Of a DNA stretch of 28,112 nt, positions 1 through 28,112 are shown in pieces. A program made the position numbers and the translations under genes. Source of the DNA: a virus. A model generated the notes under the pieces. The model was not told where the DNA came from and did not search any database. It saw only the letters and a list, made by a program, of their open reading frames with translations. Location of the stretch: positions 1-28,112 of the IMG/VR virus record IMGVR_UViG_3300006919_000316; one strand, written 5' to 3'. Numbering within the stretch: the stretch's first letter is position 1; the number at the start of each line of letters is the position of its first letter.

Positions 1-329
1 ACTAGGTAAAGCAGGATTGATCGCCTGCTGAGGACACGGATCCTAGTTAGGGTGATGACGGCAAGCAGAGTTCGCTACTCTGAACTGCTTCTTAAAACAC
101 ATTTATAGAGCCCGCCCTGCCTCTCAACGATGCACACTGCGGCGCCTACTTAGAATAAAGTAGGGAAAATGCCCAAAGACGTGGTTTACCTTTGTGGAGT
201 GGCCTAGAAACTGAGTTTGTAAGTCCTGTGTGTACAGCAGGCAGATAATGAGGATAAGGATCGAAAGGTCGACTCCCTCACTTTTAAATTTGTATAGGAA
301 CTTTTTTCCTACCTACCAAAAAATAAGTC
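1..329 (+). ncRNA. Candidate structured noncoding RNA (unknown class), possibly cut by the window start
   Basis: No convincing gene lies in these 329 bases, but many perfect stems can be read: 1-6 with 42-47 enclosing 10-15 with 24-29; 66-71 with 77-82 (or the alternative 63-68 with 85-90); 145-151 with 158-164; 208-211 with 215-218; 226-229 with 234-237; 249-253 with 276-280 enclosing 259-262 with 267-270 closed by a GAAA tetraloop; and 295-300 with 306-311. This density, together with a GNRA loop, suggests a folded RNA rather than spacer. I could not match it to tmRNA, RNase P RNA, 6S RNA or a group I/II intron core. Strand is assumed from the neighbouring genes. A 17-codon reading frame at about 56-109 is present but not persuasive. 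Confidence 0.4.
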
Positions 330-358
330 TTGACATTTTTCTCAAAGTCTGATATAGT
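330..358 (+). promoter_or_regulatory. Sigma70-type promoter P1
   Basis: TTGACA at 330-335 and TATAGT at 353-358 are separated by exactly 17 bp, with an A-rich stretch just upstream. Predicted start is near 365. It would drive the secreted-protein gene at 395. Confidence 0.85.
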
Positions 359-377
359 AATATATGAAGTCAAGGAC

Positions 378-394
378 AGGCTCAGGAGAAGCCT
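378..394 (+). promoter_or_regulatory. Hairpin presenting the Shine-Dalgarno sequence in its loop
   Basis: AGGCT (378-382) pairs with AGCCT (390-394), leaving the 7-nt loop CAGGAGA that contains the ribosome binding site. The 3' arm ends directly against the ATG at 395. It may present or modulate the ribosome binding site. Confidence 0.5.
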
Positions 395-658
395 ATGAGA
401 CTTTTACTATTATTATTGCTCAGTTCTCCTGCTCTAGCAAATATACCAGTGCAGGAGATTTCTGAGGTAGAAAAGAAAGATAACACTTTTGAGATCAACG
501 GACAATGGACTCTCACCCCCGATTGTAAAATTGATGCTCAAGTAATTCATCTACTCTTTAAGAGACAAGTAGTCAAAGAAGGTTCTTACTTTCACTACAA
601 GACAGATCAAAACAACAGAGCTACTGAATGTAGAGTACAGACTCTGGTTCGCAGCTAA
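395..658 (+). CDS. Small secreted protein of unknown function
   Basis: 87-residue protein that I do not recognise. It opens with a short classical signal peptide: Met-Arg, a run of seven leucines, then a SPALA cleavage site before Asn16, so the mature part of about 72 residues should be exported to the periplasm. Two cysteines (Asp-Cys-Lys and Glu-Cys-Arg) remain in the mature part and could form a disulfide. The ATG is supported by AGGAGA displayed in a hairpin loop just upstream and by its own promoter P1. It stands alone between two promoters, so it is probably a single-gene transcript. An exported accessory or host-interaction role is inference only. Confidence 0.75.
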   Translation: MRLLLLLLLSSPALANIPVQEISEVEKKDNTFEINGQWTLTPDCKIDAQVIHLLFKRQVVKEGSYFHYKTDQNNRATECRVQTLVRS

Positions 659-675
659 TTAACTGAAAACAGTTC

Positions 676-704
676 TTGACTTCATTTCCCCAGTTTGATA
701 TAAT
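676..704 (+). promoter_or_regulatory. Sigma70-type promoter P2
   Basis: TTGACT at 676-681, 17-bp spacer, TATAAT at 699-704, inside the shared AGTTCTTGAC box. Predicted start near 711. It drives the oxygenase gene at 765 and probably the tRNA behind it. Confidence 0.88.
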
Positions 705-727
705 ATATATCTTCTGGGGATTTTTTT
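688..727 (+). terminator. Terminator-like inverted repeat woven through promoter P2
   Basis: CCCCAG (688-693) pairs with CTGGGG (714-719), followed by A and seven T. The 5' arm lies in the P2 spacer and the 3' arm just after the predicted start, so only read-through RNA from upstream could form the hairpin. The 20-nt A/T-rich loop makes it a weak terminator candidate. Confidence 0.5.
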
Positions 728-764
728 ATTATACCAAAAAATTATTACAATTTGATGACAATCT

Positions 765-1262
765 ATGAACAATTTTCCACTGGTCATTAAGCATGTCTTT
801 ACAGAGCACTTGTGCCAATTGATTATTGAGGCTTATGAGACTAGCCCGCACAAGACTAAGTATGATCGCCCTGGAATGCGATTCACTCAAGTGGATCTCA
901 GCACTCCCAACGCTCGGTTTCCTCAGGTAACAGTGCATGAGCGATTCAAAGATACCATTCAGCGTCAAAAGTTTGTTTTCTTCCCCGGCAAGTATTGCTA
1001 CGAAAGCTATCGTATCAAGCGATACGAGACTGACGGAATGTTTGTAGAACACACTGATGTTATGAATAAGTCGTCAAGTGACAGATTTCTAGCCGCTTTT
1101 GTGTATTTGAATAACTCTGGCGGCACACAATTCGGAGATACGTTTATCCAAGCCCAAGCGGGTACGATGGTCCTCTTTCCGCCGATGTGGATGTATCCAC
1201 ACAGTGCAGTTATGGGAGACACTCCTCGCTATCTGCTTTCAACGTATCTTCGCTACTGTTAG
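765..1262 (+). CDS. 2OG-Fe(II) oxygenase (prolyl 4-hydroxylase-like)
   Basis: 165-residue protein with the signature of a compact 2-oxoglutarate/Fe(II) dioxygenase of the P4Hc type. The metal triad is His96-Thr-Asp98 (in FVEHTDV) plus distal His146 (in YPHSA). Arg155 in PRYLLSTYLRY is the expected 2OG-carboxylate anchor. Family members hydroxylate proteins, nucleobases or small molecules; the substrate here is unknown. The start ATG has no clear Shine-Dalgarno sequence; an ATG 10 bases upstream is out of frame. It is transcribed from P2, and its TAG stop directly abuts the tRNA gene. It is the first of eight oxygenase-fold proteins in the window. Confidence 0.82.
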   Translation: MNNFPLVIKHVFTEHLCQLIIEAYETSPHKTKYDRPGMRFTQVDLSTPNARFPQVTVHERFKDTIQRQKFVFFPGKYCYESYRIKRYETDGMFVEHTDVMNKSSSDRFLAAFVYLNNSGGTQFGDTFIQAQAGTMVLFPPMWMYPHSAVMGDTPRYLLSTYLRYC

Positions 1263-1338
1263 GGTCGTGTAGCACAATGGATAGTGCAACGGCCTTCTAA
1301 GCCGTAGGTTATAGGTTCGAGTCCTATCACGACCGCCA
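1263..1338 (+). tRNA. tRNA-Arg (anticodon UCU)
   Basis: Full cloverleaf: acceptor 1263-1269 with 1328-1334, D stem 1272-1275 with 1284-1287, anticodon stem 1289-1293 with 1301-1305, anticodon TCT at 1296-1298, T stem 1311-1315 with 1323-1327 and loop TTCGAGT. Discriminator G is followed by encoded CCA at 1336-1338. It reads AGA/AGG. AGA dominates arginine codons in many neighbouring phage genes, so supplementing a scarce host tRNA is a reasonable inference. There is no gap to the upstream stop codon, so it must be processed from an mRNA-tRNA transcript. Confidence 0.96.
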
Positions 1339-1361
1339 AATTGAGGGGGTAAGGAGTTAAA

Positions 1362-1553
1362 ATGGCTGTTAAAATGATTGATCCGCCTGATGGATGGCGC
1401 TTTGGATTTCCAAAAGCAATTCCAGAGGATGTGGAAGACGTAGATATGTGGCTAATCTTCAATGGCTATCCGAACACTGAAGTAATTAAGTGGGCAAGGC
1501 AGTTTTCACACGTTCCGTGTCGTTATTTCTATATAGAGGATGAAGATGAATGA
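1362..1553 (+). CDS. Small acidic hypothetical protein
   Basis: 63 residues, unrecognised. It has a strong ribosome binding site (GGGGGTAAGGAG, 6 bases before the ATG) and lies 23 bases after the tRNA. The middle and end are acidic (a PEDVEDVD stretch and a C-terminal EDEDE run) with several tryptophans, and there is no membrane segment or signal. The stop overlaps the start codons of the next gene. Function unknown; small acidic phage proteins can bind host factors, but nothing here proves that. Confidence 0.7.
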   Translation: MAVKMIDPPDGWRFGFPKAIPEDVEDVDMWLIFNGYPNTEVIKWARQFSHVPCRYFYIEDEDE

Positions 1554-1731
1554 TTATACATGGGAGCTTGAAGCACACTACGAGTGGACGACGAATCCGC
1601 TCGACGACCCGTTCTCGACGCTCACGCCAGCGGAGTTCATTGTCGACTTTACGCGTGCCCACCAATTCTTACGCCCAAAGTCGAATGGCGGAGAATCGTC
1701 AGTACCAAAGTCGCCAAGCGGAGACTCTTAG
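1546..1731 (+). CDS. Small hypothetical protein with GC-rich codons
   Basis: 61 residues from the ATG at 1546; an in-frame ATG at 1540 would add two residues. The start lies within the end of the upstream gene, whose AGAGGATGAAG tail supplies a weak ribosome binding site. The first 45 residues look like an ordinary folded acidic/aromatic protein, and the tail is Ser/Gly/Pro-rich. Codons in the middle (ACG, CCG, TCG, GAC, CTC) are clearly more G/C-rich at third positions than in neighbouring genes. That could mean recent import, or simply constraint from an overlapping frame. A frame opening at 1550 covers the same bases but encodes an Arg/Ser-rich shadow in its first half. Confidence 0.55.
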   Translation: MNDYTWELEAHYEWTTNPLDDPFSTLTPAEFIVDFTRAHQFLRPKSNGGESSVPKSPSGDS

Positions 1732-1852
1732 TACGCCAGAGAATACAAGCTATAAGAAAGAAGTAAGTAGTAATTATACGATTAGTATTCCCTACAACAA
1801 AGGTGCCTACCAAGTGATCCCACTAGACGATATTAAGAAAATTGGTCGATGA
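1685..1852 (+). CDS. Small hypothetical protein overlapping the previous gene
   Basis: 55 residues from the ATG at 1685, overlapping the upstream gene by 47 bases in another frame. The frame is open from 1550, but its first 45 residues are Arg/Ser-rich low-complexity, as expected of a shadow, so the internal ATG is preferred. The C-terminal half has a plausible beta-strand pattern (YTISIPY, YQVIPLDD). GGCGGAG-type purines lie close by, but there is no clean ribosome binding site. It ends in an ATGA overlap with the next gene, which supports this frame being translated. Function unknown. Confidence 0.5.
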   Translation: MAENRQYQSRQAETLSTPENTSYKKEVSSNYTISIPYNKGAYQVIPLDDIKKIGR

Positions 1853-1980
1853 ATTTACCTCAATGGATTGTAGTATGCGCATTTTGTGGAATAGCTGGGT
1901 ATCATGTTGGGCTTCGATTTGGGATTCTGCGAACACTTGAATATTTGCGGAAAGAGAAGCTCATAGAATATGAAGATTAA
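1849..1980 (+). CDS. 43-residue single-pass membrane protein (holin candidate)
   Basis: Short gene joined to the upstream frame by an ATGA overlap and ending just before promoter P3. The protein has one hydrophobic segment (about residues 5-27, starting PQWIVVCAFCGIAG), then a basic/acidic tail (EYLRKEKLIEYED). The lysozyme at 2483 lacks a signal sequence and therefore needs a holin; this is the nearest small membrane protein besides the spanins. Holin is a positional guess, and an unrelated inner-membrane microprotein is equally possible. Confidence 0.55.
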   Translation: MNLPQWIVVCAFCGIAGYHVGLRFGILRTLEYLRKEKLIEYED

Positions 1981-1989
1981 AAATAGTTC

Positions 1990-2018
1990 TTGACATGAGG
2001 TCCAAATTTTGATATAAT
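1990..2018 (+). promoter_or_regulatory. Sigma70-type promoter P3
   Basis: TTGACA 1990-1995, 17-bp spacer, TATAAT 2013-2018, with the shared AGTTCTTGACA box and TTTTGA before the -10. Predicted start near 2025, inside the 5' arm of a terminator hairpin. Confidence 0.9.
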
Positions 2019-2021
2019 TTG

Positions 2022-2057
2022 AGAGTGGATTGGGGGTTCCTGGTCCACTCTTTTTTT
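2022..2057 (+). terminator. Terminator directly downstream of P3
   Basis: AGAGTGGA (2022-2029) pairs perfectly with TCCACTCT (2044-2051); loop of 14, then a run of T to 2057. Because P3 should start near 2025, new transcripts lack the first bases of the stem while read-through transcripts have all 8 bp. It may insulate upstream transcription or attenuate P3. Confidence 0.75.
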
Positions 2058-2270
2058 GTAGTTAAGGGCAGAAGAGCGAACATTTTGGGCTGTACCAGCA
2101 GCAAGCGAAGCTCGAAGGAGGTGATCCAATATCTACTCCAAGAACTTAGCAGACGGTCATTCGACCACCTCTTTGTTCTTAATTTCCGGACCTGCTCCTG
2201 GACCCTAAACGAAGTTAGTTATTTACCCTCCGAGGGGGCACTCTCGCCCCCTCACTTCATTGGAGATAAT
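2058..2270 (+). other. Structured leader or RNA region without a convincing gene
   Basis: About 210 bases between the P3 terminator and the zinc-ribbon gene. Readable stems: 2140-2145 with 2175-2180 enclosing 2155-2158 with 2163-2166 (ATTC loop); GAGGGGGC 2232-2239 with GCCCCCTC 2246-2253; and an alternative pairing of 2115-2123 with 2166-2174. A frame runs open from 2019 through the downstream gene, but it starts inside the promoter and has no protein-like character before 2271, so it is treated as chance. Untranslated leader or small RNA is the best description. Confidence 0.5.
2115..2129 (+). promoter_or_regulatory. 15-nt perfect complement of the 16S rRNA 3' end
   Basis: AAGGAGGTGATCCAA is the exact reverse complement of the conserved bacterial 16S 3' terminus (TTGGATCACCTCCTT), far longer than a normal Shine-Dalgarno sequence. 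No ATG follows at normal spacing. It can alternatively pair with CACCTCTTT at 2166-2174, nine pairs with one G-U, which would hide it. Confidence 0.6.
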
Positions 2271-2438
2271 ATGTATCGTAATTGCACTAACTGTGGTAGA
2301 GAGTTTCGATTAGTTATTACAGTAGGAAACATACAGCATTGCTCAATGAAGTGTGCTGAAGAGGAGCTAAAGAGAAAACATGAAGAATCCCGTCGCAAAG
2401 TTCAGCCGCAAGTTCAACAAGGCAAAAGTTTACGTTGA
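2271..2438 (+). CDS. Small zinc-ribbon-like protein
   Basis: 55 residues with Cys5-x2-Cys8 and Cys24-x3-Cys28, a treble-clef or zinc-ribbon-like metal site, followed by a highly charged Lys/Glu/Arg helix. Proteins of this shape usually bind nucleic acid or a protein partner. The ATG at 2271 is chosen because GGAG sits five bases upstream and the product begins at the zinc motif; the open frame extending further 5' is not protein-like. A strong G/C hairpin ends 18 bases before the start codon. It overlaps the next small gene by 59 bases. Confidence 0.68.
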   Translation: MYRNCTNCGREFRLVITVGNIQHCSMKCAEEELKRKHEESRRKVQPQVQQGKSLR

Positions 2439-2490
2439 CCGTAAAAAGGCAATGAAGCGCGGCAAGCTAAAGTATAAAAATTATGAATAG
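2380..2490 (+). CDS. 36-residue highly basic phage microprotein
   Basis: Short frame starting inside the zinc-ribbon gene and overlapping the lysozyme start by 8 bases. It begins MKNPVAKFSRKFNKAKV and is Lys/Arg-rich throughout. From memory, small proteins opening Met-(Lys/Arg)-Asn-Pro-Val-Ala-Lys are common in marine podophage genomes, usually beside small genes, with no known function. GAGGAG lies 13 bases upstream of the ATG. A nucleic-acid-binding role would fit the charge but is inference. It is too short for most gene-length cut-offs and easily missed. Confidence 0.65.
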   Translation: MKNPVAKFSRKFNKAKVYVDRKKAMKRGKLKYKNYE

Positions 2491-2926
2491 AGAAGCAGTT
2501 TTTGAGCAACTCAAGGTAGACGAAGGAGTCAAGTATGAAGTATATCTCGATCACTTGGACCTCCCTACGTTCGGGGTGGGCCATCTTATCACTGACGCTG
2601 ACCCAGAGTTTGAAGCACCTGTGGGCACGCCGGTTTCTGAAGAAAGAGTCTGGCAAGCCTTCGAGCACGACCTTGACACCGCAATTGGAGAATGTCATCG
2701 ACTATACGGATCTGATTTTGAAGCGTTCCCAGCCGAAGTCCAAGAGGTCGTGGTTAATATGATGTTCAATATGGGACGTCCTCGCCTCTCCGGCTTTAAG
2801 AAGTTCAATGCTGCTCTAGAAGCAGGTGACTGGAAAGAAGCCGCAGTAGAAGGTAGAGACTCTCGCTGGTATCGACAAGTAACTAATCGAGCCGAGCGCT
2901 TGATGGTGAGATTGGAAGCTGTATAA
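2483..2926 (+). CDS. Endolysin, T4 lysozyme-like (GH24)
   Basis: 147-residue muramidase that cleaves the beta-1,4 link between N-acetylmuramic acid and N-acetylglucosamine in peptidoglycan. The catalytic triad of the T4 lysozyme family is present at the right spacing: Glu14 in VDEG, Asp23 and Thr29 in the LPTFGVGH segment (T4: Glu11, Asp20, Thr26). The C-terminal helical half carries the usual NMMFNMG and RWYRQVTNRAERL segments. It is slightly shorter than T4 lysozyme (164). No signal or SAR sequence is present, so release should need a holin. It overlaps the i-spanin start by one base and leads the lysis cassette. Confidence 0.93.
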   Translation: MNREAVFEQLKVDEGVKYEVYLDHLDLPTFGVGHLITDADPEFEAPVGTPVSEERVWQAFEHDLDTAIGECHRLYGSDFEAFPAEVQEVVVNMMFNMGRPRLSGFKKFNAALEAGDWKEAAVEGRDSRWYRQVTNRAERLMVRLEAV

Positions 2927-3390
2927 TGTGGCAAATTCTTGGGGGCGTTACAATCGTTTTGGGAGCTGCGTGCTATTATTTCTTTAATGAAAACCAAGCG
3001 TTGAGAGCAGAAACAGATGCTCTCCGCTTTGGAATGGCACAGCAGGAGGAGACAATTAACGCCCTTGAGGAAGCACGAGAAACACAAACCGAAGCGTTAG
3101 ACGAGATGCGGCGCCGAAGCAACGAAATTCAGGCTGAAATGAGTCGTTACTTGGACATATTCGCGCGTCATAACCTAAGTAAATTAGCTGCTGCAAAGCC
3201 TGGCTTGATAGAGAAACGAGTAAACAATGGTACAAAACAAGTATTCGATAGCATCGAAAATGATTCTAGGGATGTTGATCGTCTCGATGACGGGTTGCAG
3301 CTTTCTAAGGCCGAAAACACCGGAAATAAAGATAATAACAAAGCCGGTGCAAATGAAAATCAAGCAACCGATACTTCCGAAGGAAATTGA
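2926..3390 (+). CDS. Rz: i-spanin (Rz-like inner-membrane lysis protein)
   Basis: 154 residues: one N-terminal transmembrane segment (about residues 4-21), then a long charged coiled coil rich in Glu, Ala, Gln and Arg (about 22-90), then a polar Asn/Asp/Lys-rich tail. This type II single-pass layout, directly after the endolysin and with an o-spanin embedded in another frame, identifies an Rz-type i-spanin. It spans the periplasm with its partner lipoprotein and fuses inner and outer membranes at lysis. The start ATG shares a base with the lysozyme stop (TAATG). The last 164 bases encode both spanins; the low-complexity tail probably reflects that double use. Confidence 0.82.
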   Translation: MWQILGGVTIVLGAACYYFFNENQALRAETDALRFGMAQQEETINALEEARETQTEALDEMRRRSNEIQAEMSRYLDIFARHNLSKLAAAKPGLIEKRVNNGTKQVFDSIENDSRDVDRLDDGLQLSKAENTGNKDNNKAGANENQATDTSEGN

Positions 3391-3628
3391 TTTAAAAGAG
3401 CCGTATTGGTATGTAGTATCGGAAGCTAATCTCGATGAGTTTCTAGATAGAGTACAAAAAGAATCAGGGCAGTTAGTGTTCACTGCAATGACTATTCCTG
3501 ACTACGAATTGATGGCATATAATATGCAAGAGTTACGACGCTACATTCTAGAAATGAAGGAAGTGATCGTATACTATCGGACTGTCACAAATGTCAGCGA
3601 CCCGGAAGATTCAACTAAACAACAATAG
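3227..3628 (+). CDS. Rz1: o-spanin (Rz1-like outer-membrane lipoprotein)
   Basis: 133 residues with a lipoprotein signal: positive N-terminus, hydrophobic core and SMTGC lipobox with Cys24 as the lipidated residue. The mature start is Pro/Lys/Ile-rich (RPKTPEIKIITKPV), typical of an extended o-spanin. It begins inside the i-spanin gene in another frame, the classic overlapping Rz/Rz1 arrangement, but runs beyond it, so it is longer than lambda Rz1. The C-terminal 70 residues add a Tyr/Glu-rich helical part. It completes the cassette for outer-membrane disruption and fixes the host as Gram-negative. Confidence 0.82.
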   Translation: MVQNKYSIASKMILGMLIVSMTGCSFLRPKTPEIKIITKPVQMKIKQPILPKEIDLKEPYWYVVSEANLDEFLDRVQKESGQLVFTAMTIPDYELMAYNMQELRRYILEMKEVIVYYRTVTNVSDPEDSTKQQ

Positions 3629-3629
3629 A

Positions 3630-4259
3630 ATGCTTTATAAGCTAGATACTTTTGCGAGTGCTTTTTATAAACTACCGCACAGATTTTCTAGCTCTCCTGC
3701 TCCTGTAGTGACCTATGCTAGATTAGCAGAGTTAAAAGCCGATCCTTTGTTTAGTGGAGTTCCAGAAGAACATAATTATACAGATTTTTCTGCTGCTACT
3801 GCTGGTGCTCCTATGATGGGCTTTAGAGCTTTTCAGGGCACTACAATTAAGCATGATAAAACTGACTTTCAAACAGTAAAACACTTTTTGAAAGAAACAT
3901 TTAAGGCAGGAATTCCTGGTGGAGCACACACAGCTTGGTATTTAGATACTCTTACTGTGATGCCTCCCAAAGTAGGGTTTACTGGCTGGCACAATAATAA
4001 AAATAAACCGCATCACTCTCTAAGATTTATTCATAATCGCGGAAGCGGATACACTCTTTTTAGAGAAGATGAAAGACAAATTAAGTTAGCAGACAATCCT
4101 GGCTGGACTTGTATCTTTTCTACATATACAGGTAATAACTGGATGTGTGATAGAAATACGGGACCTGCTCCCAGAATGGTTATTGATTTTGCAATTCCCC
4201 CTCGATATGGTAAAATGGCGGAGAAAGTAATTGAGTTTATTGAAAGCGAAGCAAGCTGA
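3630..4259 (+). CDS. Divergent 2OG-oxygenase-like protein, catalytic ligands apparently lost
   Basis: 209 residues from the ATG at 3630, two bases after the o-spanin stop; an upstream in-frame ATG at 3591 would add 13 residues overlapping that gene. The core matches, from memory, a phage protein type whose motif is GWHTNSN followed by a distal FWHS and an Arg-x-Ser-x-Gly strand. Here the first part is GWHNNKNKP (His121, with Asn123 in place of Asp), the distal His is replaced (NNWMCDR), and Arg182 remains in PRMVIDFAI. The double-stranded beta-helix fold is likely, but iron-dependent catalysis looks doubtful. Arginine codons are almost all AGA. It opens the decoration-type cluster that ends at 7156. 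Confidence 0.6.
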   Translation: MLYKLDTFASAFYKLPHRFSSSPAPVVTYARLAELKADPLFSGVPEEHNYTDFSAATAGAPMMGFRAFQGTTIKHDKTDFQTVKHFLKETFKAGIPGGAHTAWYLDTLTVMPPKVGFTGWHNNKNKPHHSLRFIHNRGSGYTLFREDERQIKLADNPGWTCIFSTYTGNNWMCDRNTGPAPRMVIDFAIPPRYGKMAEKVIEFIESEAS

Positions 4260-4647
4260 TACGGTTCAGACCTTCTTCTGGAAAGAAGGAGACTTGCTAG
4301 AAGAAAACTTTATAGTACAGAATATTGAAATGGCGGATATTGCAATCCCCGTTGCAGAGCGGGAAGATCAGCCAGGATATGAAACAGTAGCCCATAGTCT
4401 AAAAATCTATGGGCTATTTTTTCCTATTATTCTCTTGGAAAATACAAGAGAAAACTATGATAAATCGGTAGAGTTTGTAACTCCCCGCCTTATTTTACCT
4501 TATCACAAAGCAGCCCCTTGGCTAGCCTTCACTGGAGGCCAAAGAATTACTGCGGCTAGATCATTAGGATTTTCAAGTATTTCTGCTATTATTGTACCTG
4601 ATATTCATTGGGCGCACAGTGCAATGTTATCAATCAGAGGTTATTGA
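4231..4647 (+). CDS. ParB-fold protein 1
   Basis: 138 residues if TTG 4231 is used. Other in-frame starts are TTG 4294, preceded by AAGGAG, and ATG 4330. The core, about residues 35-130, resembles a ParB/sulfiredoxin-like domain: a strand with IAIPVAERE, an amphipathic helix ending in a Gly-Leu-Phe-Phe-Pro-Ile turn, then TGGQRITAARSLG, matching the family's G-x-R-R-x-x-A-A motif. Such domains bind nucleotides and occur in CTPase clamps, nucleases and free amino-acid kinases (SerK). No DNA-binding HTH is attached, so plasmid-type partitioning is unlikely. One of three such single-domain proteins in the window. Exact activity unknown. Confidence 0.6.
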   Translation: MSLLKAKQADTVQTFFWKEGDLLEENFIVQNIEMADIAIPVAEREDQPGYETVAHSLKIYGLFFPIILLENTRENYDKSVEFVTPRLILPYHKAAPWLAFTGGQRITAARSLGFSSISAIIVPDIHWAHSAMLSIRGY

Positions 4648-5168
4648 TGGAACAAGTATTTAAAGATTTGGCAAAGGATGCCACGAGCTTTATGAATGCT
4701 GCTAGAAACTGGCGTTTTCCTCGCACTCCTACCTATCATTTTTATGAATTAATGAGTCCTCCATATAACTCTACTGCTCCTTTTTGGCGAGAAAGACGGG
4801 AGGAAATCTTCTCGATTATTAGACGCGCCACTAAAAAAGAATTTATTACCTTTCTGTGCTATTGTGAAGCTGACGAGGCATCTTTTGCATTACCTCTTGG
4901 AACGTATACTAAGAGCACATATGGATTCATTTTTCTAGATGCAAAAGATTCTTTTTTAGTGACTACTAAAGACGGTATTCATAAAGCCCTTCGTGCGCTT
5001 TCTATCCATGACCCTGTTCTTTATAAGTGGAAAGAACGAAAACTAACCTGTATTATTCCAGAAAATAAATTATATCAATTTGGAAATACCAAAACTACAG
5101 TACTTAATTTAAAGCCTGGAACTAAGTTTTTTTATTTTGAAATGGGCGAAGAAGATGTCAAAGATTAA
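4647..5168 (+). CDS. Hypothetical protein
   Basis: 173 residues from the ATG at 4647, which shares a base with the upstream stop (TGATG); an in-frame ATG at 4608 lies inside the previous gene and is less likely. I do not recognise a family. It has an alpha-helical N-terminal third with aromatic residues, then alternating strands (TYGFIFLDAKDSFLVTT, KLTCIIPENK, FFYFEMGEED), and no membrane segment. It sits between a ParB-fold protein and a glycosyltransferase with overlaps on both sides, so it is cotranslated with them and may act in the same pathway. Confidence 0.65.
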   Translation: MEQVFKDLAKDATSFMNAARNWRFPRTPTYHFYELMSPPYNSTAPFWRERREEIFSIIRRATKKEFITFLCYCEADEASFALPLGTYTKSTYGFIFLDAKDSFLVTTKDGIHKALRALSIHDPVLYKWKERKLTCIIPENKLYQFGNTKTTVLNLKPGTKFFYFEMGEEDVKD

Positions 5169-5928
5169 AATTTTTATTGGCACAAGTAATGATGAAGATA
5201 CTTGGATTGAAAAGATCTATCTTTATAGCCTATTTAGAAATACTAAATCTGACCTAGATATTACTTTTCTACGGCCTAAAAAGTTCCCAGATTGGGATAG
5301 ATGGGGCTGGGGTACTCCTTTTACTTGTTTTAGATATGCAATTCCTGAGCTATGTGGCTTTAAAGGCAGAGCTATTTACACTGACGTAGACCAAATGAAC
5401 CTTAGTGATATTAAGGAGCTTTGGGAAACTGATCTAGAAGGGAAGCCTTTTGGTATGGTATGGGATACCTTTATGGCAAATGGCTCTAAATGGAAGAACA
5501 CACCCTATGAAAGAGGCTGGTGGGCAGATAGCGTAGTATTGATGGATTGCGAAAAAGCGAAAGGCCACATGGCGCCGATAAGCGAAATTGCAAAAGAAAA
5601 AGGAACTTACAAGTGGCCTTTCTTTGAAGGATTGGGCCAACCATTTAGACAAAAGTCCCTACCTTTTGTAAAGCAGCTTGACCCTGTTTGGAATTCGTTT
5701 GATGGACATAATACTTCTCACTTGCCTCCCGTTTTCGATAGGGATAAGCAGCAAATGCTTCCTCTAGAACAAATTAAACAAGTACATTTTACAGCGTTAA
5801 GTACGCAACCTTGGCACCCTATCTACAGCCCCCACGGGAGATCAACGCATCCTAGACAGGATATTATGGAAGTGCTTTGGAGGTATGCCCAGGAGGTAGC
5901 ATGGATCAGCGATCCCCAAAAACTGTAA
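5155..5928 (+). CDS. GT-A-fold glycosyltransferase (GT8-like)
   Basis: 257 residues from the ATG at 5155; an in-frame ATG at 5137 would add six residues inside the upstream gene. The start KIKIFIGTSNDED resembles the first strand of a nucleotide-sugar binding fold, and GRAIYTDVDQM supplies the metal-binding Asp77-x-Asp79 motif of GT-A enzymes. Further features are a Trp-rich acceptor-side segment (residues 106-130) and a late HFTALSTQPWHP segment similar to the second metal-binding region of GT8-like proteins. It should transfer a sugar from a UDP- or GDP-sugar; the acceptor (DNA, protein or glycan) is not evident. It is followed directly by two oxygenases. Confidence 0.72.
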   Translation: MSKIKIFIGTSNDEDTWIEKIYLYSLFRNTKSDLDITFLRPKKFPDWDRWGWGTPFTCFRYAIPELCGFKGRAIYTDVDQMNLSDIKELWETDLEGKPFGMVWDTFMANGSKWKNTPYERGWWADSVVLMDCEKAKGHMAPISEIAKEKGTYKWPFFEGLGQPFRQKSLPFVKQLDPVWNSFDGHNTSHLPPVFDRDKQQMLPLEQIKQVHFTALSTQPWHPIYSPHGRSTHPRQDIMEVLWRYAQEVAWISDPQKL

Positions 5929-6404
5929 GATTACCTGATTTTCTATACGAATGGGCAGAAGAAATACTGGAAACATATCTTCCAGTTCAAGCCCTAACGG
6001 GTGATGGAAAGGGTCGAATGTCCATCACAGAGCATCGTATCTCACTCTGCCGCTATGCGAAGCTAGGCCCCAGCACGCGTATTTACTTTCAATTTCTTGA
6101 AAACTGGATGCGAGAGCTAGGGTACGGAGAAGTAGAGGCAGAAATATTTCAGGTAAGTACATATGAAGAAGGCCATTATTACAAGTGGCATCATGACGAT
6201 GCTTCTCTTACTCAGAGAAAGTGGAGTATGTCTGCACTTATCTCGTCTCCCCATAAGTTCAAAGGCGGAGACCTAGAGTTTGAAAATATTGGTCCTGTTT
6301 TTCTCAAGCAACAAGATGCTATAATATTTCCTAGCGATCTTCGGCATCAAGTTACTCCTGTAACTCAGGGAGTACGACATTCATTGGTGGTATGGTTTAA
6401 ATGA
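5901..6404 (+). CDS. 2OG-Fe(II) oxygenase (PKHD-type hydroxylase-like)
   Basis: 167 residues from the ATG at 5901, chosen over the in-frame ATG at 5877 because AGGAGG stands six bases before it. Iron ligands are His97-x-Asp99 in YYKWHHDD and distal His149 in PSDLRHQVTPV; Arg159 in GVRHSLVVWF binds 2OG. The GGDLEFEN strand and FPSDLRH turn are typical of PKHD/P4Hc hydroxylases. It overlaps the glycosyltransferase by 28 bases and the JmjC gene by four, so the three are translationally coupled. A hydroxylate-then-glycosylate sequence on one substrate is an attractive inference but not shown. Confidence 0.88.
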   Translation: MDQRSPKTVRLPDFLYEWAEEILETYLPVQALTGDGKGRMSITEHRISLCRYAKLGPSTRIYFQFLENWMRELGYGEVEAEIFQVSTYEEGHYYKWHHDDASLTQRKWSMSALISSPHKFKGGDLEFENIGPVFLKQQDAIIFPSDLRHQVTPVTQGVRHSLVVWFK

Positions 6405-7156
6405 CAAAAAGTTATGCAATTCCTTTTGAAGAGCTTCTTCCTATGCCGATGGAAGAATTCCTAGACGAGTACAAAGGCAAAAAGTATTTTATTGCCCGAA
6501 GTGAAGAACCTCGTTTTGCAAATCACTTTTCCTGGCGAGAGCTAGAAATTTATTTGAATGGCGACGGAAGAAACGGGCATAAGCGAATGCCCCAACTTCA
6601 AATTGTCAACATGGAAGGAAAAGGCGGTCGTTACTGCCATAAAAAGGCTCGTCGTAAAGTAGAGCTAAAAGCTATTCATGGAGCGTGGTGGAGAGGTTGT
6701 TCTTTTATTCTGACCCTCAGCGAGTTTCTAAATGAAACACTTTGGACTCAATGTGAAGAATTTGAGCGGTACTATGGTATAGGGCAGGCAAATTTATATT
6801 GTTCGAGTAAGGCAGATGCGGATTGTTTTCCGATTCATGCCGATGGCACAGATAATTTTTTGTTTCATGTGAGTGGAAAAGTTCGCTGGTTTATTTATAA
6901 TGAATTTCAGCACGAATGCAAACCTCAAGAGGCTACCCTGAAACAAGTAATTGATCTAGACGATGGCGATCTTCTCTATCTTCCTAAAAAACTGTATCAT
7001 AAAGTACAAACTCTTAGCCCTCGTATTTCTATCTCGTTTCATTTTAACGAAAGTCCTGACTGGGTAAAAGGTAGACCACAAAAAAGAATGCCCTGGCTCG
7101 ATTATACCAGCGGAATCGAAGAAGAAGTTCAAAGAGTTCTCAAAAATAGTTCTTGA
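6401..7156 (+). CDS. JmjC/cupin-type 2OG hydroxylase
   Basis: 251 residues. The C-terminal half matches the cupin JmjC fold of ribosomal-oxygenase-like hydroxylases: FPIHADGTDNFLFHVSGK gives His146-x-Asp148, and GDLLYLPKKLYHKV gives distal His200, with the usual GDLLYLP turn between. The N-terminal 100 residues are helical and lack an obvious motif. Known relatives hydroxylate His or Arg side chains of proteins, so a protein substrate is plausible. ATGA overlap with the preceding hydroxylase. The last residues KNSS-stop are encoded by the conserved promoter box of P4; its TGA stop lies inside the -35 TTGACA. Confidence 0.82.
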   Translation: MTKSYAIPFEELLPMPMEEFLDEYKGKKYFIARSEEPRFANHFSWRELEIYLNGDGRNGHKRMPQLQIVNMEGKGGRYCHKKARRKVELKAIHGAWWRGCSFILTLSEFLNETLWTQCEEFERYYGIGQANLYCSSKADADCFPIHADGTDNFLFHVSGKVRWFIYNEFQHECKPQEATLKQVIDLDDGDLLYLPKKLYHKVQTLSPRISISFHFNESPDWVKGRPQKRMPWLDYTSGIEEEVQRVLKNSS

Positions 7157-7181
7157 CAAAATCTCATTGTTTTGGTACAAT
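7153..7181 (+). promoter_or_regulatory. Sigma70-type promoter P4
   Basis: TTGACA 7153-7158, 17-bp spacer, TACAAT 7176-7181, with AAAAATAGTTCTTGACA upstream sequence overlapping the end of the JmjC gene. Predicted start about 7188, exactly where the downstream hairpin begins. Confidence 0.88.
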
Positions 7182-7187
7182 ATATAC

Positions 7188-7239
7188 AGTCAGAAGAAAA
7201 CACTTTGGAGAAACCTCTCCGTAAGTGAACTGACTTTTT
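7188..7239 (+). terminator. 5'-terminal nested hairpin with T-run (attenuator-like)
   Basis: Three perfect nested stems: 7188-7193 with 7230-7235, 7201-7205 with 7223-7227, 7207-7211 with 7216-7220 (4-nt loop), then TTTT. It begins at the expected P4 start, so every P4 transcript carries it. It may act as an attenuator or as a 5' stabiliser. Confidence 0.6.
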
Positions 7240-7397
7240 GGATGACTAACTCTATTTACTTAACCGCTAGGCGTGTGAACGCTGGTTAAGCTATTAACAG
7301 ACAGCCTAACTTTCAGATGAAGAGTTTTCACCTTAAAGAAAGTATGCCCGCAGCTTGTCGTGAGACACCGTAGGGAAGGAGAGGTTTCTAACTTATT
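7240..7397 (+). other. Structured leader with two GTGA tetraloop hairpins
   Basis: No gene is seen here. CTTAACC (7259-7265) pairs with GGTTAAG (7284-7290) and encloses GCGT-GTGA-ACGC (7271-7282). A second hairpin, TGTC-GTGA-GACA (7356-7367), is flanked by CCC (7347-7349) and GGG (7373-7375). Both use a GNRA-type loop. GGAAGGAGAGG precedes the next start codon by about 14 bases. This looks like a folded leader RNA of unknown class. Confidence 0.45.
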
Positions 7398-7616
7398 ATG
7401 GATAAGTTTAATACAACAGAAGTAGACGGAATGCGCGCTTACGAGTACAAAGGCCATCGTGCTTTGCTTCCCGTTGAATGGACAGATGAACAAAGAGCCG
7501 AATGGTTTGAGACTGCGCTACAAAAAGTGCAGCTTCGTCGTCCTCTGAAACTTATTAAGAAAAACGGTTATCAGCAATTAATGAGCGCCTGGAGATTGAA
7601 TAATGGCGAAAGATAA
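7398..7616 (+). CDS. Small hypothetical protein
   Basis: 72 residues, unrecognised. The N-terminal half is mixed (MDKFNTTEVDG, then YKGHRALLPVEW), followed by two amphipathic helices rich in Glu, Gln, Arg and Lys. It is the first gene of the P4 transcript, after a 210-base structured leader. GGAAGGAGAGG lies unusually far upstream of the ATG (about 14 bases), so leader folding may set translation. It overlaps the next gene by 14 bases. A small nucleic-acid- or protein-binding protein is possible; nothing specific can be claimed. Confidence 0.68.
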   Translation: MDKFNTTEVDGMRAYEYKGHRALLPVEWTDEQRAEWFETALQKVQLRRPLKLIKKNGYQQLMSAWRLNNGER

Positions 7617-7806
7617 TGAAATGTATGGAGTGATGGCTCCAGACATTAAGCTAGTAGATCAACTCTCAGTAATGAGAAAGGTACTAGAAAATCAAATGAC
7701 AGATACTCAGCGAAAGCTGGCAATTGCTCAAGGAGAAGTCGAGAAGCATAAAGAGTACCTTGCAAAAATTGAAGGAGGTCTAGACGTTCTCGATCAACTA
7801 CAGTGA
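7603..7806 (+). CDS. Small coiled-coil protein
   Basis: 67 residues, almost entirely one predicted amphipathic helix from residue 15 onward with heptad-like Leu/Ile/Val spacing (DQLSVMRKVLENQM ... KEYLAKIEGGLDVLDQL). This suggests a dimeric coiled coil or a helical hairpin. No signal or membrane segment. It starts within the upstream gene and ends in a GTGA overlap with the DUF6445-like gene, so it is part of the P4 operon. Function unknown. Confidence 0.68.
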   Translation: MAKDNEMYGVMAPDIKLVDQLSVMRKVLENQMTDTQRKLAIAQGEVEKHKEYLAKIEGGLDVLDQLQ

Positions 7807-8444
7807 AATATTTTATTGTAGACAATTTCTATCCTAATCCTCACCAAGCCCGAAAATTTGGACTCACTCTTAATTTTAAACCAGGGTTAATAGAGAATAA
7901 CGGATATACAAGATGGAACTATCCAGGTCGAAGAGCCTTCAACCCCTGGCCTAGTAACCAAAACTATCTTAAAAAGCGTTTTCAAGAGATCACTGGAGAG
8001 AAGATTCTAGACTGGAAAACCAATTGGACCAATACTGCTTATCATATTGGATATGAAGAAAAGTATGGTATCAATTGGATTCACCATGATTATAGTCACT
8101 GGATGAATGAGAATCTAAACTTTTGGGCTGCTGTTATCTATCTGCATCCAAATCCTCCTCCACGAAGCGGTACTACACTGTATCGGCACAAGACTAGAGG
8201 ATTTGGCGGGCATAACAATAAAGGTAGTAATCACTTTTACGGTAGGCTAGAAGACTCAGATTTGCCAGATAAAGATGATTGGATTCCCCATGTTACTATT
8301 GAAAATGTTTTTAATCGCTGTATTATTTACCCAGGAATTCAGTATCATGCTCCAACACTTTCATGGTTTGGAGATTCCAAGGAAACGGGAAGGTTGACAC
8401 AAATAGGATTTTGGTCCTCTGCACCAAGGGAAGAAAATGTATAA
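7803..8444 (+). CDS. DUF6445-like putative 2OG-Fe(II) oxygenase
   Basis: 213 residues from GTG 7803 (GTGA overlap with the upstream stop). It resembles a phage and bacterial family, which I recall as DUF6445, with a WIHxD motif and a strand like AAVIYLHPNPPPRSGTTLY. Here His94-x-Asp96, distal His182 in GIQYHAP and Arg197 in GRLTQIGFW give the full iron/2OG ligand set, so an active oxygenase is plausible although the substrate is unknown. The N-terminal FIVDNFYPNPHQARKF is typical of the family. It overlaps the next gene by eight bases. Confidence 0.75.
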   Translation: MKYFIVDNFYPNPHQARKFGLTLNFKPGLIENNGYTRWNYPGRRAFNPWPSNQNYLKKRFQEITGEKILDWKTNWTNTAYHIGYEEKYGINWIHHDYSHWMNENLNFWAAVIYLHPNPPPRSGTTLYRHKTRGFGGHNNKGSNHFYGRLEDSDLPDKDDWIPHVTIENVFNRCIIYPGIQYHAPTLSWFGDSKETGRLTQIGFWSSAPREENV

Positions 8445-8802
8445 GTACAACGAAGATAAAGCTCTAGAGTGGTTTAAAGAGTATCTAGACTCTACTTACA
8501 AAGGGCACTACTCCCAGGGGAGTATCCAGCCTACAGAATTAATCTTCTCTGCAAATCATGGCGAAGGCTTTTGTGTCGGCAACATGATTAAGTATGCAGC
8601 TCGCTGGGGTAAAAAGAAAGGTCGAAATCTAGACGATCTTTTTAAAGTAATTCACTACGCAGTTATTCTCATTGGTATCACTGAAGCCGAACGGGAGAAA
8701 ACCATTGGCCAAAAGAATCAAAGCTGGAAAGACCGAAAACTTGACGGCGGCGAATATTCAGAAGGTAATCAGTCTACTGCACCCGAGTTCTTCGGAAACT
8801 AA
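8437..8802 (+). CDS. DUF3310-like phage protein
   Basis: 121 residues. The core FCVGNMIKYAARWGKKKGRNLDDLFKVIHYAVILIG fits the small phage domain DUF3310 (consensus: Phe-Cys-Leu-Gly-Asn-hydrophobic-hydrophobic-Lys-Tyr, then Arg and paired Lys before a second helix), found widely beside nucleotide-metabolism genes and sometimes named nucleotide kinase without firm proof. Extended N-terminal helix and polar C-terminal tail. AAGGGA upstream of the ATG is a usable ribosome binding site. The end of the gene overlaps the HTH gene by about 100 bases. Confidence 0.78.
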   Translation: MYKYNEDKALEWFKEYLDSTYKGHYSQGSIQPTELIFSANHGEGFCVGNMIKYAARWGKKKGRNLDDLFKVIHYAVILIGITEAEREKTIGQKNQSWKDRKLDGGEYSEGNQSTAPEFFGN

Positions 8803-9412
8803 GCCTATTACTAAAAAAGAAGCCTGCGAGATTCTAAATATCGCATATAATACTACGCGGCTTCAAAAAATTATTGATGATTTTCTAGAACGAAAAGAAT
8901 ATACGGAGAAGCGCAAAAGCCAGAATCGCGGTCGGGCTGCTACTTCTGATGAAATTAAAACGATCGCACAAGATTATCTAGATGGAGATCCTATCTCTGA
9001 GATCGCAAAGCGTTTATATCGCTCCCCTTCTTTTGTAAAGGCAGTGATTGAGCGACTCGGTGTTCCAGAAAAGGTTCCTTCATCTTCACGGGCACGGATT
9101 GCAGAAATGCTTCCAGAAAGCTGTGTTGCAGAGCAATTTACACCAGGCGATAAAGTCTGGTCCGCAACTCACAATGCTCCTGCTGAGATTATTCAGGAGT
9201 TAAGTACACAGTATCAAAACTCCAAGAAAGGCTTTGAAGTAGTAGACTATGAGCAGAAGTATGAAAGCAAAGTCTACCAAATTTATGTGAAAAAAGTCAG
9301 TCGAGGATCGGATGAATTTTCTCTTGTAGAAAATGGAGGTTTTTATGCGTATGCTACGGCGTATGATCTAGGAAGCCTAAAACACTTGGAACAATATGGA
9401 GTTTCCGTATAA
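8705..9412 (+). CDS. HTH-containing DNA-binding protein
   Basis: 235 residues from TTG 8705, preferred because GGGAG lies seven bases upstream and the product then starts with a basic AKRIKAGKTENLTAANI segment; TTG 8672 would add 11 residues. It contains two helix-turn-helix-like units: KKEACEILNIAYNTTRLQKII (residues about 37-57) and ISEIAKRLYRSPSFVKAVIERLG (about 97-119), which resembles a resolvase-type HTH. The C-terminal part is mixed alpha/beta (YQIYVKK ... GGFYAYATAYDLG). Likely a phage transcription regulator or DNA organiser. It overlaps the upstream gene heavily in another frame. Confidence 0.65.
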   Translation: MAKRIKAGKTENLTAANIQKVISLLHPSSSETKPITKKEACEILNIAYNTTRLQKIIDDFLERKEYTEKRKSQNRGRAATSDEIKTIAQDYLDGDPISEIAKRLYRSPSFVKAVIERLGVPEKVPSSSRARIAEMLPESCVAEQFTPGDKVWSATHNAPAEIIQELSTQYQNSKKGFEVVDYEQKYESKVYQIYVKKVSRGSDEFSLVENGGFYAYATAYDLGSLKHLEQYGVSV

Positions 9413-9662
9413 CTATATTGCTGTCGCATGGCTAGCAACCTGGCTTATGGTCATTATTAGGCTTTATTTGCCTTCTATGAAATTTCTAGGGAAAATAAAA
9501 GCTGGCCATGTTGTATATAGATATAGGCACATTAATTTAGTATTCTTTTCTTGCTTTACTTTTTTCTTTGTGCCCCTTTTGCTTTTGCCCGTACTAAGTA
9601 ACAAACATCAATCATTATTTATTAGAAGCTACTTAGGAGGAATACTAAGTGAGAAATCTTAA
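9396..9662 (+). CDS. Small membrane protein with two transmembrane segments
   Basis: 88 residues with two hydrophobic helices (about 6-26, YIAVAWLATWLMVIIRLYL; and 47-67, INLVFFSCFTFFFVPLLLL), separated by a basic loop (KFLGKIKAGHVVYRYRH) that should face the cytoplasm. Short polar ends. It overlaps the HTH gene by 17 bases and the next gene by 14. A second holin candidate by size and topology, but far from the lysozyme; otherwise an unknown inner-membrane protein. Confidence 0.7.
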   Translation: MEFPYNYIAVAWLATWLMVIIRLYLPSMKFLGKIKAGHVVYRYRHINLVFFSCFTFFFVPLLLLPVLSNKHQSLFIRSYLGGILSEKS

Positions 9663-9879
9663 TAGTACTTTATATGCTGCGATGGAAAAGCATTATGCAG
9701 GAGAGTATGCAAAACACGCTGCTAATCTTTCTGTGTACTTTTGCAATCCAGCAGGCATTGGAGAGCACCCTGGAATTATTGAAGCTATGGATTTTGAGAT
9801 CCAAAAGATGGCGGAAGCACAAGAAAAGCTACAAGTTTTGATGGAGTTCTGGGACGATTTTCTAAACGATGATGCTTAA
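9649..9879 (+). CDS. Small hypothetical protein
   Basis: 76 residues starting at GTG 9649, fixed by a perfect AGGAGG eight bases upstream. Predicted mostly helical, acidic towards the C-terminus (WDDFLNDDA). Single Cys in YFCNPAG. Unrecognised. It shares 14 bases with the membrane protein before it and 11 with the gene after it, so it is part of the same operon. Confidence 0.7.
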   Translation: MRNLNSTLYAAMEKHYAGEYAKHAANLSVYFCNPAGIGEHPGIIEAMDFEIQKMAEAQEKLQVLMEFWDDFLNDDA

Positions 9880-10081
9880 TTATGGTACTGATATGCACAT
9901 TCATAAGAAAAAGCAAGTCAACACTAAACTAAATGCCTTACTAGACAAGCTGCTTTTTATTGAAAAAGTATTACAGCGCGAAGTACGAGAACCTATGGAC
10001 CGTTATAGAGTTGATGATATTTATCAGCTCGTCCGAGAATTAGATAATGAACGAAAAGCCCACGACAACAAACTCTACTAA
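9869..10081 (+). CDS. Small helical hypothetical protein
   Basis: 70 residues; starts at tandem ATGs (9869, 9872) overlapping the previous stop. Basic N-terminus (HIHKKKQVNTK), then two amphipathic helices (LNALLDKLLFIEKVLQREV and DDIYQLVRELDNERKAH), a shape often seen in small phage DNA- or protein-binding factors. No ribosome binding site is obvious, suggesting coupling to upstream translation. It overlaps the sulfotransferase-like gene by 35 bases. Confidence 0.6.
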   Translation: MMLNYGTDMHIHKKKQVNTKLNALLDKLLFIEKVLQREVREPMDRYRVDDIYQLVRELDNERKAHDNKLY

Positions 10082-10397
10082 TATTGTAAGAAATCCTTAT
10101 GAAAGGCTTGTCTCGCTTTATTTAGAGGATTGGGTGCGAATTGGATTTGGCCCTTGGCTAGAGAAACAAAACATTACGCCACAAGCAGATCTTATTGACC
10201 AGACAAAACCAGTTCTGCATCTAGAAAATTTAAAAGCAGAGTTAGAAGCGTTTAACCTAGATCCCAGTGGGTACATGAATGCTCCTGTTCCAACAGAGCA
10301 TTGGCAGCGTTGGTATGACGACGCATTGCTCGAGCAGGTTGAGCCCATTGTGAAAAAAGATCTTCTGACATTTGGCTACTATAGGTTCAAAAAATAA
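10047..10397 (+). CDS. Minimal or truncated sulfotransferase-like protein
   Basis: 116 residues. The opening VRNPYERLVSLYLEDW matches the 3'-phosphate-binding region of PAPS-dependent sulfotransferases (consensus Val-Arg-Asn-Pro-Tyr-x-Arg-x-x-Ser). VLHLENLKAELEAFN and HWQRWYDDALLEQVEPIV...GYYRF match the later glutamate-leucine strand and the C-terminal helix ending in Phe-Gly-Tyr. The N-terminal part that would hold the 5'-phosphosulfate-binding loop is missing, and no upstream frame supplies it, so this is either a remnant or a minimal domain with another role. The stop codon sits inside the upstream box of promoter P5. Confidence 0.6.
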   Translation: MNEKPTTTNSTNIVRNPYERLVSLYLEDWVRIGFGPWLEKQNITPQADLIDQTKPVLHLENLKAELEAFNLDPSGYMNAPVPTEHWQRWYDDALLEQVEPIVKKDLLTFGYYRFKK

Positions 10398-10400
10398 TCC

Positions 10401-10429
10401 TTGACAACATCCCAGATTTTCTATATAAT
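10401..10429 (+). promoter_or_regulatory. Sigma70-type promoter P5
   Basis: TTGACA 10401-10406, 17-bp spacer, TATAAT 10424-10429. Predicted start near 10436. CCCAG (10411-10415) in the spacer is mirrored by CTGGG (10441-10445) after the start, like P2 but without a T-run, so this could be an operator. Confidence 0.88.
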
Positions 10430-10456
10430 ATATCTATCAACTGGGGAAATAAGTTT

Positions 10457-10903
10457 ATGGGCGATAGATTTTATCAACAGCAACTAAAAGCTCTAGGAAG
10501 TTGTCCAGGTTCAACCACTAAACTAAGGAGAAAACGAGTGGCTTGGGATGATGATATGAAGGCGCGGGCAGTCGAGATGTATACGGCACAAAACCCGACT
10601 CCTGAAAACAGCATGGAGATTGTGAAAGAAATTGCGGCTGAGTTAGGCGAGAGCCCAAATGGTGTTCGCATGGTTCTGTCTCGTGCTGAGGTGTATGTGA
10701 AAAAGACTCCCGCTTCTGGTGGTAGTTCTTCTTCAAGCGCTGGCGGCGGTGGTCGTGTGTCTGTTTCGGCAGCACAAGATGCAGTTCGCGCAGCTCTCTC
10801 CGATGCAGGGATCGAGCCTGATGATGCAATTATCGGCAAGTTGACTGGTAAGGCTGCAAAGTATTTTGCAGAAGTCATTACTAAGATTAACGAAGCCGCC
10901 TAA
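10457..10903 (+). CDS. HTH protein with Ser/Gly linker (probably abundant)
   Basis: 148 residues. The N-terminal half is basic and helical (KLRRKRVAWDDDMKARAVEMY), with a homeodomain-like HTH through EIVKEIAAELGESPNGVRMVLSRA (residues about 54-77). Then comes a flexible Ser/Gly linker (90-100) and a C-terminal helical domain (ARD-free, AAQDAVRAALSDAG ... KLTGKAAKYFAEVI). From memory, this two-part type is conserved in marine podophages without known function. G/C-richer codons, CGT/CGC arginines, its own promoter P5 and a strong terminator directly after it all suggest high expression. A nucleoid-like or regulatory DNA-binding role is likely. Pairs conceptually with the gene at 18518. Confidence 0.72.
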   Translation: MGDRFYQQQLKALGSCPGSTTKLRRKRVAWDDDMKARAVEMYTAQNPTPENSMEIVKEIAAELGESPNGVRMVLSRAEVYVKKTPASGGSSSSSAGGGGRVSVSAAQDAVRAALSDAGIEPDDAIIGKLTGKAAKYFAEVITKINEAA

Positions 10904-10923
10904 ACCCTTCTCCCGAAGGTCGG

Positions 10924-10951
10924 AACACCGGGGCTCTGCTCCGGTGTTTTT
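10924..10951 (+). terminator. Rho-independent terminator
   Basis: AACACCGG (10924-10931) pairs with CCGGTGTT (10941-10948), possibly extended by an inner GC pair, followed by T residues to 10951. It closes the P5 single-gene transcript 21 bases after the HTH gene stop. Confidence 0.93.
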
Positions 10952-10968
10952 GTGCATTTAGAAAACAC

Positions 10969-11013
10969 CATGCGGGTCAGTACCAAGTAGTAATGTAATT
11001 AGGATACCGCATG
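10969..11013 (+). promoter_or_regulatory. Inverted repeat that can mask the next start codon
   Basis: CATGCGG (10969-10975) is mirrored by CCGCATG (11007-11013). The 3' arm contains the ATG at 11011, and the loop contains its weak AGGA ribosome binding site. If formed it would sequester the start of the WYL-like gene. Confidence 0.45.
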
Positions 11014-11280
11014 ACAAAAGAGGAATTTGTAAGTAAAGTCACAGAGTGTGGCGATGCAATCATCACTTATAGAAGTCAAAATTCAAATCGACTCAAGTAT
11101 AATGTTTGCACTCTAGACTTTAACAATGACTATATCCAGACAAAAAGAAATAGAGCAAAGCCTGAGGAAGGGCAAGTTCTTTTATTTTGCTGGGATACAG
11201 ATTCGTATCGACTTCTCAATCCAGATAACGTGACTTCAATTGTACCTCTATCGGCAGTGCTTAAAAATGATAGAGTTTGA
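11011..11280 (+). CDS. Small WYL-like beta-rich phage protein
   Basis: 89 residues. The segment IITYRSQNSNRLKYNVCTLDF, then QVLLFCWDTDSYRLLNPDNVTSIVPL, resembles the small Sm-like beta barrel of WYL-type domains seen in phage proteins: a basic ligand strand followed by a Phe-x-Trp-Asp-Thr-Asp-x-x-Arg motif. WYL domains bind nucleic acid or nucleotides and regulate transcription; this family link is from memory and moderate. The start codon lies in the 3' arm of an inverted repeat with only AGGA upstream. It is the first gene after the P5 terminator; no promoter is visible in between, so read-through is assumed. It overlaps the next gene by 14 bases. Confidence 0.6.
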   Translation: MTKEEFVSKVTECGDAIITYRSQNSNRLKYNVCTLDFNNDYIQTKRNRAKPEEGQVLLFCWDTDSYRLLNPDNVTSIVPLSAVLKNDRV

Positions 11281-11569
11281 AGAAGCCCCTCTGTACGAGA
11301 AAGAGATACATTTTAACGAAAAAACTCACGAAAAAGTTTTTCTAACAGTAAATACTTTTCGAGGAGTCGAATATCTGCACCTCAGAAAATACTACCAGGA
11401 CTTTGACGAGGAATGGAAGCCAACAACCGATGGCGTAGCAATACAGTTGGATTTTGATAATTCTAGAAATTTGTTTGAAGGATTAGTGGAGATTCTTTCC
11501 CTTGCTGAAACTAAAAATATTCTTGAAACACATTTCAAAGATCTGCTTGATAAGATCTACCTGGAATAA
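11267..11569 (+). CDS. PC4-like single-stranded-DNA-binding protein
   Basis: 100 residues from the ATG at 11267; a longer frame opening at 11240 lies inside the upstream gene and is not preferred. The strand-turn-strand YLHLRKYYQDFDEEWKPTTDGVAI, followed by an amphipathic helix (NLFEGLVEILSLAE), matches PC4/YdbC-type coactivator domains (Arg-x-Tyr-Tyr, then Trp-x-Pro-Thr, then a helix). These dimerise and bind single-stranded DNA or melted promoter DNA. Position before ligase and helicase fits a role in replication or transcription. Its TAA stop lies eight bases before the P6 -35 box. Confidence 0.6.
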   Translation: MIEFEEAPLYEKEIHFNEKTHEKVFLTVNTFRGVEYLHLRKYYQDFDEEWKPTTDGVAIQLDFDNSRNLFEGLVEILSLAETKNILETHFKDLLDKIYLE

Positions 11570-11577
11570 AATAGTTC

Positions 11578-11606
11578 TTGACAATACCTCTCTCGTATAG
11601 TATAAT
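11578..11606 (+). promoter_or_regulatory. Sigma70-type promoter P6 (leaderless output)
   Basis: TTGACA 11578-11583, 17-bp spacer, TATAAT 11601-11606, shared AGTTCTTGACA box. Only six bases separate the -10 box from the ATG at 11613, so the transcript should start at or within a base or two of the start codon. Confidence 0.9.
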
Positions 11607-11612
11607 AACCCT

Positions 11613-12200
11613 ATGAATATTTTTATACTACACGATACCGACATTGACAAGTGTGCCGAGTGGCATATTGATGCTCATATCATCAAGATGCCGCTAGAGG
11701 CTGCACAAATGCTATGTACTGTCCACTGGATTGATAAATTCGTGGGCTATGTACCGAGGAAACTTACGTCTGATGAATGGGGAACAATCTCACAGCGAAA
11801 GTCGGATGCTCCTAGGCATTATCCTTACCTTCCTACTATGTACAATCACCCTTGTACTATTTGGGCACGCACTTCTCAACAAAATTACGAGTGGCTTTTC
11901 TGTTACGCTCTGGCTCTCAATGATGAGTACGGCTATCGTTACGGGGGCAAGTCTCACAAATCTGTTGCAGAAGTGATTCTTAAACTTCCTGATATTTCTT
12001 TACCAAACATCGGACTTACTCCTTTTGCTCAGGCAATGCCAGACGAGTTGAAAAGTAAGGATGCTGTAAAGTCTTATCAAATGTTTTATATGAAGGACAA
12101 GGCAGCCATTAAGAAAGGCTGCACTTGGAAACATCGTGAGAAGCCCGAGTGGTGGGACGAAGAAATTGCAGACTATACTTCTAGGATCAGCGGGCAATGA
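11613..12200 (+). CDS. Conserved phage protein with His-rich N-terminal motif
   Basis: 195 residues. The N-terminus, INIF-like strand, then CAEWHIDAHIIKMPLEAAQMLCTVHW, matches a widespread phage family whose hallmark is Cys-Asp-Lys-His-Val-Val-Lys-Met; here Ile-Asp-Ala-His replaces it. A second block, YNHPCTIWARTSQQNYEWL, then EYGYRYGG, follows. The His/Glu/Trp layout loosely recalls pyrimidine-dimer glycosylases such as T4 DenV, but I cannot confirm homology. The family start matches the ATG, which lies at the predicted transcription start, so the mRNA is leaderless with no ribosome binding site. It overlaps the TauD-like gene by four bases. Confidence 0.72.
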   Translation: MNIFILHDTDIDKCAEWHIDAHIIKMPLEAAQMLCTVHWIDKFVGYVPRKLTSDEWGTISQRKSDAPRHYPYLPTMYNHPCTIWARTSQQNYEWLFCYALALNDEYGYRYGGKSHKSVAEVILKLPDISLPNIGLTPFAQAMPDELKSKDAVKSYQMFYMKDKAAIKKGCTWKHREKPEWWDEEIADYTSRISGQ

Positions 12201-12994
12201 AGATTAGAAAGATCGGATGGGTTACAGAAATCTATGATGTAGATCTGAACACCATTTCTAAAGAAGAAATGCACCAGATTATTATGACTACCGCTACAGA
12301 TTTGGTAGTCGTAATTAAGAATCAGGAGCTTTCTCACCAGAGAGAAGTCGAGTTGTGTAAGTGGTGTGGTGATTGTCACTACATTCTAGCTCCCTTTTCC
12401 AAGCACGTTGCTATCAACGAGTACGTTGTACGAGTAACGGGAGAGAAGAACAAAGATGGGAAAGAAGGACTGTTCGGGCACAAATCAGACCTCGATTGGC
12501 ATTGTAATCAAGCATCAAATGCCAATCGTCATAGTATGGTATGGCTATACGCTGTAAAAGGCTCAAAGGGCAGTACGACTAGCTGGATCAATATGCAGCT
12601 AGCGTATGAAGATTTACTTCCTCAAGTTAAAAAACTACTAGAACCACAGAAGTTTACTTGCGGGTACAAAGTAGGAATGTATACTGAGGAGAGAGAACTA
12701 TTTCCGGAGCATCATTCCCCAAATGAATGGCACCTTGTACATACTAACGAAGCAGGAGTCACAGGATTGTTCTTCCCATTTCTACAGATTATGGGCGGGT
12801 TTAAAGGCGATCTTTTCCAGAAACTAAAGAATCATGTACTTCAAGATAAGTATAGATACGACCATCACTGGGAAGATGGCGATGTGGTTATTAGTGAGCA
12901 GTGGTTGAGCGTACATAAGCGACATTATTTTGAACGTATGGACAAACGACTACTTCATCGAATTGCATTTAACTATCATAAGGCACTATTGTGA
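12197..12994 (+). CDS. TauD/TfdA-like 2OG oxygenase with HxN metal motif
   Basis: 265 residues, the usual TauD-family size. LDWHCNQASN corresponds to the His-x-Asp site but reads His102-Cys-Asn104, so Asp is replaced by Asn. The following GSKGSTTSWINMQLAYEDL matches the TauD strand and helix that contribute the 2OG-binding Thr. Distal His240 (SVHKRH) and Arg255 (LLHRIAFNY) are present. TauD relatives oxidise taurine, alkyl sulfates, herbicides or amino acids. Asn for Asp could weaken or alter activity, as Asp loss does in 2OG halogenases, but Asn is not the halogenase residue (Ala/Gly). ATGA overlap upstream and GTGA overlap with the ligase gene. Confidence 0.8.
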   Translation: MKIRKIGWVTEIYDVDLNTISKEEMHQIIMTTATDLVVVIKNQELSHQREVELCKWCGDCHYILAPFSKHVAINEYVVRVTGEKNKDGKEGLFGHKSDLDWHCNQASNANRHSMVWLYAVKGSKGSTTSWINMQLAYEDLLPQVKKLLEPQKFTCGYKVGMYTEERELFPEHHSPNEWHLVHTNEAGVTGLFFPFLQIMGGFKGDLFQKLKNHVLQDKYRYDHHWEDGDVVISEQWLSVHKRHYFERMDKRLLHRIAFNYHKALL

Positions 12995-13929
12995 CAACTC
13001 CTTGGATTAAATACGTTAAAGACCAATACTACAAAGGTATGCCCGTCATTTCAGATGAAGAATATGATGCGCTTATCAAAGATCATGAAGAAAGTATCGG
13101 GCATAATGTAAATGGTCACAGTGTAAAATTTAAGCACAAGCGAAAAATGTATTCGCTTCAGAAAGTATTTATTGGAGAAACTGAGCCGCCAAACTATGGA
13201 GTGCCTACAGTAGAAACTCCTAAACTAGATGGCGCTGCTATCTCTATTAATTATCTTTATCAATTTTTTGGGTCTGCAATCACTCGAGGAAATGGTGAAG
13301 AAGGTCTAGATATTTCTACCAAGATTCAACATCTAGTACCAAATCTTATCAAGCCGATGATAGACACACATTTCCAGATTACTGGAGAAGTAGTAGCTCC
13401 CAAGACTATTAAGAACGCTAGAAATTATGCGGCAGGTGCTCTTGGCTTAAAAAGTGTAGACGAATTTAAAGAAAAGGATCTAACTTTTATTGCCTATGAC
13501 ATTTGGCCTCGTCCTAGAGAAACTTTTACAGAGAGCATGAAAGTTCTTTCTGATTGGGGGTTTAAGACAGTTTTAGATGGACCGTGGGACGAGTTTCCCC
13601 AGGACGGAAAGGTAATCCGAGTAGATAATTATGATCATTTTGAATCCTTGGGATATACAGCTCATCATCCACGTGCTGCGTATGCTCTCAAAGAAAGAAA
13701 ACACGGAGTAGTAACAAAACTAATTGACGTTGAGTGGAATACTGGCAAAAGCGGAGTAATCACACCGACAGCAATCCTAGAGCCCGTAGAAATTGACGGA
13801 GCAGTAGTATCTCGAGCAACATTGCACAATATCGAATATATTCGTAGTCTTGAATTAGAGATTGGGTGCAATGTTGAAGTTATTCGTAGTGGAGAAATTA
13901 TTCCTAGAGTGGTCCGTAAATGTCCGTAG
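12991..13929 (+). CDS. ligA: NAD+-dependent DNA ligase, N-terminal half (adenylation + OB)
   Basis: 312 residues. It starts in a shortened Ia domain (YYKGMPVISDEEYDAL), then the nucleotidyltransferase domain: catalytic Lys78 in PKLDG, TRGNG (98-102), TGEVV (131-135), NARNYAAGALG, and motif V around 237-255. An OB-fold part follows (TPTAILEPVEIDGAVVSRATLHN, then GCNVEVIRSGEIIPRVVR). It stops there, exactly where an intact LigA continues into the zinc finger. The missing zinc finger, HhH and BRCT parts occur as a separate gene at 17751. The two halves probably assemble in trans. GTG start overlaps the TauD-like stop; the nuclease gene at 13920 overlaps its end. Confidence 0.93.
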   Translation: MTTPWIKYVKDQYYKGMPVISDEEYDALIKDHEESIGHNVNGHSVKFKHKRKMYSLQKVFIGETEPPNYGVPTVETPKLDGAAISINYLYQFFGSAITRGNGEEGLDISTKIQHLVPNLIKPMIDTHFQITGEVVAPKTIKNARNYAAGALGLKSVDEFKEKDLTFIAYDIWPRPRETFTESMKVLSDWGFKTVLDGPWDEFPQDGKVIRVDNYDHFESLGYTAHHPRAAYALKERKHGVVTKLIDVEWNTGKSGVITPTAILEPVEIDGAVVSRATLHNIEYIRSLELEIGCNVEVIRSGEIIPRVVRKCP

Positions 13930-14285
13930 GCGTATATAACGAAACTTACTTTGCAAGTCGTCCTGAAGAACGAGAGCGAGAAGGAGTACTTTACGGCGTC
14001 ATTCTAGTAAACAAAACTACATTTGAACGCGAATGTATTAAAGTTGGAATTGCTAGTGGAAAAGACTGGCGGCATGTTATTAAAAGGAGCAGAGGCTTTA
14101 CAGGATATGATCTTCGAATTCAACGAACTTATTCTGCTACACTCTATGAAGTATTCCAAGAGGAGCAAAGACTACACAAAGAATTTGCTGCGGATAAATT
14201 CCATCCTTCTCATAAGTTTGGCGGTCATACTGAGTGTTTTAGAATTGACAGTAAAATCTTAAATAGCTTCCCTAAAAAACGATGA
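13920..14285 (+). CDS. GIY-YIG-superfamily (T5orf172/MUG113-like) nuclease domain protein
   Basis: 121 residues. GVLYGVILV (22-30) is the first strand with a GIY-like Tyr; KVGIA (41-45) the second (YIG-like); then Arg51, a helix with Tyr76, acidic EVFQEEQRLHKEF (77-89) and FGGHTECF (100-107), the block typical of T5orf172/MUG113 domains. No DNA-binding module is attached. It starts inside the end of the ligase N-half, at the exact place where the ligase gene is interrupted, a classic position for a free-standing homing nuclease or its remnant. Nuclease activity and mobility are inferred from family and location only. Confidence 0.7.
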   Translation: MSVGVYNETYFASRPEEREREGVLYGVILVNKTTFERECIKVGIASGKDWRHVIKRSRGFTGYDLRIQRTYSATLYEVFQEEQRLHKEFAADKFHPSHKFGGHTECFRIDSKILNSFPKKR

Positions 14286-14875
14286 AAAAAGTACAAAAAC
14301 CGATAGTAATTATTCCGTCCGAAACAGATCATTGTAACTTTATCGGAATAGCAAGAAATTACTGGAATAATGATTTTATAGATCATGTTTTAGATGATGT
14401 AGTTTCTTGGCGTCCCGTAAAAGTAAAATACGGAAAAAGAGAAGTTGCAAATATAGCTTCAGGAATCGCTTACAACAAAGGTGTACTTTCAGCGATAAGA
14501 GCTTTTAATAAAAAAACTTATAGAGTACCTGACCTACAAAATAACACTATAACTACAGCAATTTATAGATACAATACCCCAGGAGACGAATATACCTGGC
14601 ACCAAGACATTATCTATAATCTTCAAATGTTAAAAAATTGGGAAAGAATTAGAAGATACTCTGCTGTAATAATGTTAAGTGATCCCGAAGATTATGTAGG
14701 TGGAGAGTTTTACATTGAAGGACATAAAGACCCTATAGAATTACGAAAAGGGGATCTTTTAATTTATACTGCTATTCACGCGCATAGAGTTGCCCCTCTT
14801 ATTTCGGGAACTAGAATGACTTATTGTGTTTGGATGGAATCTAGACATTATGCGCATACTTTGGAAGTTCAATAA
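14282..14875 (+). CDS. 2OG-Fe(II) oxygenase
   Basis: 197 residues with a full ligand set: His107-x-Asp109 in EYTWHQDI, distal His168 in IHAHRVAPL and Arg178 in GTRMTYCVWM. VGGEFYIEG and RKGDLLIYTA are the expected strands between. The N-terminal 60 residues are family-variable. It overlaps the GIY-YIG gene by four bases and is followed directly by a methyltransferase and a carbamoyltransferase, so hydroxylation could create the acceptor for a carbamoyl or methyl group. That order is inference. Very A/T-rich codons with mostly AGA arginine. Confidence 0.87.
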   Translation: MKKVQKPIVIIPSETDHCNFIGIARNYWNNDFIDHVLDDVVSWRPVKVKYGKREVANIASGIAYNKGVLSAIRAFNKKTYRVPDLQNNTITTAIYRYNTPGDEYTWHQDIIYNLQMLKNWERIRRYSAVIMLSDPEDYVGGEFYIEGHKDPIELRKGDLLIYTAIHAHRVAPLISGTRMTYCVWMESRHYAHTLEVQ

Positions 14876-15445
14876 TTGAAACTGATTAGTAACTATTATA
14901 TTAAGCAACTAGAAACTTTGCATGATACTCGAAAAAATTTTGGTATCTTTGGAGGTAGAACTACTCTAAAAGATATTCAGCCTTGGATTGATAAGTATCA
15001 GCCCAAGACTTTTATAGATTATGGTTGTGGAAAAGGAGTGCTAGTTAAGCTTCTGCAAGAACAGTACGGACATTGTATTGGATATGATCCTGGGTATGCT
15101 GAATTTAGAGAGAAGCCTTTAGAGCCTGCGGAAATGCTAGTATGCACAGATGTTCTAGAGCATATTGAGCCAGAGTATCTAGACAATGTTTTGAAACATA
15201 TTGATAGTCTGTTTACTAAAGTTGCTTACCTATATATTGCTACTTCAGCCGCTGCTAAGCTTTTACCGGACGGTAGAAATGCTCATTTAATTGTCGAAGA
15301 AGACACTTGGTGGCGACCTAAACTACTAAAACATATCAAAGCAAAAATTATAGATCAAAAATATATTTTTAGTCAATGGCTATCTCAAAAAGAACAAGTG
15401 TATAAACCTGCTAATAAATACGTTGTGGTATTGGAAAAACAGTGA
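14876..15445 (+). CDS. Class I SAM-dependent methyltransferase
   Basis: 189 residues from TTG 14876, directly after the upstream stop. TFIDYGCGKGVLVKLL (residues about 45-60) is SAM-binding motif I; IGYDPGYAEF carries the acidic end of strand 2; LVCTDVLEHIEPEYL (about 88-102) is the post-I region; DGRNAHLIVEEDTWW near 139-153 is shared with the methyltransferase at 23298, so the two are paralogs. The general Asp-Val-Leu-Glu-His signature is common in small-molecule and glycan methyltransferases; the target is unknown. GTGA overlap with the carbamoyltransferase. Confidence 0.82.
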   Translation: MKLISNYYIKQLETLHDTRKNFGIFGGRTTLKDIQPWIDKYQPKTFIDYGCGKGVLVKLLQEQYGHCIGYDPGYAEFREKPLEPAEMLVCTDVLEHIEPEYLDNVLKHIDSLFTKVAYLYIATSAAAKLLPDGRNAHLIVEEDTWWRPKLLKHIKAKIIDQKYIFSQWLSQKEQVYKPANKYVVVLEKQ

Positions 15446-16806
15446 AAGTATTAGGAATTAGTGAAGGGTTTCATGATGCAGCAATCGCAGTAGTAGACTC
15501 GGACACTGGTACAATAAACTTTGCTACACATACTGAACGGTATACTCGAATTAAAAATGATCCGAGTATTCCGGATAAATTACTTCGTAGCACTCCTCAT
15601 GACTTTAGAGTATACTATGAAGATATTTCATTAAAGAATCAAAGGAGAATGATACATGGGCAAGGCCCCGTATATTCAGCTAATGCAGAACTTGCAGATG
15701 ACTTCGTATCGCACCACGAAGCTCATGCAGCAGCCGCTTACTATACCTCTCCTTTCGATTATACTGGATGCGTTATCGCAGTAATTGATGCAATAGGCGA
15801 GTGGGCAACTGCTAGTATTTGGAAACCAAGCCCCAGCGGGTTAATATTGGTTGAGGAGAAATTTTACCCTTTCTCTTTGGGATTATTTTACAGTGCGATC
15901 ACCAAACGAATCGGACTACGACCTAACGAAGATGAGTACATTACGATGGGGATGGCTGCTTTTGGGAATCCCTGCATTGACATGGGGGATTGTTTTAGCC
16001 GCAATCTTCATCGAGGTTTTTCGCTAAACGACTTTAAAGGGCATCGACCCGAGGATATTGCAGCAAGTGCTCAAGCTGCAATTGAAGAAAAAATTCTGGA
16101 ATTTATTACGCCCTGGAAACCTATGGGACGAAACCTTTGTTATGGGGGCGGAGTTGCACTCAATTGTGTAGCTAACTCTAAACTTAGAGCGCATTTTGAT
16201 AATGTTTGGATTATGCCAAGTCCCGGTGATGCTGGAAGCTCTCTCGGAGCTGCTCTTGGGTACCTTAAACAGAAAGTTCCTTTTCAAGACACTTATTTGG
16301 GGTATGACATTGACAGACCGATTAATCCTAGAGAAGTTGCTCAGTACCTTGCCAAAAAAGGAGTGGCCGGAGTCGCGCATGGTCAAGCTGAGTTTGGTCC
16401 TCGCGCACTTGGCAATCGCAGTTTGTTGGGCGATCCTCGTATATCAGATATTAAACGTAAGTTAAACAATGTAAAACGACGCCAAAAGTTTCGTCCTTTT
16501 GCTCCTGCTATTCTTAGTGAGTTTGCAAACGAGTATTTTGAAGGCCCTATGAATGAATATATGCAATTCGTAGCCGAAGCAAAACATAATTATGAAGGAG
16601 TTACTCATGTGGACGGAACTGCGCGAGTGCAGTTAGTACCGCAACATAGTCGCTCAGTATTTCGACAAATTCTAGAAGAATTTTATGAAATCACAGGAGT
16701 GCCCATGCTTCTGAACACCTCTTTGAATATCAAAGGGCAACCAATGGTAAACAATGAGCAAGATGCTCTAGACTTTGAAAAGAAGTATAAGGTAAAAGTG
16801 TTTTGA
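15442..16806 (+). CDS. Carbamoyltransferase (NodU/CmcH/TobZ family)
   Basis: 454 residues from GTG 15442. The N-terminal Kae1-like half has the GFHDAAIAVVD opening, the iron-site SHHEAH cluster (His91, His92, His95), VIAVIDAIGE and GGGVALNCVANSKL (235-248). The C-terminal YrdC-like half has EFGPRALGNRSLLGDPR (317-333), KRRQKFRPFAPAIL, VDGTARVQ and the terminal LLNTSLNIKGQPMV. All main blocks are present, though it is shorter than TobZ-type enzymes (about 570), as usual in phages. It makes carbamoyl-adenylate from carbamoyl phosphate and ATP and transfers it to a hydroxyl; phage relatives modify hydroxymethylated bases. It overlaps the SGNH-like gene by four bases. Confidence 0.93.
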   Translation: MKVLGISEGFHDAAIAVVDSDTGTINFATHTERYTRIKNDPSIPDKLLRSTPHDFRVYYEDISLKNQRRMIHGQGPVYSANAELADDFVSHHEAHAAAAYYTSPFDYTGCVIAVIDAIGEWATASIWKPSPSGLILVEEKFYPFSLGLFYSAITKRIGLRPNEDEYITMGMAAFGNPCIDMGDCFSRNLHRGFSLNDFKGHRPEDIAASAQAAIEEKILEFITPWKPMGRNLCYGGGVALNCVANSKLRAHFDNVWIMPSPGDAGSSLGAALGYLKQKVPFQDTYLGYDIDRPINPREVAQYLAKKGVAGVAHGQAEFGPRALGNRSLLGDPRISDIKRKLNNVKRRQKFRPFAPAILSEFANEYFEGPMNEYMQFVAEAKHNYEGVTHVDGTARVQLVPQHSRSVFRQILEEFYEITGVPMLLNTSLNIKGQPMVNNEQDALDFEKKYKVKVF

Positions 16807-17564
16807 TTTACTTTAATGGATGTAGCTTTACATATGGGTATGAGCTAGGAAGTATTTTTGCGTCTAGATTCTCTAGGTTAGTCTCAGATACTTTTGGCGA
16901 AAAAGAATGGAATAACGCAAAAGTAGGTTCTTCAAATGCTAGAATTTGGAGAACTACAATGACGGACGTTATTTTAAAGAAGCCTAAACTTGTAGTAATT
17001 ATGTGGAGCGGACCAAACAGAGAAGAATTTTTTCAATATGCTCGAGGAAAATGGGGCTGGAAAAATGCTACCTGGAAAAACTATACTGTAGATAAAGATA
17101 CTCTACAGGCAAATTCAAAGTGTAATTCTAGTAAAAGCGTAGATCAAAGTAAGGTACACTATGACAGTCTTAATAACTATATGAAGAATGTCAAAAACGT
17201 GCCCTGGAATCTTAGGTATACTCTACAGTACATGCTAAGTGTAAAGTATTTTCTAGAAGCAATGGGCGTTCCCTATTTGTTCTATACTTTTTCTAGAACT
17301 CAATATGTAAATTATTTGGATATTTTAGATTGGGAAACGTGGGATTGTACTAGCGCTGATAGCGTTTCGATTGAATTATCCAAAGACCAAATCTTAAAAG
17401 AGCTTCCTTTTATTCAAGAGCCAGGCTTTTACGATTACTGTAAAATGCACGATCTACCGATTGGCCTAAAAGATCATCCTTTAGAAGAAGCTCATGAGTG
17501 GATGGCTAATAAAATTGTAAAGGATATAAAGAAAAATGGGTTGGATAAAAGATTTACTGGATAG
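16803..17564 (+). CDS. SGNH/GDSL-hydrolase-like protein
   Basis: 253 residues from TTG 16803. Block I is YFNGCSFTYG (Ser8), block II AKVGSSNARIW with Gly and Asn, block III-like VVIMWSGPNREE, and block V DHPLEEAHEWMAN (Asp224, His225), giving the catalytic elements of the SGNH fold. This phage type, with GCS instead of GDS, is common near glycan genes and may act as an esterase or an O-acyl- or group-removing/transferring enzyme on glycans. It closes the cassette inserted in the ligase. The middle (85-130) is Asn/Lys/Trp-rich. Active-site geometry is inferred from motifs only. Confidence 0.68.
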   Translation: MIYFNGCSFTYGYELGSIFASRFSRLVSDTFGEKEWNNAKVGSSNARIWRTTMTDVILKKPKLVVIMWSGPNREEFFQYARGKWGWKNATWKNYTVDKDTLQANSKCNSSKSVDQSKVHYDSLNNYMKNVKNVPWNLRYTLQYMLSVKYFLEAMGVPYLFYTFSRTQYVNYLDILDWETWDCTSADSVSIELSKDQILKELPFIQEPGFYDYCKMHDLPIGLKDHPLEEAHEWMANKIVKDIKKNGLDKRFTG

Positions 17565-17673
17565 CTGTTCTAGAAAAATACGAATAAAGTATTTTGAGTG
17601 GAGGCTGCGAAAAGTTTATAAAGAAGATACCTACGTCTACGAAGAAGATCAAAATTTTGATGCAAAGAATTGA
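17536..17673 (+). CDS. 45-residue basic microprotein
   Basis: Small frame starting MGWIKDLLDSCSRKIRIKYF inside the end of the SGNH gene (29-base overlap) and ending 22 bases before promoter P7. It is amphipathic and basic at the N-terminus, then Tyr/Glu/Asp-rich. Openings of the type Met-(Gly/Ser)-Trp-hydrophobic-Lys-Asp-Leu-Leu are frequent, from memory, in microproteins of marine phages. No transmembrane segment; it may lie on the membrane. Function unknown. Confidence 0.55.
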   Translation: MGWIKDLLDSCSRKIRIKYFEWRLRKVYKEDTYVYEEDQNFDAKN

Positions 17674-17695
17674 GGCAGCTTCCCGAAAAAAGTTC

Positions 17696-17724
17696 TTGAC
17701 ATAAGTTCAAAGTTTCGATATAAT
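17696..17724 (+). promoter_or_regulatory. Sigma70-type promoter P7
   Basis: TTGACA 17696-17701, 17-bp spacer, TATAAT 17719-17724, shared AGTTCTTGACA box. Predicted start near 17731. It drives the ligase C-terminal half and the HTH gene at 18518, up to the terminator at 19255. Confidence 0.92.
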
Positions 17725-17750
17725 ATATAAATAGAAATGAGGAGAAGCAA

Positions 17751-18512
17751 ATGTTCGAGATTCAAATGCCTACGGAATGCCCTGCTTGCAGCGCTCCCGT
17801 TGTTTTTGAAGATCCGCAGCTCTTTTGTACTAACAAGGACTGTTCTGCTCAATGGCAGAAAAAACTCGAGCACTTTGCTTCAACTCTCAAGATTAAGGGA
17901 CTTGGCCCTGCAACTTTGCATAAGTTGGAACTCCAAGAATACACAGACCTCTATGCGCTTTCTGTTGAGGAGATTTCAGAAACACTAGGCTCTGAAAAGC
18001 TGGCACAAAAACTAGTCCAAGAAATAGAAAAGTCTAAACAGGCCGATCTAGAAACTGTGCTACCAGCTTTTTCTATTCCGCTTATCGGTCAATCTGCTTC
18101 TAAAAAGTTATGCTCTGTAGTATCTTCCATTGAAGATATTACCGCCGAAACCTGTGAAGAAGCCGGTATTGGTCCGAAAGCCACAGCCAATCTACTGGAT
18201 TGGTTAGATGAAGAGTTCTTTGCATATGACCTAGATAAACTTCTTCCTTTTGATTTTAAGACGAAAAATGTTGCCACCATTAGTGGTCCTTGTGCTGGTA
18301 TTATTTGTATCAGTGGAAAACTAAGTTCGTTCAAAACCAAGGCTGAAGCACAGAGGTATTTAGAAAACTACGGTTATGTAGTAAAAACCAGTCTTACAAA
18401 AGACTGTACTCACCTTGTAAATGAGTCTGGCATTGAATCTGCCAAAACACGAACAGCTCGGGAACGGGGTGTTCAGATTGTTGAAAACTTACTGACGTTT
18501 ATTGGAGAATAA
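17751..18512 (+). CDS. ligA: NAD+-dependent DNA ligase, C-terminal half (Zn finger, HhH, BRCT)
   Basis: 253 residues. Zinc finger with Cys10, Cys13, Cys26 and Cys31 (CPACSAP ... FCTNKDCSAQW), helix-hairpin-helix repeats (about 45-165; LKIKGLGPATLHKL, ETLGSEKLAQKLV, IPLIGQSASKKL, GIGPKATANLL), and a BRCT domain (about 182-253; GIICISGKLSSF, GYVVKTSLTKDCTHLV). This is the half missing from the gene at 12991. It starts with its own ATG behind GAGGAG and promoter P7, so it is a planned separate polypeptide, not a frameshifted tail. It binds nicked DNA and should complement the adenylation half. The halves are 3.8 kb apart. Confidence 0.93.
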   Translation: MFEIQMPTECPACSAPVVFEDPQLFCTNKDCSAQWQKKLEHFASTLKIKGLGPATLHKLELQEYTDLYALSVEEISETLGSEKLAQKLVQEIEKSKQADLETVLPAFSIPLIGQSASKKLCSVVSSIEDITAETCEEAGIGPKATANLLDWLDEEFFAYDLDKLLPFDFKTKNVATISGPCAGIICISGKLSSFKTKAEAQRYLENYGYVVKTSLTKDCTHLVNESGIESAKTRTARERGVQIVENLLTFIGE

Positions 18513-18517
18513 CTATA

Positions 18518-19234
18518 ATGGCTCTACCTAAGTGGACTGACGAGCGTACCGCACAACTCGCATCGCTCGTTGATGGTGAAAGCCCCGTTTCCCAAGCTAC
18601 GGTCGCACAAGCAGCAGAAGATCTCGAAACCTCTGTTCGTTCTGTGTCCTCCAAGCTCCGGAAAATGGGCTATGATGTTGAACTTGCTTCTGCTGGTGCA
18701 GGCAAGTCTTTTAGCGAAGATCAAGAGGCAACTCTTGCTGCCTTCGTGCAGGATAACTCTGGTACTTATACCTATGCAGAAATTGCTGAGCACTTTGCTG
18801 GCGGCGAGTTCTCTGCTAAGTCTATCCAGGGCAAAATCCTTTCTATGCAGTTGACCGCTCATGTGCGTCCCGCTCCGAAAGTGGAAGCAGTGAAAACCTA
18901 CACTGACGAAGAAGAAGCCCAGTTTGTGGCTCTCGTCAATGACGGTGCTTTCATCGAAGACATTGCAGCAGCAATGGGTCGTGAAGTCAACTCGATTCGG
19001 GGTAAAGCTCTTTCGCTCCTGCGTGCAGGCACGATTGCAGCTATTCCGAAGCAGCGTGAAACCAAAGGCACGAGCAAAGCCGATCCCCTGGCTGATCTCG
19101 ATATTGCCGGTATGACTGTTGAAGAAGTCGCAGAAGCTATTGGCAAGACGGTGCGTGGTGTTAAGACCATGCTGACTCGTCGCGGCCTGGCTTGCGCAGA
19201 CTACGACGGTTCTGCTCGTAAAGAACGAGTCTAA
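18518..19234 (+). CDS. Repetitive HTH DNA-binding protein (probably abundant)
   Basis: 238 residues with three or four Myb/HTH-like repeats, each with an acidic/aromatic first helix and a recognition-like helix: KWTDERTAQLASLV ... RSVSSKLRKMGY; FSEDQEATLAAFV ... KSIQGKILSMQL; YTDEEEAQFVALV ... NSIRGKALSLLR; and MTVEEVAEAIGKTVRGVKTMLTRRG. From memory, this protein type is conserved in marine podophages near the helicase gene. Codons are clearly G/C-richer, with CGT arginine, than those of the decoration genes, and a strong terminator follows, so high expression is likely. Probable role: coating or organising phage DNA, or broad regulation. It starts five bases after the ligase half. Confidence 0.75.
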   Translation: MALPKWTDERTAQLASLVDGESPVSQATVAQAAEDLETSVRSVSSKLRKMGYDVELASAGAGKSFSEDQEATLAAFVQDNSGTYTYAEIAEHFAGGEFSAKSIQGKILSMQLTAHVRPAPKVEAVKTYTDEEEAQFVALVNDGAFIEDIAAAMGREVNSIRGKALSLLRAGTIAAIPKQRETKGTSKADPLADLDIAGMTVEEVAEAIGKTVRGVKTMLTRRGLACADYDGSARKERV

Positions 19235-19254
19235 TAGCGCGTTGTTTGTCTAGT

Positions 19255-19287
19255 AGAGCAGGGGAGACTTCGGTCTCCTCTGCTTTT
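19255..19287 (+). terminator. Rho-independent terminator with UUCG tetraloop
   Basis: GCAGGGGAGAC (19258-19268) pairs with GTCTCCTCTGC (19273-19283), one G-U, around a TTCG loop, followed by TTTT, CTTT. It closes the P7 transcript 20 bases after the HTH gene. Confidence 0.95.
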
Positions 19288-19301
19288 CTTTGGGAGAGAA
19301 C

Positions 19302-20669
19302 ATGGCAATTGAGAGCGCGCTGCTCAAGCAACTTTTATCGCATAACGATTTTGAGACTTGGAACCGGCTAAAGCAACACTATCTACCCGAGGGCGACTAT
19401 CAAAAGCTCTGGAAGATAGTGGACAAGCACGTCCATAAGTTTCAAGCTCTACCTTCGTTTGAGGATCTCAAATACGAAGTGCGTTCGCGCGAGCTTCAAG
19501 AAAAGATTTATGCGATAGAGGCTGTCGAAACTGAAACACCAGCTTTCGAGCTTCTAGAATACCTCAAAGATCAATTTACTCAAGGCGAGATTCTTGCTAA
19601 AATTGAGTATTACCTTGATAATACGATTTCTGTAGCAGATGCTAAAGAGAATATTGATGCACTACAAGAAATCGTAGTCCAAGTACAGGATCGAGTAGAT
19701 ACTTCCATTGATAGTGAAACTATGGAAGATATTGAGCTATTTGATTCTGAAGAAGAACTATCTAAGTACTTGCCTCTCGGCTTGAATAGTGACTATGACG
19801 CAAATTATTCCTTCTCTCCCAGAGACTTGGTCGTTGTGGGTGCTCAACGTGGTCATGGAAAGTCATTTACTTGCTGTAATATTGCAGTAAACGCCAGAGA
19901 ACGAGGACATTCTGTACTTTACTTTACTATCGAAATGGATGCTCGCCCAATCTTGCAGCGTATGGCTTCAATGAGTACGGGTATCCCTCTCGGTCGCCTT
20001 ATGAAACGAAATCTCTTTGATAAAGAGTGGCAGCGAATTGGAGAATGGTGGGCAGATCGTTTTGAAGGAGCTAATGAGCTTTTATCTAAGTATGATCTCT
20101 CCCAAGAATTTGATAAGTTTCACTACGATCTCTCTAGAAACTATACTCTGAAGCGCGAAAATCAGATGGACGTCTTTTACGATCCTTCTCTAACTCTAGC
20201 AAAGATTATTAGTACAGTGAGGCAAAAGAAAGTACAATATCCTGATCTCGGACTAGTAGTAGTTGACTATCTAAACCAGGTTAAGCGCCACAACGCTCCA
20301 AGTAAAGGAAACGGGCAATATGATTGGACTGAGCAGATTGAAATTAGTAAGGGCCTCAAGGCTCTAGCACAAGAACAAAACTGTCTTGTAATTTCTGCTT
20401 TCCAAACTGACGTTCAGGGCAATGCTCGATTCTCAAAGGGTATTCTTGACGCAGTAGATGCTGCTTATACCCTTCAGCATTGGGGCAGAGAAGAAAACTG
20501 TATGAAGTTCCGCTGCGATAAAATGAGAAGTGGAGAAATGCAATCCTTTATCTCTGAGATTGATTGGGACTGTCTCAAGATTGGTCCTAACAGCGCAATA
20601 GACCCTGACGAGCGACAGAAGATGAAGGAAGAAATGATGGGAACTGGCGAAAGCTATGCTGACTTATGA
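19302..20669 (+). CDS. Replicative DNA helicase (DnaB-type, RecA fold)
   Basis: 455 residues from ATG 19302, chosen because GGGAGAG stands just upstream; a TTG at 19290 would add four residues. It has an N-terminal helical domain (1-150), then the RecA motor: Walker A GAQRGHGKS (about 180-188), IEMDARPILQRM (H1a-type), Walker B LGLVVVDYLNQ (about 315), a glutamine-sensor block VISAFQTDVQGNARF, and the C-terminal KFRCDKMRSGE arginine-finger-like region. It unwinds the fork 5'-3' as a hexamer and should work with the separate primase at 23898. It begins after a terminator with no visible promoter, so it relies on read-through or an undetected start. Confidence 0.92.
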   Translation: MAIESALLKQLLSHNDFETWNRLKQHYLPEGDYQKLWKIVDKHVHKFQALPSFEDLKYEVRSRELQEKIYAIEAVETETPAFELLEYLKDQFTQGEILAKIEYYLDNTISVADAKENIDALQEIVVQVQDRVDTSIDSETMEDIELFDSEEELSKYLPLGLNSDYDANYSFSPRDLVVVGAQRGHGKSFTCCNIAVNARERGHSVLYFTIEMDARPILQRMASMSTGIPLGRLMKRNLFDKEWQRIGEWWADRFEGANELLSKYDLSQEFDKFHYDLSRNYTLKRENQMDVFYDPSLTLAKIISTVRQKKVQYPDLGLVVVDYLNQVKRHNAPSKGNGQYDWTEQIEISKGLKALAQEQNCLVISAFQTDVQGNARFSKGILDAVDAAYTLQHWGREENCMKFRCDKMRSGEMQSFISEIDWDCLKIGPNSAIDPDERQKMKEEMMGTGESYADL

Positions 20670-21387
20670 TAAATCAGGCTATGACCCTAACAGATGCGCT
20701 CTGTTTGAGGTAGATGTAGACGAAAAAATTCTAAGCATACTACCTCCTGATCAAAGTGTAGGGCGTTGGTTGAATCACAATAAAACTCGAATTGCTTGGA
20801 GACTATATTACTTCATAGATTCAGTTCTTCGAGAAGGCTTCGTTGACCCTATCTTAATTTGGGGCGATATTAGAAAGAAGAAAATAAAAATACACCCAGG
20901 GTTGAATAGAGTGCAATTGCGGTCTCTGCTTCCTGAAAGACCTTTAAAGGGATGGGTGGTTGATTTTCATTGCAAGAATAGAAATCAATATGCGGGGCTT
21001 TTTAATGGTATCAAGCCTCTAGAAAGAAATGCTAAAGGAAATAGAGATATTCCTTGGAGAATGCAACATAGAGGTAATGTTCCAAAAGAGTGGGAAGATC
21101 AGTTTGATCTTCATCTTGCACAGAGTTTATTTGTAACGCATATCCCGTTAAAAGACAAATACCTAACCGACAAATGGGATTTTCTTTCTAGAAGAACGGG
21201 ATTTACGCCTTGGGTAGCAGATAAAAAGTTTTATAGTATTGGAACTGCCCATAGCAAAGAAGATCACTACGAAATACTTGATGTGCTAGGCATTTATCAA
21301 CTTGCACTAATTTACTTTTTTAATTATAATCCATGTAGATGGAAAAAGTTATATTACAGGCCAAAATATGAAAGTCAAACTAATTAG
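20656..21387 (+). CDS. ParB-fold protein 2
   Basis: 243 residues. The first 110 residues suggest a ParB-like domain: helix WRLYYFIDSVLREG, a Pro-Ile strand (FVDPILIWGDI), then HPGLNRVQLRSLL at the place of the family's G-x-R block (Asn before Arg). The remaining part (WRMQHRGNVPKEWEDQF ... YNPCRWKKLYYR) is unrecognised and rich in Trp/Tyr/Arg. It overlaps the helicase by 14 bases and ThyX by 20. ParB-like domains bind nucleotides, so a kinase-, nuclease- or regulator-type role is possible; nothing decides between these. The family call is tentative. Confidence 0.5.
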   Translation: MLTYDKSGYDPNRCALFEVDVDEKILSILPPDQSVGRWLNHNKTRIAWRLYYFIDSVLREGFVDPILIWGDIRKKKIKIHPGLNRVQLRSLLPERPLKGWVVDFHCKNRNQYAGLFNGIKPLERNAKGNRDIPWRMQHRGNVPKEWEDQFDLHLAQSLFVTHIPLKDKYLTDKWDFLSRRTGFTPWVADKKFYSIGTAHSKEDHYEILDVLGIYQLALIYFFNYNPCRWKKLYYRPKYESQTN

Positions 21388-22081
21388 TTACAGTGCTCCC
21401 TCAAAAGAGCTTTTTGACGACAACTTGCGAGATTTGCAGGGGCTGATTGCATATGCGGCTCGTGTAAGTAATCCTAGTAATCAAATGAATTCGGAGACTG
21501 CTGAAAAGCTTCTAAAATATCTTATTAAGCATAAGCATTGGTCTCCGTTTGAAATGGTCAGCGTATGTATGGAGATTGAAACTACCCGAGATATTGCGCG
21601 GCAGATATTGCGGCACCGATCGTTTAGCTTCCAAGAATTTTCCCAGCGTTACGCGGACCCAACCACAGATTTAAGTTTTGAACTTAGAGCAACAAGACTT
21701 CAAGATCCTAAAAATCGTCAAAATAGTATTGATGAAGGTATTGACTTTGAATTTGATCTTGAGTGGTCTAGGCGTCAACAAGAAGTAATTGATAAAGCAA
21801 AGGAAGCATATCAATGGGCCATCCAAAATGGTATCGCAAAAGAGCAAGCAAGAGCAGTTTTACCAGAGGGCAATACGGTGAGTCGGATGTATATGAATGG
21901 GACTCTGAGGAGTTGGATTCATTACATCGAGCTAAGAGGAGCAAACGGTACTCAAAAAGAGCACATCGACATAGCTCAAGCGATTGGTAAAGTGATCTAT
22001 GAAATTTTTCCATTCAAGAATCTTATTGAGCATAACGTATGGCATACGATAGAATTAGCCGACAAACGGCAGAAAAAGTAG
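21368..22081 (+). CDS. thyX: Flavin-dependent thymidylate synthase
   Basis: 237 residues, normal for ThyX. The signature RHR-x7-S is present as RHRSFSFQEFSQRY (Arg82 to Tyr95). EQARAVLPEGNTVSRMYMNGTLRSWIHYIELR carries the substrate-site serine and arginine region. The enzyme methylates dUMP to dTMP using FAD, NADPH and methylene-tetrahydrofolate, feeding phage DNA synthesis. No dUMP hydroxymethylase is seen here, so its presence does not by itself point to modified thymidine. It overlaps both neighbours, which are ParB-fold proteins. Confidence 0.96.
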   Translation: MKVKLISYSAPSKELFDDNLRDLQGLIAYAARVSNPSNQMNSETAEKLLKYLIKHKHWSPFEMVSVCMEIETTRDIARQILRHRSFSFQEFSQRYADPTTDLSFELRATRLQDPKNRQNSIDEGIDFEFDLEWSRRQQEVIDKAKEAYQWAIQNGIAKEQARAVLPEGNTVSRMYMNGTLRSWIHYIELRGANGTQKEHIDIAQAIGKVIYEIFPFKNLIEHNVWHTIELADKRQKK

Positions 22082-22560
22082 CAATTCCGCCTCATACATG
22101 GTACACTAGAACACCAGAAGAGCTACTACACGAACCAACTGTCTGGCAAAATATTGGAAATGTGCCGCTAAATGAGCCTCTACTAGAAAGTGTAAAAACA
22201 AGTGGTATTTTAGCTCCTATTCTAGTAATGCCAAACTGGTATCCAATTGTAGGTAGTCAACGAATTCGTGCCTGCTTTGATTTAAAACTGAGAGAGCCTC
22301 ATAGTCCAGTTTTAAATCAACCAATTCGAGTAGCTCGTTTTGATCAGGAATGGTGGAATTGTTTCTACCTTTGGGGAGACAAAGACTTTCGAGATAAAGC
22401 AATTGCAATCTGGTTTCAAATGATTGAGCTTGCCTGGAAAAGTCAACACTATATCGACAAATCAGACCCCAGCGGGGTTGCAATGACCGAATTTGAACGC
22501 ATCGGGGATACTCTCCCCTGGAAACATAAAGGAGTTTTAAGTGAAAATCTTTACTCATGA
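22039..22560 (+). CDS. ParB-fold protein 3
   Basis: 173 residues. The ParB/sulfiredoxin-like core is clear: NVPLNEPLLESVKTSGILAPILVMPN, then YPIVGSQRIRACFDL (G-x-Q/R-R-x-x-A motif) at about residues 40-80. The N-terminus has HTWYTRTPEELL; the C-terminal 90 residues are helical with Trp-rich parts. No HTH domain. It overlaps ThyX by 43 bases and the peroxiredoxin by 20. Same single-domain class as the protein at 4231. Activity unknown. Confidence 0.65.
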   Translation: MAYDRISRQTAEKVAIPPHTWYTRTPEELLHEPTVWQNIGNVPLNEPLLESVKTSGILAPILVMPNWYPIVGSQRIRACFDLKLREPHSPVLNQPIRVARFDQEWWNCFYLWGDKDFRDKAIAIWFQMIELAWKSQHYIDKSDPSGVAMTEFERIGDTLPWKHKGVLSENLYS

Positions 22561-23116
22561 AGATGATCTAGATAGTTATACCGAGTATAGTTGGAATCGG
22601 CTTCCTAAGATTCTACCTAATGTGGTTTTTCAAACGCGAGTGCGTGATGAAAGTATTGAAGGCCCCAACCCTTATCGTTGGGAAGAAAAAAGCACATTCG
22701 ATTTCGTAGCAGGTAAGCGAGTAATTATCTTTTCTCTCCCAGGAGCATTTACTCCTACCTGCTCGACCTATCAACTTCCTGGCTTTGATGAACTTTTTCC
22801 TAAGTTTCAAGAGAAAGGAATTGACGAGATTTACTGCGTAAGTGTAAATGACGCCTTTGTAATGAACAAGTGGTTTGAAGCACAAGGCGTAAAAAATGTT
22901 CAGCCCATTCCCGATGGAAACGCTAAGTTTACTGAAGATATGCAAATGTCTGTTCGTAAAGAAAATCTAGGCTTTGGTATTCGATCTTGGCGTTATGCTG
23001 TTGTAGTAAATAATGGCAACATTGAGTCTTGGTTTGTCGAAGGCGGCAAAGAAGATGACTGTGAAACTGATCCCTATTTCTACACGAACCCGGAGTTTAT
23101 TCTGGAGCAACTATGA
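22541..23116 (+). CDS. Peroxiredoxin (Prx5/redoxin-like)
   Basis: 191 residues from GTG 22541 with AAGGAG upstream. IIFSLPGAFTPTCSTYQLPGF contains the peroxidatic Cys74 in the P-x3-T-x2-C context of the Prx5 type; DEIYCVSVNDAFVMNKW and GFGIRSWRYAVVVNNG (with the conserved Arg) follow. It reduces hydrogen peroxide or alkyl peroxides using a glutathione- or thioredoxin-type donor. The ~50-residue N-terminal extension is unusual. Cys98 and Cys164 (approximate positions) might act as resolving residues. A phage peroxiredoxin could protect replication from oxidative stress, including by-products of many oxygenases; that link is inference. Confidence 0.88.
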   Translation: MKIFTHEDDLDSYTEYSWNRLPKILPNVVFQTRVRDESIEGPNPYRWEEKSTFDFVAGKRVIIFSLPGAFTPTCSTYQLPGFDELFPKFQEKGIDEIYCVSVNDAFVMNKWFEAQGVKNVQPIPDGNAKFTEDMQMSVRKENLGFGIRSWRYAVVVNNGNIESWFVEGGKEDDCETDPYFYTNPEFILEQL

Positions 23117-23301
23117 AATATGGTGAGCTTTTTAAGATTAAAAACTTTCGATTAATGCGCTACCGTAGTGAGAGCGGAGTCTATTTGACTCCGTGTCTCC
23201 GATTTGAAAGAGATAAAACCTGGGGCGAAACACGCCTAACTCTTTCGTTTCTAGTTTGGGACTACTCTTTGGAGCATAATACGCCTTGGGACTTTGAATG
23301 A
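23113..23301 (+). CDS. Small hypothetical protein
   Basis: 62 residues with predicted beta strands (YGELFKIKNFRLMRY, GVYLTPCLRFERD, RLTLSFLVWDY). Unrecognised. It is placed in frame between peroxiredoxin and methyltransferase with four-base overlaps on both sides, which supports it as a real gene. A single small beta domain without signal or membrane segment. Confidence 0.68.
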   Translation: MKYGELFKIKNFRLMRYRSESGVYLTPCLRFERDKTWGETRLTLSFLVWDYSLEHNTPWDFE

Positions 23302-23858
23302 AAATTTCTGATTTTGCTACACAAAGAATGATTGAAGAATACCAGCAAATGCACTCTCGTAAAGATCGACTTTACATGATTGGAGAGCAGACTCTTTATT
23401 GGTGCTGGAATATTCAGGATCTTACTCAGCAGTTTCCTGGTACAAATATGCTTGACTTCGGGTGTGGCAAAGCATACTCTTACAAGGGCAGACACGTTCA
23501 AAGACTCTGGGATATTAATAAAGTAATTCTTTTTGATATTGGTATTCCAGAGTATTCTAAGGCACCTGAGCCCCCTGAGTTTCAGTCTGTAATCAGTATT
23601 GATGTACTTGAACATATTCCTGAAGAAAGAATTGATGAAGTTCTCCAGTATTGGTATAGTGAAGGAACTCAGTTTGTGTTTGCAACGGTAGCCTCTTATC
23701 CTGCTAGAGCTAAGCTTAGTGATGGGACTAACGCTCACGTCACTATTAAGCCCAAAGAGTGGTGGGAAGAAAAAATTCGTAAGTATCAAACGTGCCATAC
23801 TGAGATTATTTATTTAGAAGCGCGTGGACGCGGGGAAAGACTAGTTTTCAAAAAATAG
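23298..23858 (+). CDS. Class I SAM-dependent methyltransferase (paralog)
   Basis: 186 residues. TNMLDFGCGKAYSYKG (about 49-64) is motif I; FQSVISIDVLEHIPEERIDEVL (about 94-115) the post-I/motif II region; LSDGTNAHVTIKPKEWWEEKI (about 136-156) aligns with the methyltransferase at 14876, so the two share a recent family and probably a substrate class. Target unknown. Its stop TAG is part of the AAATAGTTCTTGACA box of promoter P8, four bases before the -35 hexamer. Confidence 0.82.
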   Translation: MKISDFATQRMIEEYQQMHSRKDRLYMIGEQTLYWCWNIQDLTQQFPGTNMLDFGCGKAYSYKGRHVQRLWDINKVILFDIGIPEYSKAPEPPEFQSVISIDVLEHIPEERIDEVLQYWYSEGTQFVFATVASYPARAKLSDGTNAHVTIKPKEWWEEKIRKYQTCHTEIIYLEARGRGERLVFKK

Positions 23859-23861
23859 TTC

Positions 23862-23890
23862 TTGACAACAACTTCCTAGCTTGGTATAAT
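23862..23890 (+). promoter_or_regulatory. Sigma70-type promoter P8 (leaderless output)
   Basis: TTGACA 23862-23867, 17-bp spacer, TATAAT 23885-23890, shared AGTTCTTGACA box. Seven bases separate the -10 box from the primase ATG at 23898, so the RNA should begin at the start codon. Confidence 0.92.
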
Positions 23891-23897
23891 AGTAGTC

Positions 23898-24737
23898 ATG
23901 ATAGCAGTAGATCTTTTAGAAGAAAAAGGAATACAGTTTTCTGTAAAAGGAAGAGACGCTCTTATTCAGTGTCTAAATCCAGAGCATGACGATTCAAATC
24001 CATCGCTCAGGGTAGATAAAATCACAGGAACTATGCACTGTTTTTCTTGCGGTTTCAAAGGTAACATTTTTACTTACTTTGGAGCCCCCGCAAGTCCTTT
24101 AGAAGTACGGCTACATAGAATTAAAGATAAAATTGCAAAAACCCGTGCATCAACAGTAGGAATCAAACTGCCAGAAGATCGTATAGAGTGGAAGGGAGGC
24201 GGCTTCAGAAATATCTCTGAGGAAACCTTACGAATCTGGCAGGCATTTACATGGAATGTTCCTAAGTTTGAAGGTCGAATCATTTTTCCGATTCGTGACG
24301 TGCGAGGTAAAACTGTAGCACTCATAGGCAGACTAATTAGTGGTCTCGGTGAGAATAAGTATTATATTTATCCTCATGGAGTAAAAATGCCACTTTGTCC
24401 TGCTAAAGTAAAACCCCTTCGTAACAGAGTAATTCTGGTTGAAGGTATTTTTGATGCTCTTAACCTTTGGGATAAGGGACTAAAGAATACCGTGTGCTGT
24501 TTTGGCACTCAACAAGTAGATTGGGTTAAGTTGTCGCTGCTAAAACTACAGGGCGTCACTGGTATTGATATTATGTTCGATGCCGATGCCGCAGGTAAAA
24601 AAGCAGCACAACAAATAAAAACTCTAGCTGAAGAAATGGATTTATCAGTGCAGATTATCACCCTGCCTGAGAATACCGATCCCGGTAATCTCAATGCAGA
24701 CCAGATTAACAGACTTAAAAAACGGTTATACGGCTAA
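23898..24737 (+). CDS. DnaG-type DNA primase (CHC2 zinc finger + Toprim)
   Basis: 279 residues. Zinc-binding Cys25, His30, Cys48, Cys51 (CLNPEH ... MHCFSCGFKG); a central region with IIFPIRDVRGKTVALIGRL; and Toprim with VILVEGIFDAL (Glu182), MFDADAAGKKAA (Asp228, Asp230) and NTDPGNL (Asp261). Compact, without the helicase domain, which is a separate gene at 19302. It makes RNA primers. No ribosome binding site; the ATG lies at the predicted P8 start, so translation should be leaderless. It overlaps the polymerase start by one base. Confidence 0.95.
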   Translation: MIAVDLLEEKGIQFSVKGRDALIQCLNPEHDDSNPSLRVDKITGTMHCFSCGFKGNIFTYFGAPASPLEVRLHRIKDKIAKTRASTVGIKLPEDRIEWKGGGFRNISEETLRIWQAFTWNVPKFEGRIIFPIRDVRGKTVALIGRLISGLGENKYYIYPHGVKMPLCPAKVKPLRNRVILVEGIFDALNLWDKGLKNTVCCFGTQQVDWVKLSLLKLQGVTGIDIMFDADAAGKKAAQQIKTLAEEMDLSVQIITLPENTDPGNLNADQINRLKKRLYG

Positions 24738-26995
24738 TGTCAATTGCGCTTATTGAATCAAAACCTTCTTCTGTAAACTTCGACAAGTATTTTCCTTTCG
24801 AGTTTCAGCGCTTTGCACTCTGCTCTGATAGCAGTGTGAAGAAAGTTATGAAGAAAGATGTTGATCTTAACATTGATATTGATACCTTTGACTGGATTAT
24901 TCTAGTTGGAGCAGAGCCTTTTAAGCATTTTACTCGTAAAAGCTCGATCACCGAGTACAACGGTAAAATTATTGACCAAAAGTTCCTAGGCTTGGTAAAT
25001 CCCGCTGCTATTAAGTTCAAACCTGAAGTAAAGAAGGCTTTTGAAGAAGCCGTCGAAAGCATTAGCGGTTACGTTTCAGGTGACTTGAAGCAAGAAACTC
25101 TTGGCGAAGATAAATGCTATGGCATTCGCACAAAAGAAGAGTGTGTAAAGTATCTAAAGAATGCACTTAGTGCTCCTTTTGACTTTATTGCTCTTGACTC
25201 GGAGACTTCTGCACTTGCTTGCCGCGATGGCTATATGCTAGGTGTATGCCTTGCTTACGAGCCCGATCACGGTGCGTATATTGATGTAGAAGTTATTGAC
25301 GAGGAAGTTGAGGCTCTTTTTCAGGAGCTTTTCAACAAGAAGACTGTAGTGTTCCACAACGCAAAATTCGATTTGCAGTGGTTTGAGTATCACTTCAACT
25401 TCAAATTTCCTAAATTTGATGATACGATGCTTATGCACTATATGTTTGACGAAAACCCCGGTACTCACGGACTCAAAACTCTTGCTCTGAAACATACCGC
25501 TTATGGCGACTATGAAAAAGAACTAGAAGATTGGTCTGCTGAGTATCGTAGAAAGCACGGTATTCTCAAGGAAGATTTTAGTTACGATTTGATTCCTTTT
25601 GAGGTAATGTACAAGTACGCAGCAATGGATGCTGTTGTTACTTTTGCACTTTATCAAAAAATGAAGCCTGCTCTTGCTAAGAACAAGCAGCTTACTTGGG
25701 TATATGAAAATATCCTTATTCCTGGCTGTAATTTTCTCAAGCAGGTAGAATCTAACGGTGTTCCCTTTGACATTGATCGTCTAAAGCTCGGTCAGGAAAA
25801 AATGTCAAAAGACATTGAGAATGCTATTGCTAGACTGTATGAATATCCAGAAGTTAAAAACTTTGAACGGCTACAGGGTAAAAACTTTAACCCGAATAGC
25901 ACTGCGCAGCTTCGTACGCTCTTGTATGATTACATTGGCTTAACCCCAACGGGTAAGAAAACGGGTACAGGCGCGGATTCCACTGACGCAGAAGTTCTTG
26001 CTCAACTTGCTGAGCAACACGAAGTTCCCAAGCTAATTTTGGATATTCGTCAAAAAATGAAGATCAAGACGACTTATCTAGATAAGATTATTCCTAATCT
26101 AGATCGAGACGGTAGACTTCGTACAGGTTTCAACTTGCACGGTACTACGTCAGGTCGTCTATCTTCCTCTGGCAAGTTAAATATGCAACAGCTTCCCCGA
26201 GACAATCCCACTGTCAAAGGGTGCATCAAAGCCCGGCCAGGCTATAAAATTGTTGCAATGGACTTGACCACTGCTGAAGTATATGTTGCTGCTGTGTTAG
26301 CAAAAGATAAGGGACTCATGGATGTGTTCCGAACCGGAGGCAACTTTCACTCTACCATTGCAAAGCAAGTTTTTAAACTGCCTTGTGATGTTGAAGAAGT
26401 TGACTCACTTTACAAAGCAAAGCGTCAACAAGCTAAAGCAGTAACCTTTGGTATTATGTATGGTGCTGGACCTTCCAAAATTAGTTGGCAGGTCTCTAAA
26501 GATTCTGGAACAGAGTTCTCAATCAATGAGGCTACGGAAGTAATCAAAGACTATTTCCAAGCGTTCCCTAATCTTCGTAGCTGGCTAGATAATTCTGCTG
26601 CTTTCATCAAAGCAAATGCGTTTATCTATAGTCAGCTTGGTCGGAAACGCAGGCTGCCGAATGCCCATAGTAAAGACCAAGGTATTGCATCACACGAAGT
26701 AAGAAGTGGAATCAACTTTTTAGTACAGTCTGTTGCTTCTGATATTAATTTGCTTGGGGCGATTGATATGCAGAAACACATTGTGCGTACTGGAATGGAT
26801 GCAAAAATCTTTGCTCTAGTACATGACTCTATTCTAGCAGAGGTTCGTGAAGATTTAGTCGACGAATACTCCGAAACTCTAGTAGGATACGTCCAAAAAG
26901 ACCGAGGAGTCTCGATTCCCGGGTGCCCAGTTGGATGCGACGTTGAAGTCGGAGACGACTACTCTATGGGTAAGTGGTCGGAATACTACGAGTAA
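24737..26995 (+). CDS. polA: Family A DNA polymerase with 3'-5' exonuclease
   Basis: 752 residues. Exonuclease: Asp154-Ser-Glu156 (LDSETS), Asn208-x3-Asp212 (FHNAKFD), Tyr294-x3-Asp298 (YKYAAMD). Polymerase: TSGRLSSSGKLNMQQLPR, motif A Asp509 in AMDLTTAEVYVAA (usual Asp-Tyr-Ser-Gln-x-Glu is varied), motif B Arg563-x3-Lys567-x3-Phe571-x3-Tyr575, motif C His696-Asp697 in LVHDSILAEV. The residue matching E. coli Phe762 is Phe571. No 5'-3' exonuclease domain. Replicates the phage genome together with helicase, primase and ligase. It starts TAATG with the primase and ends TAATG with the next gene. Confidence 0.97.
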   Translation: MSIALIESKPSSVNFDKYFPFEFQRFALCSDSSVKKVMKKDVDLNIDIDTFDWIILVGAEPFKHFTRKSSITEYNGKIIDQKFLGLVNPAAIKFKPEVKKAFEEAVESISGYVSGDLKQETLGEDKCYGIRTKEECVKYLKNALSAPFDFIALDSETSALACRDGYMLGVCLAYEPDHGAYIDVEVIDEEVEALFQELFNKKTVVFHNAKFDLQWFEYHFNFKFPKFDDTMLMHYMFDENPGTHGLKTLALKHTAYGDYEKELEDWSAEYRRKHGILKEDFSYDLIPFEVMYKYAAMDAVVTFALYQKMKPALAKNKQLTWVYENILIPGCNFLKQVESNGVPFDIDRLKLGQEKMSKDIENAIARLYEYPEVKNFERLQGKNFNPNSTAQLRTLLYDYIGLTPTGKKTGTGADSTDAEVLAQLAEQHEVPKLILDIRQKMKIKTTYLDKIIPNLDRDGRLRTGFNLHGTTSGRLSSSGKLNMQQLPRDNPTVKGCIKARPGYKIVAMDLTTAEVYVAAVLAKDKGLMDVFRTGGNFHSTIAKQVFKLPCDVEEVDSLYKAKRQQAKAVTFGIMYGAGPSKISWQVSKDSGTEFSINEATEVIKDYFQAFPNLRSWLDNSAAFIKANAFIYSQLGRKRRLPNAHSKDQGIASHEVRSGINFLVQSVASDINLLGAIDMQKHIVRTGMDAKIFALVHDSILAEVREDLVDEYSETLVGYVQKDRGVSIPGCPVGCDVEVGDDYSMGKWSEYYE

Positions 26996-27573
26996 TGCTA
27001 AAGACGTCCGATTGCTATTACGAGTTAAAAACTCGTAGTGAGGTCATACAAGAGCTGTCTGATTGGTGTAAGGCCCAGACAGGATGGTCTCAGTGGCGTT
27101 GGACGACTTTTATGCTAAAGGAAGCCCCTCTTGAAATTATTGAACAGGATACGGTAATTCGTAAGCTGCTAGATAATGGATGGAGGGCACCTTTTATCAT
27201 GAAAAACTACCCTCATTCTTTTTATAGCTTTCACGTCGACAAAGAAAACCGCCCTGCAGCTATTAACTTACTTCTTGATGACAATGTTAATAGTCATACC
27301 TATTTTTTAGGAGAATCACTATACAAAGCTCAATTCAGGGCTTTAGAACTAAAGTATAGGTATGGATATTATTATCTTCTAAATACTCACATAAAACACG
27401 GAGTATTTAATCTACAAAAAGACAGATATGTTTTTAGTATTAGTCCTCCCGCAGAGTATATTCCTGAGTGGTGGGACGAAAAAGCAGGAAAAAGTAAAGA
27501 TAACATAGTTACTAGAGATTCTTTAAAAGTTTTTTCTGCTTTAAAGCTAGGATTACAAGAGTTGAACTTATGA
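26995..27573 (+). CDS. Putative 2OG-Fe(II) oxygenase-like protein
   Basis: 192 residues from ATG 26995, which overlaps the polymerase stop; an in-frame ATG at 26974 lies inside the polymerase gene. The core YSFHVDKENRPAAINLLLDD gives His80-x-Asp82 and an Arg-x-Ala-x-Asn strand typical of aspartyl-hydroxylase-like cupins. YYYLLNTHIKHGVFNL offers distal His132 or His135, and Arg144 in DRYVFSIS fits 2OG binding. Helical N-terminal third (residues 1-60). Substrate unknown. It is followed by an SDR gene with an ATGA overlap, so the two may be consecutive redox steps. Confidence 0.65.
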   Translation: MLKTSDCYYELKTRSEVIQELSDWCKAQTGWSQWRWTTFMLKEAPLEIIEQDTVIRKLLDNGWRAPFIMKNYPHSFYSFHVDKENRPAAINLLLDDNVNSHTYFLGESLYKAQFRALELKYRYGYYYLLNTHIKHGVFNLQKDRYVFSISPPAEYIPEWWDEKAGKSKDNIVTRDSLKVFSALKLGLQELNL

Positions 27574-28112
27574 ACTATCCCAAACTTAGACGTAAAAAAG
27601 TTGCTGTTACTGGGCATACTTCTGGAATTGGAAAAGAAGTTTTTGATTGGTGCTACGCGCACGGGTACGATGTACGAGGATACAGTAGATCTACTGGTTA
27701 TAATTTGGTAGAAGGTACAGGGCTAAAAACTGCTGAAGCAATTTTAAGATGGAGCCCTGATATTGTTTTTAACAATGCTTATATGCCAAATGCACAAGTA
27801 AATCTTCTAAAAACTTTGCATAAAAAGTGGAAAAACCAAGAAAAAGTTATCATTAATACTGGCTCTATGGCTGCTTATATTTCTACTTTTGAAGGTTCTC
27901 TATACGAGAAGAATAAGGCAGAACAAAAAGACTATGTAGTAAAAGCGTCACAAGAATACCCAGTAAGTAATAAGTGTCGTTTACACAATGTAAGTTTTGG
28001 CTGGACGGACTCTAATCTTGTTCCTGAAGGAGGAACTATTCCAGCGTACGAAGCAGCTATGGTATTGGTAGATTTGATTCCCCCAAAACCCTATCTAATT
28101 GCTGAAATTTTG
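27570..28112 (+). CDS. Short-chain dehydrogenase/reductase (SDR), 3' end cut by the window
   Basis: 181 codons are visible and stay open to the window end, so the gene is partial here. Cofactor motif TGHTSGIG (14-21), FNNAY (67-71) in place of Asn-Asn-Ala-Gly, the catalytic Ser99 in NTGSM, and Tyr112-x3-Lys116 (YEKNK). VSFGWTDSNL corresponds to the Pro-Gly-x3-Thr segment. A complete Rossmann NAD(P)H-dependent oxidoreductase of about 200-250 residues is expected. Reactions in this family include keto/hydroxy interconversion and epimerisation of sugars. ATGA overlap with the oxygenase suggests a joint role. Confidence 0.85.
   Translation, partial: MNYPKLRRKKVAVTGHTSGIGKEVFDWCYAHGYDVRGYSRSTGYNLVEGTGLKTAEAILRWSPDIVFNNAYMPNAQVNLLKTLHKKWKNQEKVIINTGSMAAYISTFEGSLYEKNKAEQKDYVVKASQEYPVSNKCRLHNVSFGWTDSNLVPEGGTIPAYEAAMVLVDLIPPKPYLIAEIL

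Follow-up and report, generated by a model that had tools for sequence, protein, structure and literature searches.

The stretch of DNA that we analyzed (hereafter the window) is an IMG/VR viral record of 28,112 bases. The element described here lies on its plus strand, in a leader that precedes an operon in which a zinc-ribbon-like gene is followed by genes for an endolysin and for spanins (Table 1). The transcript of this leader is expected to start near position 2024, and the leader folds more stably than shuffled versions of itself (z about -3). The hairpin and T run at 2021-2058 begin approximately at the expected transcription start of the promoter at 1990, and might attenuate transcription into the leader or give rise to no more than a very short RNA. 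The plus strand of the window carries seven sigma-70 promoters that come close to perfect (11-12 of 12 consensus positions, spacer of 17), at positions 330, 676, 1990, 10401, 11578, 17696 and 23862. Relatives have many similar promoters, which typically lie 20-30 nt 5' of a start codon, whereas the one at 1990 has a 250-nt leader instead. The promoter at 676 shares sequence with a terminator-like inverted repeat at 676-727 (CCCCAG...CTGGGG, then seven T), whose 5' arm falls inside the promoter spacer; the repeat may therefore terminate upstream transcripts and not those initiated at this promoter. Positions 1-330, at the end of the contig, contain several hairpin-like repeats and no annotated gene or Rfam match. 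Other genes in the window encode a Nol-like carbamoyltransferase (15442-16806), a 2OG-Fe(II) oxygenase (765-1262) and a tRNA-Arg (TCT; 1263-1338).

Table 1. Features of the leader and of the first genes downstream of it; positions are those of the window.
Feature	Position	Strand	Basis
Sigma-70 promoter, TTGACA-17-TATAAT, with TG ahead of the second hexamer	1990-2018	+	12/12 consensus; other perfect copies in the window
Terminator-like hairpin (2021-2052) and T run, immediately 3' of the promoter	2021-2058	+	Sequence, folds
Complement of the 16S rRNA 3' tail (putative 30S docking strand)	2115-2128	+	Sequence match, predicted duplex
Family core, GGAGGTGATCC-AA-TATCT	2117-2134	+	Core common to many unrelated phages; model R1, 28.0 bits at 2114-2157
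Predicted weak local hairpin, GGAG 2117-2120/CTCC 2136-2139 and GAT 2123-2125/ATC 2131-2133	2117-2139	+	Fold prediction only
Predicted 3' hairpin, AAGAAC 2140-2145/GTTCTT 2175-2180, in place of the pseudoknot stem of the family	2140-2180	+	Fold prediction
Predicted G+C-rich hairpin, GAGGGGGC/GCCCCCTC, 5' of the SD of the next gene	2232-2253	+	Fold prediction
55-aa zinc-ribbon-like gene, first after the element	2271-2438	+	ORF with its own SD (GGAG 2262-2265); conserved in the sister contig; weak PHROG match only
Endolysin gene (T4-lysozyme type), next in the operon	2483-2926	+	PHROG endolysin/tail lysozyme

An earlier note on this DNA had singled out the sequence AAGGAGGTGATCCAA (2115-2129) as a 15-nt perfect complement of the 16S rRNA 3' end. 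For 14 of these nucleotides (2115-2128) the complement to the widely conserved 16S tail is exact, and the 15th base, A2129, pairs solely where the 16S reads ...UUGGAUCACC. From base composition, exact matches to this tail in the window, counting both strands, are expected 0.0029 times for a 12-mer, 1.7e-4 times for a 14-mer and 5e-5 times for a 15-mer; the next-longest piece of complement on the plus strand is 8 nt. The duplex of 2115-2128 with the 16S tail has a predicted energy of -25.4 kcal/mol, against a predicted cost of 7.5 kcal/mol for opening the site locally. As the note had observed, no ATG stands at the right distance: an ATA is found there, 7 nt past GGAGG, where it opens a frame of 6 codons, and the window has no ATG, GTG or TTG 5-10 nt after GGAGG, where an ordinary ribosome-binding site would have the start codon of a real gene. 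The next gene starts 142 nt beyond the 15-mer, leaving an SD-like sequence in an untranslated region. The note had further suggested that a facing CACCTCTTT could hide the site. This sequence is present at 2166-2174, yet it is not the predicted partner of the 15-mer; a helix between the two would cost 7.7 kcal/mol relative to the best fold and has a pair probability of about 6e-5, which argues against concealment. A switch operated through CACCTC also finds no support, as the predicted partner of GGAG is the nearby CTCC at 2136-2139 and the 3' partners of other family members differ.

The leader is spanned by an open frame of 139 codons (TTG 2019 to 2438) that is in phase with the 55-aa gene (ATG 2271), and the note had allowed for the 15-mer being simply coding sequence of this frame or drifting in close relatives. 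In a sister contig (IMGVR_UViG_3300040751_003118) the leader has two differences in 1960-2270, neither of them in the element; the core is identical and the 15-mer has not drifted. Because both differences change an amino acid of the 139-codon frame, the leader part of this frame has no sign of coding, and the purely coding explanation fails. We also rejected an N-terminal extension of the zinc-ribbon protein, which has its own SD and ATG and for which both leader differences would change an amino acid. When the zinc-ribbon protein was used as a search bait, the sister contig was the sole match, and a similarity search of a phage collection with the leader DNA gave no match.

An 18-nt block, GGAGGTGATCCAATATCT, of which the 15-mer makes up the 5' half, is the defining feature of an RNA family of many unrelated phages. 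Scanning viral contigs with the bare 16-mer GAAGGAGGTGATCCAA returned mostly coding matches (EGGDP), together with two non-coding leaders in which the sequence continued with TATCTC. A scan with GGAGGTGATCCAATATC recovered 19 stretches, mainly non-coding and many of them immediately 3' of a stop codon, and GGAGGTGATCCNNTATCTC recovered 91, in comparison to about 6 expected by chance if the collection holds ~55 Gb, a size that is our own estimate. Members share a layout of a 16S-tail complement, NN, UAUCUC and then a hairpin, usually an H-type pseudoknot with a UUA linker; the complement is often split, as GAAAGG-(1-4 nt)-GGUGAUCC, and the GTG within the core is invariant. Named carriers are about 120 PaP1-type Pseudomonas phages, in which the PaP1 copy lies between tRNA genes, the jumbo phage PaBG, the roseophage EE36phi1, Streptococcus phages Javan240/242/278 and Staphylococcus phage phi879. 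The window copy has the 16S-complement core, the NN and the UAUCU. It lies at a non-coding boundary upstream of late genes and is the only such site in a pattern search of the record, which is possibly a fragment. In five further sequences (L200, L211, L218, L219 and L233) the element is followed by an additional hairpin (GCCCTA...GGGC), and may in these cases represent the 5' domain of a more extended RNA.

The family has neither a conserved start codon nor a shared peptide: frames vary in length and sequence between phages, and the two N positions of the core alter amino acids freely. A gene start lost by a change of ATG to ATA, or a short peptide, was rejected for lack of a conserved peptide. 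The UAUCU resembles that of prfB, as in programmed frameshifting. We considered a programmed frameshift or stop readthrough on the hint of the UAUCU and of the order of stop, SD and pseudoknot, and rejected it as well, as frames past the stop close fast and differ. Numerous matches of a 17-base pattern in host genomes are not the element; they look like recurring protein-coding sequence in an EEVIQYL frame, which we take to be dnaE2.

In Rfam 15, searched with the window and the carriers, no family reached its gathering score over the element. We read the weak matches as chance (L20_leader at 1946-2062, E 0.023 and far below its cut-off; anti-hemB in EE36phi1; CC2171 in L186). In the openly accessible journal papers searched, we found no description of the element and no occurrence of GGTGATCCAATATCT; GGAGGUGAUCC together with the word phage led there to a 16S-processing paper only. 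The element is thus apparently an undescribed RNA family.

We also collected 80 loci solely by their shared endolysin and scanned them with a relaxed motif, which was present in nine distinct sequences, the sister contig and eight marine T4-like contigs; nine permuted control patterns had zero matches in the same 80 loci. In the eight marine contigs the motif follows a stop codon and is itself followed by a stable hairpin, with a small gene and the endolysin gene downstream and, where the operon was read (L004, L034), a PhoH-like gene between them (the labels T4-like and PhoH-like were read from the proteins, without comparison to a family library). The variant in these contigs (L004, L032, L034, L039, L059, L060, L066 and L073) reads [G/A]AGG..GGTGATC..TATCT and precedes a G+C hairpin, in some cases with T runs; it sits between a gene of 55-60 aa and a gene for an MP-Y-KN protein, with the PhoH-like gene and the endolysin gene further on. 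The window copy keeps both the family core and the operon position of these relatives, upstream of endolysin.

A stem begins right after TATCT in the family, and its paired arms differ between elements (CCC/GGG, CGC/GCG, CGT/ACG, CGG/CCG, CCG/CGG, CCT/AGG), often with TTA next; the loop pairs with bases past this linker, giving an H-type pseudoknot. In a non-redundant set of 48 non-coding elements, 40 have a stem 1 that pairs with its own partner; over 5000 permutations this count averaged 19.4 and never exceeded 31. Watson-Crick runs of at least 5 between the loop and the 3' side were found in 16 of 40 elements (permuted mean 1.75, maximum 8). As MAFFT misaligned the stems across different loop lengths, covariation was scored in sets with equal loops. 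In 15 sequences with a 7-nt loop, picked for stem 1 and not for the pseudoknot, the pseudoknot score was 0.641, as compared with 0.212 when shuffled and at most 0.17 when slid, and all six pairs were changed on both sides; agreement was weaker in seven sequences whose loop has 6 nt. The window copy departs from this architecture, as its 3' hairpin is longer and begins 5 nt later than that of the family, in a comparison set of two near-identical sequences that offers no covariation; a pseudoknot between AGCAG (2148-2152) and CTGCT (2192-2196) might be able to form. The proposal in the note that the site is more than a Shine-Dalgarno sequence is borne out by the recurrence of the extended non-coding motif in many unrelated phages and by its covarying structure; the TATCT and the 3' hairpin or pseudoknot are a conserved part that the note had missed.

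The pairing to 16S rRNA itself appears to be under conservation. We scanned without fixing GGAG, using GTGATCCNNTATCTCN{8,14}GTTA, and recovered 69 stretches, 51 of them non-redundant and 34 with stem 1. GGAG was the commonest form even when left free, and most other forms have GAAAGG, 1-4 extra nt and GGTGATCC, which amounts to a bulged version of the longer 16S complement AGAAAGGAGGUGAUCC. For the 20 elements without GGAG, the predicted pairing of the 12 free bases with CCUCCUUUCU averaged -7.3 kcal/mol; shuffling these bases gave -5.3 (p 2e-4), and a control taken upstream gave -0.5. The total duplexes of these elements range from -16.6 to -24.3 kcal/mol. Because the free bases outpair both the shuffles and the upstream control, the 5' half is, on this sequence evidence, kept as a 16S complement despite its varying letters. 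As GTGATCC, the 3' half, was a fixed part of the pattern in the main scans, its conservation is less independently supported.

About half of the roughly 47 non-coding elements start between -8 and +5 nt from the stop of the upstream ORF. The genes upstream match holin, minor head and protease families, and those downstream match endolysin, major head, scaffold, terminase and portal families. An intrinsic terminator lies within 180 nt on the 3' side in 11 of 61 cases, compared with 1.6% of random positions, a control that is mostly coding sequence. A search of 28 virus or phage records of 16-277 kb found one copy in each, the sole extras being three one-mismatch matches. With the stricter GTTA pattern, the element was present in six of eight host genomes, once in five of them and twice in the other, Oribacterium sp. 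C9, where the two copies (L290 and L357) are 31 kb apart on one contig and probably belong to two prophages. Judged by sequence, many unrelated phages thus carry an RNA element that is complementary to the 16S tail, just once per genome.

From these analyses, we propose that the element probably holds the small ribosomal subunit in place on phage mRNA without starting a protein; capture of 30S subunits, one of the functions floated in the note, is also the reading that best fits the sequence data. Very likely, the free 16S 3' tail of a 30S subunit would dock on the element by pairing over 11-16 bp, well beyond the length of an ordinary Shine-Dalgarno helix. Pairing of GAUCC would use up the spacer, and structured RNA would start 5-6 nt later; therefore, start-codon accommodation should be blocked. 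We favor, at a probability of about 0.5, a non-productive 30S-docked boundary that acts in cis on late mRNA. The docked 30S and the pseudoknot might together protect this boundary, shielding the mRNA end from nucleases as a start-codon-less stabilizing SD does and separating upstream from downstream translation; in the window, the leader acted on would be that of the zinc-ribbon, endolysin and spanin genes. Docking in cis is consistent with the covarying structure, the retention of 16S pairing in elements without GGAG, the non-coding location at late-gene boundaries, the single copy, the unchanged window copy in the sister contig with the operon position of the marine T4-like relatives, and an opening cost well below the duplex energy. 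Against a cis boundary, a general stabilizer would not be expected to occur just once in a genome, the Pakpunavirus element is in a tRNA array and not beside a late gene, the window promoter is met at once by a terminator-like hairpin, the window 3' hairpin is unlike the family pseudoknot, and conservation of the GTGATCC half has less independent support.

Two of these difficulties speak for a role in trans. A small RNA derived from abundant late transcripts or from the tRNA array could cover the 16S tail of host 30S subunits, biasing or silencing SD-dependent initiation or shielding the tail from nucleases. We consider this unlikely but give it some weight because the element is present in a single copy, irrespective of genome size, and because of the PaP1 location inside a tRNA array; the differing neighboring genes and the terminators that follow some copies (11/61) point the same way. 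On the other hand, many copies have no terminator or promoter nearby, phage late genes use SDs too, and a single mRNA species would face many thousands of ribosomes. Equally doubtful is the more specific idea that a complex of small RNA and 30S, with the element bound in trans to the 16S 3' tail, reprograms or protects host ribosomes in late infection, for example by shielding the anti-SD tail from host nucleases.

Somewhat less probable still is a standby site or translation enhancer, at which a 30S held near the next gene would slide to the start codon and raise late-gene expression. The element does often lie 60-110 nt 5' of major head, scaffold, terminase or endolysin genes, and tisB and timP offer a precedent for pseudoknot-assisted initiation (PMC11228461), but very long pairing would impede sliding, a pseudoknot, hairpin or terminator stands between element and gene, PaP1 has no such gene adjacent, and some gaps reach 250-350 nt. 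We regard a leader peptide as improbable: the well-spaced ATA with its 6-codon frame in the window and the invariant GTG of the core could serve as cryptic starts for a short regulatory peptide, but frames differ by phage, the N positions are free, and it is the structure and not the codons that covaries. Even less credible is a chance match or a translated part of the 139-codon frame, which is uninterrupted, matches the phase of the 55-aa gene and has a parallel in the many coding matches of the bare 16-mer; an extended covarying motif, the same operon position in relatives, the zero matches of nine permuted controls and two nonsynonymous sister differences speak against it. A DNA-level signal that resembles an RNA element, such as a packaging or recombination site, would suit the single copy per genome and the several copies adjoining terminase genes, but we give it the least credence of all, as interleaved pseudoknot covariation, gene-strand orientation and 16S complementarity are properties of RNA.

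The preferred reading, non-productive docking of 30S in cis, has partial counterparts among known systems. In the mRNA of rpsO (S15), a pseudoknot beside the SD traps 30S non-productively. The phage element resembles it in having a pseudoknot adjoining an SD at which 30S would be held non-productive; the rpsO site differs in its dependence on S15, in its overlap with a genuine start codon and in controlling the very gene to which it belongs. Pairing of mRNA and 16S past the CCUCC core has been seen by cryo-EM in Staphylococcus aureus, with bS21 a hindrance in E. coli (PMC13009471), but those extended helices belong to real start sites with a correctly spaced ATG or GTG, which the phage element lacks. 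Pseudoknots also recruit 30S/S1 in tisB and perhaps in timP (PMC11228461), again away from the start codon; these sites act via S1 or single-stranded RNA on one toxin gene, whereas the phage element conserves an extended 16S-tail complement without a dedicated start codon. An SD without a start codon suffices for mRNA stabilization in ompA, ermC, lacZ and the cry STAB-SD (PMC7509114). The STAB-SD is credited to Agaisse and Lereclus 1996 in that review, which also gives an SP82 phage example. Like the phage element, it is an SD-like sequence lacking a start codon, and binding of 30S to it presumably protects the mRNA. The phage element differs in its longer bipartite pairing, its UAUCU, its covarying pseudoknot, its occurrence once per phage genome and its quite different hosts.

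If our reading is right, phages of many hosts would share a structured RNA aimed at the anti-Shine-Dalgarno tail, a site of the bacterial ribosome that is more conserved than any other, and docking of 30S without a translation start would be a general phage strategy. The element would then provide a natural test bed for the effects of 30S occupancy on mRNA ends and on coupling, as well as a compact RNA part, and it can be tested in PaP1-type Pseudomonas phages, Streptococcus Javan-type prophages and the roseophage EE36phi1.

Follow-up and report, generated by a model that had tools for sequence, protein, structure and literature searches.

A probable T5-type two-subunit NAD+-dependent DNA ligase with cargo genes between its halves in an uncultivated marine T5-like phage

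A LigA composed of two polypeptides is already established. In phage T5 (Demerecviridae) the enzyme is annotated as subunits A and B, encoded by ligA and ligB (T5.116/T5.117), and the T5 record AY543070 shows the order ligA for subunit A, promoters P-K28b and P-K28a, ligB for subunit B, D5, D6 helicase, HNH, primase and polymerase. Sugarland, PR1 and the Vibrio phage D239 share this gene order. Furthermore, the PDB entries 9HU3 and 9I5I hold both chains, and chain B of 9HU3 is 100% identical over the matched stretch to LigB of the Providencia phages PR1 and PSTCR5. As at the locus described here, each entry contains two separate polypeptides, although this Providencia ligase is known to us by its chains and their names alone; in the literature that was accessible to us, searches on split or two-subunit DNA ligases or on 9HU3 returned no relevant paper. 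The Providencia phage is an isolate, and the 192 bp between its ligase genes bear annotations for a terminator and a promoter but hold no cargo genes, in contrast to the locus analyzed in this work. An earlier note on this DNA had seen no precedent for such an arrangement of LigA, a view that the T5 annotation and the two PDB entries overturn. The locus is a new and divergent member of the T5-type two-subunit ligases.

The window, which is the whole IMG/VR record of 28,112 bases and represents a genome fragment, encodes both halves on the plus strand. The ligA-half (12991–13929, 312 aa, GTG start) consists of an N-terminus similar to domain Ia of LigA, the nucleotidyltransferase domain and the OB fold (Pfam DNA_ligase_aden, E = 1.1e-23; DNA_ligase_OB, E = 1.9e-25) and is homologous to T5 LigA (subunit A). 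The ligB-half (17751–18512, 253 aa, ATG start), a homologue of T5 LigB (subunit B), carries a C4 zinc finger, HhH and BRCT, with matches to BRCT-type domains (6.1e-6 and 2.8e-4) and HHH_5 (4.6e-5); the LigA zinc finger itself matched at 8.6e-4, below the gathering score, and its four cysteines are invariant in 25 sequences. Thus, the ligase domains are spread over two polypeptides in the window. PHROGs holds a separate family for each half alongside one for intact LigA, and the two halves fell into phrog_3359 (E = 1.6e-95) and phrog_3498 (E = 1.2e-58), respectively. Profile searches also matched the ligA-half to chain A of 9HU3/9I5I (‘DNA ligase (NAD(+))’, 339 aa, E = 5.6e-106) and the ligB-half to chain B (‘DNA ligase subunit B’, 248 aa, E = 3e-57). 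In an alignment to E. coli LigA the ligA-half covers residues 27–391 and the ligB-half begins at residue 401, which places the break between the OB fold and the zinc finger. Using tblastn against phage records, LigA was detected in 1,199 records at 1,202 places, approximately one per genome, which makes a second ligase outside the fragment less likely, and the second half in 985 records; the best matches of both halves are T5-like phages, with annotations such as ‘NAD-dependent DNA ligase subunit A’.

The surroundings of the ligase genes resemble T5 as well. Downstream of ligB follow a homologue of the T5 late transcription factor D5 (18518–19234, plus strand; phrog_323, E = 1.2e-44), which serves as a syntenic anchor, and a DnaB-type helicase at the position of T5 D6 (19290–20669, plus strand; Pfam DnaB_C, E = 4.3e-22). 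The complete order is ligA, cargo, ligB, D5, DnaB, a second gene block, primase and polymerase, so that the T5 succession of ligA, ligB, D5, DnaB helicase, primase and polymerase is found in the window. The second block (20656–23858) between DnaB and primase contains ThyX, a redoxin, a methyltransferase and others, and at this place T5 has the HNH endonuclease hegJ.

The catalytic residues K78-L-D-G81 (the KxDG lysine motif), E133 (motif III Glu) and K234 (motif V Lys) are invariant in 25/25 aligned LigA halves, as are the zinc cysteines 10, 13, 26 and 31 in 25/25 aligned LigB halves. In motif IV the lysine K290 of E. coli LigA is replaced by arginine (R210) in all 25 split LigA halves, and 9HU3 carries arginine there, too. 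Compared with the nearest relative (L004), dN/dS is 0.07 for LigA and 0.18 for LigB, ratios that point to purifying selection on both. In LigA enzymes, nicked DNA is clamped with the help of the HhH and zinc-finger parts. LigB would therefore be expected to be necessary in trans.

A perfect sigma70-type promoter (TTGACA-17-TATAAT, 12/12 matching positions, 17696–17724, plus strand) is predicted in front of ligB and D5, followed by the ribosome-binding site AGGAG (17740–17744, plus strand) directly ahead of the ATG. Promoters with 11–12 of 12 matching positions lie no more than about 90 nt upstream of ligB in 107 of 113 distinct loci, and the same scan found none upstream of D5 (0/116) or DnaB (0/113). 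In the shortest gaps the near-perfect promoter and the ligB RBS occupy most of the sequence, and the gaps of T5 and PR1 carry annotated promoters. By sequence comparison, the split arrangement thus regularly includes a predicted promoter for the second half, which is conserved. The window contains five perfect plus-strand promoters of the type TTGACA-17-TATAAT (at 1990, 10401, 11578, 17696 and 23862), where 0.02 would be expected by chance; the one at 23862 precedes the primase. Several parts of the earlier note are borne out by these results: open reading frames and Pfam agree that the adenylation and OB half and the zinc-finger/HhH/BRCT half are separate genes, the alignment to E. coli LigA agrees with the proposed break between OB fold and zinc finger, and the second half has its own promoter, RBS and start codon. 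The domain content together with the low dN/dS values also fits the note's picture of two maintained genes that jointly resemble one ligase and are not in decay.

The gap between the halves (13930–17750) measures 3,821 bp and contains five co-directional ORFs, all on the plus strand. The first encodes a GIY-YIG/T5orf172-type endonuclease-like protein (13920–14285, 121 aa), whose start overlaps the ligA stop. It is followed by a 2OG-Fe(II) oxygenase (14282–14875; PF13640, E = 2.5e-10), a class I methyltransferase (14876–15445; PF13489, E = 2.1e-11), a NodU/TobZ-type carbamoyltransferase (15442–16806; PF16861, E = 9.8e-51; PF02543, E = 1.2e-41; phrog_1601) and, paired with the latter, a protein with a DUF6071/SGNH (GDSL-like) hydrolase fold (16803–17564). 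For this last ORF the Pfam matches were DUF6071 at 3.9e-5, below the cut-off, and GDSL at 0.042, and its AlphaFold2 model (pLDDT 93) matched E. coli TesA in Foldseek (E = 2.3e-4). Of 83 sequences, 35 have the carbamoyltransferase and the SGNH/GDSL-fold protein (15442–17564 in the window) together in the gap. In DNA of sewage phages, a carbamoyltransferase has been described that modifies 5-hydroxymethylcytosine and co-occurred with a homologue of thymidylate synthase (PF00303) (PMC8670742); the window encodes ThyX at 21368–22081. Altogether five genes for 2OG-Fe(II), JmjC or TauD-type oxygenases are present in the 28 kb (765–1262, 5877–6404, 6401–7156, 12197–12994 and 14282–14875), which is a striking number. 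Between the window and L004 the identity is 97% for ligA, 95% for the GIY-YIG ORF and 88% for the carbamoyltransferase, but only 63% for the methyltransferase and 55% for the oxygenase. That these two genes (14282–15445) are far more diverged than their neighbors suggests an exchange of modules within the ligase gap. Moreover, lineages differ in the first gene after ligA; in L115 and L075, for instance, it looks thioredoxin-like by eye.

To take a closer look at the relationship between split and cassette, we compiled 88 related viral contigs and isolates with distinct ligB sequences and determined the gap as the distance between the matched halves. The break lies at the same point in all 88, no fused copy occurs among them, and the gaps range from 64 to 5,875 bp; many contigs with gaps down to 64 bp contain no cargo, and T5-type isolates have gaps of 201–446 bp without the cassette. 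As a similar script called 75 bacterial LigA genes fused, the absence of fused phage copies is no blind spot. The four best matches from the GTDB genome collection (46–54% identical, on small MAG contigs) likewise encode the ligA half in an ORF of its own; in two of them ligB lies 52 bp downstream with D5 next, and the other two show no ligB match in the available stretch, which in one case is ended by the contig edge. The matches beyond these four are at most 36% identical and nearly all fused bacterial LigA. The earlier note had proposed that the 3.8-kb cassette split ligA and that related phages might hold an intact ligA at the same locus. One could argue for such an event in this lineage from the cassette sitting exactly in the gap and from the GIY-YIG ORF overlapping the ligA stop. 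Yet relatives without cargo, T5-type isolates included, share the split at the same point and not one of the 88 contigs has a fused copy, so the cassette cannot have made the split and we give this explanation next to no credence. Instead, the comparison indicates that the split goes back to the ancestor of the T5-like group and that the cassette is later cargo. The distribution of the two halves bears equally on the idea that they are decaying fragments of a phage that depends on the host ligase. The window is only a fragment and the remaining genome is unseen, which leaves some room for decay, but with both halves retained at the same locus in 88 contigs, active-site and zinc residues conserved, promoter and RBS conserved and the dN/dS values as low as they are, we consider it highly improbable.

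A further question is whether a nuclease gene, and not the whole cassette, broke ligA. The first ORF of the gap belongs to the GIY-YIG/T5orf172 nuclease family according to its conserved Tyr, Gly, Arg and Glu (Y25, G43, R56 and E82, invariant in 19/19 homologues) and the BFVD fold matches of its AlphaFold2 model (pLDDT 86.7) to T5orf172-type viral models, together with a match to the endonuclease family phrog_681 (E = 1.7e-9). Pfam T5orf172 was matched by 12 of the 19 homologues (best 4.5e-5) but not by the window's own ORF, and Foldseek against the PDB gave no match for the model. The gene is confined to gaps of at least 0.5 kb, every one of which carries it, and in viral contigs the 80 homologues closest to it all adjoin ligB or ligA, with both flanks present where the contig is long enough; the exception is one contig in which no ligA was found in 1.6 kb upstream. 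The ORF may be an old homing nuclease. From this association, and because a phage nrdD interrupted by a homing endonuclease has been reported (PMC4837284), one might propose that a T5orf172-type GIY-YIG homing endonuclease invaded an intact ligA in the common ancestor of T5-like phages and caused the split, and that T5 and the short-gap clades subsequently lost it. However, the gene is missing from 4/4 T5-type isolates checked and from a short-gap marine phage clade, the ORF barely exceeds the nuclease domain with no separate DNA-binding domain evident, and no fused recipient allele is known: relatives without the insert do not have an intact allele (0/88 fused) but are split, too. We therefore find this origin unlikely, if clearly less so than the two explanations discussed before. 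Similarly doubtful is the more far-reaching idea that the gap is a dedicated integration niche, in which a nuclease fixed at the locus, possibly the original gene breaker, would keep the site open and drive both the acquisition and the exchange of metabolic cargo, flanked by two genes of which neither can be missing from the progeny if the ligase is to work.

Very probably, then, the locus encodes a two-subunit NAD+-dependent DNA ligase of the T5 type, carried by an uncultivated marine T5-like phage, and the split came first and the cargo later. According to this model NAD+ would adenylate LigA, which holds the nucleotidyltransferase and OB domains, and LigB, which contributes zinc finger, HhH and BRCT, would associate with it non-covalently to complete the DNA clamp. 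Together they would seal replication nicks, with their genes adjoining those for D5, helicase, primase and polymerase. Fixation of the break between OB fold and zinc finger would predate the divergence of T5-type isolates from marine lineages, ligB would be driven by a strong promoter of its own that also serves the late regulator D5, and the space between ligA and ligB would be a tolerated insertion site. In the marine lineages this gap would first have taken up an endonuclease gene of the GIY-YIG type and afterwards the metabolic cargo, giving rise to the 3.8-kb cassette. The sequences themselves show the homology, the position of the break, the synteny, the conservation of the promoter, the variation of the gap and the purifying selection, and from these we infer the association and activity of the window's own LigA/LigB pair and the order of cargo gain. 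In a phylogenetic tree of 83 ligase sequences, four T5-type isolates and 20 marine sequences have a gap without the cargo genes of the window, 24 carry just the GIY-YIG ORF, and in 35 it is joined by the carbamoyltransferase and the SGNH-like gene; the deep nodes are weakly supported (0.2–0.35), which makes the order of these gains uncertain.

The two-polypeptide LigA of T5 is accordingly a stable and widespread trait that reaches marine T5-like phages and no accident of a single genome, and the causal order is corrected in that the split precedes the cassette. The relatives, whose gaps span 64 bp to 5.9 kb and nearly always keep the type of the ligB promoter, form a useful case of gene addition in a replication cluster without harm. 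What remains of special interest at this locus is the gap as an insertion hotspot with a variable gene block.

Division of a gene into two is also found elsewhere in phages, as in the T4 gene 39/60 topoisomerase and Aeh1 nrdA. These two and nrdD (PMC4837284) share with the ligase family a divided phage gene with a nuclease gene nearby in some members; they differ from it in that many ligase family members are split without a nuclease, and in that an intact allele of the ligase locus is not known. The two halves share their domains, the domain order and the catalytic lysine motif with bacterial LigA (E. coli 2OWO/4GLX), but the latter is one polypeptide, no more than about 36% identical, with the motif IV lysine that is arginine in the split family. 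Phage T5 itself has the same halves, the same break and the same gene order as the window, even if the LigA halves of T5-like phages are at most about 46% identical to that of the window (tblastn) and the T5 gap, which holds two promoters but lacks cargo, comprises about 200 bp instead of 3,821 bp with five ORFs.
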